Assembly (NCBI RefSeq): GCF_001968985.1
Contig: NZ_MOEN01000007.1
Coordinates: forward strand, 1 to 63,673
DNA: 63,673 nucleotides
Source: Desulfurobacterium indicum
Lineage (GTDB): Bacteria; Aquificota; Aquificia; Desulfurobacteriales; Desulfurobacteriaceae
Direction: 5' to 3'
The notes under the pieces were generated by a model. It had not been told where the DNA came from and did not search any database. It saw only the letters and a list, made by a program, of their open reading frames with translations. The position numbers and the translations under genes are program-made. Below, piece by piece: positions 1-63,673 of this stretch (position 1 is its first letter; each line of letters starts with the position of its first letter).

Positions 1-378
1 TATTTCCTCTAAGGTTACCTGCGATATTTTGCTTATGGTTGAGGGTGAGTATTTAAGTTCAAACACGCTTTCAAGAGCCTGGGCTACTGCTCTTGCACTC
101 ATACCAGAGGCAAACATCCCAAGTATTAAGTCTTCAAGATTGATATCTCTTCTTCTATAAGGTTCTATCAACTTTGTTCTGAATTTTCCCTCTCTATCTC
201 TTGGAATTCTCAGATTTTCAAGCTTACCGATAACAGTATCTAAGTTTCTAACGTAAAAGCCGTTCTTTGTTCCTCCATGTTCTTTAAGAAACACTTCTCT
301 TTCAGCCGTCATGATTGACTCTAAGGTTTGCTTTACCACTTCCTTAACTAGGTCTGGTAAAATCTTCTGTAGTTCCAT
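1..378 (-). CDS. IS256-family (mutator) transposase, N-terminal 126 residues
   Basis: This is the start of a DDE transposase that would move the element. The ORF opens with MELQKILPDLVKEVVKQ and runs off the window. It contains the family's N-terminal signatures: KEHGGTKNGFYVR near residue 39, LRIPRDREGKFRTKLIEPY near 63, and the MFASGMSARAVAQALE helix near 96. The catalytic DDE residues would be further on, outside the window. The ATG at 378 has AGGAGG five bases upstream. That ribosome binding site lies inside a 10-bp inverted repeat, so translation is probably restrained. Family assignment is strong; whether the copy is intact cannot be judged. Confidence 0.9.
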   Translation of the reverse strand, partial: MELQKILPDLVKEVVKQTLESIMTAEREVFLKEHGGTKNGFYVRNLDTVIGKLENLRIPRDREGKFRTKLIEPYRRRDINLEDLILGMFASGMSARAVAQALESVFELKYSPSTISKISQVTLEEI

Positions 379-383
379 TTTTG

Positions 384-422
384 CCTCCTGGGGTTGGTAT
401 TTGTGGGGTGTTCCCCAGGAGG
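384..422 (-). promoter_or_regulatory. Hairpin masking the transposase ribosome binding site
   Basis: A perfect 10-bp inverted repeat, CCTCCTGGGG (384-393) and CCCCAGGAGG (413-422), flanks a 19-base loop. In the transposase transcript the second arm contains the AGGAGG ribosome binding site, five bases before the ATG. A transcript entering from outside the element would fold and hide this site. This is the known read-through protection strategy of some insertion sequences such as IS10 and IS50. The fold is visible in the sequence; the function is inferred. Confidence 0.6.
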
Positions 423-464
423 TTATCCCATTTCTCAAGCTTACACAAAATATCGTACACTACC

Positions 465-870
465 TTCTATCACCGATGATGTGGCTGCGAAGCTCGGAAT
501 TACGAATGAGTATATTGAAAGAAAAGCTCTTGAAAGAATAAGAGAGATTGAAGAGAGAAAACAGAAATTTGGTGTTTCTGATGTTGACCTTTATAACAGA
601 GATGTTATTCTTGTAGATGACGGGATAGCAACGGGGTTGACGGTTAAAGCCGCGATTTCTGAAATAAAAAGGGAGCGGCCGTTACGTATAATTCTTGCTG
701 TTCCTGTTATGCCTGAAGATAAGATAGAAGAGTTTTCTTCGCTGGTTGACGACCTTATAGTTCTATATGCTCCGACATTTTTCAATGCCGTAGGGCAGTT
801 TTACCAGTATTTTCCTCAGGTTGAGGATGAAGAGGTAATAAAGATACTTAGAGAGTTAAACGAGAGATGA
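465..870 (+). pseudogene. Phosphoribosyltransferase, 5' end removed by IS256 insertion
   Basis: The remaining ORF encodes roughly the last 135 residues of a PRTase-fold protein of the kind that binds PRPP. The PRPP loop is intact (DVILVDDGIATGLTVKAAI), preceded by a helical region KALERIREIEERK and followed by a typical hydrophobic C-terminus. The usual N-terminal part with the substrate hood is missing. Reading back from 'ITDDVAAKLGI' the frame passes directly into the IS end at about 464. An ATG-less frame extends into the element, so a fused product starting at 394 is possible but would lack the N-terminal fold. The stop overlaps the rarA start (ATGA), so the original operon linkage is still visible. 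Confidence 0.8.
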
Positions 871-2159
871 TGGATACGCTTTTTTCAAAAGGGAAAAGAC
901 CTCTTGCTGTCAGGCTTCAGCCTGAAAATTTTGAAGAGTTTGTTGGTCAGAGACATATTATAGGTAAAGGTAAACCTTTAAGGCGACTTATTGAAAATGA
1001 TGCTGTCAAGCCTTCCATATTTTGGGGAGAACCTGGAACCGGCAAAACGGCACTGGCACGGTTGATAGCTAAAATGTCCAATGCCGACTTTATAGAGCTT
1101 AACGCTGTTACTTCAAACATTAAAGAGATAAAAGAGGCTCTTGCAAAGGGGAGAAAAAACTTTGAGATTGGAAGGAAGACAATACTTTTCATAGATGAAA
1201 TTCACAGGTTTAACAAGGTTCAGCAGGATGCGTTGCTTCCCGATATAGAGGCGGGAAATGTCATACTTGTAGGTGCTTCCACTGAGAACCCTTACTTTTC
1301 CCTCGTTCCGGCTTTAAGATCAAGGGTTAAACTTTACAAGTTTGAGCCTCTTTCGCCGGGAGAGATTAAGACTTTAATCATGAGGGCGCTTACCGATAAG
1401 AGAGGTTTAAAGAAGCAGAATTTGGCAATTTCCGAAAGTGCCCTTGAGCTTCTTGCCAGACTTTCGGGAGGGGACGGCAGGAAGGCTTTGAACTATCTTG
1501 AAGAGATTGCTGCTTTGCTTCCTTCTGGTTCTGAAATTGATGAAAAGGTTGTGAAGGAAGTGGCTTTCGGTGAAACCACAAAATACGGTAAGGGAGACTA
1601 TCACTATGATGTTATCTCTGCTTTTATAAAATCTGTTAGAGGAAGTGATGTTGATGCGGCACTTTACTACCTTGCAAGGATGCTTAAAGGTGGAGAGGAT
1701 CCAGTTTTCATTGCAAGGCGTCTTGTTATCCTTGCTTCTGAAGATATAGGTAATGCAAATCCACAGGCTCTCTTGATGGCAAATGCTGCAATGGATGCGG
1801 TTTCAAAGATAGGGATGCCGGAAGCAGCACTCGTCCTTGCCCAGGTTACGATATATCTTTCAATGAGTCCGAAATCGAACGCCGTTTACAAATCTCTCAA
1901 AAGGGTTGTGGAGGCTGTTGAATCGGGCGATGTCCTTCCTGTTCCTCTCCATTTAAGGGATTCTCATTACAAAGGTGCCGGCAATATGGGGCACGGTAAA
2001 GGTTATCTTTATCCTCATGATTTCCCGGGACATTACGTTGAGCAGAACTATCTTTCCGAAGATAGGAAATTTTATTCTGATGATGGTATAGGCTTTGAAA
2101 AACAGTTAAAACAGTGGCTGGAGGAGATGAAAGGTGCTAAAAATAACAGGAAAGACTGA
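867..2159 (+). CDS. rarA: Replication-associated recombination protein A (AAA+ ATPase, RarA/MgsA)
   Basis: A cytoplasmic clamp-loader-like ATPase of 430 residues that acts at stalled replication forks. Walker A is GEPGTGKTAL near residue 54 and Walker B is ILFIDEIHRF near 108. The sensor region STENPYFSLVPALRSR follows, and then the C-terminal tetramerisation domain with the family motif KGYLYPHDFPGHYV. Length and domain order match E. coli RarA and eukaryotic WRNIP1. The start ATG overlaps the stop of the truncated phosphoribosyltransferase, and the last 26 bases overlap aroE, so the three were or are co-transcribed. The IS upstream may have changed expression of this gene. Confidence 0.95.
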   Translation: MMDTLFSKGKRPLAVRLQPENFEEFVGQRHIIGKGKPLRRLIENDAVKPSIFWGEPGTGKTALARLIAKMSNADFIELNAVTSNIKEIKEALAKGRKNFEIGRKTILFIDEIHRFNKVQQDALLPDIEAGNVILVGASTENPYFSLVPALRSRVKLYKFEPLSPGEIKTLIMRALTDKRGLKKQNLAISESALELLARLSGGDGRKALNYLEEIAALLPSGSEIDEKVVKEVAFGETTKYGKGDYHYDVISAFIKSVRGSDVDAALYYLARMLKGGEDPVFIARRLVILASEDIGNANPQALLMANAAMDAVSKIGMPEAALVLAQVTIYLSMSPKSNAVYKSLKRVVEAVESGDVLPVPLHLRDSHYKGAGNMGHGKGYLYPHDFPGHYVEQNYLSEDRKFYSDDGIGFEKQLKQWLEEMKGAKNNRKD

Positions 2160-2976
2160 CGTTTACGGTATTTTTGGTTTTCCGGTGGAACACTCCCTTT
2201 CTCCTTTAATGCAGACTGCGGCTTTTCATACCCTCGGTATTGATGCTGTCTATGTGCCTTTTGAGGTTAATCCTGAAAACCTAAAGGATGCAGTTGCAGG
2301 TCTTCGTGCCATGAATATAAGAGGGATAAACATCACCGTGCCTTTAAAGGAGAAAATTGTTCCGCTTCTTGATAAGGTAGATGAGGCAGCAGCCTTTTTG
2401 GGAGCCGTTAATACTGTTAAGAATGAAAACGGTATTTTGAGCGGTTACAACACCGACGGAGACGGTTTCGTTGATTCTCTTGAAGAGGAGGGAGTCGATA
2501 TAAGCGGAAAAACAGTTCTCCTTATAGGAGCGGGAGGTTCGGGGAAAGCGGTTGCTTTTGCCCTTTTAAAGAGAGGAGCCGAAAAGGTGGTTATTGCCAA
2601 CAGAACAGTTGAAAAAGCAGAGTCTCTTGCCGGGAAACTTGAAAGCTACGGGAAGGTTGAAGCTGTTTCTCTGGGCGATGTTGAAAACCTCCTGGAAAAG
2701 GTTGATTTAATCGTGAATACAACGTCTCTTGGTATGAAAGAGAGTGATCCACCGCTTTTTAACTATATACTTATTCCTTCCTCTGTCACAGTTGTTGATA
2801 TTATTTACAAACCTTTTAAAACAAAACTCCTTCTGGCGGCAGAAGAAAATGGGGCAAAGATAGTAAATGGTCTGGGAATGCTTGTTCATCAAGGGGCAAG
2901 GGCTTTCAGGATATGGACAGGACGTAAGCCGCCGATAGATGTGATGAAAAGAGTTCTAATGGAGCAGTTATGGTAG
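2134..2976 (+). CDS. aroE: Shikimate 5-dehydrogenase (NADP+)
   Basis: Reduces 3-dehydroshikimate to shikimate in aromatic amino acid synthesis. The 280-residue protein shows the substrate-binding SLSPLMQ near residue 20, NITVPLK near 66, the cofactor-linked NTDGDGF near 107, the dinucleotide loop GAGGSGKAVAFAL near 132 and NRT for NADP(H) preference. The start is GTG at 2134, with GAGGAG nine bases upstream inside the end of rarA, so translation is probably coupled. The end overlaps the next gene by 7 bases. Length is normal for AroE and no catalytic residue appears lost. Confidence 0.96.
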   Translation: MLKITGKTDVYGIFGFPVEHSLSPLMQTAAFHTLGIDAVYVPFEVNPENLKDAVAGLRAMNIRGINITVPLKEKIVPLLDKVDEAAAFLGAVNTVKNENGILSGYNTDGDGFVDSLEEEGVDISGKTVLLIGAGGSGKAVAFALLKRGAEKVVIANRTVEKAESLAGKLESYGKVEAVSLGDVENLLEKVDLIVNTTSLGMKESDPPLFNYILIPSSVTVVDIIYKPFKTKLLLAAEENGAKIVNGLGMLVHQGARAFRIWTGRKPPIDVMKRVLMEQLW

Positions 2977-4241
2977 AGTTTATGCGGGAGCTTGTTAATT
3001 CTTCCGTCTGGAATCAGTATGAGCCTTACTTTTTGTCAATAATTTTCGGTGCTCTTGTTGGGATAGAGAGGGAGTATAAAAAACAGCTTGAAGGGATTCC
3101 GACGTTTGGTGGTATTAGAACGTTTATTCTCATATCCTTGCTTGGAACTTTGTCCGCTCATGTGGCCGATGGTATATCTCCGATTGTTGTTCCTGTGGTT
3201 TTTGTGGTTGCTTCTGCTTTTATTCTTATGGCTCAAAAGAACGAAAAGGAGCCGGGCTTGACTTCCGAATTTGCCGCCCTTGTAACCTTTTTTACAGGTG
3301 TCCTCTGCTTTTTCAGAGAGTATCAGATAGCTGCCGTTATATCGATAGCTGTTTTTTCTATTCTTACGTTTAAAAAGCCGATGCACGAATTTGTAAGGCA
3401 CATTACTCTTGATGATTTGTTTGCATTTTTAAAATTTGCCGTTGTTACGGTGCTTATCTATCCTCTCCTTCCTGATAAAACGTTTTACGGAGTAAATCCG
3501 AGAGATGTTTGGGCGATGGTTGTTGTTATCTCTACGATAGATTTTATCGGATATGTTCTTACCAAATTTGTTGGAAGTAAGAAAGGGACAGTTATTACAG
3601 GACTTATAGGAGGTCTTGTTTCAAGCACGGCCGTTACAATTACTCTTTCGTCGTTTGCGAAAAGGAATCCGGTTATAGTGAGTGAATATGCCGCCGGGAT
3701 AGTCGGTGCTTCTGCGATAATGTTTTTTAGGATTTTAACACTTGTTTTTATCGTTAATACTGCTCTTGTAAAGTTTTTTCTCTTTCCGTGTGTTGTTGCT
3801 ACAATTTTCGGCCTCTTCTTCACCTATGCCAGGGCAAAAATGACAAAGGGAAATGAAAAGATAGAGGTTGAAAATCCTTATGAGTTATCAACGGCTCTTA
3901 AATTTGGAGTCTTTTTCGGTTTTATTCTTTTTCTTACGAAGTTTGCTGCAAAGTATGCCGGTGCCTGGGGGCTTTTTGCTATAGCAGCCGTTTCGGGGCT
4001 TTCCGATGTGGATGCAATAACGCTTTCAATGGCAAAACTTTACTCTTCCGGTGAAATTACGGCATTGATAGCGGTTACGGCGATATTTATAGCGGCTACG
4101 GTGAACACACTTTTTAAATGGTTTATTACCTTTTTCATTGGGGGCAGGGAAATATTTAGAGAAAGCACTAAAGGCTTCCTTTTGCTTCTTGCCGGAGAAA
4201 TTCTTGGATTGGCAGGAATTTTTGCAGTTTTATTACGTTAA
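2970..4241 (+). CDS. MgtC/SapB-type membrane protein with DUF4010-like C-terminus
   Basis: An inner-membrane protein of 423 residues with about eleven hydrophobic segments. The first ~140 residues carry the MgtC signature ([11 protein letters not shown] near residue 30, [13 protein letters not shown] near 47). The rest matches the general pattern of DUF4010 proteins, with [13 protein letters not shown] near 213 and [14 protein letters not shown] near 345. Members of this fusion family are annotated only as membrane proteins; a role in Mg2+ or other ion homeostasis is borrowed from MgtC and unproven. It follows aroE with an overlap and converges on panD, whose stop lies within 4 bases of its own. 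Confidence 0.8.
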
Positions 4242-4618
4242 ACTAAGATTCCTCCGGATTGAGAAGCCACTTTTACAGGTCTGTTTTCTTCATCTACAAG
4301 AACAACCGTTGGAGAGAAGTTCTCAAGTTCTGCCTCTTCAAGTTCACAGTAGGAAACGATAATAACTTTATCGCCCACCTGCACTTTTCTTGCAGCAGCA
4401 CCGTTTAAGCATATTACGCCACTTTCCGCCTCTCCAGGTATTACGTATGTGGAAAATCTTTCACCATTTGTGATGTTGTATATATCAACCTTTTCGTAAG
4501 GAAGAATGTTGGCAAGTTTCATAAGTGAAGAGTCTATGGTAATGCTTCCCTCATAGTTAAGGTCTGCCTGTGTTACCGTAGCTCTGTGTATTTTTGACTT
4601 AAACATAAATCTTCTCAT
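4238..4618 (-). CDS. panD: Aspartate 1-decarboxylase proenzyme
   Basis: Makes beta-alanine from L-aspartate for pantothenate and coenzyme A. The 126-residue chain has the self-cleavage site in YEGSITID, where Gly-Ser hydrolysis creates the N-terminal pyruvoyl group of the alpha chain. [10 protein letters not shown] and NGAAARK are further family signatures. The start chosen is ATG at 4618 (MRRFMFKSK), which has GGAGAGG eight bases upstream and fits the family N-terminus; an upstream in-frame TTG adds only five residues with no family support. It is convergent with the MgtC-like gene. Confidence 0.95.
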
Positions 4619-4710
4619 TCTGCCTCTCCGCAAGAGAGTTTATTCAGAGTAAATATATATAAATCTGGTGTGAAAATGCAAAGATGGGAGAAAAAGATGA
4701 ACTTTTAAAG

Positions 4711-4735
4711 AGCGGGCTTCAAGCCCGCTGGAGAT
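4711..4735 (-). terminator. Likely intrinsic terminator of mscL
   Basis: A near-perfect palindrome AGCGGGC-TTCAA-GCCCGCT lies just beyond the mscL stop. On the minus strand it is followed by a moderately T-rich tract. The stem is strong, the U-run is weak. Confidence 0.55.
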
Positions 4736-5124
4736 TATTTCTCGGCCATTTCTTTTAATAGATCCCTTATCTCTGAAAGTAAAACTTCCTCTTTTGATGG
4801 TGCTGGTGGTGCGGATGGTTTTTCTTTTTCTTTCTTTTTAAAGGAGTTTATAGCTTTGATTGCCAAAAATATTGCGAAAGCTATTATTACAAAATCAACG
4901 ACAGATTGGATAAATTTTCCATATTTGATAGTTGCTTTTCCAACAGTTATAGATAGTCCTGTAAAATTTACACCGCCGACAAGAAGCCCTATAAGTGGCA
5001 TAAGGACATCACCAACAAATGATGAAACGATTTTCCCGAATGCTGCACCTATGATGATACCGATTGCCATGTCAATTACATTACCTCTCATGGCGAATTC
5101 TTTAAACTCTTTGAGTATTCCCAT
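4735..5124 (-). CDS. mscL: Large-conductance mechanosensitive channel MscL
   Basis: A homopentameric inner-membrane channel that opens under osmotic downshock. The 129-residue protein has the N-terminal amphipathic helix ([22 protein letters not shown]), the glycine-rich pore helix TM1, a periplasmic loop, TM2 near residues 67-90 ([18 protein letters not shown]) and a charged C-terminal bundle. The start ATG at 5124 has GGAGG seven bases upstream; the longer frame upstream has no family match. It is a single-gene unit with a hairpin behind it. Confidence 0.95.
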
Positions 5125-5287
5125 ACTTTTCCTCCGGATAGTGTTATTTGTTTGCAAAAATAAATATTTTAGTTCCCGGAATAATTTAAAATACATCCAA
5201 GCTCATTTTAATATAATTTGAATTTTGCTGTCAATTTTTAATTTTTTAGATTTTTTTGATTACTGGGAGGGAAAATTTGAAGAAAGC

Positions 5288-5306
5288 GAGGGGTGATTCA
5301 CCCCTC
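5288..5306 (-). terminator. Hairpin at the end of the two-gene membrane operon
   Basis: GAGGGGTG-att-CACCCCTC forms an 8-bp stem with a 3-base loop. It overlaps the stop codon of the minus-strand gene ending at 5305 and is followed on that strand by a pyrimidine-rich stretch. It is likely to terminate that operon. Confidence 0.6.
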
Positions 5307-5850
5307 ACTTATTGATATCTTCGGAAACCTTCTTAACAACTTCGGCAATGTAGTAGCCTGAAAGAAGCTCAAGACCCCACACGATCAGTGTCGGTATGGC
5401 AGCGCCGTAGGTGAGAGCTTTTACTACCAGAGCCACTGGTCCTGCAACAATTATGTTCATTCCCAGAATTATTGAGAACGTAAGAACCAGGAAAAAGGCA
5501 AGGTAGTAAGCATACTTAAACGGTTCCAGTGAGTTATACCAGAGTATTAGAAGTGATGCGATGCTCATCTCTTTTATCTTTTCTACCGGCTCTTTCACTT
5601 TAGCCATTAAGGTTTCTTTGCTCAGTTCCTCTCCTTTTAGAAACATTGATGCTGCATTTGCCACACCGCCATAGCCAAAGATGAGCCTGTTAGCAAACAG
5701 CCAGAAGCCGATTAATCCTATTAAAAATGCTGCTGTTTCGGGATTTGATGCGGCAACTGCAATTAATGCCGCTATTCCAAAGGCTGCTGCGATAACGGTA
5801 ATTGCAAAAAGAATCATAAACAACCACCAGACTATCCTTTCTTTTTTCAT
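5305..5850 (-). CDS. Uncharacterised membrane protein, four to five helices
   Basis: I do not recognise a family. The 181-residue protein has hydrophobic segments near residues 8-33, 40-58, 97-130 (two closely spaced) and 140-165, with an amphipathic charged stretch (VKEPVEKIKEM) between the second and third. The C-terminus is charged (VVKKVSEDINK). Its start overlaps the stop of the preceding gene (ATGA), with GGAGG upstream, so the two are translationally coupled and probably act together at the membrane. No catalytic motif is visible. Confidence 0.6.
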   Translation of the reverse strand: MKKERIVWWLFMILFAITVIAAAFGIAALIAVAASNPETAAFLIGLIGFWLFANRLIFGYGGVANAASMFLKGEELSKETLMAKVKEPVEKIKEMSIASLLILWYNSLEPFKYAYYLAFFLVLTFSIILGMNIIVAGPVALVVKALTYGAAIPTLIVWGLELLSGYYIAEVVKKVSEDINK

Positions 5851-6341
5851 TTTTCACCTCCTTTTTGAGTGCTTTGAACAGTGGCTTTGTTTGATACGCC
5901 CATTTTGAAAGGATGTACTATTGTGTAAAGATCACTTGAAAGTGGTGTTATGTAGGTAAAGGTTGCCAGAATACCATCACCAATTTCAAGTTTTTCTGTT
6001 CCTGGTTTGAGTTTTAGAACCACTTTAGTAACTACTCCCGGAGGTAGTGTTACTTTTACAGGAATGTTAGAAACCACGTAGCCTTTTTCTTTGGTTTTGC
6101 TTCCCGGCGTAAATACGAAAGATTCCTGAATAATTGTTAAAGGCATTCCTCCGGGATTAAGCATTGAATAGGTCAACTGGTGCTTTTTCCTGTTGTAACT
6201 TACTTCTGTGACAATCGGTGATGCCGGGATTGACGCTACAACTTTTGCTACCGTTACGCCTGTAAAGAATGTTCCTATGCTCCAGCCGAGAAACAGACCG
6301 ATGATGGTTAGCAGAGCAAGTATTCCTGCTGGTTTTCTCAT
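5847..6341 (-). CDS. Uncharacterised membrane-anchored beta-rich protein
   Basis: A 164-residue protein with an N-terminal hydrophobic anchor or uncleaved signal (residues 6-36). The rest is beta-strand-rich, with alternating residues such as VSYNRKKHQLTYSM and PVKVTLPPGVVTKVVLKL. The pattern recalls small periplasmic immunoglobulin- or LEA-like folds, but I cannot assign one. It has a good GGAGGTG site before its ATG and leads a two-gene operon with the membrane protein behind it. It is transcribed divergently from the DUF505-like gene. Confidence 0.6.
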   Translation of the reverse strand: MRKPAGILALLTIIGLFLGWSIGTFFTGVTVAKVVASIPASPIVTEVSYNRKKHQLTYSMLNPGGMPLTIIQESFVFTPGSKTKEKGYVVSNIPVKVTLPPGVVTKVVLKLKPGTEKLEIGDGILATFTYITPLSSDLYTIVHPFKMGVSNKATVQSTQKGGEK

Positions 6342-6427
6342 CTTTCACCTCCCATTATTGGATTTAACATGGCTCAATTTAATAATCTAAAATATTATTG
6401 TCAACCTTATTTAGTTTTCTATATTAG

Positions 6428-6454
6428 TTGACTTTAAATTACGTGTGATATATT
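6428..6454 (+). promoter_or_regulatory. Candidate sigma-70 promoter for the DUF505-like operon
   Basis: TTGACT (6428-6433) is followed after a short 15-base spacer by TATATT (6449-6454), which carries an extended TG one base upstream. It lies about 55 bases before the ATG in the divergent intergenic region. The spacer is shorter than the optimum. Confidence 0.4.
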
Positions 6455-6507
6455 TTCAAATATAGAAGTATTTGCTGAAACACGAAAAATCACAACCGGA
6501 GGTGAAA

Positions 6508-8442
6508 ATGGTAATCAGAAAGGAGCACGCGCTCGCTCTCCTGAAACTGAGAGAGGTAGAGAAAGGACAGTTCTGTAGAGTCAAGGAAACGGAAGAAGCG
6601 CCGTTTATGGAGCTTGAGATGGCAAACCTTGCAAGGATGGGAAAACCTCTTGAGTATATTTTGACGTATTGGGGAGAAGCTCTTGTAAACGTTTTGAAGG
6701 AAATGGTTGAGAAGGGAGTTATTTCTCATCCTGAAAAGTGGGATGAAGAGTTTAGATGGGTTGGTTCTGAAGTTATAGCCATGATAGATTCGGCTGTCAA
6801 AAATGCGGATATTCCTGGAGAGCTTACTGAAAAGTATCTTGAAGAGAGGGGATTTGTTGAAGAGAAAAAGATAGAGAAGAAGGGGACTTTTAAAGTTATA
6901 AATGATTATGCCAGAGCCGTTTATGATATTTTCCAGAATGCAAGTCCGAGGTTGATTGTATCAAAAGAGCTTCACGACTACATTAAATCAATTCCTTCAG
7001 GTCCTGCCGAAAGCTCAATGCTTAAAGGTGAGGAAAGGTTGCCTCTCATACTTGAATCAATGAGACTTATAGCTTTTTCTGTGCCTTCATCCGATGTTTA
7101 TACTTTTACCGCTCTCGGATGTAAGGTCAAGGAGGCTTGTGAGTTGATTCCGCCGGCTCTTGATGTGGTTATTTCTGAAGACATTATGGACACACTTGCA
7201 GAGTGTTTTGATTCCGGTATTGATGAATTAACTGAAGAAGAGAAAGAAGTGCTGTGGGCACTTGCTCTTGTAGATGATAAAGGTGAGTTACTTCCGCCGG
7301 GAGAAGCTCTTCTTGAAGTTTACAGGGTCTGGAAGGACAAGGAAGTTCTTCCTGTTAAGACGATAAACGTTGAAAATATTGATGCTGAGCTTCTCAAAGG
7401 TATTGAAGAGGTATGGAAAAAGCATGAAGATAATCCGGAAGTTGTTCCTACTGTCGATGAGCTTGTTCATTACCTTTTTTACAAGCCTCTTAAAGATTAC
7501 AAGCATGTTATGGAACATTACGGCAGAAGGCTCTATCAGGATTTGGGTTATCAGAAAAAAGAAGAGATTAAAAAGAAGTTTTCCGAAGTTAAAACGGTTG
7601 AAGAGCTTTTCAAGAGCTTTTACGAAAAGGGAAACAAGTGGTATGTCAAGCTTTACGACATTGTTCAAGAGAGTCTCTATACTATGGAATCATTTAACCT
7701 TATCGAATCAAAAGATTATAACGGCAAAAAGGTTCACTATCTAACAGATTGGGGCAAGAAAGCTCTTGAAGATATGAAGACAAGAGGATTTAGAAGGATT
7801 TCTTCAACGGCTGTTAAAGCTATTACGATTAAGAACAGAGTTTTCGGTGCTCCCAATGTTGACTGGTATGAAGAAGCAGTTTCCGCTCAGCTTGTTGGTG
7901 GTGGGGAGCCGACGGTTGCGGGTAAGCTCTATGAAGATGCGGCTTATGGAATCAAGAGACTTCCCCACATAACAAGATTTGAGCTTCAGGTTCTTCACAA
8001 AATTCCGGAAAACGGCTTCTTTGTAGATGATCTTTACGAACATTTTGATGAGACGTGGCATGAAGAGATTGAATATGCCGTTAATAAACTTGAAGCAAGA
8101 GGATATATTGATATCTTACCAAACAGGGCAATTGTCCTGACAGAAGTTGGAAGACTTATAAAGAGGGCCCTCGCCGGAACACCGGAAGGTTTCGCCAATC
8201 CTATTACGCCTCTTGGCGTCAGGGTGCTTGATGCGCTCAGGAAAGTAGGAACTCTCTATGTTAAAGAGCAAAAAGTAAGAGTTCTTCCGAAAAATCTTAA
8301 AGAAGCCATTAAGCTTTCAGGCCTTGATGAAGAGACTTTCGGTGAAGAACTCTTAATTCTTAAAAAGGCAAACCTTGTTGGTAAAAACAGCATCAATGAA
8401 GCAGGCCTTTTGATCCTTGAAGCTTTCGACAAACTTAATTAA
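6508..8442 (+). CDS. DUF505-like protein (conserved, function unknown)
   Basis: A large soluble protein of 644 residues, charged, with no signal peptide or membrane segment. By overall look (helical, winged-helix-like C-terminal stretches such as LTDWGKKALEDM and LTEVGRLIKRAL, mixed with acidic helices) it resembles DUF505 proteins found in Aquificota, Thermotogota and methanogens. The match is from memory and unverified. The ATG at 6508 is chosen because GGAGGTG lies four bases upstream; a longer frame from 6472 lacks a site. The repeated 'LT.WG/VG+' pattern suggests several winged-helix modules, so nucleic-acid or protein binding is possible. The next gene follows after 20 bases. Confidence 0.65.
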   Translation: MVIRKEHALALLKLREVEKGQFCRVKETEEAPFMELEMANLARMGKPLEYILTYWGEALVNVLKEMVEKGVISHPEKWDEEFRWVGSEVIAMIDSAVKNADIPGELTEKYLEERGFVEEKKIEKKGTFKVINDYARAVYDIFQNASPRLIVSKELHDYIKSIPSGPAESSMLKGEERLPLILESMRLIAFSVPSSDVYTFTALGCKVKEACELIPPALDVVISEDIMDTLAECFDSGIDELTEEEKEVLWALALVDDKGELLPPGEALLEVYRVWKDKEVLPVKTINVENIDAELLKGIEEVWKKHEDNPEVVPTVDELVHYLFYKPLKDYKHVMEHYGRRLYQDLGYQKKEEIKKKFSEVKTVEELFKSFYEKGNKWYVKLYDIVQESLYTMESFNLIESKDYNGKKVHYLTDWGKKALEDMKTRGFRRISSTAVKAITIKNRVFGAPNVDWYEEAVSAQLVGGGEPTVAGKLYEDAAYGIKRLPHITRFELQVLHKIPENGFFVDDLYEHFDETWHEEIEYAVNKLEARGYIDILPNRAIVLTEVGRLIKRALAGTPEGFANPITPLGVRVLDALRKVGTLYVKEQKVRVLPKNLKEAIKLSGLDEETFGEELLILKKANLVGKNSINEAGLLILEAFDKLN

Positions 8443-8462
8443 ACCTTATCAGGGAGGGAGTT

Positions 8463-9536
8463 ATGGCAAGGCTCTACGGAAGAGTTGATTCACCGGAAGA
8501 CATCAGGCGTATAAACTGTATTATCAGAGATGAAATGCTTGAAGTGGAAAGTGTTGAGCAATTAACAGACCTTAAAAAGAGGTCTGACTATCTTTGTACT
8601 TTAACCTATTCTCCATTCTGGCTTAAAAAGTTCGGCCCTATGATTGAAAAACTTCGTGAAGTTGCTTTGGAGGAGAACAGGGCAACTGTTAGACTTGCCA
8701 ATTACGTTTCTGCTTATAAAGGTTGGGATAAGACTTACGATCCGTGGGGAAGGGATAACAAGACGATAGACGAACGTCTCAAGGAGATACCTGAAGAGAT
8801 AATGAAAGAGATTAAAGAGACAGTTGTTGATTTGAAACTGTCTCCGGAGATACTTGAGGAGCTCCGCAGGGATTTCTGTGCTATAAGAAAGGCAATGATA
8901 CTTGTCGAATCTTCAGAATTGCTTACAAAATTAAAACATCAGGCTGATCTTATTGTTGCAATTACTCATCTTAAAGATTTCAGGCAAAGATTTGAAGATA
9001 TCCTTGATAAGATTGATGAAATTGTAAAAGTAGAGGAAAAAAGAACGGTTAAGCTTGCAAACATAATTTCAGAAGTTAACGGCTGGAAGGTAACATACGA
9101 AGTTTGGGACGAGAGTGACATAAGAGAAGATGAAACTCTGGAGCAGTATGTTGAAAGGCTTCTGGAAGAAGAGGAGAAAGCACAGAAATATATTCCCACG
9201 GAGGCAAGATACAAAGAAGGAAAAGTTCTATGGCTTGTTTACCATCATCCAAAGAGGAATAGAGAGTATGCTAAGAGGATATATATTCCGGGCACTTCCA
9301 GAAATATAAAAATGGAGGGCCCCGGTAAGTTTAAAAATAGATTTGGCCGGGAAGTTTACGGAGTAAAAATTACATATGAGGCGAATATTCGTCCTACGGT
9401 TATTCACATAGGTGACAGAATTATTCACCTTCCCGAAAGATGGGTTAAAAGGGAGAAAGTTGTTCCAATTCCAGAAGGTGCTTATGATATTCGACTTGTT
9501 GAAGAGAGACCAGAAGTTGCCTATCCTATTGCTTGA
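8463..9536 (+). CDS. Uncharacterised protein with a duplicated helical domain
   Basis: A 357-residue soluble protein with a clear internal duplication. Residues about 12-95 and 131-215 align throughout, sharing a C-x-IR core, the 'VES-x-x-x-LT-x-LK' helix, an 'RxTVRLAN/RTVKLAN' block and a 'GW-x-x-TY-x-x-W' end. The remaining ~120 residues are beta-rich with a conserved-looking HHPKRNREYAKR segment. No known enzyme motif is visible. It lies 20 bases behind the DUF505-like gene with GGGAGGGAG before its ATG and a strong terminator behind it, so the two form one transcription unit and probably one system. Confidence 0.65.
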   Translation: MARLYGRVDSPEDIRRINCIIRDEMLEVESVEQLTDLKKRSDYLCTLTYSPFWLKKFGPMIEKLREVALEENRATVRLANYVSAYKGWDKTYDPWGRDNKTIDERLKEIPEEIMKEIKETVVDLKLSPEILEELRRDFCAIRKAMILVESSELLTKLKHQADLIVAITHLKDFRQRFEDILDKIDEIVKVEEKRTVKLANIISEVNGWKVTYEVWDESDIREDETLEQYVERLLEEEEKAQKYIPTEARYKEGKVLWLVYHHPKRNREYAKRIYIPGTSRNIKMEGPGKFKNRFGREVYGVKITYEANIRPTVIHIGDRIIHLPERWVKREKVVPIPEGAYDIRLVEERPEVAYPIA

Positions 9537-9558
9537 TAGACTGTTTTTCGTTTTGATG

Positions 9559-9587
9559 AAAACCCCGACAGATGTCGGGGTTTTTTT
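9559..9587 (+). terminator. Rho-independent terminator
   Basis: AACCCCGACA-ga-TGTCGGGGTT forms a near-perfect stem closed by a tiny loop and followed by seven T residues. It ends the DUF505-like operon. Confidence 0.9.
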
Positions 9588-9640
9588 CTTTTAAAGGATT
9601 ATATTCTAATAGTAAAATTTTCTTTTGAGAGGTGATGAAA

Positions 9641-10828
9641 GTGGATTTTCTGAAAGATGCACGTGAAATAAAAGATTTTATTGTCGGTTTAAGGCGTCAG
9701 ATACATCAGTATCCTGAACTTTCAGGAAGGGAATTTAAAACGTCCGAGCTTGTTGCCGACACGTTAAAGGATATAGGTGTTGATGAACTGCAGGAAGGCT
9801 TTGGAGAGACAACGGCTGTGGTTGCTCTTATAAAAGGAAACAGTGATAGGACGGTTGCTTTAAGGGCAGACATGGATGCCCTTCCTATAAAAGAAGAAAC
9901 CGGGAAACCTTACGCTTCAAAAATTGACGGTGTTATGCACGCTTGCGGTCATGATGCCCATACTGCAATGTTGCTTGGAGCGGCAAAACTGCTTGTGAAG
10001 CATAAGAAAAAACTTAAAGGAAACGTTAAGCTCATTTTCCAGCCCTGTGAGGAGCGGCAGGACTGTCGCGGTGCAAAGAGGCTTGTTGCTGCCGGTGTTC
10101 TTAGAAACCCTGATGTTGGTGCCATTTTCGGTATTCACGTTTTCCCGGAGCTTGAAACGGGAAAAGTGGCAACCTGCCCCGGTGCCGCTCTTGCATCGTC
10201 TGATGTTTTCAGGATAAAGATTTACGGAAAGGGAACTCATGCGTCAAAACCTCACATGGGAATTGATACCGTTTTGATAGCGTCACAGGTTGTTAATACG
10301 CTTCACCACATTGTGAGCAGAAGAGTAGATCCCCTTGATCCGGCTGTCCTTACCATAGGAACGATAAAGGGAGGAGAAGCTGAGAACATCATTCCCGATA
10401 CCGTTGAGATGGCAGGAACGATAAGAACTTTAAACGAAGATGTGAGAAAGAAAATTCCGCTATGGATAGAAGAGGCTTTAAGAGGGATAACATCTGCTTA
10501 CGGCGGTTCCTATGAATTTGACTATGAGGAGGGTACTCCACCTCTTATAAATGATAAGAAAGTTACAGAATTTGCTATGAACAGTTTGAAAGAGCTTCTT
10601 GGTGAAGGGAATGTTCTCTATCTTGAAAAGCCTTCAATGGGCGGAGAGGATTTTGCAGAATATCTGAAGTTTGTTCCCGGCACCTATTTCAGACTTGGAA
10701 CTGGCAACAGAGAAAAAGGAACAACTTATCCCCTTCACAATCCAAGGTTTGATATTGATGAAGATGCCCTTCCTGTTGGCACTGCAGTTCTCTCTTTTCT
10801 TGCCTTTAAATGGCTTTCAGATAAGTAG
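9641..10828 (+). CDS. M20-family metallo-amidohydrolase / aminoacylase-carboxypeptidase
   Basis: A cytoplasmic zinc hydrolase of about 395 residues in the hippurate hydrolase/N-acyl-amino-acid deacylase group. Metal ligands and motifs are present: RADMDALPI, MHACGHDAHTAMLLGAA, the catalytic EE-type region PCEERQDCRGAKR (with Cys metal ligand) and SMGGEDFAEYL. HASKPHMGIDT marks the dimerisation lid domain. The start is uncertain: GAGAGG at 9627 is spaced best (8 bases) for GTG 9641, while ATG 9635 is only two bases away from it. The substrate cannot be told from sequence; peptide or N-acetyl-amino-acid turnover is likely. It stands alone. Confidence 0.9.
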   Translation: MDFLKDAREIKDFIVGLRRQIHQYPELSGREFKTSELVADTLKDIGVDELQEGFGETTAVVALIKGNSDRTVALRADMDALPIKEETGKPYASKIDGVMHACGHDAHTAMLLGAAKLLVKHKKKLKGNVKLIFQPCEERQDCRGAKRLVAAGVLRNPDVGAIFGIHVFPELETGKVATCPGAALASSDVFRIKIYGKGTHASKPHMGIDTVLIASQVVNTLHHIVSRRVDPLDPAVLTIGTIKGGEAENIIPDTVEMAGTIRTLNEDVRKKIPLWIEEALRGITSAYGGSYEFDYEEGTPPLINDKKVTEFAMNSLKELLGEGNVLYLEKPSMGGEDFAEYLKFVPGTYFRLGTGNREKGTTYPLHNPRFDIDEDALPVGTAVLSFLAFKWLSDK

Positions 10829-10911
10829 CTTTTGAAGCCCCCTGGTGTCTTTTTTCGTTTTTAGATAAAATTTATGTTATGTATTGATATTTTGATATTT
10901 TGGAGGGCACT

Positions 10912-11409
10912 GTGGGGCTTGAAGAGAAGATAAAAGAGCAAGATTTAAAGGCAGAGAATGTTTTTGTTGCTTCGCTTTTGGCAGGACTTAACGAGTTTGG
11001 CATTCTTAATCAGGGAATTATAAATCTGACAGGCGGCAGGATAGGGGATTTTCTCTTTCAGTTTGCAAAGGTGAAGGGATTTGCGATTTCCCCTTTTCTT
11101 TCACTTGAAGAGCAAGTTAAAAAGGCTATAGTGTTTCTGAATGAACGTCTTCGTATTGGTAAAGTTTTTGTTGAGTTTGCAGGAGAAGATTTTTTTATAA
11201 AAGTATATTCTTCTTCCTGCAGATTTTGCCCAAAAGGAGTTGGAGAGGCGGAGTTGGAAGGGACTTTATGTCCGTTTCCAAAAATTTTTGAAAGGTTTCT
11301 CGAACTTTCCTGCCGTAATGGTATTGTGGTTGTTCCTGAAGATATAGATATGAAAACCCTTGTCAAAAGGGAAGGTTTTTGCGTCATACACTACCGTTGT
11401 GTGAAGTGA
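10912..11409 (+). CDS. Small cysteine-rich protein of unknown function
   Basis: A 165-residue soluble protein that I do not recognise. The N-terminal half is helical (residues 1-80). The C-terminal half has a cluster of cysteines in CRFC, TLCPF and SCRNG, with two more near the end (FCVIHYRC), which suggests a metal or iron-sulphur site. Some V4R/hydrocarbon-binding proteins look similar, but the match is weak. The start is GTG at 10912 with GGAGGG five bases upstream; the frame opens earlier but without a ribosome site. The last 19 bases overlap the end of the convergent ogt gene. Confidence 0.6.
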   Translation: MGLEEKIKEQDLKAENVFVASLLAGLNEFGILNQGIINLTGGRIGDFLFQFAKVKGFAISPFLSLEEQVKKAIVFLNERLRIGKVFVEFAGEDFFIKVYSSSCRFCPKGVGEAELEGTLCPFPKIFERFLELSCRNGIVVVPEDIDMKTLVKREGFCVIHYRCVK

Positions 11410-11834
11410 TTTGTTTCAAAGTTAAGCAGCAATTTTTTTATGGATGTGCCAGCGGAAAAACCGCCAATATTTTTGGATGATATAACCCTGTGGCAGGGAA
11501 TAATAATTGGAAATGGATTTCTTTTGAGTGCCTGTCCGACAGCTCTTGGTGATGTTTTGAGTATCTTTGCGATTTGACCATAAGTTATAGTTTTACCGGG
11601 GGGAATGGCCATAACAGTTGAGAAAACTTTTAACTGAAAAGGTGTAAGTAACTCGTCCTTGAAAGGGACAATGACTTTTCCATATTTCTCGTAGGCTTGA
11701 AATCTTTTAACAATTAAAGGATGTCCCTCTATCTCTGCCAACTTTTCTGTTGTTAAGTTCACTTTTGTTGCGGTGTTTTCTGTGTGTTCTACTATTACGG
11801 TGACTCCAAATGAGAACTGAACAACGGTTATCAT
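11391..11834 (-). CDS. ogt: Methylated-DNA--protein-cysteine methyltransferase
   Basis: A suicide DNA-repair protein that moves alkyl groups from O6-alkylguanine to its own cysteine. The 147-residue chain has the active site PCHRVI near residue 115, the helix-turn-helix TYGQIAKIL near 83 with the arginine finger in SPRAVGQALKRNP, and the closing GGFSAG. The N-terminal domain is short, as in Ogt/AGT of thermophiles. The gene directly abuts the uracil-DNA glycosylase gene, giving a small DNA-repair unit with dapF and DUF2062 upstream. It converges with the Cys-rich gene. Confidence 0.95.
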   Translation of the reverse strand: MITVVQFSFGVTVIVEHTENTATKVNLTTEKLAEIEGHPLIVKRFQAYEKYGKVIVPFKDELLTPFQLKVFSTVMAIPPGKTITYGQIAKILKTSPRAVGQALKRNPFPIIIPCHRVISSKNIGGFSAGTSIKKLLLNFETNHFTQR

Positions 11835-12502
11835 TAGATCATTCCAGCTATCCTTAAAGCAACTTCAAGGTCTCTCTGGAAGTCGGTTTCCCCCCGCCGG
11901 TTTCTCAAAAGATATGCAGGGTGAAATGTTGGTATAACTATGTAATCTTTTACCTTGAATTCTTGTCCTCTTATTTTTGATATTGGTGTTTTTTCGGGGA
12001 GGTTTAAAACTGTTCTTGCGGCAAAAGCACCAAGACACAGGATAACTTTTGGTTTTATTATTTCTATCTGTTTATTGAGGTAAGGGTAGCAGGTTTTTAT
12101 TTCATCCGGCTGTGGATTTCTATTTTTTGGTGGTCTGCATTTTACAATGTTGGTGATGTAAACTCTTTCTCTTTCTATGCCGAAAAGGTTTAAAAATCTT
12201 GTCAATAGTTGTCCTGCTCTTCCCACAAAAGGCCTTCCCTGAAGATCTTCCTGTTCTCCTGGAGCCTCTCCTATGAACATCAGGTTTGTTTTGGGGTTCC
12301 CTTCTCCAAATACGACGTTGTGACGTGTTTCAGCAAGTCTGCATTTTTTGCATTTAAGGACTTTTTCTTTTAGCTTTTCAAGCTCATCAGTATCATTTTC
12401 AATGTTAATGTTTTCTTTTCCTGCCATGGAAGCTCCTTTAATTTTTATCTCTTCATATCCTATTTCGTTTAAAAATATTATGAACTGCCGGATTTTATCC
12501 AA
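11834..12502 (-). CDS. Family 4 (4Fe-4S) uracil-DNA glycosylase
   Basis: Removes uracil from DNA, an important repair at high temperature where cytosine deaminates quickly. The protein has the family 4 motif GEAPGEQEDLQGRPFVG near residue 80, HPAYLL near 197, and the four Fe-S cysteines in CKKC plus the Cys pair of VKCRPP and TCYPYL. The start chosen is TTG at 12502: GGAGG lies six bases upstream and it overlaps dapF by 8 bases. The longer frame from 12529 has no such site. It sits between ogt and dapF. Confidence 0.93.
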   Translation of the reverse strand: MDKIRQFIIFLNEIGYEEIKIKGASMAGKENINIENDTDELEKLKEKVLKCKKCRLAETRHNVVFGEGNPKTNLMFIGEAPGEQEDLQGRPFVGRAGQLLTRFLNLFGIERERVYITNIVKCRPPKNRNPQPDEIKTCYPYLNKQIEIIKPKVILCLGAFAARTVLNLPEKTPISKIRGQEFKVKDYIVIPTFHPAYLLRNRRGETDFQRDLEVALRIAGMI

Positions 12503-13319
12503 AAATTTCCTCCCACAGTTCTCCGTCACATATCCAGCTGGTATTTCCTTCTAAAAATACATCTTTTAGCTGGTTATCAAAATAGATGGTCAAGGGCTCT
12601 CCGGAGCGCGTTATAACCGTTATAGGTGGCTCTTTTGAGAATAGTCTGGAGAAAGCTATTGCAGCTGCAACAGAACCTGTGCCGCAGGCGAGAGTCTCTC
12701 CTTCTACACCTCGTTCATATGTTCTTACAAACAGCTTTCCGTCTTTAAATTGGGCGAAATTTACGTTCGTTCCTTCCGGCTTGAACATTTCGTGGAAGCG
12801 TATTTTTCTTCCCAGATTTTCCACATCGACGTTTTCTATATTTTCAACAAATGCAACAAAGTGGGGAACACCGGTATTTAAGAAAGCACCTTCTATGTTC
12901 CTGGTGTCCGTTTTTATCTTACATTTAAGATTTATATCGTAAGGTTTTGTCATAAGGACTTTTACTGTTTTACCGTTTACTGTGGCTTTTATTATTCCTG
13001 CTCCTGTTTCAAATGTCATCTCTTTTGGTGCTATTTTCTTTTCAAAGGCGAATCTTGCTGCGCATCTTGCACCGTTTCCGCACATGGAAGCTCTGGAACC
13101 GTCAGCGTTGAAAAAATCCCATTTAAAGTTAACGGAAGAAGATTTTTCTATGAGAATGAGGCCGTCTGCTCCTATTCCTTTTTTTCTGTTACATATTATC
13201 TGGATGAATGTTTCTATGTTTAAGTCTTTTTTTGCCAGAAAGTTATTAATGAAATGTGTTCGATTATCAATTATTATAAAGTCATTTCCGGTGCCTTCTA
13301 ACTTTGAGAAACTTATCAC
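12495..13319 (-). CDS. dapF: Diaminopimelate epimerase
   Basis: Interconverts LL- and meso-diaminopimelate for lysine and peptidoglycan synthesis. The 274-residue protein has both catalytic cysteines, in MCGNGARC near residue 80 and ACGTGSVAAA near 211. The family start LEGTGNDFIIID and the PEGTNVNF motif are also present. Length is standard. It follows the DUF2062 gene with no gap and overlaps the uracil-DNA glycosylase start, so it is mid-operon. Confidence 0.96.
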   Translation of the reverse strand: MISFSKLEGTGNDFIIIDNRTHFINNFLAKKDLNIETFIQIICNRKKGIGADGLILIEKSSSVNFKWDFFNADGSRASMCGNGARCAARFAFEKKIAPKEMTFETGAGIIKATVNGKTVKVLMTKPYDINLKCKIKTDTRNIEGAFLNTGVPHFVAFVENIENVDVENLGRKIRFHEMFKPEGTNVNFAQFKDGKLFVRTYERGVEGETLACGTGSVAAAIAFSRLFSKEPPITVITRSGEPLTIYFDNQLKDVFLEGNTSWICDGELWEEIFG

Positions 13320-13790
13320 TTATGCCGTCTCCACATTCTGCTTTTCTTTGATATTTTCGGCGAACTTTTTAAATCCGAAATAGGAGAGGATAGAGAAGAT
13401 TAATCCAAGGGAGGCACCACCTACAAATGTCGGTACTAAAAGAGCAAGTCCTGTTGAGAATAGCTTTGAAATTGAAAAGGTAGATAAGGAGACTCTCATT
13501 ACCTGGTATCCAAGGAGTCTTAAAATTCTGTATCCGACATAGTAATCTATAATGAGCACGGGGACGGTTGTCCACGGGTTTGTTACGTGAGTTCCTATCG
13601 CTGCTGCTATCTTGCTTGCTTTTGCAAATGCCGCTATGGTGATTGCTATTAATACCTGAAATCCGTTTACAGGGAGGAATCCTATAAATACGCCAAGAGC
13701 CAATCCTCTTGCTGTTTCTTCCGGCTGGTCCTTTAATTCAAGAAGTTTTTTGATGTAGAATCTGAAGGAAAACAGCTCTTTAAGCTTCAT
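13320..13790 (-). CDS. DUF2062 membrane protein
   Basis: A 156-residue inner-membrane protein with two to three hydrophobic segments (near 27-60, 72-90 and 125-143). The conserved DUF2062 pattern GLALGVFIGFLPVNGFQ is followed by THVTNPWTTVPV. The molecular function is unknown; family members are sometimes fused to glycosyltransferases. ATG 13790 is preferred over ATG 13796 because GAGGA is six bases from it. It leads the minus-strand unit DUF2062-dapF-udg-ogt. Confidence 0.85.
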   Translation of the reverse strand: MKLKELFSFRFYIKKLLELKDQPEETARGLALGVFIGFLPVNGFQVLIAITIAAFAKASKIAAAIGTHVTNPWTTVPVLIIDYYVGYRILRLLGYQVMRVSLSTFSISKLFSTGLALLVPTFVGGASLGLIFSILSYFGFKKFAENIKEKQNVETA

Positions 13791-13940
13791 TCCCATTCCT
13801 CATATTTTAGATATCCTTTACGAATCACATTCTACAAAAAAATGTATGCTTTTACAAATTATTAAACAATATCGTTGGTTTTTGTTTTCCTGTTTAAGGT
13901 AAAATAAAACTTAAGATATTTTTTATTTTGGAGGTTTTAA

Positions 13941-14345
13941 GTGAAAAGGAAGGCATTTACACTTATAGAGCTTCTTGTGGTTGTTGTTATTTTGTCTCTG
14001 CTTGCTGCGATAGTAGTTCCAAAACTCACGGGAAGGGTTAATGAAACAAAGATAAAGACTACGAAGGTTCAGCTTAAAGAGATAAAGAGAGCTCTTGAGA
14101 TGTATAAACTGGATAACGGCATGTATCCTACGACTTCTCAAGGACTAAAAGCTCTTGTTGAAAAGCCGGAAACGCCGCCTGCTCCCGCCCACTGGAAGCA
14201 GTATCTTGATAATATTCCGAAGGACGGCTGGGGGAACGACTTTGTTTATGTTTGTCCCGGCGATAAACATCCCTTTGAGCTGAAGTCAAAAGGACCTGAT
14301 GGAGAGTTAAATACACAGGATGATATTTCCGTGTGGGATCAATGA
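13941..14345 (+). CDS. gspG: Type II secretion major pseudopilin GspG
   Basis: Main subunit of the periplasmic pseudopilus that drives secretion through the outer-membrane secretin. The 134-residue prepilin has the cleavage region KA-FTLIELLVVVVIL; the residue before the cut is Ala instead of the usual Gly, with Glu5 kept. The GspG globular domain is recognised by YPTTSQGLKALVE near residue 59, the DGWGNDFVY strand and the calcium loop GPDGELNTQDD near the end. GTG at 13941 has GGAGG eight bases upstream. It is the first gene of the eleven-gene operon, with ATGA overlap to the next. Confidence 0.95.
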   Translation: MKRKAFTLIELLVVVVILSLLAAIVVPKLTGRVNETKIKTTKVQLKEIKRALEMYKLDNGMYPTTSQGLKALVEKPETPPAPAHWKQYLDNIPKDGWGNDFVYVCPGDKHPFELKSKGPDGELNTQDDISVWDQ

Positions 14346-14641
14346 GAAGGGGGTTTACACTTTTAGAAGTTCTTATTGGTGTTACTATTTTTGCTGTTGC
14401 AGCTTCCGCTTTGATTTTTGTTTCTTCAAAAAATGTTGAGAGATTGGAAAGAATAGATGATACGATTAAAGGAATTTATATAATGAAGTCACGTATTTAC
14501 GGTTTGCCGTACAACGATACTGATGGATTTAAAATTGTGGAAAGCCGGGCTAATCTGGAGTATGGAATAGTAGAAAAAAGTTTTAGTGTAAATAAAGACG
14601 GGAGACATCTTTTTACGTTTTACTATTATGAAAAAGAGTAA
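14342..14641 (+). CDS. gspI: Type II secretion minor pseudopilin GspI-like
   Basis: A 99-residue prepilin whose N-terminus MRRGFTLLEVLIGVTIFA is a textbook prepilin-peptidase site with Gly-Phe and Glu5. The short globular domain (MKSRIYGLPYNDTDGFKIV) and its position between gspG and gspJ suit GspI, a component of the pseudopilus tip. Identification as I rather than H rests on size, the EVLIG motif and gene order. Its start overlaps the gspG stop and its end overlaps gspJ by 14 bases. Confidence 0.8.
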   Translation: MRRGFTLLEVLIGVTIFAVAASALIFVSSKNVERLERIDDTIKGIYIMKSRIYGLPYNDTDGFKIVESRANLEYGIVEKSFSVNKDGRHLFTFYYYEKE

Positions 14642-15158
14642 AAGTGCTTTCACTCTTCTTGAAATTCTTATAGTTGTTTCTCTTATGGCTGTTCTTCTCG
14701 CAGCTGTTGAGTTTTTTTACAGCGGAACGGTTTTTTCTTCCGGGGATATTGAACAGAAAGCTGTTTATGTTGAGAATGATTTGAATTTATACTCTCAGCT
14801 TTCCAGACAACTATTCTCTTTTTTTAAACCTAGAAATGAAAATTTTTTGCTGACAAAGGATAGGCTTGCTTTTTATACGCTTTATCCCGTTTTTTACTCT
14901 GGCGGAGTAAAAGCTGTTTATATTTTCAGAAGGGAAGGCAACGGAAAAACGGAAGTTATCTATCAAGAGTTTCCTTATCCTGACGGAAAACTTGATTCTA
15001 ACGGGACAAAGAAGATTGTTATAGGGGATTTTTCTAATTTTGAATTTCAAGTTCTAAATGGCGGAAACTGGACAGAAAATTTTGAGGGTAACTTTACCGG
15101 CATTGCAAGACTTTTTGTAGATGGTAAAAAATTTTTGATAACCGGAAAGATAGAATGA
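14628..15158 (+). CDS. gspJ: Type II secretion minor pseudopilin GspJ-like
   Basis: A 176-residue prepilin-like protein with leader MKKSKSA then FTLLEILIVVSLMAVLLAA. Ala again replaces the -1 Gly and Glu5 is present. The long, beta-rich globular part (YPVFYSGGVKAVYIF, FSNFEFQVLNGGNW) fits GspJ in length and place. It would join GspI and GspK at the pseudopilus tip. It overlaps both neighbours and has no separate promoter. Confidence 0.8.
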   Translation: MKKSKSAFTLLEILIVVSLMAVLLAAVEFFYSGTVFSSGDIEQKAVYVENDLNLYSQLSRQLFSFFKPRNENFLLTKDRLAFYTLYPVFYSGGVKAVYIFRREGNGKTEVIYQEFPYPDGKLDSNGTKKIVIGDFSNFEFQVLNGGNWTENFEGNFTGIARLFVDGKKFLITGKIE

Positions 15159-16018
15159 TTCTTCTTGTTATTTTAATGGTTATAGGTGCCGTGACAATGG
15201 CTGTAACAAATACTGCTGATGAGACGTTCTTTGCCTCTCACTATGTGACAAAAGTTCTTCAGCAGGAGCAAGTTATGGCTCTTGCCGATGCAATTTCGGC
15301 AGGGGTTAAGGAGCTTTTTGCCCGCGATGATGGGAATGTTGATTATTATGGTGAGTACTGGACTTATCCGGTGCCTGTTTCGCTGAACGGTGTTGATTTG
15401 ACAGTTGAAATAGAGGATGAGGAAAGGTATTTAAATCCCAATATACTTGTAAAAAACGGTAAGGTTAATAAAAAAGCGGAAGAGATTTTTAGCAGACTTT
15501 TTAATATTACAGAACTTGGTGGAGATTTGCTTACGAAAGACATTGAGGACTGGATTCTTCCCGGCAGTTCAACCTTTAAGCATGCAAGATTTAGCACGAC
15601 GGAAGAGCTTAGGCTTGTTGATGGTGTTACCGGTGAAATTTTTAACGGAACGGTTGAGGGAGGACACTTTAAACCAGGACTTCGTTCACTCCTTTCTGTG
15701 TGGACAGACGGGAAGGTTAACGTGAACACGGCATCAAAGTGGATTTTAATGGCACTTGACAGAAATATAGATGAAAATCTTGCAAATAATATTATTGAAT
15801 ACAGAAAAAAACATCCTTTTAAAAAGGTTGATGATCTTATAAACGTTGAAGGTATGACATCTGATATTATTTATAGAATAAAACCTTTTGTTGACGTTAA
15901 GAGCACCTATTTCCTGACCAGAGCGGTTGTGAAAATTGGTGATAGTAGCTATTCTCTTTACATACTTTTTAAAAGAGATGGGGCTTCCTTAAGAGAGGTC
16001 TGGAGAAAAGTAAAATGA
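15155..16018 (+). CDS. gspK: Type II secretion minor pseudopilin GspK
   Basis: The large tip pseudopilin, 287 residues. The alpha-domain insert and helix-hairpin-helix-like part (NNIIEYRKKHPFKKVDDLI) and the 'DGKVNVNTAS' stretch are characteristic of GspK. The N-terminus is odd: translation from the only start codon gives MILLVILMVIGAVTMAV directly, so the basic leader and the Gly before the cleavage point are absent. The frame is open only nine codons further up (to a stop at 15125), and that stretch (NRKDR) is basic but has no ATG, GTG or TTG. A non-standard start or a leaderless pseudopilin are both possible. Confidence 0.88.
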   Translation: MILLVILMVIGAVTMAVTNTADETFFASHYVTKVLQQEQVMALADAISAGVKELFARDDGNVDYYGEYWTYPVPVSLNGVDLTVEIEDEERYLNPNILVKNGKVNKKAEEIFSRLFNITELGGDLLTKDIEDWILPGSSTFKHARFSTTEELRLVDGVTGEIFNGTVEGGHFKPGLRSLLSVWTDGKVNVNTASKWILMALDRNIDENLANNIIEYRKKHPFKKVDDLINVEGMTSDIIYRIKPFVDVKSTYFLTRAVVKIGDSSYSLYILFKRDGASLREVWRKVK

Positions 16019-17055
16019 TAGTTAGAGTTGAATATCCTGACGGATACGGTGAGAGTTTTGAAGTTAACGTATTGAAAGGAGAAATAAAGCCTTATGGAGG
16101 GGATAATTACGACCGACTGTTCATTCTCCTTCCGGCTGAGAAGACAACCTTTAGAATAAAAACTTTTCCTTTCAGTGATAAGAGGAAAATTTACAAAATT
16201 ATTGAAGGGGAAATAAAATCAAATCCTATCCTTTCCGGTAGAGACCTTGTTTTCCGTTCGTTGTTTTTCCCGATGGATAAAGGGACAGCTGTTTTCACTG
16301 TTATTACCGGTAAGGAAGATATTGAAAGAATAGGAAAACAGGGAATCGATGTTATCGATAGTGAGGTTGTGTCTCTTTTAAGGATTGTCCTTTTAAGCGG
16401 GAAAAACGGAGATTTTTATTATGAAAAAGAAAACGGCAATATCATTATTTCTGTGAGAGATGGCATTCCGATTTCGGTAAAGGTAGGTGAGAAGGAAAAG
16501 ATAGGTGAGCCTATTCGTCTGGAAGCCATGAATAAGAAAATTCTTCCGCTTTTTGGCTCGGCACTTCAGATAATCAGAAATACGGAAGTGAATTTTTTGA
16601 AAGAAGAGTCTTCTGATACGGAAATTTCTCTTGTTAAATCGGCTCTTTTCCTTTTGTTTTCTCTGGTTGTTCTCAGCGGTGCTTTGTTTGCGGGAGGGGT
16701 TTTCTTTAAAAGGAAAATTAGAGGTGTTAGGAATAAGGAGGCGGAACTTTTTGAAAAGAAGTTTCCCGATATCCCTGCCGTTGACCCGCTAACTCAGCTG
16801 AAAGGGATGCTCCATTCTGCGTCAAAGGTGGAAATAGATACAGTGGATGTTATGGATGAAATAGGAAAGGTGAAAAACGGCATCTCTGTTTTAAAATTTA
16901 ATGCCGGTGACGGACGATTTTCAGTAGAAGGGGAAGCTCCAGATATTTCTTCTGTTACCTCTTTTGCTGGCCGGCTTAAAAAATTTAATGCCGAGATTAC
17001 GGAAACAGTTACTCTTAAAGATAAAGTCAGGTTTAGATTAGAGGGTCGTTACTGA
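16015..17055 (+). CDS. gspL: Type II secretion inner-membrane platform protein GspL
   Basis: Links the cytoplasmic ATPase GspE to the inner-membrane platform. The 346-residue protein has an actin-like cytoplasmic domain (residues 1-200), one membrane helix near 215-235 (LFLLFSLVVLSGALFAGG) and a periplasmic ferredoxin-like domain. The junction after the helix, KKFPDIPAVDPLTQLKGML, is the typical GspL stretch. Sequence conservation in the cytoplasmic half is low, as usual. It overlaps gspK and gspM by 4 and 1 bases. Confidence 0.85.
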   Translation: MIVRVEYPDGYGESFEVNVLKGEIKPYGGDNYDRLFILLPAEKTTFRIKTFPFSDKRKIYKIIEGEIKSNPILSGRDLVFRSLFFPMDKGTAVFTVITGKEDIERIGKQGIDVIDSEVVSLLRIVLLSGKNGDFYYEKENGNIIISVRDGIPISVKVGEKEKIGEPIRLEAMNKKILPLFGSALQIIRNTEVNFLKEESSDTEISLVKSALFLLFSLVVLSGALFAGGVFFKRKIRGVRNKEAELFEKKFPDIPAVDPLTQLKGMLHSASKVEIDTVDVMDEIGKVKNGISVLKFNAGDGRFSVEGEAPDISSVTSFAGRLKKFNAEITETVTLKDKVRFRLEGRY

Positions 17056-17513
17056 TGGAAAAAGTGAGACTTTTTTTCTCATCTTTCTCCGATAAAGAGA
17101 GATGGTGGATTGTAATTGGAGTTTATGCTGTTGTTATACTGGGAGGAGGATTTATTTTCCTGCCGGCAGCTTTTAATAGTTACGTAAAAGGGAAAGAACA
17201 GCTCAAAAGGACGGTTGTTGAATTTTATTCCTTTAAAAAGCTACTTTCTGAAGTAGTTCCTGATAAAAGCAGTCGTCCGATTTCTCTGGAAGATGTTTCT
17301 AAGGTTCTTTCTGATTCCGGTATAAAGCCTTTTGTTGTTTCGATTAAACCTTCCGGAGGAAATTTTGAGATAAAAGTGGACGGAACACCGGCAGATGTTT
17401 TCGCTTCAGCTTTAAAAACATTTAAAAAAGAGGGTTTTTCCGTTCCGTATGTTAATGTTGATACTGTTACAGGTAAGATAAAGGCACTCTTTACAGTTTC
17501 GGGAGAAAAATAA
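17055..17513 (+). CDS. gspM: Type II secretion platform protein GspM-like
   Basis: A 152-residue bitopic membrane protein: short basic N-terminus, one helix at about residues 21-40 (VIGVYAVVILGGGFIFL) and a periplasmic coiled-coil then ferredoxin-like domain. The layout and position directly after gspL are those of GspM, the partner that stabilises GspL. Primary sequence alone would not identify it; the call rests on context and topology. Confidence 0.75.
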   Translation: MEKVRLFFSSFSDKERWWIVIGVYAVVILGGGFIFLPAAFNSYVKGKEQLKRTVVEFYSFKKLLSEVVPDKSSRPISLEDVSKVLSDSGIKPFVVSIKPSGGNFEIKVDGTPADVFASALKTFKKEGFSVPYVNVDTVTGKIKALFTVSGEK

Positions 17514-18139
17514 TGAAAAAAATTCTGCTGGTTGTATTGTGTATAGCTGTATCTGTTTTTTCCTTTTTCTACTTCCTGCCGGCAGATGTGATGTTTGCAA
17601 ACTACCTTTCCGCTTTAAATGTTAAATGTTCTTCTGTCGAAGGTAACGGCTTGCATATGAGTTTATCAGATCTGGAGTTTAAAGGAGTTTCGGTAAAAGG
17701 TGTTGATATTGTGAACAAGATTCTTTCTCTGGATATTATTTCCGGCAGGAGTAAAGTTAGTATTTTTCCTTTTAGTAAAAAGATTGAAGTTTCACTTAAG
17801 CGATTTCCTGTTTCTTTAAAAACTTATGGATTTGAGGCTGAAGGATATCTTAATTCGGAAGGTTTTGTAAAGTTTGATCTGTCAGGAGATTTAAATGGAA
17901 AGATTAATTTTGAGAGAGCGGTTTATAAAGGAATTAACATCGGAAATCTGGAAGGGCGATTTTCCTATAAAAATGGAAACTTTTCGTCAGATTTAATCTC
18001 TTCTCCAATTAGAGGGAGGATTACCGGTAGTGTTAAAGAGTTTAAAGGAAAAGTTATAGTTAAAGGTGTTGCCGATCTGTTTGTTTCAGGGCAAAAATTT
18101 TCCGAAAAGTTTTACTATGAACTGGCAGGGTTAAGATGA
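17513..18139 (+). CDS. gspN: GspN-like type II secretion accessory protein
   Basis: A 208-residue protein with an N-terminal hydrophobic segment (residues 3-22) and a beta-strand-rich exported region full of alternating patterns (KIEVSLKRFPVSLKTYG, GRITGSVKEFKGKVIVKG). This matches GspN proteins, which are related in fold to AsmA-type repeats and occur beside gspC/M in some clusters. GspN is not essential in all systems. The identification is by position (after M, before C) and topology. It overlaps both neighbours. Confidence 0.65.
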   Translation: MKKILLVVLCIAVSVFSFFYFLPADVMFANYLSALNVKCSSVEGNGLHMSLSDLEFKGVSVKGVDIVNKILSLDIISGRSKVSIFPFSKKIEVSLKRFPVSLKTYGFEAEGYLNSEGFVKFDLSGDLNGKINFERAVYKGINIGNLEGRFSYKNGNFSSDLISSPIRGRITGSVKEFKGKVIVKGVADLFVSGQKFSEKFYYELAGLR

Positions 18140-18972
18140 CCAGAAAAGATATCTTTAATAGGATTTTGTCCTTACTACCGATATTTGTTAATTCCATTTC
18201 CCTTTTTGTGATTTTTGCTGCTGTTGGTGTAGGTTTTTCTCTGTTCGTTTTTCTTAAAACGTTTAACCTGGATACTTCCCTTCCACCTGCCTTGCATAAG
18301 AAAGTTAAATATATAAAAAGAAACTACTCGGGTCTGGATAAGTTTTTCTTGAGTAAGTCAACTTCTAATGTTGTTTTAACTGGTAATGATGTTCAATCTC
18401 AGGTTTCTGCGGTATCCGGGAAAGTTTTAGGGACTATAACGACAGGTAAAGATAGGTTTCTTCTTATTTCTCAGGGCGACAGTTTCAAGATTTTAAAAGA
18501 GGGAGATACTTTAAATGGAAAAACGATAGTGAAAATAGCCCCTCTTTATTATCAACTTTCTGATGGGAGTAAAATTTATCTTCTCTCTTCCGGTAGTGGG
18601 AGTTTAAATCGGAATTTACCACCAAATTTTCCTGTGGAAAGAAGGGGAAAGGAAAGAATTGTAAAACTTGATAGAACAATGGTGGAAAGGGAAACGGCAG
18701 ACATAGGGAAACTGCTGAAAGATGTGAATATTGTTCCGGTTTTGAGACACGGTGAAACAATAGGTTACAGGTTTTTAAGGATAAAGCCTGGAACAATTTT
18801 GACAAAGATTGGATTTAGAAACGGAGACATAGTTACTGCTGTTAATAATATGCCTGTCAGAACAGTTGAAGATGCTTTTAAGATTTATAATATGCTAAGA
18901 AATGAAGATACTGTTAAGGTGGAAATTGAAAGAAGGGGAAGGAAGGAGGTTATCATATATGAGATTAGGTAA
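18136..18972 (+). CDS. gspC: Type II secretion protein GspC (HR and PDZ domains)
   Basis: Connects the inner-membrane platform to the secretin and helps select substrates. The 278-residue protein has one membrane helix near residues 15-42, the homology-region domain around VSGKVLGTITTGKDRFLLI with QGDSFKILKEGDTL, and a C-terminal PDZ domain (LRIKPGTILTKIGFRNGDIV, then NNMPVRTVEDAF). The PDZ ending is one of the two known C-terminal types of GspC. It overlaps the gspD start by 14 bases. Confidence 0.88.
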   Translation: MTRKDIFNRILSLLPIFVNSISLFVIFAAVGVGFSLFVFLKTFNLDTSLPPALHKKVKYIKRNYSGLDKFFLSKSTSNVVLTGNDVQSQVSAVSGKVLGTITTGKDRFLLISQGDSFKILKEGDTLNGKTIVKIAPLYYQLSDGSKIYLLSSGSGSLNRNLPPNFPVERRGKERIVKLDRTMVERETADIGKLLKDVNIVPVLRHGETIGYRFLRIKPGTILTKIGFRNGDIVTAVNNMPVRTVEDAFKIYNMLRNEDTVKVEIERRGRKEVIIYEIR

Positions 18973-20926
18973 GTTTTTTTTCACAGTTCTTGTTTCGATT
19001 GTTCTGTTAGGGATGTCCTCTTTTGCGGCGAATAGCGTGAATCCTCAGATAGTAGCGCTTCTACAAAACATTGATCAGATAAAGAAAAGTAAAGAGATTA
19101 CGATTAACTTTAAGGATATTGATATCAGGGATCTTACTTACCTTGCCTCTCAGCTGACAGGAAAAAACATTATTATTCCTTCTAACTTGAAAGGAAAAGT
19201 GACACTTATCTTTTCAAAACCAATATCTGTTCGTGATTTCTGGAATATTTACACGGCGATACTTAAAACCCGCGGATTTGCGATAGTTGATAGGGGGAAA
19301 TTTTACGAGATTATTTCTCTTACAAGGGTAAAGGAAGAGACGCCGCCGCTTGAGAAGAGGCTTTCTTCAGGGGATGTTCTTGTAACTTATGTCTATCGAT
19401 TTAAAAACGGTGATGTTACCAATGTGGAAAGGATACTCGGACGGTTTAGAGGAAGGAGAGGAACGCTTCTCTTTTATCGTCCTGCCAATATGGTCATAAT
19501 AACCGATACGGCAGAAAATATCAGGAACTTTAAATCGGTTTTAAAACTTATAGATTCTGCTGAGAAAGGAACGGAAGTAAAAATATATCCGCTTGATTAC
19601 GCAAAGGCTTCCGAGGTGGCAACGGCACTTAAAACGGTTTACTCCTCCATGTCAAAAAGAGGTGTTCCATTTGTCGTGTTCCCCGTTAATTCCGAAAACA
19701 GTCTTGTTGTCAGCGCAAGGAAAGATTTGATTCCTGAGGTTGACAGAATAATAAAAGAGCTTGATAAACCGGTTTCCACAAATAAAGAAAGAACGTTCCA
19801 TGTAATTTATCTTAAAAATTCAAAGGCAGACGACCTTGCTGATACGCTTAGTAAGCTTGTTACAAGTATTGCTATTTATTCAGAATTTCCTAAAAAGAAG
19901 GGAAAAGCAGTGTCTATTTCCTCATCAAAGGATTTAATAAAGATTGTTCCCGATACCTCTTTGAATGCTTTGATAGTTTATGCCAATGATAAGGAGTATA
20001 AAGCAATAGAAAATCTTGTTTCGCAGCTTGATAAAAAGAGAAAACAGGTACTTGTTTCCGTCTTTATCGCTGAGGTTTCTCAGAAGGCGATGAAAGAGAT
20101 AGGTATAAAATGGCAGATTTTCGGTAAGAACGGTGGAGCAGCGTTTAGAGGAGGGCTTTCAGATGCCGATTTTTATTCATCTGTCGGTTTGAGCAGTTTT
20201 GCAGCTGGTTTCTTAAGTTCAAGTGGTCAAACGGTTAATATAGGAGGAACAAACGTTTTCTTTCCGAACCTTCTTGCCCTCTTTTCTCTTCTTGAGTCCG
20301 GAACGGGCTTTAACGTGATTTCTGCTCCGAAGATTTTTACGATTAACAATAAGGAAGCGACAATAGACGTTTCTCAGGTAACACCTTTTGCCGAAAGCGT
20401 TAAGTTTGACGTTAACGGTAATCCGATAATAAACTATTCCTATAAGCCTGTTGGGCTTGTTCTGAAAATTACTCCTCATATATCGGTTGATAAATCCATC
20501 GTTATGGAGACACATCTTGAAGTTAACGATGTTATCGGTTACGAAAAACCGGACATAGGCGGTATTCAGTATGTTGTTCCGATAACTTCAAAAAGGGAGC
20601 TTGACACGACGATAAAAGTACCCGACGGAAAAACAATCGTTTTAGGTGGTTTAATTTCTAAGAAAACGATAGAGACAATGGAAGGCGTTCCATTGCTTTC
20701 CTCCATTCCTGTTGTTGGAAATCTGTTTAGGTATAACTCTAAAGATACCGAGAAAACCAACCTGTTTATTTTTATGACTCCTTATGTTGTTGAAACACCC
20801 GATGAGATTGCGAAGATAACAGAGTGGCATAAGAAGATGAGCGAACTTTTTCTTAAATATGAGAAAGAGCAGAAAGAGAAGATGAAAAAGGAAGAGATAA
20901 AAAGCAATATAAAAGGAAACGATTGA
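18959..20926 (+). CDS. gspD: Type II secretion outer-membrane secretin GspD
   Basis: Forms the gated outer-membrane ring through which folded proteins leave. The 655-residue preprotein has a signal peptide ending near LLGMSSFAA, the N0 domain (ITINFKDIDIRDLTYLASQLTGKNIIIP), repeated N1-N3 domains (LDYAKASEVATAL, YLKNSKADDLADTL), and the secretin core with VPLLSSIPVVGNLFR near the end. The start is ATG 18959, preceded by GGAGGT and giving a proper signal peptide; a longer in-frame reading inside gspC has none. A charged tail rich in Lys/Glu follows the core. Confidence 0.94.
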   Translation: MRLGKFFFTVLVSIVLLGMSSFAANSVNPQIVALLQNIDQIKKSKEITINFKDIDIRDLTYLASQLTGKNIIIPSNLKGKVTLIFSKPISVRDFWNIYTAILKTRGFAIVDRGKFYEIISLTRVKEETPPLEKRLSSGDVLVTYVYRFKNGDVTNVERILGRFRGRRGTLLFYRPANMVIITDTAENIRNFKSVLKLIDSAEKGTEVKIYPLDYAKASEVATALKTVYSSMSKRGVPFVVFPVNSENSLVVSARKDLIPEVDRIIKELDKPVSTNKERTFHVIYLKNSKADDLADTLSKLVTSIAIYSEFPKKKGKAVSISSSKDLIKIVPDTSLNALIVYANDKEYKAIENLVSQLDKKRKQVLVSVFIAEVSQKAMKEIGIKWQIFGKNGGAAFRGGLSDADFYSSVGLSSFAAGFLSSSGQTVNIGGTNVFFPNLLALFSLLESGTGFNVISAPKIFTINNKEATIDVSQVTPFAESVKFDVNGNPIINYSYKPVGLVLKITPHISVDKSIVMETHLEVNDVIGYEKPDIGGIQYVVPITSKRELDTTIKVPDGKTIVLGGLISKKTIETMEGVPLLSSIPVVGNLFRYNSKDTEKTNLFIFMTPYVVETPDEIAKITEWHKKMSELFLKYEKEQKEKMKKEEIKSNIKGND

Positions 20927-20934
20927 GGTAAATC

Positions 20935-22356
20935 GTGGATAAAACTTTACCTGTTGATTTTATGAGACGTTATTACGTTCTTCCTTTCGGGGAAGGTAAA
21001 TTTTACGTTACGGAAAAAACTCCGTTTCACGTTATAGAGGATTTAAGGTTTACTTTCGGAACAGTAGAGACTGTTCTTATTGATGAAGAGGCTTTTAATG
21101 AAAAACTGGAAGATTACATCTCTTCTCTTGAGAGTAGGCTTGAAGAAGAGGAAACTTTTGGCGGAGCGGTGTTTGAAGACCTTCTTGCCGGTTCCGATGC
21201 TCCAGTCATTCAGCTTCTCAACACGATTTTTCTTAAAGCTATAAGAGTGAGAGCAAGTGACATACACTTTGAACCTTACGAAAGAGAGGTTGTTGTTAAA
21301 TACCGTCTTGACGGAGTTCTCCACGAGGTTATGAGAATTCCTCTTTCAAGTTATTCCAAAGTTGTCTCCCGTGTTAAAGTAATTTCCCGTTTGAATGTTG
21401 CTGAAAAGAGACTGCCGCAGGACGGAAGGATAAAAGTAAAAATAGGAAAGAAACAGATAGATATGAGGGTTTCAACGCTTCCCACAATATTTGGCGAGAG
21501 AGTTGTTATAAGACTTCTTGATCGTTCTCATAAACTGCTTACGTTAAAAGAACTTGGTTTTTCGGACAGGGATTATGCCGTTTTTGAGGAAGTAATTACA
21601 AAACCTCACGGTCTTATCCTTGTTACAGGGCCCACCGGTTCTGGTAAAACCACAACGCTTTACGCTGCAATCCAGAGAATATGGACACCGGAGAAAAATA
21701 TTCTGACGATAGAGGATCCGGTTGAATATCAGATAGAAGGGATAAATCAGGTTCAGGTTAATCCTAAAATAGGTTTGACTTTTGCTACCGGTCTAAGGAG
21801 CATACTGAGGCAGGATCCTGACGTGATAATGATAGGTGAGATAAGAGACCTCGAAACTGCGGAAATAGCTGTCAGAGCCTCAATGACCGGACATCTTGTC
21901 TTTTCCACTCTCCACACAAACGATGCTCCTTCTTCTATTGCCCGTCTGACTGATATGGGAGTTGAGCCTTTTCTAGTTGCATCTTCTCTTGAGTGTGTGC
22001 TTGCCCAGAGACTTGTAAGGAGAGTGTGTTCCTATTGCGCTTTTGAATATCAACCGACAGATGAAGAGATGGAAACTATACGTGCAGTTTTAGGAAATGT
22101 TAAAGTTGCAAAACTGAAAAAGGGAAAAGGTTGTGATAAATGTCTTGGAACAGGTTACAGCGGCAGGATTGCTATATATCAGGTGATGCGTATGGATGAA
22201 GAGATGAGAGCACTTGTTTCAAAAACTTCAGATACGGAAAAGATAAGAGAAATTGCAAGAAGCAAAGGTATGAGAACGCTCCTTGAAGACGGACTGGAAA
22301 AGGTAGTATACGGAGTAACAACTGTTGAAGAGGTTTTACAGGTGGCAAGGGATTAG
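20935..22356 (+). CDS. gspE: Type II secretion ATPase GspE
   Basis: Cytoplasmic hexameric ATPase that powers pseudopilus assembly. The 473-residue protein has the N2 region (SDIHFEPYEREVVVKYRLDG), Walker A GPTGSGKTTT near residue 232, the Asp box, Walker B (DPDVIMIGEIRD), the His box [10 protein letters not shown], and the zinc tetracysteine region CSYC...CDKC. Length is on the short side because the N1 domain is reduced. GTG 20935 with GAGG upstream is used; gspF follows after 2 bases. Confidence 0.95.
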   Translation: MDKTLPVDFMRRYYVLPFGEGKFYVTEKTPFHVIEDLRFTFGTVETVLIDEEAFNEKLEDYISSLESRLEEEETFGGAVFEDLLAGSDAPVIQLLNTIFLKAIRVRASDIHFEPYEREVVVKYRLDGVLHEVMRIPLSSYSKVVSRVKVISRLNVAEKRLPQDGRIKVKIGKKQIDMRVSTLPTIFGERVVIRLLDRSHKLLTLKELGFSDRDYAVFEEVITKPHGLILVTGPTGSGKTTTLYAAIQRIWTPEKNILTIEDPVEYQIEGINQVQVNPKIGLTFATGLRSILRQDPDVIMIGEIRDLETAEIAVRASMTGHLVFSTLHTNDAPSSIARLTDMGVEPFLVASSLECVLAQRLVRRVCSYCAFEYQPTDEEMETIRAVLGNVKVAKLKKGKGCDKCLGTGYSGRIAIYQVMRMDEEMRALVSKTSDTEKIREIARSKGMRTLLEDGLEKVVYGVTTVEEVLQVARD

Positions 22357-22358
22357 CT

Positions 22359-23549
22359 ATGGCTGTTTTTGAGTATAGAGCTTACGATTTAAGCGGAAAA
22401 GAAGTAAAGGGAAAAGAAGAGGCTCTTTCTGAAGGGCACTTAAGACAGGTTTTGGAAGAAAGAGGTCTAATTCCTTTTGAGATTGCACCTGTAAGTAAAG
22501 CTAAAAATAGGCGTTTTTTTCTCTCTTCATCTAAAAAAATTTCCGATTTGGAAGTTGCACTTCTTCTTTATGAGATGGGCATTCTCTTTGATAGAGGTAT
22601 TCACATAACCGATATTTTTGAAATTTTAGCCGATCAGTTTAAAGGTACGGAGCTTGAAGAGACGTTTCTTTTAGCCCGTTCAAAAGTAGCAGAAGGACAG
22701 CCTGTTGGTGAAGCTATGAGGGAAACAAATGTTTTCCCGGATTTTGTTGTTGAGATGGTTCTGGCTGGAGAGGAATCGGGTGCCCTCAGCAAAATTTTTA
22801 TTTCTGCTTCAAAGTTTCTTGAGAGGGAAGCCGATTTTAAAGAGAAGATAAAAGGAGCATTAACCTATCCAGCGATTGTTATAGTTATCGGTTTTATTGC
22901 CATGATTATTGTTATGAAAGTTGCAGTGCCGAGAATTATCAAAATTTATGCTCAATTTAATGAGGATGTTCCATTTGCGACAAGGATCATAATGAGCTTT
23001 TCATCTATTCTTTCAGTTTTATTAAAACTTTTGATTCCCACGGCTGTTCTGGCAGTTGTTTTTCGAGATAAAATTTTTACCAGAGAGAGAATGGATAGTT
23101 TTAAGCTTAAAATACCTTTTTTTAGAGATATTCATCTTTCGTCTATTTACAGCTCCTGGGCAGGAACTCTATCTATTCTTCTTTCGGGAGGATTGCCCCT
23201 TGACAAAGCGGTAACAGTTGCCAATAAGACAATAGCCAATTCTATTGTTGCGGAAAAGTTTAAAAATCTCTCCGTCTGGATAAGAGAAGGAAAAAAAATG
23301 TCGGAATTTTTGAGGAAAAACAAGATGCTTCCTGATGCTGCCGTTCGGCTTATCATTATAGGTGAAGAGACCGGAGAGCTTGAAGAGATGCTTTCACTTG
23401 TAAGTTCTATATACAGAAAGGAAACGGAAAAGCTGATAAACAGGTTTATGACTATCCTTGAACCTGCAACACTCCTTGTTCTTGCAGTTTTTGTTGCGTT
23501 TTTCGTATTTGCCACAATCCTGCCTATATTTAATCTATCGGTAAGGTAG
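22359..23549 (+). CDS. gspF: Type II secretion inner-membrane platform protein GspF
   Basis: Polytopic core of the assembly platform, 396 residues. It has two repeats of the T2SF domain (around residues 65-185 and 265-390) and three membrane helices: AIVIVIGFIAMIIVMKVAV, LLIPTAVLAVVF and LLVLAVFVAFFVFATILP. It ends the operon. The cluster lacks gspO; the prepilin peptidase must be encoded elsewhere. Confidence 0.94.
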   Translation: MAVFEYRAYDLSGKEVKGKEEALSEGHLRQVLEERGLIPFEIAPVSKAKNRRFFLSSSKKISDLEVALLLYEMGILFDRGIHITDIFEILADQFKGTELEETFLLARSKVAEGQPVGEAMRETNVFPDFVVEMVLAGEESGALSKIFISASKFLEREADFKEKIKGALTYPAIVIVIGFIAMIIVMKVAVPRIIKIYAQFNEDVPFATRIIMSFSSILSVLLKLLIPTAVLAVVFRDKIFTRERMDSFKLKIPFFRDIHLSSIYSSWAGTLSILLSGGLPLDKAVTVANKTIANSIVAEKFKNLSVWIREGKKMSEFLRKNKMLPDAAVRLIIIGEETGELEEMLSLVSSIYRKETEKLINRFMTILEPATLLVLAVFVAFFVFATILPIFNLSVR

Positions 23550-23572
23550 TTATAGAAATTATTAAATTGCCG

Positions 23573-23601
23573 TTGACATGAAGGGGCAAAAAGTTTATAT
23601 T
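23573..23601 (+). promoter_or_regulatory. Promoter of tRNA-Phe
   Basis: A consensus -35 TTGACA (23573-23578) is followed after 17 bases by -10 TATATT (23596-23601). The predicted start is about eight bases before the mature tRNA. Both tRNA genes here may be read from it. Confidence 0.8.
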
Positions 23602-23616
23602 TCCTTCTACATGGTT

Positions 23617-23692
<76 letters not shown>

Positions 23693-23750
23693 TTTTTATT
23701 TTCCCCCATAAAAATACAATAAAAGTTTAATCTTATATCTTTGTCCGCCT

Positions 23751-23837
23751 GCCCGGGTGGCGGAATAGGCAGACGCACGGGACTTAAAATCCCGGGGCCG
23801 CAAGGCCGTGCGGGTTCGATTCCCGCCCCGGGCACCA
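23751..23837 (+). tRNA. tRNA-Leu (anticodon TAA)
   Basis: A class II tRNA of 87 bases with a long variable arm. The acceptor GCCCGGG pairs with CCCGGGC, the anticodon loop CTTAAAA reads UUA/UUG, the T-loop is GGTTCGATTCC, and CCA is encoded. It lies 58 bases behind tRNA-Phe and is probably co-transcribed. Confidence 0.97.
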
Positions 23838-23860
23838 CGAAATCCGATATTTTGCTTGAA

Positions 23861-24823
23861 TTAAATGTGGATTATCTGTTTTTCGTCCGGAAAATGTTTT
23901 TTTACTTTTGAATAGCCGCCGCCTGTTATGTGGATAAGTATTTTTTCCTCTTCTTTTATATCTCCGTTTTTTATTGCTTTAAGGACGCTTGCGAGAGTTA
24001 CGCCACAGGAGTAATCTATTTCCTCTTCTATGAATTCTTCAAAAACTTTTTTTGCAGATACAAGTTCTTCATTTGTTATGCCGTAAATCTTTCCATTACT
24101 TTCATCTATTAGTTTTGACAAAAGTGGGATATTTGTTTTTGCATTACTTAGAACCTTTGCAAGAATTTTTTCTGCCAGTTCCGGTTCAGGTATTTTTTCT
24201 CCTTTAACAGCGGCAAGAACAGGTGCGTAAGGGAGATTCTGTGATAGGAATAACCGTGGCAGTTCCTTTCCGGTGGCTTTTGAGGTTTCGTATATACTCA
24301 TAGGTCCTACACCGCCAGATACCGCCTGAAAATAGATGTCAAATGGGGGAAGTCTTCTGAACAATCTGCAAAGGCCTTTTATTCTCCACTTATTTGAGAG
24401 TCCCCCTTCATGTTCATATTTTTCAGGGTTTTTAGCGACGAGTTCTTTCGAGAAGTCAATAGCGTCGTTATATTCGCCTTTAATTGCGTAGATCGTTACC
24501 GTTTTTGATGGCGGTGCAGGAATTTTCAGGCCTTCAAGAGCATATTCAGGAAGGACAATCGTAAGAGGCCTTTTAAGGACAGAAGCTTTGTAAAAGAAAG
24601 CCCTTGCCACGTTGCCGGCTGATACGACGACAAGCTCTTTTTTCTTTCTGAAATAGAGAGTTAGTCCTGTTATGTAATCTTTAAAGGAGCCTGTAGGACA
24701 TCTGGCTCCAAATTTTTCGAAAAAACCGGACAGGAGAATTTTTATCCTTTTTCTTCCGAAAAAGTCTTCTATAAATCGTGAATTTTCAATAAGTGAAGAC
24801 ATCAGAATTCGTTGGACGGTCAT
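23861..24823 (-). CDS. PLP-dependent enzyme of threonine synthase/cysteate synthase fold
   Basis: A 320-residue fold-type II PLP protein. The Schiff-base lysine is Lys48 in GARCPTGSFKDY. The phosphate-loop partner is VVSAGNVARAF and a glycine loop SGGVGP follows near residue 170. It is clearly shorter than true threonine synthase (about 350-450), so beta-replacement or elimination on a phosphorylated or other amino acid is possible; the substrate is unknown. ATG 24823 has GGAGG five bases upstream. It is the last gene of a three-gene operon behind two SPASM radical-SAM genes, which points to a biosynthetic or modification pathway rather than threonine synthesis. Confidence 0.7.
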   Translation of the reverse strand: MTVQRILMSSLIENSRFIEDFFGRKRIKILLSGFFEKFGARCPTGSFKDYITGLTLYFRKKKELVVVSAGNVARAFFYKASVLKRPLTIVLPEYALEGLKIPAPPSKTVTIYAIKGEYNDAIDFSKELVAKNPEKYEHEGGLSNKWRIKGLCRLFRRLPPFDIYFQAVSGGVGPMSIYETSKATGKELPRLFLSQNLPYAPVLAAVKGEKIPEPELAEKILAKVLSNAKTNIPLLSKLIDESNGKIYGITNEELVSAKKVFEEFIEEEIDYSCGVTLASVLKAIKNGDIKEEEKILIHITGGGYSKVKKHFPDEKQIIHI

Positions 24824-24835
24824 CTATCCTCCAGA

Positions 24836-25870
24836 TTAACAGGAAAGGTCCGTGCATATATCTTCTATTTTTTCTATAAGAGCCGGGCAAAGAGAAGTTT
24901 CTCTTACCTTGCAGCCACCGCACAGCTCTTTGTATTTACAGGAAACACATTCTTTAAAGTAATTCCTATCGGCATATATTTTCGCGCCTTCGCTTTCAAA
25001 TATCTTGCTTAGTTTTGTTTTTTGAAGATTTCCTATCGGTTTTTGAATTAGAGGACATGGGAATACCGAGCCGTCACTTGTTACATAGATAAAATCTTTA
25101 ACGGCTCTGCAGCCGGGAAATACTTTGTAGTAGTAAGGTGGAACAAAAGAGCCTTTCTCTTCCATTCTTTTAAGAACTGCCCAGTAATGGGGAATTGTTG
25201 TTGTGCAAAGGGCAATATCTTTGTATTTACATTGAAGTTCGTATATGGTTTTCATAGATTCGGCAATTTCTTCAAGGCTCATTTCGGAGTGGGGAAGTTC
25301 GACTTCGCCTCTTCCAAGTTCAACGTAGTGGAATATGATGAGGATTTCAGCCCCAAGTTGATGACTTAGTTCTGTCACAAAAGGGAGGTCTTTGTAGTTG
25401 TATTTTGACATGCATGTTGTTATTCTAAGTGGTATGCCGTATTTTTTTACGAGTTCAGCACCTTTTACTGCAAGGTCAAAATTTCCTTTTCCTCTCAGGA
25501 AGTCGTGGTTTTCCCTATTCCCGTCTATGGCTATGATTATGTCATCAACTCCATAATCTTTGAACTTTTTTACAAGTTCATCGGTTAAATATGTTCCGTT
25601 CGTTGGTAGAGATACGTAAAATCCGAGTTTTTTAGCGTGTTCAAAGATTTCCCAGAATTCCGGATGAAGGGTCGCTTCGCCGCCTGTTATCGTTACTTTT
25701 TTCCCGTCGGCAAATAAGCCGTATTTTTCAAGGTCTAAATCCTTATACTGGTCAAGGATGTCCTTCCAGAAGGAGGCGGAAAGGACGTGTTTGTCAACGT
25801 TTGTAATGTAATGACAGTATTTACATTTGAGATTACAAGCCCTTGTTATTGATAGTTTCAAATCGTACAT
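24836..25870 (-). CDS. Radical SAM/SPASM enzyme (first of a tandem pair)
   Basis: A 344-residue radical SAM protein. The cluster motif CxxxCxxC is Cys12, Cys16 and Cys19 in ACNLKCKYCHY, then the SAM-binding TITGGEATLHPEF and the LPTNGTYL strand. The C-terminal SPASM domain binds one or two extra 4Fe-4S clusters through FPGCRA, VFPCPLI, CVSCKYKELCGGC and LCP. SPASM enzymes modify peptides or build cofactors (PqqE, AhbD/NirJ, anSME types). It begins 4 bases after the other radical-SAM gene ends, so they are co-translated. No precursor peptide is visible beside it. Confidence 0.88.
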   Translation of the reverse strand: MYDLKLSITRACNLKCKYCHYITNVDKHVLSASFWKDILDQYKDLDLEKYGLFADGKKVTITGGEATLHPEFWEIFEHAKKLGFYVSLPTNGTYLTDELVKKFKDYGVDDIIIAIDGNRENHDFLRGKGNFDLAVKGAELVKKYGIPLRITTCMSKYNYKDLPFVTELSHQLGAEILIIFHYVELGRGEVELPHSEMSLEEIAESMKTIYELQCKYKDIALCTTTIPHYWAVLKRMEEKGSFVPPYYYKVFPGCRAVKDFIYVTSDGSVFPCPLIQKPIGNLQKTKLSKIFESEGAKIYADRNYFKECVSCKYKELCGGCKVRETSLCPALIEKIEDICTDLSC

Positions 25871-25874
25871 ATAA

Positions 25875-27074
25875 TCACTTCTCCTCTATGTTTTTCAGAG
25901 GGCACATTATATCTTCGCCGAGGAAACTTCCTGTTTTTGCGTAGCCTCTTGCTCTACATCCGCCGCATTCCTGCTTATACTCGCAATCTCTGCATATTCC
26001 ACCAAGTTCAGGTTCGTAACCATACTCTTTTTTGAACGCTTCTTTCAGTTCTTCAAGCTTAACAGGGTTTTTAATTTCGTCAAATCCATATACGTCAGGA
26101 TTGAATCCTCTTGCCAGTTTAATTGCTTTGAAGTCAGGCGTATCTATGGCTATTTTGCTTAGTTTTTTCTCTCTTATGTTTCCTACTTTCATTGGAACGT
26201 AAGCACAGGGCCATACGTCACCGTTTGGAAGGATATGGAATCTTGTAATTCCAGCCGGGCATCCTATAGGTTTTACTCTCGGGAATACATTTATTTTACC
26301 CTCTTTATACTCTTCGGTCATTTTATCTTTAAGCCATGTTGTATAGCATGGAGCACAGATTGGTTTTAGCCATACATTGGAAGTTTTCTGTCTTTCGTAG
26401 ATGTATTCAAATACTTCCCTTGCCTCTTCCGGTGTTAAATCGGGTAGATTTTTACCTCTTCCCGTTGTGATCAAAAATACGAAGTATATTCTGTACGTGC
26501 CTAATTCTTCTGCAAGGTCTATTATTGCTGGAATTTCGTCCTTGTTAAGTTTTGAGACGGTTGTATGGAATTGAAATCTCAGTCCCATCTTCTTGGCAAG
26601 TTTGAGATTATGATAGACTGTTTCAAAACAGCCTTTAAGTCCTCTTATTTCGTCGTGTTTTTCACCAACACCGTCGATGGAAACACCAACACGCCACATA
26701 CCAGCATCGAGGAGTTTTTTAATGTTTTCTTTGTTTAGAAGCGTTCCGTTTGTTGCCATAACAAGCTGCATTCTTGTGTTTTCAAAAGCAAACTTTATGA
26801 TGTCGTAAATATCTTCTCTAAGTAAAGGTTCACCGCCGGTTATCGCGAATTTAACAGGACCAAAGTGTTCCCAGATATCCATGATTAGGGATTTTGCTTC
26901 TTCAGTTGTAAGTTCGTCAGCCCATTTTCTTCCATGTCCTGATTCTATGGAGCAGTGTTTGCACTCAAGGTTACATTCATTTGTGCATGCCCATACGAAT
27001 TCTCCCGGCAGGTATGAGAAACATCCCAATCCTACTGTATCATTGTCAAAGATATACTCAAGGTTTATAGCCAT
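25875..27074 (-). CDS. Radical SAM/SPASM enzyme (AhbD/NirJ-like, second of the pair)
   Basis: A 399-residue radical SAM protein that leads the operon. The 4Fe-4S cysteines are 34, 38 and 41 (ECNLECKHCS) and the SAM-binding stretch is FAITGGEPLLRED. The SPASM part carries CAPCYTTWL, IGCPAGITRFHI, VWPCAYVP, GICRDCEYKQECGGCRA and MCPL. The architecture is like AhbD/NirJ heme-side-chain enzymes, but that group is broad and sequence alone cannot fix the substrate. GGAGG lies before ATG 27074. The pairing with a second SPASM enzyme and a PLP-fold protein is not one I know. Confidence 0.88.
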   Translation of the reverse strand: MAINLEYIFDNDTVGLGCFSYLPGEFVWACTNECNLECKHCSIESGHGRKWADELTTEEAKSLIMDIWEHFGPVKFAITGGEPLLREDIYDIIKFAFENTRMQLVMATNGTLLNKENIKKLLDAGMWRVGVSIDGVGEKHDEIRGLKGCFETVYHNLKLAKKMGLRFQFHTTVSKLNKDEIPAIIDLAEELGTYRIYFVFLITTGRGKNLPDLTPEEAREVFEYIYERQKTSNVWLKPICAPCYTTWLKDKMTEEYKEGKINVFPRVKPIGCPAGITRFHILPNGDVWPCAYVPMKVGNIREKKLSKIAIDTPDFKAIKLARGFNPDVYGFDEIKNPVKLEELKEAFKKEYGYEPELGGICRDCEYKQECGGCRARGYAKTGSFLGEDIMCPLKNIEEK

Positions 27075-27150
27075 TGAATCCTCCCATTAAAAGTCTTCTT
27101 ACAAAGTATATCAAAAGTTTGGGGAAAAATTGGAAATTTAAGATATGGTG

Positions 27151-27176
27151 AAAAGCTCCGGGAAGGCTCCCGGAGC
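27151..27176 (-). terminator. Intrinsic terminator of the symporter/Usp operon
   Basis: GCTCCGGGA (27155-27163) pairs with TCCCGGAGC (27168-27176) around a 4-base loop. On the minus strand it is followed by TTTT. It sits directly after the symporter stop and separates it from the radical-SAM operon. Confidence 0.8.
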
Positions 27177-27183
27177 AGGAAGG

Positions 27184-28788
27184 TTATTTTTTACAGTGTG
27201 CTATTGCCATAAATTCTTCAACTTTTCCTTTGTCTTTTGTTGCCATGCTGACAAGAATGAAAACGATGAGAGCTACGGGAATGCTGTAAAGGGCAGGATT
27301 AACCAATACCGGAAGTCCCAGGAGTGTTTTTAGTTTGAAAAATCTTGCAAATGTAAAGAGAAGGGAAACTGCAAGGCCTACCCACATACCTGCAATAATT
27401 CCCTGTCTTGTTAGTTTTTTCCACCATACTGTAAGAACAAGAGCAGGTGCAAATGTACTTGCTGCAATTCCAAAGCTCATTCCAACTAACATTCCAACGT
27501 TCTGGTTTTTAAGCCATATTGCAAGGAGTAGTGATATGGCGGATAAAACGAAAACAGCCTTTTTGGCAAAGGATACTCTTTCCTCATCAGTGCTGTCAGG
27601 ACGAAGGATGGAGGCGTAAAGGTCGTGAGCAATGCTTGTTGTTGCAGTAATAAGAAGACCGGTACAGGTACTGAGCATCGCTGCTAAAGCACCAGCGGCT
27701 ATAAGTCCTAAGAACAACTCTCCTCCTAATTTTTGCCCCAGCATTGGAACAGCCATGTTTGTTGCTATTCCTTTTTTTCCGGTTGCGACAAGGGTTACAA
27801 GGTCTGGATATAGGATGTACATGATTGCAAGTCCTACAAAAAGAACGGCAGTGTAAAAGATGGCAAGTCCCCATATCGTAAATTCGATGCTTCGTTGGGC
27901 AGCTTTTGCACTTTTAACGGTGTAGAATCTTATGAGGATGTGGGGAAGTCCCAGAACGCCGAAGAAGAGCCCTAAAATCAGGCTTAAATGGTTCCAGAAG
28001 TCTCTAAGTCCAACGCCAGGTGTTAATCCTGAAGGGGCACCTGCAAGGGCTGCTCTTACCGTTTTAATTGCTTCGTGAGCAGAACCTGCGTTTTTCACCA
28101 GGTCAGGAGCCTGCTTTGCGGCAACAACAGGGGGAACTATTTCTTTAGCAGCTTTGATTATTCCAAAAGGATTGCCCTTAAAAAACATAACAGATGCTGC
28201 AATGAGAAGAAGAAGCATCGCGCCGAGCAGGACGATACCTTGAATTGCCTGGTTAAAGGTTGTTCCTTTCATTCCTCCTAAAACGACAAGCACGGTTATT
28301 AAGACTCCAGAAACAATAACGGTGGTATGATATTGCCATCCTAAAAGTAGTTTGAACAGATGTCCAGCGCCGACTATTTGAGGAACAAGGTAGAGGGCTG
28401 ACAGAACGAGTGTGATTATCATGGAGATTGTTCTGATATTTTTGTCCTGTCCGAAACGAGTTCCTATGACATCTGCAACGGTAAATTTCCCTGCATTTTT
28501 AAGAGGTCCTGCGACTAAAAAGAGAACTGCCATCCATGTTGCAAAAAAGCCGAGAGCAAGCCACCATCCGTCTATGCCCATTATCGCAATGGCACCTGCG
28601 ACTCCCAGAAAGCTTGCTGCACTGCAGTAGTCTCCAAACATTGCCATTCCGTTGATTTTCCATGGAATTTCTCCACCTGCTACGAAAAATGAACTGGATG
28701 TCCTTGTGTGCTTTCGGAAATAGAAGCTTACGTATATGGAGACAAGAACGCTTATGGCAACTATTATAAATGCTATAGGATATGTCAT
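27184..28788 (-). CDS. Sodium:solute symporter, ActP (acetate permease)-like
   Basis: An inner-membrane transporter of 534 residues with about thirteen helices of the SSS family. Family stretches include WKINGMAMFGDYCSAASFLG near residue 43, GLFFGVLGLPHILIRFYTV near 272 and AAMLSTCTGLLITATTSIAHD near 366, typical of ActP/VC_2705-type acetate or short-chain carboxylate carriers. Its start overlaps the upstream Usp-fusion gene by 4 bases. In other bacteria actP is preceded by the small DUF485 gene yjcH; here that partner appears fused to a universal stress domain. Uptake of acetate or another monocarboxylate driven by Na+ is the best guess. Confidence 0.85.
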   Translation of the reverse strand: MTYPIAFIIVAISVLVSIYVSFYFRKHTRTSSSFFVAGGEIPWKINGMAMFGDYCSAASFLGVAGAIAIMGIDGWWLALGFFATWMAVLFLVAGPLKNAGKFTVADVIGTRFGQDKNIRTISMIITLVLSALYLVPQIVGAGHLFKLLLGWQYHTTVIVSGVLITVLVVLGGMKGTTFNQAIQGIVLLGAMLLLLIAASVMFFKGNPFGIIKAAKEIVPPVVAAKQAPDLVKNAGSAHEAIKTVRAALAGAPSGLTPGVGLRDFWNHLSLILGLFFGVLGLPHILIRFYTVKSAKAAQRSIEFTIWGLAIFYTAVLFVGLAIMYILYPDLVTLVATGKKGIATNMAVPMLGQKLGGELFLGLIAAGALAAMLSTCTGLLITATTSIAHDLYASILRPDSTDEERVSFAKKAVFVLSAISLLLAIWLKNQNVGMLVGMSFGIAASTFAPALVLTVWWKKLTRQGIIAGMWVGLAVSLLFTFARFFKLKTLLGLPVLVNPALYSIPVALIVFILVSMATKDKGKVEEFMAIAHCKK

Positions 28789-29516
28789 TGTGTCTTACCT
28801 CCGATCTGTTTGTTTATGTAAATTCGGGTTAATATGATTCCGGAAATTACAAGAAATATGCCTGACCATATTCCGAATGGAAGCCCTACGATTTCAAGAG
28901 CAGCGATGTTTTTAAACGGTTTTGAAGTTATGATTGCTGCGAAAAAGTAGATGACGCACAGTATAAAGAATAGTGTTCCCATTGATTTAAAGTTTTCTCT
29001 GACAAGTGCAGGATCGTATTTGCAGGGGATTTCTTCTTTTTTCTCTCCCTTTTCCAGACTTTTTGCCAGAGAGATGATGTCTTCAATGTTCATCCATCCT
29101 TTCCGGACAATCAGGACAGGTCTTTCAGAGTTTTCGACGACCGATTGAGCTATGCTTCCAAGGTATAGTTTTTCTACTCCTTTAATGCCGGAATCTCCTA
29201 AAATTATGAGATCGGCGTCTTCTTCGTTGGCTGTTTCTATGATGTTACCGGCGATAGCTCCTGTTTTTTTTACTGTTTTTACTTTTACTCCGTGTTTTTT
29301 TGCATAGGTTTCAGCAACTGTTAGAGGATCATCTGTTACAAAGTGATCAGGTGGTGCTTCGAGCATTTTTTCTGCTGGTAGAAGAGGAAGAGCTTCTTCT
29401 ACGTTGATAACGGTTAGTGGGACTTTGTGTTCCCGTGCAATTTCCACCGCTTTTTTAAATGCACCGAAAGAAGCGGAGAAATTGTCCACGGCTACAAGGA
29501 GTTTTCGGAACCCCAT
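28785..29516 (-). CDS. Universal stress protein fused to a DUF485-like membrane domain
   Basis: A 243-residue two-part protein. Residues 1-140 are a UspA domain: start KLLVAVDNFSASFGAF and the ATP-binding GDSGIKGVEKLYLGS then PVLIV. Residues 170-243 hold two membrane helices (FFILCVIYFFAAIIT and FGIWSGIFLVISGIILT) ending in RIYINKQ. This size and ending recall DUF485/YjcH, the small partner normally next to actP. The gene directly precedes the ActP-like symporter with an ATGA overlap, so a nucleotide-responsive Usp domain tethered to the transporter is a reasonable hypothesis. The Usp part is secure; the DUF485 match is by pattern. Confidence 0.75.
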   Translation of the reverse strand: MGFRKLLVAVDNFSASFGAFKKAVEIAREHKVPLTVINVEEALPLLPAEKMLEAPPDHFVTDDPLTVAETYAKKHGVKVKTVKKTGAIAGNIIETANEEDADLIILGDSGIKGVEKLYLGSIAQSVVENSERPVLIVRKGWMNIEDIISLAKSLEKGEKKEEIPCKYDPALVRENFKSMGTLFFILCVIYFFAAIITSKPFKNIAALEIVGLPFGIWSGIFLVISGIILTRIYINKQIGGKTQ

Positions 29517-29681
29517 CTGTCACCTCCAGAGATGTAAAAAAAATGTTAAAGCTATGTAAAAATTATGTAAAATTTCCATAATAAATGCAAGATGTCTTAT
29601 ATCTATTTTTAGTTATATTTTTATCTATAGGAGATTCCTTCGTGTATAATCGGCCGTGAAATTCCTATAATGGAGAAATTG

Positions 29682-30677
29682 ATGAAACGGGTACTCATCT
29701 TTCAAACCGCTTTTATAGGAGACCTTGTTCTGGTTTCTTCTCTCATTAAGTCGGTTGCGAAGACTTATGGTGATTCAAAAGTTTTTCTGGTTTGTAAGAG
29801 GGGATACGAATCGATATATGAGGGATTTAAGTATTTGGAAGGTGTTATTCCTTATGATAAGAAAGGTATCAGGAAATTTGCCTCCAGACTGAAAAGTATG
29901 AATTTCGATGCGGTTTTTTCACCTCACCGTTCTCACAGAACTTCAACGCTTCTTTTTTTAAGCAGGATACCTCAAAGGGTTGGTTTTAGTAATGCCGGTT
30001 TTTCTTTTCTTTACACTAAACGAGTTACTTACAGACAGGGTATTCATGAGGTGGAGAGAAATTCGGAGCTTTTGACTGCTGTTAATCCCGGTGCTGAAAT
30101 AGATATTCAACCTGAACTTTTTGTTTCAGACGAAGAGAAAAATCATATAAGGGAGAAATTTTCTCTTAATTTTCCTTTTGCCGTTATAGCTCCTGGTTCT
30201 GTCTGGCCCACGAAAAGATGGCTTCCGGAATATTTTGCTTCTGTCGGCAGATACTTGATGGAAGAGAAAGGGCTTGTGCCTGTTATTGTGGGAAGTATAG
30301 CAGATGTTCCTGTAGCCGAGGAGGTTTTTAACAGGATTCCTTTTGCCGTTAACACCGCCGGTAAGACAAGTTTAAGAGAATTTATGGCGCTTATTGCCGA
30401 AAGTAATGTAGTTATTACTAACGATTCGTCTCCGACCCACTTTGCCTCTGCTTTTAGAAAACCTGTTATCACAATATTTGGACCTACGGTAATAGATTTT
30501 GGATTCTATCCTCTTGGAGAGAATGCAAGAGTCGCAGAAATTTCTCTTCCGTGTCGGCCGTGCGGTATTCACGGTGGGAAAAGATGTCCCAAAAAACACT
30601 TTAGGTGTATGAGGGAGCTTACTCCGGATAAAGTTTATCCTCTGATAAATGATGTCCTAAAAAATGTGGAAATTTGA
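29682..30677 (+). CDS. Glycosyltransferase family 9, lipopolysaccharide heptosyltransferase II-like
   Basis: Adds heptose from ADP-heptose to the LPS inner core at the cytoplasmic face of the inner membrane. The 331-residue protein has the N-terminal FQTAFIGDLVLVSSLIKSV, the motif APGSVWPTKRWLPEYF near residue 172, and TNDSSPTHFASAF with FGPT in the nucleotide-sugar site. The Cys-rich end (PCRPCGIHGGKRCPKK) is common in GT9 enzymes. ATG 29682 is favoured over ATG 29670 because GGAGA precedes it by a normal distance. A second family member is at 54358. The organism therefore has a Gram-negative outer membrane. Confidence 0.88.
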   Translation: MKRVLIFQTAFIGDLVLVSSLIKSVAKTYGDSKVFLVCKRGYESIYEGFKYLEGVIPYDKKGIRKFASRLKSMNFDAVFSPHRSHRTSTLLFLSRIPQRVGFSNAGFSFLYTKRVTYRQGIHEVERNSELLTAVNPGAEIDIQPELFVSDEEKNHIREKFSLNFPFAVIAPGSVWPTKRWLPEYFASVGRYLMEEKGLVPVIVGSIADVPVAEEVFNRIPFAVNTAGKTSLREFMALIAESNVVITNDSSPTHFASAFRKPVITIFGPTVIDFGFYPLGENARVAEISLPCRPCGIHGGKRCPKKHFRCMRELTPDKVYPLINDVLKNVEI

Positions 30678-30696
30678 AAAAAATCGAGATTGGCAG

Positions 30697-30724
30697 TTGA
30701 CACCCTAAAAAATCATCCTATATT
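30697..30724 (+). promoter_or_regulatory. Promoter of the tRNA-Val/tRNA-Asp pair
   Basis: TTGACA (30697-30702) and TATATT (30719-30724) are separated by 16 bases. The distance to the mature tRNA-Val 5' end is 16 bases. The architecture is nearly the same as that of the tRNA-Phe promoter. Confidence 0.75.
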
Positions 30725-30740
30725 TCTTTATCGTCAATTC

Positions 30741-30816
30741 GGGCGGATAGCTCAGCTGGGAGAGCACCAGCCTTACAAGCTGGGGGTCACAGGTTCGATC
30801 CCTGTTCCGCCCACCA
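30741..30816 (+). tRNA. tRNA-Val (anticodon TAC)
   Basis: 76 bases. The acceptor GGGCGGA pairs with TCCGCCC, the D-arm is AGCTCAGCTGGGAGAGC, the anticodon loop CTTACAA reads GUA, the T-loop is GGTTCGATCC, and CCA is encoded. Confidence 0.97.
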
Positions 30817-30828
30817 TTTTCTTCCTTA

Positions 30829-30907
30829 GGGGACGTAGTTCAGCTCTGGTTAGAACGCCGGCCTGTCACGCCGGAGGTCGCGGGTTCGAGTCCCGTCGTC
30901 CCCGCCA
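30829..30907 (+). tRNA. tRNA-Asp (anticodon GTC)
   Basis: 79 bases. The acceptor GGGGACG pairs with CGTCCCC, the anticodon loop CTGTCAC reads GAC/GAU, the discriminator is G as expected for Asp, and CCA is encoded. It lies 12 bases after tRNA-Val. Its 3' half is overlapped on the other strand by the end of the thiD frame. Confidence 0.97.
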
Positions 30908-31639
30908 CTCACGGCATTCAAGGTTTATCTTCTGTTTTCCACTTCCTGCAAATACGGCTTTTTCCCTGAATTCCTGCAAAAATTTACAACTCTTCTTGAA
31001 GGCAGTTTTCAAGTCGGTTTTCATTAATAGTGTAAGAAGGTATGATGAGAAAGCACATCCTGTTCCTCTAACTTCCTCTTTTTTTCTTATTCTGTGGGAA
31101 ATTTTAAGGGTTTCTTTTCCGTTTTCTATTAAGATGTCTTCAACTTTGTTGTCTTTTACAATCCCTTTTACTATTATGCTTGCCTGAATTCCATCGATAT
31201 ATTTTTTAAGCTGCTGATATTCCGAATAATTCGGAGTAATTACGGTGGAAGCTTCCAGCAGTGGTTTGATACTACTTATGTTCTCTACAAATGTTTTTCC
31301 GGATGTTGGTTTTAAAACGGGATCAAATACGGTTAGAATTTTATTTTCCTTTATAAAATTTGCTATCCAGATGTTAAGCTCTCTGTCGTGATGTGGAAGG
31401 CCGATTTTTATTCCTGAGATTTTAAAGTCTTCCTGTATTGCCTTTATCTGATTTTTTATAAGATCGGCCGGTTGAAACAGTATGTCAGTAACACCTGCGG
31501 TATTTTGAGCCGTATTGGCGGTTATGACAGCTGTTCCATAAAATCCAGAATATCTGAATATTGATGTATCTCTTAATATGCCAGCTCCCCCGGTTGGGTC
31601 AAAGCCGGCAATTGTTAAAAGAGTTTCGGGCTTTTCCAT
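30866..31639 (-). CDS. thiD: Hydroxymethylpyrimidine/phosphomethylpyrimidine kinase
   Basis: Phosphorylates HMP and HMP-P in thiamine synthesis. The 257-residue protein has TIAGFDPTGGAGILRD at the N-terminus, the substrate region VITANTAQNT, DPVLKPTSG near residue 126, TPNYSEY near 154 and the anion hole GTGCAFSSYL near 205. Translation runs past the natural family end: the last 14 or so residues (EWRGRRDSNPRPPA) are read from the antisense of tRNA-Asp, and the stop falls on the anticodon. The start lies 2 bases after alaS. It is the last gene of the recA operon. Confidence 0.92.
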   Translation of the reverse strand: MEKPETLLTIAGFDPTGGAGILRDTSIFRYSGFYGTAVITANTAQNTAGVTDILFQPADLIKNQIKAIQEDFKISGIKIGLPHHDRELNIWIANFIKENKILTVFDPVLKPTSGKTFVENISSIKPLLEASTVITPNYSEYQQLKKYIDGIQASIIVKGIVKDNKVEDILIENGKETLKISHRIRKKEEVRGTGCAFSSYLLTLLMKTDLKTAFKKSCKFLQEFREKAVFAGSGKQKINLECREWRGRRDSNPRPPA

Positions 31640-31641
31640 AA

Positions 31642-34281
<2,640 letters not shown>

Positions 34282-34311
34282 TTATGCGTGGTTATGCAGG
34301 TAAAAATTGGG

Positions 34312-34746
34312 CTATATTTTACCAGAGATTAGGTTGTGAATTTCCGTGAATGAAAAGCCCCTCTGTTGTAGAAATCTGATTACTTTGTCTTTCTGAAGTT
34401 TCAGGTTTTTCCCGAACCGTTTTTCCAGCGTTTTTTTAATGAAAGAGTAGTCAAATTCGATTTCCATAATGATTCTGTCCGCAACTTCTTCCGATATACC
34501 TTTCTGGCGCATGTAGAATCGGATTTTTCTCCTTCCCCATCCTTTTTCCATTTTTGCGACAGCGTAGTTAAATCCAGTTCTATAGTCAGAAAGATAGCCG
34601 TTTTCTTTTAAGTATTTAATTACTTTTTCACAGTCAATTTCGGGGAAGCGACGGTTTAGTTTAAATACGAGTTCCTTTTCTGTGTAATCTTTCCGGCTCA
34701 ACAGCCGGAGAGAGTAGGTAAGTGCTTCTTTAAATTTTGAGTTCAC
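34312..34746 (-). CDS. recX: Regulatory protein RecX
   Basis: Modulates RecA filaments. The 144-residue protein is a set of three-helix repeats with the RecX signatures LLSRKDYTEKELVFKL near residue 16, YLKENGYLSDYRTGFNYA near 44, and KGWGRRKIRFYMRQKG near 68. The GTG start is within the end of the pilT-like gene (17-base overlap). Its place in the recA operon supports the call. Confidence 0.9.
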   Translation of the reverse strand: MNSKFKEALTYSLRLLSRKDYTEKELVFKLNRRFPEIDCEKVIKYLKENGYLSDYRTGFNYAVAKMEKGWGRRKIRFYMRQKGISEEVADRIIMEIEFDYSFIKKTLEKRFGKNLKLQKDKVIRFLQQRGFSFTEIHNLISGKI

Positions 34747-35818
34747 CTGAGGTAATTCCTTCCATTCTTAGTTTAAGGTCATCCGCTCGTGTTGCATATT
34801 TAAGAGCGTCTTCTTTTGTTATAAGTCCGTTTTTCCACAGCTGATAAAGTGATTGGTCAAATGTTTGTGAACCATATGTTTCTCTTCCTTTTTCGATAAA
34901 GTTAGGAATCTCTTCTGTCAGTTCCGGATTCAGGATTCTCTCTTTTATAGCTTCTGTTGTTATCATGACTTCAACTGCCGGAACTCTTCCTTTTCCGTCG
35001 GCTTTCGGTAGGAGTCTCTGGGAAATAGTAGCTTTTAATACGGAAGCGAGCTGGTATCTAATTGCCTGTTGGTGGTATGGAGGGAAGAAAGAGACTATAC
35101 GATAGATGGTTTCCTTGGCATCGAGAGTGTGGAGTGTTGAAAATACGAGGTGTCCCGTTTCAGCAGCATCAAGTGCAGTTCTCACAGTTTCAGGGTCTCT
35201 CATTTCACCAACCAGGATTACGTCAGGGTCTTCACGAAGGGCGGCTTTCAATGCGGAGAAGAAATCTTCTGCATCAACGCCGACTTCTCTCTGATAAAAG
35301 ATAGATTTTATATCTCTGTGAAGGTATTCTATAGGGTCTTCAATTGTTATTACCACTCTTGAATCTTTGTGGTTTAATTCGTTAAGCATTGCTGCCAGAG
35401 TGGTTGATTTACCTGAACCTGTTGTTCCTGTAACCAGAACAAGGCCTCTGTGTTCAAGGGCAATCTTTTTAATAATTTCAGGAAGGTTTAGCTCTTCTAT
35501 TGTCGGAATTTTTGTAGGAATTGTTCTCATAACTATGGCAAACGTATTTCTCTGTTTGAAAATGTTAACCCTGAACCTTCCGACGCCGGGAATGCTGTAA
35601 GAAGTATCGTAGTTTTTTAGTATAGGTATCTCTTTTTTCTTCTCTATCGGTAGGATTGTTTTTACAAATTCAAATATTTCTACACCGGTTAATTCGGGAA
35701 AGTTTGTTTTTACAAGTCTTCCCTGAATACGAAATATGGGTGCCATTTTCATTCTTAAGTGGATATCAGATGCGCCCAGGGCGAGAGCTTTCTCTAATAT
35801 CTCATTCAGAGTTGCCAT
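34730..35818 (-). CDS. pilT: Type IV pilus retraction ATPase PilT
   Basis: A hexameric cytoplasmic ATPase that disassembles type IV pili, giving twitching motility or DNA uptake. The 362-residue protein has the PilT N-terminal PAS-like part ([20 protein letters not shown]), Walker [15 protein letters not shown] near residue 130, Walker B region [15 protein letters not shown] and the His box [12 protein letters not shown]. It carries the PilT-specific [20 protein letters not shown] rather than the zinc module of PilB/GspE. It overlaps recA and recX by 17 bases each, so it is embedded in the recA-recX unit. Confidence 0.93.
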
Positions 35819-36803
35819 AAAGTTTCTCCTTTATTTTGGTTTCTATCTCTTCTGCCACTTCAGGATGTTCTTTAAGGTATTTTCTTGCGTTTTCCTTGCC
35901 CTGACCTAGTCTTGTGTTACCGTAGGAATACCAGGAGCCGCTCTTTTTAACGATTCCCAGTTTCTCTCCAAGATTTATGAGTTCTGCCCATCTTGATATG
36001 CCTTCTCCATAATAGATATCAACGAAAGCCTCCCTGAAGGGAGGAGCTAATTTATTCTTAACTATTTTCACCCTTGCAGAGTGCCCAAGTCTTTCGTCAT
36101 TTTTTCCTTTTATAGCTCCTGCGTTTCTTACTTCTATTCTTAGAGAAGAGTAGAATTTCAGAGCCCTTCCGCCGGTGGTAGTTTCGTTTGGTCCGTAACC
36201 CATTCCTCCGATTTTTTCCCTTACCTGGTTAATAAAAATCAAAGCCGCGTTGCTTTTATTTGTTGCGGCGGTTAATTTTCTGAGAGCCTGGCTCATTAGT
36301 CTTGCCTGTAATCCTACGTGGGAATCTCCCATATCTCCTTTTAGTTCGGCTTCGGGAACAAGTGCAGCAACAGAATCAATAACAATCACATCAACGGCGC
36401 CACTTCTCACCAGAGTTTCTGCTATTTCAAGTGCCTGTTCTCCACTATCAGGTTGGGAAATTAAAAGTTCATCAAGGTTTATTCCCAGCTTTTTAGCATA
36501 AAGAGGATCAAGGGCATGCTCGGCATCAATGAATGCCGCTATCCCTCCCTGTTTTTGGGCGTTTGCTATTACGTGCAGTGCCAAAGTTGTTTTACCGGAA
36601 GATTCCGGTCCGTAAATTTCTGTAATTCTTCCTCTTGGGACACCGCCTATACCGGTTGCGTAGTCTATGCTTAAAGAGCCGGTGCTTATAGAGGGTATCT
36701 TTTCATTGGGTTTTTCACCCAAAAACATTACGGCACCTTCCCCATAGTCCTTCTTTATCTGTTTAAGAGCCTCTTTTAAAACTTTTGCTTTAGCGTCTTC
36801 CAT
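35802..36803 (-). CDS. recA: Recombinase RecA
   Basis: DNA strand-exchange and SOS regulator. The 333-residue protein has Walker [14 protein letters not shown] near residue 64, Walker [13 protein letters not shown] near 138, loop L1 ([20 protein letters not shown]), loop L2 region ([20 protein letters not shown]) and the [11 protein letters not shown] stretch. The family's acidic C-terminal tail is short. It leads the operon recA-pilT-recX-alaS-thiD. Confidence 0.98.
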
Positions 36804-36883
36804 AATTTAAACCTCTGAAATTTTGTAATTGATGGTGAATTTCCACGTTGCATAATATTATAACTTAAATTTTGAACAGTTTT

Positions 36884-37597
36884 TTATATTCCCTTAAGAA
36901 GCCTTGCTGCCATGATGGTTGGGAGGTTTGCTTCTATTATCGCTTTTGCTGCTTCTTTCACGTTATATTCAATTCTCTTTAATATGAGTGTGTTACCTTC
37001 AAAAATAATATATGAGGCGAGGGGAAGTCCATTTCTTGGTTGTCCGACACTTCCGGGGTTTACTAGATGTTTTCTTGAATCTATTGTATAAGTTGGGGTT
37101 TTTATGACTTCCGCTCCGATTGTTGAAAGACGATATCCTATTGGAATATGAGTATGTCCGAAAAAGCAGATATGAGCTCTAGATTTTAAGAGGACTTTTT
37201 CTGCGTCCTCTCTGGTTAGAATGTATTTCATGCTTCCAGGCGATAAAGGATTATCGTGAACAAGGGTTATATCGGCCAAAGAATTTATTACGCTTTTGCT
37301 TGCAAAATATTCAATGTATTTTTCTTTTATAACTATTTTTGTCCATTCCAGACATTCGTTTACATATCTGTTTTCCACAGATGCAAGGCCAAGGAGCATC
37401 AATTCGTGATTGCCCAATATGTAGTTTGATACATTTTCGGTTACCCATTGGCAGCATTCGTTGGGAAAAGCACCGTAATTAATTGTGTCACCCAGACACC
37501 AGACTTCCTCAATTCCTTCAGAATCCATATCTTTGGCTATGGACTCAAGAGCATGTAAATTTGCGTGTATGTCGGATATAATTCCTATCTTCATCAT
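36884..37597 (-). CDS. Metallophosphoesterase (YfcE/MJ0936-like)
   Basis: A cytoplasmic two-metal phosphodiesterase of 237 residues. Metal-binding motifs in order: SDIHANLHALE, LGDTINYGAFPNE, GNHE, VHDNP and FGHTHIPIG, with NPGSVGQPRNG near residue 177. The Cys-rich CCQWV after GAFPNE and the NPGSVGQPR motif fit small protein/nucleotide phosphatases of the DNA-independent type. The substrate is unknown. Either of two tandem ATGs (37597 or 37594) could be used. It is a single-gene unit between the recA operon and the divergent queF. Confidence 0.88.
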   Translation of the reverse strand: MMKIGIISDIHANLHALESIAKDMDSEGIEEVWCLGDTINYGAFPNECCQWVTENVSNYILGNHELMLLGLASVENRYVNECLEWTKIVIKEKYIEYFASKSVINSLADITLVHDNPLSPGSMKYILTREDAEKVLLKSRAHICFFGHTHIPIGYRLSTIGAEVIKTPTYTIDSRKHLVNPGSVGQPRNGLPLASYIIFEGNTLILKRIEYNVKEAAKAIIEANLPTIMAARLLKGI

Positions 37598-37703
37598 GGT
37601 TTACATTTTATTACTTATGGTGGGTTTGGGGAAGGTGTTTTAATTTGCTAAATGTTAGAATTTTTAAATAGAAATGTAAAGTAAACTTTAATAAGAGGTT
37701 GTT

Positions 37704-38192
37704 ATGAGAGAGGATTTTGGAAATGTAAAGTCTCTTGGAAAGAAGACAGGTTACGTGTTTGAATATAAACCGGAGGTTCTGGAGAAATTTCCAAACAAAT
37801 TTCCGCAAAATATCTATTGGGTTTCTTTTAACTGTCCTGAGTTTACAACTCTGTGTCCCATTACGGGTCAGCCCGATTTTGCCACTATATACATTCAGTA
37901 TATACCGGATAAATGGTTGGTAGAGAGTAAGTCTTTAAAACTCTATCTTTTCTCTTACAGAAACGCTAGAGATTTTCACGAAGATACTGTAAATAGAATA
38001 GCGGAAGATTTGTTTAATTTGCTGGAACCTTATTATATAGAGGTTTACGGTGAATTTAATCCTCGAGGAGGTATTTCCATAGATCCTTTCGTTCAGAAAT
38101 TTAAAAGGTTGGATTGGGTAAAAGAGTTAGCGAAAGAAAGATTTAAACTTCACAGGATTAATCCTCCGAGGATATTGAGAAATAGGGGGTAA
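37704..38192 (+). CDS. queF: NADPH-dependent 7-cyano-7-deazaguanine reductase
   Basis: Reduces preQ0 to preQ1 in queuosine synthesis. The 162-residue protein is of the short YkvM type: the nucleophilic Cys is in EFTTLCPITGQPDFA, followed by the QueF motif ESKSLKLYLFSYRN and the catalytic His/Glu in FHEDTVNR. RGGISIDPF near the end is also conserved. It has about 20 extra C-terminal residues compared with the smallest members. AAGAGG precedes its ATG. The following gene starts 3 bases after its stop, so the two are co-transcribed. Confidence 0.95.
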   Translation: MREDFGNVKSLGKKTGYVFEYKPEVLEKFPNKFPQNIYWVSFNCPEFTTLCPITGQPDFATIYIQYIPDKWLVESKSLKLYLFSYRNARDFHEDTVNRIAEDLFNLLEPYYIEVYGEFNPRGGISIDPFVQKFKRLDWVKELAKERFKLHRINPPRILRNRG

Positions 38193-38195
38193 TTA

Positions 38196-39053
38196 ATGAT
38201 ATTGATTTTGGGTGGCAGTGGAGCTTATTTTCTTGATAAAGAGCAATTTGGGGAAGTTTTGTGGATAAAGAGGATAGAAACACCTTTCGGCCTTTCCAAT
38301 CCCATTTATAGGATAAAATCACCTTCGGGAATAGAATTTTTATTTCTTTCTCGTCACGGAGAAAAGGATTATGAACTTACAGCCCCTTTTGTTAATTATC
38401 GTGCGAATATATATGCAGCAAAAAAGTGTGGTGTGGAAAGAATAGTTGCATGGACAGGTCCGGGTTCTATTAGAGAAGAGTTTAAGCCGGGTGATTATGT
38501 AATTCCAGATGATCTAATAGATTTTACGAAAAAGAGAGATTACACATTTTTTGAAAATAGAGGTCTTGGTTTTGTCAGACAAAATCCAGTTTTTTGTCCG
38601 GAAATAAGAGATGCATTGAAAGATGTGCTTTATGAGAAAGGCTTTGCTTTCCATGTAGGTGGAACGTATGTTTGCACTGAAGGTCCTCGCCTTGAAACGC
38701 CGGCGGAGATAAGAATGTTTAAAGGTTTCGGTGGGGATCTTGTTGGAATGACTCTTGTTCCGGAAGTATTTCTGGCAAAAGAGTTGGAAATGTGCTATGG
38801 CGCTATCTGTTATGTTACCAATTATGCGGAAGGAATAAAGCCTTACGGTTTCAAAGCTGGCGTTCTTTTTGAAGGAATGCTTCCGGAAGAGCAGAAGAAG
38901 CTGGTTGATAAGGCAGTTTCCCGTTTTCCTGAAATTATGCTTTCTATTGTTGAAAGATTAACAGAGAAAGAGAGGAGGTGTCCGTGCAAAGATACTATGA
39001 AGAGGTATAAACTTAAAGGTGTAATAGGTGATAATTGGGAAACCTGGTTTTGA
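38196..39053 (+). CDS. S-methyl-5'-thioadenosine phosphorylase-like nucleoside phosphorylase
   Basis: A 285-residue purine phosphorylase of the trimeric PNP/MTAP class. Motifs: GGSGAYFL phosphate loop, FLSRHGEKDYELTAPFVNYRANIYA, and CTEGPRLETPAEIRMF then MTLVPEVFLAKELEMCY. MTA phosphorylases usually have SRHG-x-x-H and 'MT-x-x-PE' at these positions, so MTA (or a related nucleoside) is the likely substrate. The C-terminal CPCKDTMKRYK is a feature of archaeal/thermophile forms. A separate PNP is encoded at 43316. It is in an operon with queF and just ahead of the first GGDEF gene. Confidence 0.88.
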   Translation: MILILGGSGAYFLDKEQFGEVLWIKRIETPFGLSNPIYRIKSPSGIEFLFLSRHGEKDYELTAPFVNYRANIYAAKKCGVERIVAWTGPGSIREEFKPGDYVIPDDLIDFTKKRDYTFFENRGLGFVRQNPVFCPEIRDALKDVLYEKGFAFHVGGTYVCTEGPRLETPAEIRMFKGFGGDLVGMTLVPEVFLAKELEMCYGAICYVTNYAEGIKPYGFKAGVLFEGMLPEEQKKLVDKAVSRFPEIMLSIVERLTEKERRCPCKDTMKRYKLKGVIGDNWETWF

Positions 39054-39082
39054 CATATTTTGTTCAAGAGGTTTTGATAGGT

Positions 39083-40123
39083 ATGAAGAGTAATTTTAGA
39101 GATTTTCAATATTCTGTACTTGTCAATGCTTCTAAAGAAGGAGATGATTTTACTCCTTTCAGATTGACCGTTTTAAAATATACTATTTTAGTTGCCCTTT
39201 TTTCCATTCCTTTTGTTGCTGTTCTTCGCAATCTTTTTCTTGGCCAGGTAGAAATAGCAGTTTTTTCGGCTGTTGCTGAGCTTTTAATATTTGTTGCTTA
39301 TATATTTTTTAAACTAAGAAATTATGCTTTTGCCAGGGCTTTTGCAATAACAGGTGTTTTTACAATTCTTGTCGGGATTCTGGTTCAGGATGTTCACTAC
39401 AATTATATGTGGTTTGCCCTTTTCCCTGCCGTTTCTTTTATTCTGTTTCCTTCTTATGTTGTTCTTCGGGCTTCTATAATTTTTGGAATATTAATAGCTT
39501 TTATTGAATTAGCGCTTCATAGTTATCCATTCTGGTTGAAATTCTACTATGTTCAAGAGGTTTTGATTTTCTATTGTTTTATGGTTTTAGGAGGCTATCT
39601 CTATTCAAAGATTCTGGAAGAGCACGAGCTTGTTTTGCAAAAGCTTGCAACTAAAGATATGTTAACCGGTGCTTATAATAGATGGAAATTTTTAGAGGAT
39701 TTTGAGAGGGAATTTGAAAGAGCTAGGAGATATAACTATCCTGTTTCTCTTATTATGTTTGATATAGATCACTTTAAAAAGGTGAATGATACTTATGGAC
39801 ACGATGCAGGGGATAGAGTTTTAAAGAAAATAGCAAAGATAGTTAAAGATAATATAAGAAAGGTGGATATGTTTGTTAGATGGGGAGGTGAAGAGTTTAT
39901 TATTTTTCTCCCGAATACCGATAAAAAAGGTGCTAAGGTTCTGGCAGAGAAGATAAGAAAAAAAATAGAAGACACTGTGTTTGATGAGGTGGGAAAAGTT
40001 ACTGTTAGTTTCGGTGTGGCAGAACTGGAAAAGAACGATACCATAGATGATCTTTTAAAACGTGTTGATGAGGGTTTATATAGAGCCAAAAGATCGGGAA
40101 GGAACAGGGTGGAAGTTGTTTGA
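39083..40123 (+). CDS. Membrane-bound diguanylate cyclase (active GGDEF)
   Basis: A 346-residue protein with about six N-terminal membrane helices in a 7TM-like arrangement (residues 25-185) and a C-terminal GGDEF domain that would make cyclic di-GMP. The catalytic signature is intact: RWGGEEFIIF (GGEEF), with metal and substrate residues in FDIDHFKKVNDTYGHDAGDRVL. No RxxD inhibitory site is evident in the usual place. The N-terminal region has no recognised sensor name. ATG 39083 is preferred over the upstream starts because it begins after the mtnP end and gives a compact cytoplasmic N-tail. It has a diverged paralogue next door. Confidence 0.88.
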   Translation: MKSNFRDFQYSVLVNASKEGDDFTPFRLTVLKYTILVALFSIPFVAVLRNLFLGQVEIAVFSAVAELLIFVAYIFFKLRNYAFARAFAITGVFTILVGILVQDVHYNYMWFALFPAVSFILFPSYVVLRASIIFGILIAFIELALHSYPFWLKFYYVQEVLIFYCFMVLGGYLYSKILEEHELVLQKLATKDMLTGAYNRWKFLEDFEREFERARRYNYPVSLIMFDIDHFKKVNDTYGHDAGDRVLKKIAKIVKDNIRKVDMFVRWGGEEFIIFLPNTDKKGAKVLAEKIRKKIEDTVFDEVGKVTVSFGVAELEKNDTIDDLLKRVDEGLYRAKRSGRNRVEVV

Positions 40124-40148
40124 ATTTTTATTATTTAAACTTGACCAA

Positions 40149-40177
40149 TTGTTTAATCGTATGTTTTTGAATATAAT
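40149..40177 (+). promoter_or_regulatory. Candidate promoter of the second GGDEF gene
   Basis: TTGTTT (40149-40154) and TATAAT (40172-40177) are separated by 17 bases. They lie in the 104-base gap between the two GGDEF genes. Confidence 0.5.
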
Positions 40178-40227
40178 GTTTTTGCTAAAATTTTATTAAA
40201 ACCAGAATATAAGGAGTAATTTTAACT

Positions 40228-41253
40228 ATGGAAAAGGTGGGAATAAAAAAAATTTGCTGTTTAACAGATTCAAGTGATCTGGAAGGTTTAAGGCAGGCGA
40301 TTTTTTATTACATCCTAATGGCGGCAATTGTTACCGTTCCTATTTTTGGTGGATTGAGAAATTTTGTTTTTGGTAAATATGTAATAGCAAAAGCTTCCTT
40401 AATTTCGGAAATTCTGCTTATTGTTAGTTACTTCTTTTATAAAAAAGGAAAGTGCGGCTATGCCAAATTGATTCTTTTTGCTTCGGTTGGGTTGTTGCTT
40501 TTAAGTGTTGTGTATCAAGATATTCCTTTTATGTATATGTGGCTGGCTCTTTTCCCTGCTCTGGCGTTTATTCTTTTTCCTTCTGATACGGCTCTTTTCC
40601 TTTCTGTTTTTTTTGGACTTATTGTTTTTATTGTCGACTATTTGGTTCATAGTCGAGGAACGGGAGAACTCTATTTCCTTCAAGAGATGTTGGTATTTTA
40701 TGTATTTATGGTTGCAGGAGGATTTTTATATGCAAAAGTGATGGAAAGGCAGCAGTTTCTTTTGAAATGGCTGATTTCCAAAGATGAATTGACAGGAGCA
40801 GTTTCAAGAGTGAGGTTCCTTGAGAATCTTGAGAAGGAAATTTCACGGGCAAAACGTTACAACATTCCTTTATCTTTTATAATGTTTGACATTGATAATT
40901 TCAGGGAAATAAATAAAAGTCTTGGATTTGAAACAGGGAACAGTTTTCTGAAACAGGTTGTGAAAGCTGTTGAAAGAAATATAAGAAGTGCAGATGTAAT
41001 TGTCAGATGGGGTGATGATGAATTTATTATTTTTGCTCCTCATACTGATATTTATGGAGCGATAAAGCTTGCTGAAAAGTTAAAAGATATTATAGATAAA
41101 GTGTTTGCAAAAATCGGTGGTAAAATTACCGTTAGTATGGGAGTTACATCTTTGGAAGAAAATGATAATCCTGATGAAGTGCTTAGGAGGCTGGAAGAGG
41201 CTCTTTATCTTGCTAAAAATAGAGGTGGTAATCGTATAGAATCCCTTGAGTAG
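40228..41253 (+). CDS. Membrane-bound GGDEF paralogue with degenerate signature
   Basis: A 341-residue paralogue of the preceding gene: the same six-helix N-terminal region, with shared stretches such as MWLALFPALAFILFPSD, followed by a GGDEF domain. The signature loop reads RWGDDEFIIF, so the second Gly of GGDEF is Asp. The upstream substrate motif is FDIDNFREINKSLGFETGN, in which K, D and H positions of the active paralogue are altered. It probably makes little or no cyclic di-GMP and may be a GTP or c-di-GMP sensor, or a partner of the active enzyme. A candidate promoter lies upstream; the aldehyde dehydrogenase follows after 8 bases. Confidence 0.82.
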   Translation: MEKVGIKKICCLTDSSDLEGLRQAIFYYILMAAIVTVPIFGGLRNFVFGKYVIAKASLISEILLIVSYFFYKKGKCGYAKLILFASVGLLLLSVVYQDIPFMYMWLALFPALAFILFPSDTALFLSVFFGLIVFIVDYLVHSRGTGELYFLQEMLVFYVFMVAGGFLYAKVMERQQFLLKWLISKDELTGAVSRVRFLENLEKEISRAKRYNIPLSFIMFDIDNFREINKSLGFETGNSFLKQVVKAVERNIRSADVIVRWGDDEFIIFAPHTDIYGAIKLAEKLKDIIDKVFAKIGGKITVSMGVTSLEENDNPDEVLRRLEEALYLAKNRGGNRIESLE

Positions 41254-41261
41254 GAGGATAG

Positions 41262-42692
41262 ATGAAAGGATACATGTTGATAGGTGGGAGAAAGGTTTTC
41301 AAAAAAAAAGAGATAGAAATTCTGTTTCCGTATGATAATTCTGTTGTCGGAACGATTCCTGACGGAGATGCTGAAGATGTAAAGCTGGCGGTGGATGTTG
41401 CTCTAAAAGGTTTTGAAAAAATGAAAGAACTTTCTGCCTTTGACAGGTACTCTATTCTTTCAAAAGCAGCGAGGATCCTTTCTAATAGAAGTTATGAAAT
41501 TGCAGAGCTTCTTACGAGAGAAGTAGGTAAAACTATAAGAGAATCAATGGGAGAAGTAGGAAGAGCGGTAAATACACTGACTCTTTCTGCAGAAGAAGCT
41601 AAAAGGATTGCTGGAGAAGAAGTAAATTTTGAGGCAGCACCAGGAATAAGAGGGAAGGTCGGGTTTTATAGAAGGGTGCCTCTCGGAGTTATTGGCTGTA
41701 TTACTCCCTTCAATTTTCCCCTTAATCTTACATGTCATAAAGTAGGTCCTGCACTTGCTGCTGGTAATAGTGTCGTTATAAAACCTTCCGAGAATACTTC
41801 TCTTGTTGTTATAAGACTGGCAGAAGTTTTGATAGAAGCAGGTTTCCCGCCGGAAGCGGTTAATGTTGTTACTGGATATGGTGAAAAAGCGGGGGATGCT
41901 CTTGTTAGAGACGAGAGAGTAAGGATGATAACCTTTACCGGAAGTGTTGAAACCGGCAAAATAATAATGTCCCGCGGTGGATTAAAAAAGTACGCGATGG
42001 AGCTTGGCTCAAATGCAGGTGTGTATATAGATGAGGATCAATCAGAGAAACTTGGATTTATAGCTGAAAAGGTTTGTCGCGGTGGTTTTGCTCTTGCCGG
42101 TCAGGTTTGTATATCTGTTCAGAGAGTATTTGTTCATGATTCGCTTTTCGATGACTTTATAGGGAAAGCTGTTGAATTTGTAAAAACGTTGAAGGTTGGT
42201 AATCCCCTTGATCAAACTGTTGATATGGGACCTGTTATAGATGTTCAGGCGGCAGATAGGATAATGGAATGGATAAATGAAGCTGTGTCTGCCGGTGCAA
42301 AGGTTGTTTGCGGAGCTAAGAGAATATCAGATACAGTAATAGAACCTACTATACTTATTGATATTCCTGAAGATGTCAGGCTTTTTAAGGGAGAAATTTT
42401 CGGCCCGGTAATAGCTGTAAATAGAGTAACAAGTGTAGAGGAAGCAGTAGAAAAAATTAACCTTTCAAGATATGGACTTCAGGCAGGGATATTTACAAGT
42501 AATTTAAAAGCAGCATTTAAGTTTGCCAAAGAAGTTGAAGCTGGTGGAATAATGATCAATGAAATTCCAACCTTTAGAGTTGATCAGATGCCTTACGGAG
42601 GAATGAAAGAGAGCGGCATAGGAAGGGAAGGCCCTTCATATGCTATAGAAGAGATGACAGAAATTAAGACAATCTGTTTTGATCTTTCTTAA
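41262..42692 (+). CDS. NAD(P)-dependent aldehyde dehydrogenase (ALDH superfamily)
   Basis: Oxidises an aldehyde to the acid. The 476-residue protein has the cofactor region FNFPLNLTCHKVGPALAAGNSVV, the FTGSVETGK loop, the catalytic Glu in MELGSNAG, and the nucleophilic Cys in AGQVCISVQRV near residue 280. The IFGPV and YGGMKESGIGREG motifs are also present. The set and length resemble lactaldehyde/glyceraldehyde-type dehydrogenases of thermophiles such as the methanogen CofA group, but the substrate is not certain. GGAGGATAG precedes the ATG. It is downstream of the degenerate GGDEF gene and ends in a shared bidirectional terminator. Confidence 0.88.
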   Translation: MKGYMLIGGRKVFKKKEIEILFPYDNSVVGTIPDGDAEDVKLAVDVALKGFEKMKELSAFDRYSILSKAARILSNRSYEIAELLTREVGKTIRESMGEVGRAVNTLTLSAEEAKRIAGEEVNFEAAPGIRGKVGFYRRVPLGVIGCITPFNFPLNLTCHKVGPALAAGNSVVIKPSENTSLVVIRLAEVLIEAGFPPEAVNVVTGYGEKAGDALVRDERVRMITFTGSVETGKIIMSRGGLKKYAMELGSNAGVYIDEDQSEKLGFIAEKVCRGGFALAGQVCISVQRVFVHDSLFDDFIGKAVEFVKTLKVGNPLDQTVDMGPVIDVQAADRIMEWINEAVSAGAKVVCGAKRISDTVIEPTILIDIPEDVRLFKGEIFGPVIAVNRVTSVEEAVEKINLSRYGLQAGIFTSNLKAAFKFAKEVEAGGIMINEIPTFRVDQMPYGGMKESGIGREGPSYAIEEMTEIKTICFDLS

Positions 42693-42716
42693 AGGGGAAA
42701 TTACTTCCCCTTTTTC
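42691..42716. terminator. Bidirectional terminator between aldehyde dehydrogenase and fur
   Basis: AAAGGGGAA-attac-TTCCCCTTT is followed by TTCTC and more T on the plus strand, and by an A-rich tract that reads as T on the minus strand. The end of the Fur-family gene and its stop codon lie within the stem. Confidence 0.8.
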
Positions 42717-43117
42717 TCTTTTTCCGCACAGAATTTGCATTTGCCAAAGAATGTGTGTTGTGCGTTTTCTATAATATGTCCGGGACCTTCAACAAAATCT
42801 CGTGCCATTTGACATATCGGGATGTCTATGTCGAATATCTTTCCGCAGTAGGTGCAGACAAAATGATGATGATATTCTGTTTTGTAATCGTATCTGGACT
42901 GTTTGTTGACGACGATCTCGCTTATTTTTCCTTCCTTAACCAGCTCTTTCAGAACCCTATATACAGTGGCGAGGCTTATGGTGCTTAGTTCTTTTCTTGC
43001 CCTTTCATAAACCTGCTCAGCTGTTGGATGATCCTTTGAAGTAATTACTGTCCTGTATATAACAACTTTTTGTCTTGTTTGACGTTTACCTTTTTTATCT
43101 CTATGGGAAGTTGTCAT
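42701..43117 (-). CDS. Fur/PerR-family metal-dependent repressor
   Basis: A dimeric DNA-binding repressor of 138 residues. The winged helix holds STISLATVYRVLKELVKEG near residue 48. The regulatory metal region is EYHHHFVCTYCGKIFDI. Two structural-zinc CxxC pairs (CTYC and CKFC) are present, as in Fur, PerR and Zur. Which metal or peroxide it senses cannot be told. It is likely autoregulated: a perfect palindrome covers its -10 box. It is divergent from the purine nucleoside phosphorylase and from the respiratory operon. Confidence 0.92.
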   Translation of the reverse strand: MTTSHRDKKGKRQTRQKVVIYRTVITSKDHPTAEQVYERARKELSTISLATVYRVLKELVKEGKISEIVVNKQSRYDYKTEYHHHFVCTYCGKIFDIDIPICQMARDFVEGPGHIIENAQHTFFGKCKFCAEKEKKGK

Positions 43118-43145
43118 CTCTATCTCCTGAAAAAAATATGGAATA

Positions 43146-43187
43146 ATACTTATTATTAAGTATAACCTGTTTTCATTTTGTTATCAA
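43146..43187 (-). promoter_or_regulatory. Promoter and operator of the Fur-family gene
   Basis: On the minus strand TTGATA (43187-43182) and TATACT (43164-43159) are separated by 17 bases. A perfect inverted repeat ATACTTA-TTAT-TAAGTAT (43146-43163) covers the -10 box. It resembles Per/Fur boxes (A/T-rich 7-4-7 palindrome) and is the natural target for the protein it precedes. Confidence 0.7.
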
Positions 43188-43315
43188 ACTTTTTAGTGTG
43201 ATAAAATACTGTCAATGATAATTGTGTCGTGTTGATAAAATTCTGATTTTTTTATAGAATCTCTGTGATAGGTTGCAAAAGTGTATAATAAAACCTAAAG
43301 GTTTAGGGGAAAACG

Positions 43316-44113
43316 GTGGTAAACGAAGCGGCACTTTATATCAAAGAAAGATGCGGCATAGATAAGTTTGATGTTGCAATAGTTTTGGGTTCCGGGGTGG
43401 AACTGGGGGAAGTAACCCTGGAGATTCCTTATAAGGACGTTCCTGGTATGCCGCTTCCGGCTGTTCCTGGTCATAAAGGAGTTCTAAAAGTACTGAAAAT
43501 TGATAGGCTAATGGTAGCTGTTTTTTCGGGGAGATTCCACTACTATGAAGGTAGAAGCAATGAAGAGATACGATTTATTCCCGAGTTATCTTCTCTGATA
43601 GGGTGCAAACTTTTTATAGCCACCTGTGCTGTTGGTGCTGTTTCAAGAAGATCAGCTTTTTCACAACTCGTTGTTGTTGAAGATCATATAAATCTTATAG
43701 GGAAAAATCCACTTACAGGTTTGGTTAAAACTTACGGAAGCGAAGTTTTTGTCGATATGAAGTCGGTTTATGATAGAAAATTTATAGACACATTTCTTGA
43801 CTGTTGCTTTGAAAATGATGTTCCTGCTATAAGCGGCGTTCTTGCCGCTGTGCACGGTCCCAATTATGAAAGTTTTGCGGAGATAAAAATGCTTTCCATG
43901 CTTGGGGCTGATGTTGTAAGCATGTCTACGGTACCTGAAATTATTGCTGCGAAATTTTATGGAATGAAGGTTGCGGCAGTTGCTGTGGTTGCTAACGATA
44001 CGATAGATAATAAAACTACTCATGAGGAAGTTCTTAAAAGAGTTGAACTTAAAAATTCAAGTTTAGGCAATGTATTAAAACAGACATTAATGAAATTATA
44101 CAATTACATATAG
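43316..44113 (+). CDS. Purine nucleoside phosphorylase (trimeric type)
   Basis: Phosphorolysis of inosine/guanosine in purine salvage. The 265-residue protein has the phosphate loop LGSGVELGE, VPGHKGVLK, SGRFHYYEGRS, and the diagnostic VHGPNYESFAEIKML then MSTVPEIIAAKFYGM. The purine-site residues VANDTID are near 225. This is a second phosphorylase of the window, distinct from the MTAP-like one. The GTG start has AGGGG eight bases upstream. It is monocistronic, with the respiratory promoter directly behind it. Confidence 0.9.
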   Translation: MVNEAALYIKERCGIDKFDVAIVLGSGVELGEVTLEIPYKDVPGMPLPAVPGHKGVLKVLKIDRLMVAVFSGRFHYYEGRSNEEIRFIPELSSLIGCKLFIATCAVGAVSRRSAFSQLVVVEDHINLIGKNPLTGLVKTYGSEVFVDMKSVYDRKFIDTFLDCCFENDVPAISGVLAAVHGPNYESFAEIKMLSMLGADVVSMSTVPEIIAAKFYGMKVAAVAVVANDTIDNKTTHEEVLKRVELKNSSLGNVLKQTLMKLYNYI

Positions 44114-44122
44114 ATAATTGCC

Positions 44123-44151
44123 TTGACATTGGAAACAATTTTTTCTAACAT
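44123..44151 (+). promoter_or_regulatory. Promoter of the cytochrome operon
   Basis: TTGACA (44123-44128) and TAACAT (44146-44151) are separated by exactly 17 bases. The pair lies ten bases after the purine phosphorylase stop and ahead of a leader with a 26-codon mini-ORF. No regulator palindrome is evident beside it. Confidence 0.7.
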
Positions 44152-44191
44152 ACGTTGCAGGATGTTTGTGGTGGGATAGGAGGTTAGAATA

Positions 44192-44272
44192 TTGATAGTG
44201 GTGGAAAAAGGGGACAAGCTTCCGAAAGCTTTTTACATAAAAACAATAGAACACAAGGATGGGTGGAGATGA
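44192..44272 (+). CDS. 26-codon mini-ORF upstream of and overlapping the diheme lipoprotein
   Basis: TTG at 44192 has GGAGGT seven bases upstream. The frame reads MIVVEKGDKLPKAFYIKTIE and ends after six more residues with TGA, which overlaps the next ATG (ATGA at 44269-44272). No signal peptide or helix is visible. It could be a leader peptide or a coupling device for the lipoprotein, whose own upstream bases (GGATGGGTGGAG) are mostly inside this ORF. A chance occurrence is possible; a TTG start alone is weak evidence. Confidence 0.4.
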   Translation: MIVVEKGDKLPKAFYIKTIEHKDGWR

Positions 44273-44634
44273 AAAAGGTATTGTTTCTATCAGCCATGGT
44301 TCTTTTTGCTGCTTCATGCGGCACGGTTCAAACGAAACCTGCCGTGGAGAAGCCTACCGTGGAAAACAAAACTCAGGAAGTGAAGCCTGAGAAAAAGGTG
44401 GAAGCAGAAATTAAACCTAAGGTAACTGTGCCTGAGGAAGAACTTACACTTTCAAAATTCAGGCACAAGGATCACATGGTTATTATCAAAAAGTATGGTT
44501 GCCTGCCCTGCCATCATTTTAACGTGGAGATGCACATTCCTGATGTTAAAAGGGCGAAGGTTGTTTCTCAGAAGTTTTTAAAGCCAGGAGTGGCAAGTTG
44601 TAAGGCTTGTCATACACAAGGAGTTAAGCAATGA
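44269..44634 (+). CDS. Diheme c-type cytochrome lipoprotein
   Basis: A 121-residue lipoprotein with signal MKKVLFLSAMVLFAASC; Cys17 would be lipidated. It has a Lys/Glu/Pro-rich tether (residues 20-60), then two heme sites CLPCH and CKACH and a conserved His in FRHKDH. It is likely anchored in the outer leaflet of a membrane facing the periplasm. ATG 44269 is chosen because it overlaps the mini-ORF stop and gives the lipoprotein signal; an upstream GTG at 44263 adds two residues. It is the first cytochrome of the operon. Confidence 0.85.
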   Translation: MKKVLFLSAMVLFAASCGTVQTKPAVEKPTVENKTQEVKPEKKVEAEIKPKVTVPEEELTLSKFRHKDHMVIIKKYGCLPCHHFNVEMHIPDVKRAKVVSQKFLKPGVASCKACHTQGVKQ

Positions 44635-44675
44635 GTAAGGAACAAGAAACTTATAGTGTAGGGGGTCTGGAGTGA
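44631..44675 (+). CDS. 14-codon mini-ORF between the first two cytochrome genes
   Basis: ATG 44631 overlaps the lipoprotein stop (ATGA) and has AAGGAG seven bases upstream, the best ribosome site in this stretch. The frame reads MSKEQETYSVGGLE and stops with TGA, which overlaps the GTG start of the next gene (GTGA at 44672-44675). A 14-residue product is unlikely to act as a protein; it looks like a translational relay that hands ribosomes to the multiheme gene, whose own site (GGGGGT) is within it. It was read directly from the sequence. Confidence 0.4.
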   Translation: MSKEQETYSVGGLE

Positions 44676-45784
44676 GAGCTTTTATAATGTTCTTATTGGG
44701 AGTGCTTACCCTCTGTGGAACGGCCCGTGCTAATGTGAACATAGGAGACGACGGATGTCTCTACTGTCACAGGCTTAAAGGGCTGATGGTTGTAGAGGAT
44801 AACAGCAAAGGCGAAAAGGTAATTAAGGACTGTAGCATCAACGATGCGAAATATCTTCACTCGGTCCACAGGAACATCCACTGTACTGAATGTCACACGA
44901 AAGCAACATCTTACCCACACAACAGAGCAGTTGTAAGAGAAGTAAACTGTGCGGCAAAGTGTCACGTGATTGATCCGGCAACAAAAAGGCCGTTTTCCCA
45001 TGCAGCTGTTTATAAAACATGGGAAGAGAGTGTGCACGGTAAAAATTATAAGAAGGCACCTGATCTTTATCCTAACTGTCAATACTGCCATACAAACAGA
45101 CTTCTTGTTGACATTAAAAAGTTTGAGACTCTTGAGGGAAGTTTTGATAGGTGTTACCTCTGTCACAACAATAAAGAGTGGTCTGCTGACAGGCTTGCTC
45201 ACGTTGCAAGCAGAATGGATATTCCCGAAATTAAAAACGGCTATGTTTTCCAGTTTATTAAAACAAGAAGAGATGGATGGCAAATCGTTGAGCTTTGTGC
45301 AAGCTGTCATGAAGATAAGAAGAAGATGGAAGAAGCTATAAAAATTGAAGGTATTCATAACAAGTATTTAAAACAAAGGATACTTGAAGCTGTTGAATCT
45401 TACGAAAAAACAATGCACTCAAAGATGTTATACCTTGATAGATCAGATACAAGAGCGGCTGACTGTTTAGACTGTCACACGAATAAAGATGGTAATTTCC
45501 ACGATATCTTCCATAAAGACGATCCGAGATCTTCTATCAATCCGAGAAACATTGAGCAGACATGTGGTCGTTCAACAGAATGTCACCCGCTTGCTCCTAA
45601 GTATCACATGAAAAACTTTGCCGAGACCAAGTGGGTTCACGTTGACCCTGTGCTTGGTGAGGACCTTTCTCAGACGATAGCATGGGGTGTTGAGGAAGGA
45701 ATGTTCTGGATGGCTGCTTCAGTTATTCTCTTTGCAGCAATAGTTGTTATTCTTGATACCCTCAAATTTGTGAGGAGGAAGTAA
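44672..45784 (+). CDS. Membrane-anchored multiheme cytochrome c (six CXXCH, two atypical sites)
   Basis: A 370-residue exported cytochrome with signal peptide (MRAFIMFLLGVLTLCGTARA) and a C-terminal membrane helix near residues 345-365. Canonical heme sites in order: CLYCH, CTECH, CQYCH, CYLCH, CASCH and CLDCH. Two additional candidates have unusual spacing: CAAKCH (CX3CH) after CTECH and CGRSTECH (CX5CH) near residue 300. The topology and its pairing with a cytochrome b resemble the seven-heme subunit of Geobacter Cbc-type quinol dehydrogenases. It probably passes electrons from the quinone pool to the periplasm. Confidence 0.85.
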   Translation: MRAFIMFLLGVLTLCGTARANVNIGDDGCLYCHRLKGLMVVEDNSKGEKVIKDCSINDAKYLHSVHRNIHCTECHTKATSYPHNRAVVREVNCAAKCHVIDPATKRPFSHAAVYKTWEESVHGKNYKKAPDLYPNCQYCHTNRLLVDIKKFETLEGSFDRCYLCHNNKEWSADRLAHVASRMDIPEIKNGYVFQFIKTRRDGWQIVELCASCHEDKKKMEEAIKIEGIHNKYLKQRILEAVESYEKTMHSKMLYLDRSDTRAADCLDCHTNKDGNFHDIFHKDDPRSSINPRNIEQTCGRSTECHPLAPKYHMKNFAETKWVHVDPVLGEDLSQTIAWGVEEGMFWMAASVILFAAIVVILDTLKFVRRK

Positions 45785-45785
45785 T

Positions 45786-46709
45786 ATGGGATGGCTTAAA
45801 AGAAAATTTAGAATGAGAGAGGATTATGAGAAACTTATTATTGTGGACGGTGATAAGTTTTTCATTGAAAAGTGGACAGTAATGCAGTCTCTTATGCATG
45901 TCGGTATTATGACGATGATTATGCAGGTTATAACAGGTTTCCCTCTTAAATACTGGAATACGCCGTGGGCAAAATATATTGTGAAAGCTCTTGGAGGAAT
46001 AAATGGTCTTATGACCATTCACAGGGTTGAAGGTGCCGTAATGTTTTTTGACTTCCTATTTGTTGTTTTCTATTGCATAATGTTCATGATAGCCAACAGG
46101 GATAGGGTTAAAAAGTATGGTTTCTGGGACACTTATAGGCTTCTTCCAGGTCCTACAGATGTAGCGGCAGTACAGTATTTTAAATATCTTCTTGGTTTTA
46201 GAAAATCCCCGCCAGATTATGACGAGTATATGTGGGTTGATAAGTTTGATTTTTTTGCAGTTGGCTGGGGTATGATTGCAATTGGTATTACTGGCTGGAT
46301 TCTCTGGCTTCCAGAAGTATTTACAGGATTCTTACATCTTCCACCTGTATCAATACAGATAGCTCTTATTGCTCATGCAGATGAAGGTATGGTTGCCGTT
46401 GGATGGATTGCTCTTGTTCACCTTTACATGACCCACTATAGTCCACACAAATTCCCGATGGATTGGATATGGCTTACAGGTATTTCTCCTGAACTTGAAT
46501 GGATGGAAGAGAGACCTCGTTCATGGAGAAGAATTATTAAGAGGACAGCCGAGCATGAGCCCGAGCTTCTTGAAAAGTATCCTGCTTTAAAAGAGAGATA
46601 TGAGTTTGTTAAATCTATAGAGAACCTGCCAAACGAGGAGATTGTTGCAAGAATTCATGAATATGCACATCACCTTCTTGAAAAGGAACTTAGCGAGGAG
46701 GCAGCATAA
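45786..46709 (+). CDS. Integral membrane cytochrome b (quinol dehydrogenase subunit)
   Basis: A 307-residue inner-membrane protein with about four to five hydrophobic helices. Histidine pairs in helices are candidates for two b hemes: MQSLMHVGIMTM and TIHRVEGAVM in one half, and ALIAHADEGMV and ALVHLYMTHYSPH in the other. The layout matches the FdnI/HybB/cytochrome b561-type diheme b family and the CbcB-like partners of multiheme cytochromes. The gene starts one base after the preceding cytochrome and overlaps the next by one, so it should form a complex with both. Confidence 0.82.
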   Translation: MGWLKRKFRMREDYEKLIIVDGDKFFIEKWTVMQSLMHVGIMTMIMQVITGFPLKYWNTPWAKYIVKALGGINGLMTIHRVEGAVMFFDFLFVVFYCIMFMIANRDRVKKYGFWDTYRLLPGPTDVAAVQYFKYLLGFRKSPPDYDEYMWVDKFDFFAVGWGMIAIGITGWILWLPEVFTGFLHLPPVSIQIALIAHADEGMVAVGWIALVHLYMTHYSPHKFPMDWIWLTGISPELEWMEERPRSWRRIIKRTAEHEPELLEKYPALKERYEFVKSIENLPNEEIVARIHEYAHHLLEKELSEEAA

Positions 46710-47452
46710 TGAGAAAACTTGTTTTTGCGATAGCACTTAGTTTTCCTGTTACAGCTTTTGCAGGAGGAGTTATCAGTCCTCTTTTAAAGGGAAATCCATC
46801 CCCTGATATTTCTGGATGGGAAAAGAAGATAGAGGAGCAGCTAAAAGAAAAACCGCAGTTTCCAAAGGAAACAGAATATCCGCAGCCGTTTCACGCTCCT
46901 AACGGTTATGAGTATCCTGTAAGGGATATATGTGTGGCTTGCCATTCATATGCGGCTCATACTAAAGATGAGACGTTGTCACCTTTCTATAATGCTCACT
47001 CAACATTTATGAGCTGTACCGTGTGTCACTATAAGGAAGCAGGGCTTACTTATGCATGGGTTGAAATAGCCAAAGATGGAAAAATGAAAATAGTAAAAGA
47101 CACCGAAGACATGTATGGAGTTAGATACGTTAAGGCTGGTGATAGAGTTGCTCTTTCCGGTCTTGACAGTGATGCAAGGATAACTCCTCTTGTTAACGGA
47201 AAACCGATTGATATTCCTCTAAAAGGTAATGAAGGGCTTCTTCATGATGCGGCAGCGGTTTCAAAGATTTATAACAATCTTGCTAAAAAGCCTTATACGT
47301 GTGCTGATTGCCATGAAGGAAATAATCCTCTTAACCTTGTAGGACTAGGTTTCTCTCAAGAGAGAATAAATGAGATCGAAAACAATGAAGTTGTGAAAGG
47401 ATTGCTTAAGGACGGAAAGATTTACTTCCCAAACTTCATCTGGAAGAGGTAA
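46709..47452 (+). CDS. Triheme c-type cytochrome
   Basis: A 247-residue exported protein with signal peptide MRKLVFAIALSFPVTAFA. Three heme motifs: CVACH near residue 70, CTVCH near 100 and CADCH near 195. A long middle stretch (110-185) contains no heme and may be a beta domain. It starts at the last base of the cytochrome b gene. Probably a periplasmic electron carrier or a subunit of the same complex. I do not know a named family. Confidence 0.82.
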   Translation: MRKLVFAIALSFPVTAFAGGVISPLLKGNPSPDISGWEKKIEEQLKEKPQFPKETEYPQPFHAPNGYEYPVRDICVACHSYAAHTKDETLSPFYNAHSTFMSCTVCHYKEAGLTYAWVEIAKDGKMKIVKDTEDMYGVRYVKAGDRVALSGLDSDARITPLVNGKPIDIPLKGNEGLLHDAAAVSKIYNNLAKKPYTCADCHEGNNPLNLVGLGFSQERINEIENNEVVKGLLKDGKIYFPNFIWKR

Positions 47453-47456
47453 AGCG

Positions 47457-48263
47457 ATGAGATTTTTAATAGCAGTGTTGTTTACAATTGTTTCTTTTAC
47501 CGTTCCGTCTTTTGCCGGTGAAATCAGCGGGAACTTTAAGTTTCCGTCTGATATAGCTGTTTCGTCAAACAGAATTTATGTGGTTGACGGACTTAACGGA
47601 AGGATAGTTGTCCTTTCCAAAGAAGGCAAGAAATTAAGCACGATAAAGGCTGATAATCCTTACGGTATTTATGTGGATGCTGACAATATCTATGTTGCTT
47701 CACAGTCGGGCAAAGTTTTTGTTTTTTCAAAAGATGGGGAACTTAAAAAAACCATAGATGTTTCAGGAAGGCTTGTTGATGTTGTCAAGCTTGGGGATAA
47801 TCTGTGGGTTACGGATGCAAAAAATAACTGTGTAAAGGTTGTTTCTCTTAAAACCGGAAAGTTGATTAAGAGTATAGGTGAAAAAGGTTCTGTTCCAGGA
47901 GACTTTGTTTCTCCGTTTATGCTGGCTACTGACGGAAAAGATGTTTATGTTGTAGATTCCATCAACGCAAGGGTAGAAGTTTTTGATAAAGATGGAAACT
48001 TTGTAAGGACATTCGGTGACTTTGGTGTTGAAGAAGGAGATCTATATAGGCCAAAAGGTATAGCTGTATTTAACGGAGAAGTTGCCGTTTCTGATGTTGT
48101 TAACGGTGCTGTTCAGCTTTTTAATCCATATGGAGCTTTTGACGGTGTTGTTGCTAAAGGACTTCAATATCCAATCTCTATTGCTTACGATGCAGGTACT
48201 CTTTACGTTCTGGAGCCTCTGAAAAACAAGATACTTACATTTAACGTACAAGGGGTTAAATAA
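47457..48263 (+). CDS. Exported NHL-repeat beta-propeller protein
   Basis: A 268-residue secreted protein with signal peptide (residues 1-20, ending TVPSFAG). Six NHL-type blades are recognisable, each with the pattern 'hydrophobic-D-x2-N-x-R-x2-hydrophobic-[FL]': VVDGLNGRIVVL, ASQSGKVFVFS, VTDAKNNCVKVVS, VVDSINARVEVFD, VSDVVNGAVQLFN and VLEPLKNKILTFN. NHL proteins occur beside multiheme cytochromes in extracellular electron conduits and serve as scaffolds. No enzyme motif is seen. Confidence 0.88.
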   Translation: MRFLIAVLFTIVSFTVPSFAGEISGNFKFPSDIAVSSNRIYVVDGLNGRIVVLSKEGKKLSTIKADNPYGIYVDADNIYVASQSGKVFVFSKDGELKKTIDVSGRLVDVVKLGDNLWVTDAKNNCVKVVSLKTGKLIKSIGEKGSVPGDFVSPFMLATDGKDVYVVDSINARVEVFDKDGNFVRTFGDFGVEEGDLYRPKGIAVFNGEVAVSDVVNGAVQLFNPYGAFDGVVAKGLQYPISIAYDAGTLYVLEPLKNKILTFNVQGVK

Positions 48264-50791
48264 TGAGGAAGACCTTAGCTATTCTTCTATCAGTGGTTGC
48301 GATACCAACAGTTTCTCATGCAAAACTTGAGAAAAGCATGAAGAAAGACTGTCTGGTTTGTCACCAGAACTGGCTGCTGGAAGCTAAGGTAAGTTCTCCT
48401 AAGCTTCTTACCGATAGGACTTTAACCGCAGGGGATACGATAATGTGTTTAACCTGCCATGACGGTTCTATGGCAGATGACAGATTAACATTTTTGAATT
48501 TTGGTAAGCATTCTCACCCTGTTGATGTTAAAGTTCCTGCCGATATGGAAATTCCCAAAAAGTTTCCGCTTCATAACGGAAAACTCTTCTGCGGAACCTG
48601 CCATACGCCTCACTCAGAGGTGGGCAGCCAGGACAAGCTGGACTATACATTTATGAGATTTAAAAATACTGATTCAAGTATGTGTATAGAGTGTCATAAG
48701 AATAACGCGGGACACGGTAATCACCCTATTCTTGCCGATACTGCTGGGAAGATGTCTTCATTTGTAATAGCTAAAATAGAGTCTTTACACGGTAAAGTTG
48801 GCAAGGACGGAGAGGTTACCTGCCAATCATGCCATGCTGCCCATAAAGGACAGGGAGAACATGCTCTTATTGTTTCAAATAAAAATTCTCAGCTCTGTTC
48901 CGTATGTCACACGGAAGAATTGAACTCTCCCGAACACAAGAACAATATGTCTCACCCGATCCTTGTTGCTGTGAATTCTCTTGGTGTTAAACCTGCAGAA
49001 ACAGGCTTGAAGTTCGGAAGTGAAGATAAGGTAGAATGTTATACATGCCATAAAGTTCACCATTCTAAAGAGACTAAACTTCTTGCTGAATCTCCAAAAG
49101 CTCTCTGCATCGCTTGTCACGTTTCCGAAAAGACAGCTCTTCATTCGAAGCACGGATTTGCTGATAAAGATGCCTGCCTTGAATGTCACACGGCTCATAA
49201 AGCTGTTGGCCCAAATCTTTGGGGTAGAAAGCTTAACGACAAAGCCGAAGCTTATGCTGTATATCTGAATGCTTCTAACGAAGATAAGATGTGTATTTCA
49301 TGCCACTATCCGGGTGGTGAAGCTCCTGATATAGGAACGATTTCTCACCCGACAAATGTTGAGACGAAATTTAAGTCTCTACCTCTTAAAAATGGAAAAG
49401 TTGCCTGTGTTACCTGTCACAATCCACATAAATGGAGTGTAGTTGGTGCTCCTGAATCCGACAGGCCTAACGGAAGTTTCCTTAGAGTTCCTGAAAAAGA
49501 TCTGTGTGGGAGATGTCATCCAGGAAATTGTGCATGTAAAAAGGGAGTTCATGCAGCAATTAATGTTAAAAATGTTCTCGGAGAGACATCGAAGAATGCT
49601 GGAAATTGTGCTGCATGTCACGTTCCGCACAAGGCAGTTGGTGCATACCTTAAAGGTATTAAAGGTGGAGAGGGGCTTGATAACGTTTCTTCCTTCTGTA
49701 TGGCCTGTCACGGAAAAGGCGGCGTAGCGAAAGCCAAGGTTATGGCAGGTAAATTTAAGGATCACCCGATTGATGTCAGAATGAAAGATGGAAGTGTCGT
49801 GACATGTTCAAGCTGCCATAATCCTCACAATGCCAATCCTTATGCGCTTGTTAAGCCGGTTGAAGGTGATTCATCTCTCTGTTTGGAATGTCATAGAAGT
49901 AAGAATCTTAAAGGAACAGCTCACTATCTTGTTGCAAAAGACGGAAATATTGAAAAGAACGGGCAGTGTTCTGCATGTCATACGCCTCACAATCCTAAGG
50001 GGCCTACACTCTGGAGCAGGGAACTCGGAGAAGGAAAAACGGTTAACGAAAAACAGTGTAGTTCCTGTCACGCTCCGGGTGAAATGGCTGCAAATCTCAC
50101 GACCGGTAAGATTACTCATCCACTCGGCGGAAAAGTTGATTCAGAAGTTGTTCCGGCTATTAATCAAAAGACGGGACTTCCCGGAGAGGGAGTTGTTGAC
50201 TGTGCGAGCTGTCACGATCCACACGGAAGTGCTGCAGCTAAACCGTTCCTTAGAGTTACGAATAATGGAAGTAAGTTGTGTATTTCTTGTCACAAGGCAG
50301 AAGCTTCTATTAAAGGAACCGGTCATGACATTAATGGACAGATGTGTTCTACATGTCACGTTCCTCACCAGGCTAAAAGTGCTTTCCTCTGGAAGATGGA
50401 TATTAAGCACTTTACATATCCAAACGGAGAAGCGGTTGACAGGGCTTCTTCCTACTGTCTCACCTGTCACAGCAAAGGCGGCATAGCAGAAAATGCTACG
50501 GTTAAATATTATTTCCATCCAAGAGCCGACTTTGATATCGTTGCTCAGGATAGGCCTGGCAGAAAAGGTGTATGGCCTATTTTTGCAGAAGATGGTTCTG
50601 AATTTAAAAGAGGTGGAGCGATTGCCTGTGAAACATGTCACGATGCTCACATTCACGGTAAAACTTACTTCTTGAGAAATAAAACTGTTGCCGGAAGCAC
50701 CTGTGTTGATTGCCACGGTGATGAAGCTCTTATTAGATACATGTGGTATCATAAAAAAGAGGTTAGACAGTCCACATCAAGCTATAAGTAA
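48263..50791 (+). CDS. Very large multiheme c-type cytochrome with 24 CXXCH motifs
   Basis: An 842-residue exported protein with signal peptide MRKTLAILLSVVAIPTVSHA. I count 24 CXXCH heme-binding motifs spread evenly along the chain, about one every 34 residues. They come with frequent bis-His partners in the form 'THPI/HPV' and 'H-x-x-H' and many CH-[NTV]-PH repeats typical of doubled-CXXCH modules. One cysteine pair (NCACKKG) lacks the histidine. No membrane helix or lipobox is visible, so it is periplasmic or extracellular. It is likely the long-range electron conductor of this operon. Length and heme count exceed most known cytochromes of such clusters. Confidence 0.9.
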   Translation: MRKTLAILLSVVAIPTVSHAKLEKSMKKDCLVCHQNWLLEAKVSSPKLLTDRTLTAGDTIMCLTCHDGSMADDRLTFLNFGKHSHPVDVKVPADMEIPKKFPLHNGKLFCGTCHTPHSEVGSQDKLDYTFMRFKNTDSSMCIECHKNNAGHGNHPILADTAGKMSSFVIAKIESLHGKVGKDGEVTCQSCHAAHKGQGEHALIVSNKNSQLCSVCHTEELNSPEHKNNMSHPILVAVNSLGVKPAETGLKFGSEDKVECYTCHKVHHSKETKLLAESPKALCIACHVSEKTALHSKHGFADKDACLECHTAHKAVGPNLWGRKLNDKAEAYAVYLNASNEDKMCISCHYPGGEAPDIGTISHPTNVETKFKSLPLKNGKVACVTCHNPHKWSVVGAPESDRPNGSFLRVPEKDLCGRCHPGNCACKKGVHAAINVKNVLGETSKNAGNCAACHVPHKAVGAYLKGIKGGEGLDNVSSFCMACHGKGGVAKAKVMAGKFKDHPIDVRMKDGSVVTCSSCHNPHNANPYALVKPVEGDSSLCLECHRSKNLKGTAHYLVAKDGNIEKNGQCSACHTPHNPKGPTLWSRELGEGKTVNEKQCSSCHAPGEMAANLTTGKITHPLGGKVDSEVVPAINQKTGLPGEGVVDCASCHDPHGSAAAKPFLRVTNNGSKLCISCHKAEASIKGTGHDINGQMCSTCHVPHQAKSAFLWKMDIKHFTYPNGEAVDRASSYCLTCHSKGGIAENATVKYYFHPRADFDIVAQDRPGRKGVWPIFAEDGSEFKRGGAIACETCHDAHIHGKTYFLRNKTVAGSTCVDCHGDEALIRYMWYHKKEVRQSTSSYK

Positions 50792-50814
50792 ATTAACTCA
50801 GGAGGAAGCTGCAG

Positions 50815-50976
50815 ATGGCTAAGGAGATGACAAGAGAAGAGTTTGAAAGATATTCATGGAAGAAAGCATGGATAGTTTTGGCAGCTGTATTTATTATTCT
50901 TTTCCTTCCATGGATACTTATTTGGTTTGTTAAATTTGTTCACTGGTATGCTCAATCATTCTTTATGTGGTTATAA
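50815..50976 (+). CDS. 53-residue single-helix membrane protein
   Basis: Read directly: ATG 50815 with GGAGG eight bases upstream, stop TAA at 50974. The protein begins MAKEMTREEFERYSWKKA and has one hydrophobic helix near residues 19-38 (WIVLAAVFIILFLPWILI), then FVKFVHWYAQSFFMWL. His/Trp residues at the far end could sit near a heme or quinone. It is probably a small accessory subunit of the cytochrome complex. Confidence 0.7.
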   Translation: MAKEMTREEFERYSWKKAWIVLAAVFIILFLPWILIWFVKFVHWYAQSFFMWL

Positions 50977-50990
50977 TCGGGAGGTGAGAG

Positions 50991-51161
50991 ATGGCTCATA
51001 GCGGAGAATTTCATGAAAAAATGGAAAAAATAAATTTCTTTAAAAGCTGGATATCTGCGTTTGAACTTTTAGTTGCTATACTTACGGTAGGTATGGTTTC
51101 AATAAATTGTGTGAAGCAGGGATTTCATCTCTTCCATCTTTTCTTTGGCGGTGGACATTAA
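50991..51161 (+). CDS. 56-residue single-helix membrane protein
   Basis: Read directly: ATG 50991 with GGGAGGTGAGAG upstream, stop TAA at 51159. It starts MAHSGEFHEKMEKINFFKSW, with a helix near residues 22-40 (SAFELLVAILTVGMVSIN) and a C-terminal FHLFHLFFGGGH with several histidines. Genes for two tiny membrane proteins side by side after a multiheme cytochrome recall the small subunits of Geobacter cbc clusters, though sequence similarity cannot be judged here. Confidence 0.7.
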   Translation: MAHSGEFHEKMEKINFFKSWISAFELLVAILTVGMVSINCVKQGFHLFHLFFGGGH

Positions 51162-51178
51162 TTTGTTGGAGATCATTT

Positions 51179-52921
51179 TTGAGACTGATAAGCTCAAAGG
51201 GCAGGGTGCTTTTGGTACTTCTGCCCTTTTTCTTTTTTTCATGTTATGAACCTGTTGGAGAACCTGTTGGTAATAGTACTCTCGGGAAGAGAGTAAACCC
51301 CTCAAAAGTTCATTTTCAAAAAGGTATCTATGGGGGAGTTCTTTACGATTCTTCATCGTCTGATCCAAAAACTTTTAACCTTGTTTTTGCCCATGAGACA
51401 TCTTCAACAGGTGCTGTTGGTGGACTTTTTGAAGGTCTTACTGATGTTGACATTAAAACATTAAAACCTACAGGTAGGCTTGCAGTTTCGTGGGAATTCA
51501 AAGCCAAAGGTACGAGGTGGATATTTCATTTAAGGAAAAATGTTAGGTGGTTTGACGGCAAACCTTTTACGGCTGACGATGTTGTTTTTACTTACAAAGA
51601 TATCTACTTTAATCACCGTTATCCCAATTCTGTGAAGGATATGTTTGAAATCGACGGTAAACTTCCAGAGGTTAAAAAACTTGACAATTATACGGTTGAA
51701 TTTATTTTGCCCGAACCTTTTGCTCCTCTTCTTTACTCACTTTCGGCTGCTATTTTTCCGAAGCATGCTCTTGAAAAATCTGTAAAGGATGGAAGCTTTA
51801 AAAATATCTGGACGATATCAACACCACCTGAAAAGCTTATAGGAACAGGACCTTATAAGCTTGTTAAGTATGTTCCTGGGCAATATCTCGTTTACGAGAG
51901 AAATCCCTACTATTACATGAAGGATAGTTATGGTAGTAAACTGCCTTATGTGGAAAAGAAGGTTACATATATTCTTCCACAAAAAGATACGGAGCTTTTA
52001 AAATTTAAAAATGGTGAAATAGACTTTTATGGCCTTTCGGGAGATGATTTTCCTTCTTTGAAAAAGGAAGAAAAATATAAAAATTTTACCATATATAATT
52101 TAGGTCCTTCTTTAACGGCAGATTTCTTGTGTTTTAATGAGAAAAAGAGAGCAATTCCCGACTGGAAGTGGAAGCTTTTTTCAAACGCAACTTTTAGAAG
52201 AGCCATTTCTCATGCTGTTGACAGAAAGGGTATAGTCCTAACAGTTTATAACGGTCTTGGTTTTCCTGTCTATACACCGGTTACGCCGGCCAACACTCTC
52301 TATTACGATAAAAATGCTCCAAAATTCCCTTATGATCTGAAAAAGGCGAAGAAGCTGCTGGAGAGTTTGGGGTTGAAAGATAGAAACGGAGACGGATGGC
52401 TTGAAACGCCTGACGGTCATAAAGTGGAATTTAATCTCCTTACAAATTCCAACAATCCTGCAAGGGTTCGGATAGGAACGATTTTAAAGTTTGATTTTAA
52501 AAGGCTTGGTATAGATGTTCACTTTCAGCCTCTTGATTTTAACAACCTTGTTGATAAGCTTCTTAACACTCATGATTTTGATGCCGTTATTATAGGACTT
52601 ACAGGTTCGATGGATCCAAACGGTGGTAAAAATGTCTGGAAAAGTTCAGGTCAGCTCCATCTGTGGAATCCGGGACAGAAAAAGCCTGCAACAAAATGGG
52701 AAGCTGAAGTTGATAGACTTTTTGACGAAGGTGTGAAAGAGCTTGATTTTAAAAAGAGGGTGAAAATTTATAAGGAAGTTTACAGAATAATATGCCGGCA
52801 GCAACCGGTTATTTATATAGCTGCTCCTATTGTTCTTGAAGCTGCAAGGGACAGGGTTAAAAATTATTTTCCGACTATATGGGGAATCTATAAGCCAGAA
52901 AAAATCTTCATAAAAGAGTGA
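51179..52921 (+). CDS. Family 5 extracellular solute-binding lipoprotein (peptide/nickel type)
   Basis: A 580-residue SBP_bac_5 protein. Its signal is lipoprotein-like: MRLISSKGRVLLVLLPFFFFSC, Cys22. The binding-protein signatures are YDSSSSDPKTFNLVF near residue 52, WEFKAKGTRWIFHLRKNVRWFDGKPFTADDVVFT near 100 and RAISHAVDRKGIV near 345. TTG 51179 is favoured because GGAGA lies six bases before it and it begins the signal; a longer frame upstream overlaps the 56-residue gene. No permease or ATPase genes of an ABC importer are next to it, so its partner is elsewhere or it has another role. It follows the small membrane gene after 17 bases. Confidence 0.82.
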   Translation: MRLISSKGRVLLVLLPFFFFSCYEPVGEPVGNSTLGKRVNPSKVHFQKGIYGGVLYDSSSSDPKTFNLVFAHETSSTGAVGGLFEGLTDVDIKTLKPTGRLAVSWEFKAKGTRWIFHLRKNVRWFDGKPFTADDVVFTYKDIYFNHRYPNSVKDMFEIDGKLPEVKKLDNYTVEFILPEPFAPLLYSLSAAIFPKHALEKSVKDGSFKNIWTISTPPEKLIGTGPYKLVKYVPGQYLVYERNPYYYMKDSYGSKLPYVEKKVTYILPQKDTELLKFKNGEIDFYGLSGDDFPSLKKEEKYKNFTIYNLGPSLTADFLCFNEKKRAIPDWKWKLFSNATFRRAISHAVDRKGIVLTVYNGLGFPVYTPVTPANTLYYDKNAPKFPYDLKKAKKLLESLGLKDRNGDGWLETPDGHKVEFNLLTNSNNPARVRIGTILKFDFKRLGIDVHFQPLDFNNLVDKLLNTHDFDAVIIGLTGSMDPNGGKNVWKSSGQLHLWNPGQKKPATKWEAEVDRLFDEGVKELDFKKRVKIYKEVYRIICRQQPVIYIAAPIVLEAARDRVKNYFPTIWGIYKPEKIFIKE

Positions 52922-52978
52922 TATAATTTTTTCTGCTGTAACTAAAAAAGGAACAATTTAGTCCCGAGGGAGGAACTT

Positions 52979-54325
52979 ATGGTTGAAGAGATAGGAGCGC
53001 ATATGCCTCTATGGTTGACCATACCTTTTGCCGGAATTCTTCTTTCTATTGCTGTTTTGCCTCTTATGGCTCCTCATTTCTGGCACAAACATTTTGGTAA
53101 GGTTTCAGCTTTTTGGGCTGTTGCGTGTGCGATACCTTTTATCGCTATGTATGGCGGTACTGCGGTTCATGATATTTTGCACACAATTCTGGTTGAATAT
53201 ATTCCGTTTCTTGTTCTTCTTGGAGCCCTTTATACGATTGCAGGAGGTATCTATATAAAGGGTTCTTTTGTTGGAAAACCTATTTTTAATACAGTACTCC
53301 TTTTTATAGGTGCAATGCTTGCGTCGTTTATGGGAACGACTGGTGCTGCAATGCTTCTTGTTCGTCCTTTGATAAGAGCTAACAGATGGAGAAAGTATAA
53401 AACATTTGTAATTGTTTTCTTTATTTTTCTTGTTGCCAATATAGGCGGTGCATTAACGCCGCTTGGAGATCCTCCTCTGTTTTTAGGTTTCTTAAAGGGC
53501 GTGCCATTTTTCTTTACATTGAGGCTTATTCCTATATGGATGACGGCAGTTGTTATCGTCCTTGGGATATTCTTTGCCATAGATTCTTATTATTATGCGA
53601 AAGAGGATAAATCCACGATTCCAATAGGTGATGAGAAGTTTGAAATTTTAGGTTCAATAAATTTTCTTTTCCTTCTTGGTGTTCTTGTTGCTGTTCTTTT
53701 AAGTGGTATTGTTCATCTTCCTAAGATTAATGTTCTGGGTGTTCATCTTTACCTTCAGGATGTTTTGAGAGACATTTTCCTTCTTGTTCTGACAGTTCTT
53801 TCAATTCTTTTGACACCTCCAATGGTGAGAGAAAAGAACGAGTTTACCTGGTTTCCTATAAAAGAGGTTGCTATTCTCTTTATAGGTATTTTTATTGCTA
53901 TGATTCCGTGTTTAAAAATTCTTGAGGCTGGTGAACACGGTCCTGCGGGTGGGTTGATTCATATGCTCTCTGAACCTTATCACTATTTCTGGGCTACGGG
54001 AACACTCTCTTCATTTCTTGATAACGCACCTACATATTTGACATTTTTAATGACAGCTCTTGGAAAGTTTTATCCGGGTGTTCCTGTTAAAATTGCTGTT
54101 CATAAGTTGATAGCCACTCATTCGATTTACCTTGAGGCTATATCCGCCGGTGCTGTTTTCTTTGGTGCGATTACCTATATCGGGAATGCGCCAAACTTTA
54201 TGGTTGCTTCTATCGCAAGGGAACAGGGTGTTGAAATGCCCTCATTTTTCGGTTATATCGTTAAGTATTCAATTCCGGTTTTGGTTACAACGTTTGTGAT
54301 TCTTACGATTATCTTTTTTAGATAA
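52979..54325 (+). CDS. CitMHS/NhaD-type ion transporter (sodium:proton antiporter family)
   Basis: A 448-residue polytopic membrane protein with about twelve helices of the ion-transporter superfamily. Family-like stretches: MGTTGAAMLLVRPLIRAN near residue 118, NIGGALTPLGDPPLFLGFLKG near 154, SSFLDNAPTYLTFLMTALG near 342, and GAITYIGNAPNFMVASIA near 398. These paired 'G-x-x-T-P-x-G-D/N-P' loops are typical of NhaD/ArsB/CitMHS. A Na+/H+ antiporter or carboxylate carrier is possible. It starts 57 bases after the solute-binding gene, with GAGGGAGG upstream, and may close the respiratory operon by ion balance. Confidence 0.82.
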   Translation: MVEEIGAHMPLWLTIPFAGILLSIAVLPLMAPHFWHKHFGKVSAFWAVACAIPFIAMYGGTAVHDILHTILVEYIPFLVLLGALYTIAGGIYIKGSFVGKPIFNTVLLFIGAMLASFMGTTGAAMLLVRPLIRANRWRKYKTFVIVFFIFLVANIGGALTPLGDPPLFLGFLKGVPFFFTLRLIPIWMTAVVIVLGIFFAIDSYYYAKEDKSTIPIGDEKFEILGSINFLFLLGVLVAVLLSGIVHLPKINVLGVHLYLQDVLRDIFLLVLTVLSILLTPPMVREKNEFTWFPIKEVAILFIGIFIAMIPCLKILEAGEHGPAGGLIHMLSEPYHYFWATGTLSSFLDNAPTYLTFLMTALGKFYPGVPVKIAVHKLIATHSIYLEAISAGAVFFGAITYIGNAPNFMVASIAREQGVEMPSFFGYIVKYSIPVLVTTFVILTIIFFR

Positions 54326-54357
54326 AAATCTTTGGGTGGTTGTTTGCCGCCCTTTTA

Positions 54358-55335
54358 TTATTGCGACGTCATTTGGAGAGCTTTTGTGACAACTTCTTTC
54401 GGAGAAATGTCAAGACATTTTAGATGTTCACATCTCACCTTTCCGTGGATAGAGCAGGGGTTACACGGAAGTTCTTTTTTTATAACCGTGCCTTCTGATT
54501 CAAGTGGTGCAAACCCGAAGCAGGGGTGCGTTGCACCGTAAATAACTGCTACTTTTGTCTTTACTGCTCTTGCCATATGAACAGCAGAGGAGTCGTTTGA
54601 TATTACGAAATTTGCTTTTTTAATAACAGCCATGGATTCAAGAAGAGAGAGTCTTCCGCAAAAATTCAGATTGTAAGCACCAGTTATTTCCATCCCCGCT
54701 TCTACGTCTGCTTTCCCACCAACTGTTACGACTTCGTATCCTATTCTTCTCAAAATCTGGGCGATTTTTTTGTATTTTCTTATCGGATAGGCTTTTCCTT
54801 TCCATCTTGCTCCTGGAGCGATGACGACGAATTTCTTGTGGGGAAGTAAGCGAGATATATGCTTTTCTGTTTCTTCTGGAATAAATATGTCAGGTGTCGG
54901 ATTTTTGGAAACTTCTATACCGATTTTTCTCACAGCCTTTGCGTAAAGTTCAGGAACATAAAGCTGTTTTTTTCGTTTCAGGAATTTGAAGAATATAACT
55001 TCTCTTCTCCATATCGATTGTTTGTTGTATTTAACCGTTTTAAAAGGTAAGAATTTTGTAAGGAGTTTGGTTTTCAATATGTTGTGAAGATCGATAACGT
55101 AGTCATAGTTTTCTTTTTTGAGAGTGTCTGCCAGTTCCTTTATTGCGTAAAAAGAAAGTTTCTTTTTATTTACACCCATTACCTTTTTTATTCTGTGATC
55201 CGGTACGAAGATAGATGCTATTGATTTATCGGTTAGAATATCTATCTCCACATCTGCCTTCTTCAGAGCGTTAAACACTGAAGATACCAGTATTACATCG
55301 CCTATTGACGAGAGTCTTATAATTAATACTCTCAT
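54358..55335 (-). CDS. Glycosyltransferase family 9 heptosyltransferase-like
   Basis: A 325-residue paralogue of the gene at 29682. It has the N-terminal [34 protein letters not shown], the [25 protein letters not shown] stretch and a Cys-rich end ([12 protein letters not shown]). It probably transfers a heptose to the LPS core; whether heptosyltransferase I or II cannot be settled. Its ATG overlaps the stop of the rubredoxin gene (ATGA), an unusual neighbour for an LPS gene. It is convergent with the antiporter gene. Confidence 0.85.
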
Positions 55336-55502
55336 TCTTCCTCTAACGGCTCAAACTTGTCTTTTGACGCACCGCATATCGGACATACCCATTCATCTGG
55401 AATTGCTTCAAACGGTGTTCCTGGAGAGACATTGTTTTCAGGGTCACCGTTTTCAGGATCATAAATGTAACCGCAAACGGTACATCTCCATTTTGTAGCC
55501 AT
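55332..55502 (-). CDS. Rubredoxin
   Basis: A 56-residue iron protein that was too short for a length-limited ORF list but is clear in the sequence. The Fe(Cys)4 site is in CTVCGYIY and CPICGAS, with the fully conserved Trp-Val-Cys-Pro before the second pair and the [20 protein letters not shown] middle. ATG 55502 has AGGGGAA upstream. Rubredoxin donates electrons to rubrerythrin/superoxide reductase-type oxygen defence or other oxidoreductases; none is beside it. It is the first gene of a two-gene unit with a GT9 enzyme. Confidence 0.95.
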
Positions 55503-55597
55503 CTTGTTCCCCTTTTATTGGTTTCTTACCATTATAGCACATAGTTTTTGTATGAAAAGGAAATCTTATTCTTTTGCAATTTTGAGAGTATCCTGAT

Positions 55598-55625
55598 TTG
55601 CTTTCTGTTTGTGTTATCATAGAAT
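55598..55625 (+). promoter_or_regulatory. Candidate promoter of the DUF475 gene
   Basis: TTGCTT (55598-55603) and TAGAAT (55620-55625) are separated by 16 bases. They lie 22 bases before the start codon. Confidence 0.4.
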
Positions 55626-55646
55626 ATCTCTTATAGGGTAGGAGTT

Positions 55647-56645
55647 ATGGATAAGTTTAAAAAGTTGCTTGTAGAGTTTGGAGTTATCTTTGTTATAAGC
55701 TGGATCATCGAGTTTGCATATATGGGGATAAAAGGGGTTCTGGAAGGGACTTTGCTTTCTTTTCTTGAAGTTTCACTATCTTTTGATAATGCTGTTATGA
55801 ATGCCCTTGTATTGACAACCATGACGCCCAAGTGGCGTAAAAGATTTATTACGTGGGGGATACTTACGGCAGTATTCGGTATGAGGTTTTTGTTTCCTGT
55901 TTTAATTGTTTCGGTTACTTCCGGACTTTCTTTCAAAGAAACGATAGGTATTGCGTTTAAACATCCTTCTGTTTATGCGGAACATCTTGAACATGCTGAA
56001 CCGCTGATACTTGCCTTTGGTGGTTCTTTTCTCCTTATGGTTTTTATAAACTGGTTGTTTGATGCGGGGAAAAATCTTCACTGGATAAGATTTTTTGAGG
56101 AAGGTGCTTCAAAAATCGCCAGGTTAGGAGAAATAAAACTTATTCTGGCTCTTGCAATTGTCTTTGTTATAGGGTTGCTTAAACAGCAGGAAAACATTAC
56201 CCTTGCCATGATATTGGGTATTCTACTTTTTGAGTTAGTCCACTTTATAAAAAATGCGATTGAGTATTTTAAAGAGAAAAACTATTTTTCTGGTGACAGC
56301 GGTTGGGCCAGTTTTCTCTACCTGGAGCTTTTAGATGCTTCCTGTTCACTTGATGGGACGGTTGGTGCATTTGCTATAAGCCAGAATCTTATAATTATAA
56401 CTCTCGGCCTTTCTGTTGGTGCTTTTATTTTACGTTCTCTTACAGTTTATTTTGTGGATACTGGTAAATTGCAGCATCTACCTTACCTTGAGCATGGGGC
56501 ACATTGGGGAATTGGTGGTTTGGGAATAATGATGCTACTTGAACTTTTCTTTTCCATTCCTGAAGCCGTTATCAGTCTGACGGCACTGGTGTTTATCCTT
56601 TCGTCCCTTTATTCTTCTCTTAGAAGGAGTGGTCAACTGCTATAA
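55647..56645 (+). CDS. DUF475 (TerC-like) integral membrane protein
   Basis: A 332-residue membrane protein with about nine hydrophobic helices. Diagnostic acidic stretches are SLSFDNAVMNALVLTTMTPKWR near residue 43 and LYLELLDASCSLDGTVGAFAIS near 228, both shared by the DUF475/TerC superfamily. TerC-type proteins are linked to metal export and tellurite resistance; DUF475 itself is uncharacterised. GGTAGGAGTT precedes the ATG. It stands between the divergent rubredoxin gene and the chemoreceptor. Confidence 0.88.
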   Translation: MDKFKKLLVEFGVIFVISWIIEFAYMGIKGVLEGTLLSFLEVSLSFDNAVMNALVLTTMTPKWRKRFITWGILTAVFGMRFLFPVLIVSVTSGLSFKETIGIAFKHPSVYAEHLEHAEPLILAFGGSFLLMVFINWLFDAGKNLHWIRFFEEGASKIARLGEIKLILALAIVFVIGLLKQQENITLAMILGILLFELVHFIKNAIEYFKEKNYFSGDSGWASFLYLELLDASCSLDGTVGAFAISQNLIIITLGLSVGAFILRSLTVYFVDTGKLQHLPYLEHGAHWGIGGLGIMMLLELFFSIPEAVISLTALVFILSSLYSSLRRSGQLL

Positions 56646-56702
56646 TAAAATTATTGAAGATACCGATAATAAGAAAAAGTTTATATTTTTGGGGGATGGT
56701 CA

Positions 56703-59429
56703 ATGGGCTTTCTTAAAAAACTTGGTATGGAAAAGGTGAGCAGGCAGATCCTTGTTGTTGTTTTTATTCCAATACTTGCGGCTGTTGTGGTTCTTGGCAG
56801 ACAGGCAAGAGAGGTTTACAGAAAGATTTATACTCCTGCTAGAATAATGGAAAAACATTTTCCGCTGGTTGAAGCAGTTGCGAAGCTTGCCCATGATCTT
56901 GCTGTTGAAAGAGGTTTGTCAACAACTTTTGTTACTCAAAGTAGAGATAAATCCTCTCCTGTCTATACAAAGCTTTTAGCTCAACGGGAAAAGGTGGATA
57001 AAGATATTGCTGATTTTCGCTATGTTGTTTCTCATTATCTTTCTCCTGATGATATTCATGATATTTCCACAGCGGAACTTAAGAGATTGAGACAGGAAAT
57101 TGATAACGGCAATGTTTCAAATATTGATATCTTGACAAGCTATACCGAATATATCGATGGTGTAATGAACAATATTCACAAGCTGGCGGAAAAGGAATTA
57201 AAAGATACAGTTTTTGAAAGAGATCTTGTAGCTTTTAATCTTTTTCTGAAATATAAAGATACGTTTGGTGTTGAGAGGGCTCTTGCCTCAAGTATTACTT
57301 CTTATGTGAATTCTCATGGGACTAATGCTACTGTTCCTAAAGCTTTACTGGCATTTTTCAATACTGTTAATGATAACGAAAATGTTTTGAGGGATGTGGT
57401 TAACACTCTTGCGTTTAATGAGTTGAAGAGTCGCTTTCGTGCTGTTGAATCTACTTCTGAATGTGGAAAGGTGAAAGAAATAAAAGAGATAATAAATGGA
57501 GAAAGATATCAGGAGCTTGCTGCTTATAAACCTTTGCAGGTATTTCAGATTTATACCGATTTTCTGAAGGTTTTGAAAAAGTTTCAGGATGAATATTTAG
57601 GTCTTTTAAAAAAGAGGACGTTTGAATTTACTTTGGAAGCCAAAAAGGAAATGATTGTTTCTTCCTCTCTTGTTGTAGGTCTTCTCCTTGTCTTGATATT
57701 TGTCGGCGTTTTGAGAAGAAAGATAGTTAATTCAACAGGTGAAATAAAGGAGATACTTGAAACGATTAACAGGGGAAATTTGAGAGTGTCTCTTGATGAT
57801 GTTTCCGGGAATGATGAATTTGCCGAGATGAAACGGTTGATTAACGGTTTGATAGGAACTTTTAAAAGTGTTATTTCTGAAGTTGATAAAGTTTCCGAGA
57901 AGATTTCAAAAGGTAAATTTGATATTTCAATGAGTAAAAATGTTTTTAAGGGAGATTTAAAAGTACTTGAAAAGAATCTTCAGAAAATAGTTGAAACATT
58001 GAAAGCTTTTATGTCTGAAATGAACCATGTTACAGAAAGCCTTTCTGAGGGAAGATTGGATGTTAATGTTAATGAAAAAGCGTTTGAAGGTAAATATAAA
58101 GAGATTGTTCACGGGCTTTCAGAGATAGTGGATAACTTTAAAAAGGTTGTTGATGTTGTGAATAAGATGGCTGAAGATCTTGCAGAAGCAAGGTTTAAAA
58201 CCTATGATGAAACGCTTCTTCCGGGGGAATTGAGAGCAATTATAAGGAATATCAATCTTGCTTCTTGCGATATTAAAAAAGCCATGGATATGCTTGCATC
58301 TATTATGGAACAGGCTGACATACAGCAGGAGATAGATGTTGAAGCGTTTAAAGGTGATTTGAGGAAGGTTGGAGAGGCGGCTAATACATTTGCTCTTACT
58401 ATGAGAAATATTATCAGAGAGATAAACAGGTTTGTTAACGAGCTTGAGAGCGGTAATTTAAGTATTAAACTTGATGATTCTAAATTTCCAGAGTCTCTAA
58501 AGACATTAAGAGATGCTCTTGTCGGTATTCAAAATACATTCTTGACCATAAAGGATTCTCTTTTACTTGCTACCCGTAAGCTTGCAAGCGGTAATCTTAT
58601 GGTCAGAATGAACGAGAACGAACTGAAAGGAGATCTTAAAGAGATAGCTATTTCGTTTAACAAGGGGATAGAATCTTTTGGTAAATCTATAGGGCTTTCC
58701 ATTGATACGCTTAAAAATGCTGTTTCTCTCCTTGAAAGTAAGGTTGACAGTCTTTCTGATGTTATGAAAAAGATTCTTTATCAAACAGATAAAACCAATA
58801 TGATTTCTAAGTCCATAGAGAAGACATCTAAAGATATAGAAGCACTTGCAGGAGAGGTTCTTGAGCTTAATTCATTGTCTTCTAAGAATCTTCAGATTGT
58901 TGATGAAGCTGAAGATATTATTGATGAGATTAAAAAGCTTCTTGATGAGAGGACGAAAGAGCTTGGCTCTATTGTTGAGATTATCTTCCAGATAGCAACT
59001 CAGACTAACCTTCTTGCTCTTAATGCTGCCATTGAAGCTGCAAGAGCAGGTGAAGCAGGTAGGGGATTTGCAGTTGTTGCCGATGAGGTTAGGAAGTTGG
59101 CGCAGAAGGTTGTTTCAGCTACGGATCAGATAAAGGCAACGGTCTCTAACATAAACAAAGACATAAAAGAGAAGGTTATAGATAACGTCTCAAGGGCATT
59201 TGAGAATATAAAAGAGTCAATGGAGGAGCTGGAGAAGATAGTTGTTAAAGTTTCGGAAGAAGCAAAATCCGAGTCAGAGTCAATAGAAGAAGTTGCTAAA
59301 ACTGTTAAAGAGGTTGCAGAGATAGCAACCAGAAACGTAGATGACCTTAAAGAGGTAGTTGAAGATATCAGCAGAGTTTCTGAGAAGATTAAAGAGCTTG
59401 AAGAAGAGTTAAACAGATTCAAAGTATAG
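56703..59429 (+). CDS. Methyl-accepting chemotaxis protein with NIT sensor and poly-HAMP array
   Basis: A 908-residue transmembrane chemoreceptor. TM1 is at residues 16-33 and TM2 at 317-337. The periplasmic part looks like an NIT nitrate/nitrite-sensing domain, with [16 protein letters not shown] near 62 and DLVAFNLF near 174. Between TM2 and the signalling hairpin there are about seven repeats of 40-48 residues (roughly 344-660), each with a 'G-[NKR]-[LF]-x-[VI]' turn, which look like linked HAMP domains. The signalling tip is [20 protein letters not shown] to [20 protein letters not shown] near 758-800. GGGGGA precedes the ATG. It stands alone. Confidence 0.9.
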
Positions 59430-59502
59430 AAATACAAGTTTGGTTCATATTTTTTGGGGGCACTCCCCTTTCTTTATTTGTGAAAAATTTGATAAACGAA
59501 AG

Positions 59503-59528
59503 TCTTCCCGGCAGAATACCGGGAAGAT
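59503..59528 (-). terminator. Terminator behind khpA
   Basis: TCTTCCCGG (59503-59511) pairs with CCGGGAAGA (59519-59527) around a 7-base loop. T-rich stretches on both sides suggest it may serve the minus-strand operon and the chemoreceptor gene together. Confidence 0.65.
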
Positions 59529-59531
59529 CTT

Positions 59532-59771
59532 TTATTCTATTATTTCAAGGACTGCTCTCTTACCGCTCTTTGCAGCAACTGAAGAGATTAATGTCCTTAT
59601 TGCTTTTGCTGTTCTTCCCTGTTTACCGATTACTTTTCCAAGGTCTTTTGGGTCAACCTTCAGTTCAATAATTACAGTTCTTTCTCCTTCTGTTTCCACT
59701 ACGTTTACGGCGTCCGGGTTGTCAACTAATTTTTTTACGATGCATTCAACTAACTCTTTTACTGCGGACAT
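59532..59771 (-). CDS. khpA: KH-domain RNA-binding protein KhpA (YlqC family)
   Basis: A 79-residue single KH-domain protein that binds RNA. The GXXG loop is GKQG in [20 protein letters not shown]. The length and its place after rpsP are typical of KhpA. KhpA partners with KhpB in some bacteria. In most genomes rimM-trmD-rplS follow; here the unit ends after khpA. Confidence 0.92.
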
Positions 59772-59792
59772 GGTCGCCTCCTATTTCCAGTA

Positions 59793-60023
59793 TTACTGGA
59801 TAGCTTGCTTGAGAAGTGCAGCAACTCTCTCAGTTGGCTGAGCCCCTTTAGCAATCCATTCTTTTGCTTTTTCAATATCAATTTGAAGTTCTTTTGATTT
59901 AGGATTATAAGTTCCGAGAATGTCAACAGCTTTGCCGTCTCTTTTTGACATACCCTCGGCAACAACAATTTTATAGATTGGAAGCTTTTTTCTTCCCATC
60001 TTCTTGAGTCTTATCTTTACCAA
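59793..60023 (-). CDS. rpsP: 30S ribosomal protein S16
   Basis: A 76-residue ribosomal protein: MVKIRLKKMGRKKLPIYKIVVAE, then the YNPKSKELQIDIEKAKEWIAKGAQPT signature. Length is normal. It lies between ffh and khpA in the conserved order. Confidence 0.96.
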   Translation of the reverse strand: MVKIRLKKMGRKKLPIYKIVVAEGMSKRDGKAVDILGTYNPKSKELQIDIEKAKEWIAKGAQPTERVAALLKQAIQ

Positions 60024-60089
60024 CTTCTCTCCTCCTTAAAGACAGTTTTGTAAAAGGTAATTTTATACCAATCGTAATTTAATACAACC

Positions 60090-61436
60090 TTACATAAATG
60101 GGAAGGGGAATTTTCCACCTTTTTTTGCCATCTTTTTCTGCATCTTTTTCATCTGTTTCATCATCATTTTTGCCTGGGCAAATTGTTTAAGAAGAGCATC
60201 AACATCTTTTACACTTGTGCCGCTTCCTCTCGCTATTCTTCTTTTTCTGCTGGCGTTTATAATTGCATGGTTTCGCCTCTCTTCTGGTGTCATTGAGTTG
60301 ATTATCGCTTCTATCCTTTTGAGCTTTTTGTCGTCTATTGCCTTGTCAAGCTGCTTGAGCATTTTCTGGCTGGAAAGCCCCGGGATCATCTTTATAAGCT
60401 GTTTTATAGGTCCCATTCTCTGTATCATTTCAAGCTGTTTTTTAAAGTCTTCAAGTGTAAACTCTCCTGATAGGAGCTTTTCCTGCATGGATAGGGCTTC
60501 TTCTTCGTCTATCACTTCCTGTGCCTTTTCGACAAGGCTTACAACGTCACCCATGCCCAGGATTCTTGATGCTACCCTGTCGGGATAAAACGGTTCGAAA
60601 TCGTCTATTTTTTCGCCGACACCTGCAAATTTTATCGGTTTGCCTGTTACACCTTTTACAGAAAGTGCAACACCACCCCGTGCGTCTGAATCAAGCTTTG
60701 TAAGAACGATACCTGTCATGCCGACATTTTCATCAAAAGCTTTTGCTATGTTTACCGCTTCCTGTCCTGTCATGGCATCAGAGACAAAGAGAACTTCGTC
60801 GGGATGGATTCTTTCTTTTATCTCTTTTGCCTCCTTTAGCATCTCTTCGTCTATGTGAAGTCTTCCTGCCGTGTCAACTATTAGAACGTCGTATCCTTCT
60901 TTCTTTGCCTTTTTGAGAGCGTCTTCCGCGATCTTTGCAGCATCTTTTTCGTTCTCTTCAAGAAATACAGGAACACTTATCTGTTCACCCAATTTTTTAA
61001 GCTGAAGCATGGCTGCCGGTCTGTAAATGTCAACAGAGGTTAGGAGAACCTTTTTGCCCTGTTTTTTCAGCAGTTTTGCAAGTTTTGCAGATGTTGTGGT
61101 TTTACCTGAACCCTGAAGTCCTATAAGAAGGATTACCGAAGGCTTGCTTTTTAAGTTTAGAGGTTCTGCTTTTTCACCCAATGTTTTTACAAGTTCGTCG
61201 TGAACTATTTTAACAAGCTGCTGAACGGCAGTTACACCTTTTGTTACCTTTGCGCCTAAAGCCTTTTCTTTTATATCCTTTATGAAGTCAGATACAACCT
61301 TGTAGTTTACATCTGCTTCAAGGAGCGCAAGTTTTATCTCTCTCAGTCCTTTATTTAGAGTTTCCTCGTCAATTCTCCCCTTTTTCGCTATTTTGCCAAT
61401 TGCAGACTGTATCTTTTCCGCAAGTGCGTCAAACAT
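60090..61436 (-). CDS. ffh: Signal recognition particle protein Ffh
   Basis: A GTPase of 448 residues that targets membrane proteins with SRP RNA. N domain, then G domain with GLQGSGKTTTSAKLAKLL near residue 105, DTAGR near 188 and TKLDSDARGGVALS near 246; the M domain ends in MMMKQMKKMQKKMAKKGG, a methionine-rich RNA- and signal-binding stretch. GGAGGAGAG precedes the ATG. It heads ffh-rpsP-khpA and follows the MBL gene after 12 bases. Confidence 0.97.
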   Translation of the reverse strand: MFDALAEKIQSAIGKIAKKGRIDEETLNKGLREIKLALLEADVNYKVVSDFIKDIKEKALGAKVTKGVTAVQQLVKIVHDELVKTLGEKAEPLNLKSKPSVILLIGLQGSGKTTTSAKLAKLLKKQGKKVLLTSVDIYRPAAMLQLKKLGEQISVPVFLEENEKDAAKIAEDALKKAKKEGYDVLIVDTAGRLHIDEEMLKEAKEIKERIHPDEVLFVSDAMTGQEAVNIAKAFDENVGMTGIVLTKLDSDARGGVALSVKGVTGKPIKFAGVGEKIDDFEPFYPDRVASRILGMGDVVSLVEKAQEVIDEEEALSMQEKLLSGEFTLEDFKKQLEMIQRMGPIKQLIKMIPGLSSQKMLKQLDKAIDDKKLKRIEAIINSMTPEERRNHAIINASRKRRIARGSGTSVKDVDALLKQFAQAKMMMKQMKKMQKKMAKKGGKFPFPFM

Positions 61437-61448
61437 CTCTCCTCCGTT

Positions 61449-62159
61449 TTAAAAAGCGATTTCAGTCCCCGCCCTGCAATCAATAAATCTATCCTTAAAT
61501 ACTTCTTTGAAAACCTCTATTCCGTTATCTCCGGTACAGTGGCAGGGTGCAACAAATTCTGTCAGGTCTAAAAGTTTTTCGGCTGTTTTCTTAATGCTTG
61601 TGTCTTCTTTTTTATACATGTGGAATCCGCCTATTATCATGAATAGTTTTCTCTCGGCAAGTCTTACAGCTTCTTCTGCTATTTTTTCTATTCCAGGATG
61701 GGAGCATCCTGTTACCAGAATGCTTCCTTTTTCCGTTTTTGCTACCAGAGAGTGTTCGAAGGCAGGGTCTCTCATACCGGTGGGCATCATTCCTGTTGAG
61801 AAAATTCCGGGAGCTATTACTGTTGGATCATCAACCGGAATTACGATTCCTCTTTCTCCCACTTTTTCCTCGAAAAATTCTGCGTCGCTTTCCGGAACAA
61901 AAATGTCAACATGATAAACCTTTTTCATAACGGTTTTAAGTCCTCCGGTGTGGTCCCAGTGGTTGTGCGAAATGAATATACCGTCAATGTCTGAAAGGTT
62001 TATAGAAAGGGCTTCAGCGTTTCTCTCAAGTATTTCCGGTTTCGCACCGGTATCAAAAAGGATGTTGGTTTCTCCCTCTATAAAGGCGGAAAATCCCCAG
62101 TCTGGAGTTAGTTCTTTAAAAGCTCTGTTGTCGTATAAGATAACGATTTTCTCTGTCAT
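61449..62159 (-). CDS. Metallo-beta-lactamase-fold hydrolase
   Basis: A 236-residue MBL protein with the metal-binding motif SHNHWDHTGGL near residue 65, other ligands TGCSHPG near 150 and GGFHMY near 177, and APCHCTGDNG near 207. This arrangement fits the group annotated as dihydropterin-linked beta-ribofuranosylaminobenzene phosphate synthase in methanogens; that annotation is uncertain in bacteria. Substrate unknown. It leads the ffh operon. Confidence 0.87.
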   Translation of the reverse strand: MTEKIVILYDNRAFKELTPDWGFSAFIEGETNILFDTGAKPEILERNAEALSINLSDIDGIFISHNHWDHTGGLKTVMKKVYHVDIFVPESDAEFFEEKVGERGIVIPVDDPTVIAPGIFSTGMMPTGMRDPAFEHSLVAKTEKGSILVTGCSHPGIEKIAEEAVRLAERKLFMIIGGFHMYKKEDTSIKKTAEKLLDLTEFVAPCHCTGDNGIEVFKEVFKDRFIDCRAGTEIAF

Positions 62160-62204
62160 TTCTAACCTCCCTGTGGAGTTCCATTATATATAATTCGTGC
62201 CCGG

Positions 62205-62233
62205 TTGCTTTGAAAGAGAAGTTTTCTTATATT
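62205..62233 (+). promoter_or_regulatory. Candidate promoter of tRNA-Leu(CAG)
   Basis: TTGCTT (62205-62210) and TATATT (62228-62233) are separated by 17 bases. The -10 is 34 bases before the mature tRNA, so a short 5' leader would be removed. Confidence 0.45.
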
Positions 62234-62267
62234 TTTATCTCATCAACAATAATAAAATATTCCTTCT

Positions 62268-62354
62268 GCCCGGGTGGCGGAATTGGCAGACGCGCAGGAC
62301 TCAGGATCCTGTGGTGGCAACACCGTGCGGGTTCAAATCCCGCCCCGGGCACCA
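62268..62354 (+). tRNA. tRNA-Leu (anticodon CAG)
   Basis: A class II tRNA of 87 bases. The acceptor GCCCGGG pairs with CCCGGGC, the anticodon loop CTCAGGA reads CUG, the variable arm is TGGTGGCAACACC, the T-loop is GGTTCAAATCC, and CCA is encoded. It is the partner of the Leu(UAA) gene at 23751, whose acceptor and D-arm are nearly identical. Confidence 0.97.
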
Positions 62355-62431
62355 TTAATGGATTGAAATGTTGCTGAGAGTTTCATAATTTCATATAATA
62401 TTACAGCTAACACTTTAGGGGGTAAATTAAG

Positions 62432-62943
62432 ATGGAAGAGAAGAGATAGTTTCTGTTTTACTTTCCCGTAATATTAGGCAGGTGTTTTTGTTGTATTCAG
62501 GCGGGAAAGATGCATCTATACTTGCAGATTTAATCTCGGGTGTCCAATCTGTATATAGGTTTAATATTGATTTATATATGTTGACGGTGAAATTTCTGTG
62601 TATGGTTTATGATCCTTCTGACGAAACTGAAAGAAAAATAATAAGAAATTGTATTAGTTATTGGCAGAAGAGGGGATTTGAACACATATGGCTTGATGTT
62701 GAGGATTGTGATGATAGTATATTTAATGTTTATTAAGCTACTCCATGTGTTGCTTGTGAAATTGTCAAATCAGAGGTTCTATATAAGTTTATGCTTTCTT
62801 GTGAAGATACAGCTTTCTTGATTTCTCACACACTTGATGATGTTTTAGGTTATTTAATAGAGAGTTTATTTATCCTTATAAAATATGGGACTTGGGAAAA
62901 TTTGTTAGAAGAAAATGAAAAAATGTTTCAAAGAATTGCATAA
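62432..62943 (+). pseudogene. TtcA-like PP-loop ATPase, broken by frameshift and in-frame TAA
   Basis: An N-type ATP-pyrophosphatase remnant: the PP-loop is LLYSGGKDASILADL, followed by MVYDPSDETER and a helix RGFEHIWLDVEDCDDSIFNVY. An in-frame TAA at 62734 then interrupts it; the same frame continues with TPCVACEIV (like the CxxC of TtcA) and ISHTLDDVLGYLIESLF to a stop at 62943. An ATG with GGGGGT upstream lies at 62432, but the frame shifts within six codons. Two lesions and a short C-terminus indicate a dead gene. It lies close to a tRNA-Leu gene, a common insertion site for foreign DNA. Confidence 0.7.
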
Positions 62944-63170
62944 TTGCAAAAGTCCTTTTCTTCTTAGCAGGAGCAGCTTTTAGTTTTTTTAAATTCTGTG
63001 TTGACCTTTTTAAAAAGAAAGAAAAACTTTCTGACGCTGTTAGATGTTGGGATTTTTCTGCTGTTTCTTCTAAAGTTTCGCTGTTTTCCATTTTTATCGT
63101 TGCTGCTCTTTTTGTTCTCTCTTTTATCTTTTCTTGGCGTGGATTTTTCCTCATTGTCTTTTTAAGGAAA

Positions 63171-63398
63171 GTGATGGAGAGCGGAAAATTGCTGTTTCTT
63201 TTTATTGTTTCTATTGTTATTTTCGGATTTGTCCTGCGTGTCTCCCTGATCTATGGAGCTTTAAGGTTTATGGCAGGCGCTGATCGCACTGTTTTGATGG
63301 GGCGTAAACTCAAAATAGTTGCCGAAGAAGATAGAGAGGGGATGTGGTTGTGGTGCGGTATGTTCTGGGGAATACTGCTGTTTATGAGGCTCTTTTGA
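63171..63398 (+). CDS. Small membrane protein of unknown function
   Basis: A 75-residue protein with two hydrophobic segments: LLFLFIVSIVIFGFVLRVSLI near residues 6-26 and MWLWCGMFWGILLFMRLF at the end. A basic/acidic stretch (LMGRKLKIVAEEDREG) joins them. AAGGAAAG precedes the ATG. The same reading frame is open from 62919 and encodes similar hydrophobic residues but contains no normal start codon before 63168, so a longer ancestor may have lost its start. No family recognised. Confidence 0.5.
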   Translation: MMESGKLLFLFIVSIVIFGFVLRVSLIYGALRFMAGADRTVLMGRKLKIVAEEDREGMWLWCGMFWGILLFMRLF

Positions 63399-63458
63399 AA
63401 AAGGACGGTGATAGTTTTAAAATTTTACAGTCCAAACGGTTTGTCGGAAGGTATAAAA

Positions 63459-63597
63459 ATGGAACTGAGCCGTCTGATAAAGAACGCTAAGAAGATTGTT
63501 TTTTTTACAGGTGCTGGAATAAGCGCCGAGAGTGGAATTCCTACCTTCAGGGGGAAAGATGGTCTATGGAACAAATATTCTCCGTCTGAGCTTGCCG
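63459..63597 (+). pseudogene. cobB: NAD-dependent protein deacylase (sirtuin), interrupted by IS256
   Basis: The first ~46 residues of a Sir2-type deacylase: [20 protein letters not shown], then the NAD-binding loop ([15 protein letters not shown]) and [13 protein letters not shown]. At 63597 the sequence passes into an IS256 terminus; the frame then adds GCVNNFV and stops at 63618. The catalytic His and zinc cysteines are missing from the window, so this copy is inactive unless the rest is elsewhere. ATG 63459 with GGAAGG upstream suits the family start; GTG 63408 gives 17 extra residues. Confidence 0.85.
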
Positions 63598-63673
63598 GTT
63601 GTGTCAATAATTTTGTGTAAACCATTAGGAGTACCTCCTGGAGAACATATCCTGAAGTTCTTCCTTAGCCTCA
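63597..63673 (+). mobile_element. IS256-family insertion sequence, left end only (continues beyond the window end)
   Basis: The terminus GGTTGTGTCAATAATTTTG followed by TGTAA matches the terminus of the element at the left edge, and the leader has the same CCTCCTGG-GAACA block. In the left element that side precedes the transposase start, so the transposase of this copy should begin just outside the window on the plus strand. The two copies are related but clearly different in sequence, so they are not the same recent duplicate. Confidence 0.75.

Follow-up and report, generated by a model that had tools for sequence, protein, structure and literature searches.

A conserved cytochrome b and multiheme cytochrome module in Desulfurobacterium indicum, most likely a porin-less variant of a described cytochrome conduit

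Gene content and layout of the operon

The window, the whole 63,673-nt stretch of DNA that was analyzed from D. indicum, a hydrothermal-vent-type bacterium, carries ten ORFs between positions 44123 and 54325, all on the + strand (Table 1). Each ORF listed for this region in the initial annotation was confirmed, and its suggestion of an Aquificota-like host agrees with the placement of the organism in the Desulfurobacteriaceae. Gaps between consecutive genes were 37, 1, −1, 4, −1, 23, 14, 17, and 57 nt, in line with the earlier description of mostly overlaps or gaps below 20 bases.

Table 1. Features of the operon region, with positions numbered along the window
Feature	Position	Strand	CXXCH motifs	Details
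Promoter-like TTGACA-N17-TAACAT, then conserved TGGTGGGATAGGAGGTT leader element	44123..44151	+		10/12 match
lipo2, diheme lipoprotein	44263..44634	+	2	Lipobox FAASC
MHC8, anchored cytochrome	44672..45784	+	6	Signal peptide; C-terminal TM helix
Cytochrome b	45786..46709	+	0	PF01292, 4.1e-8, 33.7 bits vs cut-off 30.1
MHC3, triheme cytochrome	46709..47452	+	3	Signal peptide
NHL-repeat beta-propeller	47457..48263	+	0	Signal peptide; PF01436, 3.4e-16
MHC24, secreted 24-heme cytochrome	48263..50791	+	24	PF09699, 8e-60
sm1, one-helix protein, 53 aa	50815..50976	+		Conserved throughout family
sm2, one-helix protein, 56 aa	50991..51161	+		
SBP_bac_5 lipoprotein (SBP)	51179..52921	+		TTG start; lipobox FFFSC; PF00496, 1.2e-85
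CitMHS_2 ion/dicarboxylate-type transporter	52979..54325	+		PF16980, 8.1e-174
Terminator-like hairpin, 3′ of last gene	54334..54352	+		

One strong promoter had been proposed at the head of the operon. Promoter-like sites such as this TTGACA-17-TAACAT were no more frequent than expected by chance in a plain scan (18 found versus 27.7 expected). The site and the leader element are nevertheless kept 5′ of the operon in G001 and G003, which belong to the same genus, and although the plain-scan match is at chance level, this conservation of sequence and position suggests that the promoter is probably real. The leader had no match in Rfam.

SBP and the transporter, the latter described earlier as CitMHS/NhaD-type and resolved by Pfam to CitMHS_2, had been counted in the respiratory unit. 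They lie 3′ of the cytochrome genes only in the window's genus (G000, G001, and G003) and were rejected as parts of the machine on this basis; they are better regarded as additions of the genus outside the conserved unit.

Conservation of the module and its described relatives

As judged from gene order, the conserved unit is MHC8-cytochrome b-MHC3-NHL-MHC24-sm1-sm2, ending after the second small protein. The order was kept in 19 Desulfurobacteriales loci, some of them cut by contig ends, and was also found in 11 Deferribacterota loci, which carry a 28-heme wire and include the Deferribacter desulfuricans cluster, and in families of other phyla. Scattered homologues in close relatives, which the initial annotation had named as evidence against a single unit, were not what was found: every relative with the module on an intact contig had the order intact. 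In G001, the core genes from MHC8 onward were 85 to 94% identical to those of the window. Similar small ORFs were seen by eye at the sm2 position in other genera, and neither sm1 nor sm2 matched a Pfam family.

The initial annotation could not put a name to the composition; relatives, however, have it in a Pcc cluster (PMC4245776) and in a 19-gene cluster of Deferribacter (PMC13186404, PMC6896113). Group III Pcc clusters were described in Desulfurobacterium thermolithotrophum, Thermovibrio ammonificans, and Denitrovibrio acetiphilus, the first two of which are listed as S0 reducers with an MHC8 proposed to cycle quinols (Shi et al. 2014, PMC4245776). MHC8 of the window is the orthologue of Dester_0351/Theam_0871, with the same six CX2CH and two atypical motifs. 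It is 69% identical to the D. thermolithotrophum-type protein; the proteins of the two relatives were 79% identical to each other, which agrees with the published value (PMC4245776). Those genomes share the whole downstream module with the window, and in the text of Shi et al. 2014 (PMC4245776) the cytochrome b, triheme, NHL, and 24/28-heme proteins are not presented as one module.

The window's genus differs from group III Pcc at the outer-membrane end. In the other genera, a beta-barrel, a 7-heme lipoprotein, and a 7-heme cytochrome are encoded just upstream of the module, and barrel profile A6 matched in all 16 other-genus Desulfurobacteriaceae genomes whose contig includes the 5′ end of the locus. 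In the window's genus, the profile matched in 0 of 4 genomes, and no porin-like protein or other barrel was recognized in or beside the operon in the three genus genomes whose loci were read. lipo2 has two hemes instead of seven; its homology is with the N-terminal part of the 7-heme lipoprotein found in other Desulfurobacteriaceae (phmmer E = 1.3e−14). A 7-heme homologue of the companion cytochrome, the periplasmic partner in Pcc clusters, lies off-locus at C1 in the window's genome, and MHC24 is inside the operon. By these sequence comparisons, the exit is reduced in the window's genus, lacking a detectable porin and carrying a 2-heme lipoprotein, and the genus most likely represents a porin-less variant of an already described cytochrome conduit. 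The extracellular acceptor end allowed for in the initial annotation is weaker than assumed, with the barrel of the other genera missing from all four genus genomes.

The Deferribacter cluster (DEFDS_0741-0760; PMC6896113, PMC13186404) shares the order 10-heme, MHC8, cytochrome b in third place, triheme, NHL, and 28-heme protein. It differs in having 28 instead of 24 hemes in the wire, extra 13-, 10-, and 8-heme genes, no recognized sm1, and an MHC3 with an N-terminal membrane anchor. The PCC3 systems of Gallionellaceae and others (PMC5566968, PMC10734462) likewise combine a giant periplasmic multiheme cytochrome with an inner-membrane b-type protein, but that protein has two HX13H motifs, whereas cytochrome b of the window has its histidines at 38, 79, 197, and 212 (HX14H once), and the window system lacks the porin and the extracellular giant cytochrome. 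Membership in PCC3/PCC4, defined by a five-TM protein with two HX13H motifs, was rejected on this histidine pattern.

The cytochrome b complex and the 24-heme protein

The four cytochrome b histidines were invariant across 17 sequences, and their spacing fits di-heme ligands; the protein is proposed to carry the menaquinol site. A plasmid tblastn search with cytochrome b gave no match. Besides its six CXXCH motifs, MHC8 has an invariant CX3CH (C93-H98) and an invariant CX5CH (C298-H305), and nine further conserved His are available for the eight heme sites. MHC8 adjoins cytochrome b in all loci with the module, and natural fusions join MHC8, cytochrome b, and MHC3 (904 and 922 aa, in two genomes) or cytochrome b and MHC3 (641 aa). 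Since the three proteins are fused in some genomes, they were judged to form one complex. The proposed likeness to Geobacter Cbc quinol dehydrogenases holds in kind: a di-heme PF01292 cytochrome b (33.7 bits; four invariant His) is paired with an adjacent membrane-anchored multiheme cytochrome c, as in the quinone-linked inner-membrane pairs of CbcBA and other Cbc systems. Unlike Cbc, the window's module has the triheme protein, the NHL propeller, and the giant wire as fixed partners.

In MHC3, His 62, 84, and 97 are also invariant and are candidate second heme ligands. Its AF2 model had a pLDDT of 77, and a fold search with it gave no PDB match. Profile searches of solved structures with MHC8, cytochrome b, and the barrel were uninformative, and no solved structure resembled MHC8, cytochrome b, or MHC3. 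MHC24 has 35 residues per heme, and 24 further conserved His accompany its 24 motif His; its AF2 model (mean pLDDT 64) was left out of the analysis. Every heme of MHC24 and MHC3 therefore has a conserved partner His, which points to a wire and not a catalytic centre. MHC24 matched the DmsE decaheme model TIGR03508 in repeated partial alignments at 145.7 bits against a cut-off of 192.2, and assignment to the DmsE/MtrA decaheme family was rejected on that score. An OmcS/OmcE-type extracellular nanowire was also rejected; matches to 9yuq and 7tfs spanned 40 to 50 residues of MHC24 and not its full length.

Predicted electron flow and alternative readings

The enzyme classes to which sulfur reduction is usually attributed are missing from the window's genus: neither PF00384 molybdo-enzymes nor NrfD were found in the genus, and no siroheme reductases (NIR_SIR) were found in the order Desulfurobacteriales. 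Among the quinol-linked exits looked for, the module is the main one recognized in the genus. The explanation that we favor, and consider fairly probable as a whole, is a menaquinol dehydrogenase that connects to a long heme wire in the periplasm, with a sulfur compound as the most likely acceptor. A group-1 hydrogenase would keep menaquinol reduced, and cytochrome b would oxidize it through two b hemes, passing electrons to the membrane-anchored octaheme MHC8 and to MHC3 within one complex. From there, electrons would move to the 24-heme protein, which would contact the complex and bridge the periplasm; the NHL propeller is a probable dock or scaffold for the wire, and sm1 and sm2 are probable stabilizers of the membrane part. 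In other genera, the wire would meet the porin-cytochrome conduit encoded just upstream, and in the window's genus reduction of the acceptor, most likely a sulfur compound, would take place at the outer membrane or inside it. Sulfur is the probable acceptor from the absence of the three reductase types searched. A more specific version, in which a porin-less conduit derivative uses its 24-heme wire as a periplasm-internal bus for sulfur respiration without molybdopterin, NrfD, or siroheme reductases, is speculative and unlikely.

A complete extracellular conduit could still operate if an unrelated barrel were encoded elsewhere, delivering electrons to minerals, S0 particles, or partners. The full set in sister genera, the 7-heme companion retained at C1, and the resemblance of MHC24 to the long PCC3 periplasmic wires (21 to 27 hemes; PMC10734462) speak for this reading, which we regard as possible but rather unlikely given the missing barrel homologue, the operon surroundings without a barrel, and the shortened heme complement of the lipoprotein. 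Decay of the system to a remnant with little flux would account for the same losses, and the D. desulfuricans cluster has been called a remnant (PMC6896113, PMC13186404); the ten intact ORFs, the high identity in G001, the kept promoter, and the failure to find a Mo-, NrfD-, or siroheme-type replacement make it improbable here.

Equally improbable is flow in the opposite direction, in which the wire would bring electrons from reduced compounds or from a partner to the quinone pool. Such bc complexes may be reversible, and CbcBA of Seep-SRB2 is thought to run towards quinone (PMC10553843), but cultured Desulfurobacteriaceae are H2 oxidizers (PMC6265342, PMC5441870) whose hydrogenase already feeds quinones, and S0 reducers keep the locus. 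That one cytochrome is itself a terminal reductase for nitrite, hydroxylamine, sulfite, or tetrathionate is the least likely reading, even though the nitrite-to-ammonium and S0 reduction pathways of T. ammonificans are unresolved (PMC5441870). It was rejected on the histidine count, with an extra conserved His for each MHC24 and MHC3 heme and nine for the eight MHC8 sites, and on the lack of any reductase family match above cut-off; no CXXCK site was seen in the cytochromes. An octaheme tetrathionate/hydroxylamine enzyme was rejected likewise, MHC8 having no NCBIfam match and His in surplus of the needs of bis-His ligation.

The natural fusions and the fixed triheme, NHL, and giant-wire partners define a cross-phylum module that is biochemically testable, and the missing porin lets a conduit that keeps its outer-membrane end be compared with a natural counterpart that lacks it.

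Operon organization and control elements

The operon comprises ten genes, encoding a diheme lipoprotein (lipo2), the multiheme cytochrome MHC8, a cytochrome b (cytb; PF01292), MHC3, an NHL-repeat propeller (NHL), MHC24, the one-helix proteins sm1 and sm2, an SBP_bac_5 lipoprotein (SBP5) and a CitMHS_2 transporter (PF16980). In that order they carry 2, 6, 0, 3, 0, 24, 0, 0, 0 and 0 CXXCH motifs and are separated by 37, 1, -1, 4, -1, 23, 14, 17 and 57 nt. MHC8 has additional CX3CH and CX5CH sites, both invariant across 11 homologues. The contig (C7) belongs to a 1.6-Mb assembly that is 99.98% complete. A TTGACA-17-TAACAT site lies 5′ of the operon; a plain scan did not place it above chance, but two further genomes of this genus keep it. 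This probable promoter is directly followed by a 17-nt leader element, TGGTGGGATAGGAGGTT, that three species of the genus share without any difference; an Rfam search gave no match to it, and it may mark the start of a leader ORF or serve in regulation. A terminator-like hairpin was identified 3′ of CitMHS_2, the last gene. The Fur/PerR-like gene upstream was recognized by eye and is a possible candidate regulator.

Features and their locations (the first four are window positions; the remainder are locus positions)
Feature	Location	Strand
Ten-gene operon, lipo2 to CitMHS_2	44263-54325	+
Leader element	44160-44190	
Fur/PerR-like regulator gene	42701-43117	-
SBP5	51179-52921	
37-CXXCH protein	L178:9727-17304	
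37-CXXCH protein	L180:4375-11655	
19-CXXCH/cytochrome b fusion	L104:7796	
19-CXXCH/cytochrome b fusion	L105:6881	
PhsA-like operon (G010)	L203:5817-10369	
Octaheme cytochrome gene (window's genome, contig C6)	L199:3236-4840	-

A conserved module within and beyond Aquificota

The system, whose composition the initial annotation could not name, is real, conserved and already partly described, corresponding to the proposed quinol dehydrogenase and wire of a porin-cytochrome conduit (Pcc). Two points are new: the unit is defined as a module that is shared across phyla and naturally fused in some genomes, and one genus seems to have dispensed with the porin and with most of its surface cytochrome while retaining the remainder intact.

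Wherever the contig of a Desulfurobacteriaceae genome is unbroken, the order MHC8-cytb-MHC3-NHL-MHC24-sm1 was unchanged, and sm2-like small proteins, compared by eye, follow sm1 in other genera. MHC24 homologues in this family carry 24 hemes, or 28 in two genomes, and a second family of Desulfurobacteriales (genome G022) has a 13-heme version of the module. All 22 of the 136 Aquificota genomes with cytb are Desulfurobacteriales, and the relatives by cytb are from Desulfurobacteriaceae, Thermovibrio or Desulfurobacterium; one such Desulfurobacterium sp. contig (L033) appears to derive from a metagenome-assembled genome of the window's own genus. Only one Desulfurobacteriaceae genome (G010, 98% complete) lacked any trace of the module, with neither cytb nor MHC3 found. 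Genome G011 is Thermovibrio ammonificans HB-1, its contigs including pTHEAM01, and G005 is most likely D. thermolithotrophum, since their MHC8 proteins share 79% identity, as published for Dester_0351 and Theam_0871 (PMC4245776). SBP5 and CitMHS follow the module in the window's genus only; SBP5, fixed 3′ of the module in three species, has no adjoining ABC permease gene.

Profile searches with cytb and MHC3 recovered the same gene order in other phyla. The second contig of genome G401 matched megaplasmid pDF308 (100% over 4.3 kb), identifying it as Deferribacter desulfuricans SSM1 and therefore Deferribacterota. Eleven Deferribacterota loci carry MHC8-cytb-MHC3-NHL followed by a 28-heme cytochrome; the D. 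desulfuricans locus reads 10-heme, MHC8, cytb, MHC3, NHL, 28-heme, 13-heme, in agreement with the published Deferribacter 19-gene cluster, which includes a 28-heme protein and has cytochrome b561 as its third gene (PMC13186404, PMC6896113). Versions with 18, 34 or 38 hemes occur in families outside both phyla.

Loci L087 and L177 each encode MHC8, cytb and MHC3, in this order, as one continuous ORF (904 or 922 residues, 6+3 CXXCH); L175 fuses cytb to MHC3, and L178 and L180 join MHC8 to MHC3 without cytb. Such fusions argue strongly that MHC8, cytb and MHC3 work together as one assembly. Adjoining the cytb-free fusions, in two f90-family genomes, are proteins of ~2,430 to 2,530 residues with 37 CXXCH. 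Another bc fusion type, matching the cytb profile, joins 19 CXXCH to cytochrome b in single proteins of 931 to 956 amino acids.

The outer-membrane end

All 16 loci from other Desulfurobacteriaceae genera that retain the 5′ end encode, directly upstream, a barrel-like protein of ~420 residues and two 7-heme cytochromes, one of them a lipoprotein. The barrel assignment draws on the character of the sequence, its position and the published account of Pcc clusters; Pfam gave only a weak Porin_4 match. This is the arrangement that Shi et al. 2014 (PMC4245776) class as a group III Pcc cluster. The barrel lies ~9 kb from the module in two Deferribacterota genomes, and two other genomes encode 7-heme-like lipoproteins close to the module.

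No barrel homologue was found in the four genomes of the window's genus. There, lipo2, with two hemes, is related to the N-terminal part of the 7-heme lipoprotein (E = 1.3e-14), and in the window's genome the companion 7-heme cytochrome lies on contig C1, apart from the module. The parsimonious reading is loss of the barrel in this genus; an unrelated barrel may have replaced it. That the ancestor had no barrel and the other genera later gained one would agree with G022, from the second family, also having no match to the barrel, and is less likely than loss.

Heme ligation and likely role

In MHC24, the 24 motif histidines are accompanied by exactly 24 others conserved at ≥85% among 24 homologues; MHC3 has three and three, and MHC8 has eight heme sites (the two atypical ones included) and nine further conserved histidines. 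This supply fits bis-histidine hemes throughout, as predicted for an electron wire rather than an enzyme. The heme density of MHC24 (35 residues per heme) is close to that of MtrA-type wires (about 33; PMC5566968). The AlphaFold2 model of MHC3 (pLDDT 77) had no match among solved structures, and that of MHC24 was too poor to use. Invariant histidines of cytb lie at positions 38, 79, 197 and 212, the layout seen in the b subunits of formate dehydrogenases and hydrogenases.

The donor is firmer than the acceptor: menaquinol is the probable electron donor, and a sulfur compound is proposed only tentatively as acceptor, since three known classes of terminal reductase were not found in the window's genus and S0 reduction is recorded for the relatives D. 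thermolithotrophum and T. ammonificans (PMC4245776). The S0 pathway of the latter "remains unclear" (PMC5441870). No PF00384 molybdo-enzyme was found in the four genomes of the window's genus, of which three are ≥99% complete; G005 has one, with an in-frame TGA. A search of 24 Desulfurobacteriales genomes for siroheme reductases found none. NrfD is confined to three genomes of the order. In G010, where the module is absent, it belongs to a PhsA-like molybdo-enzyme operon with FeS and NrfD subunits, which is only a hint to the module's role because two other genomes carry both NrfD and the module. Elsewhere in the window's genome, an octaheme tetrathionate reductase-family cytochrome gene (TIGR04315, below cut-off) adjoins a group-1 hydrogenase and is interrupted in this assembly by an in-frame TAA.
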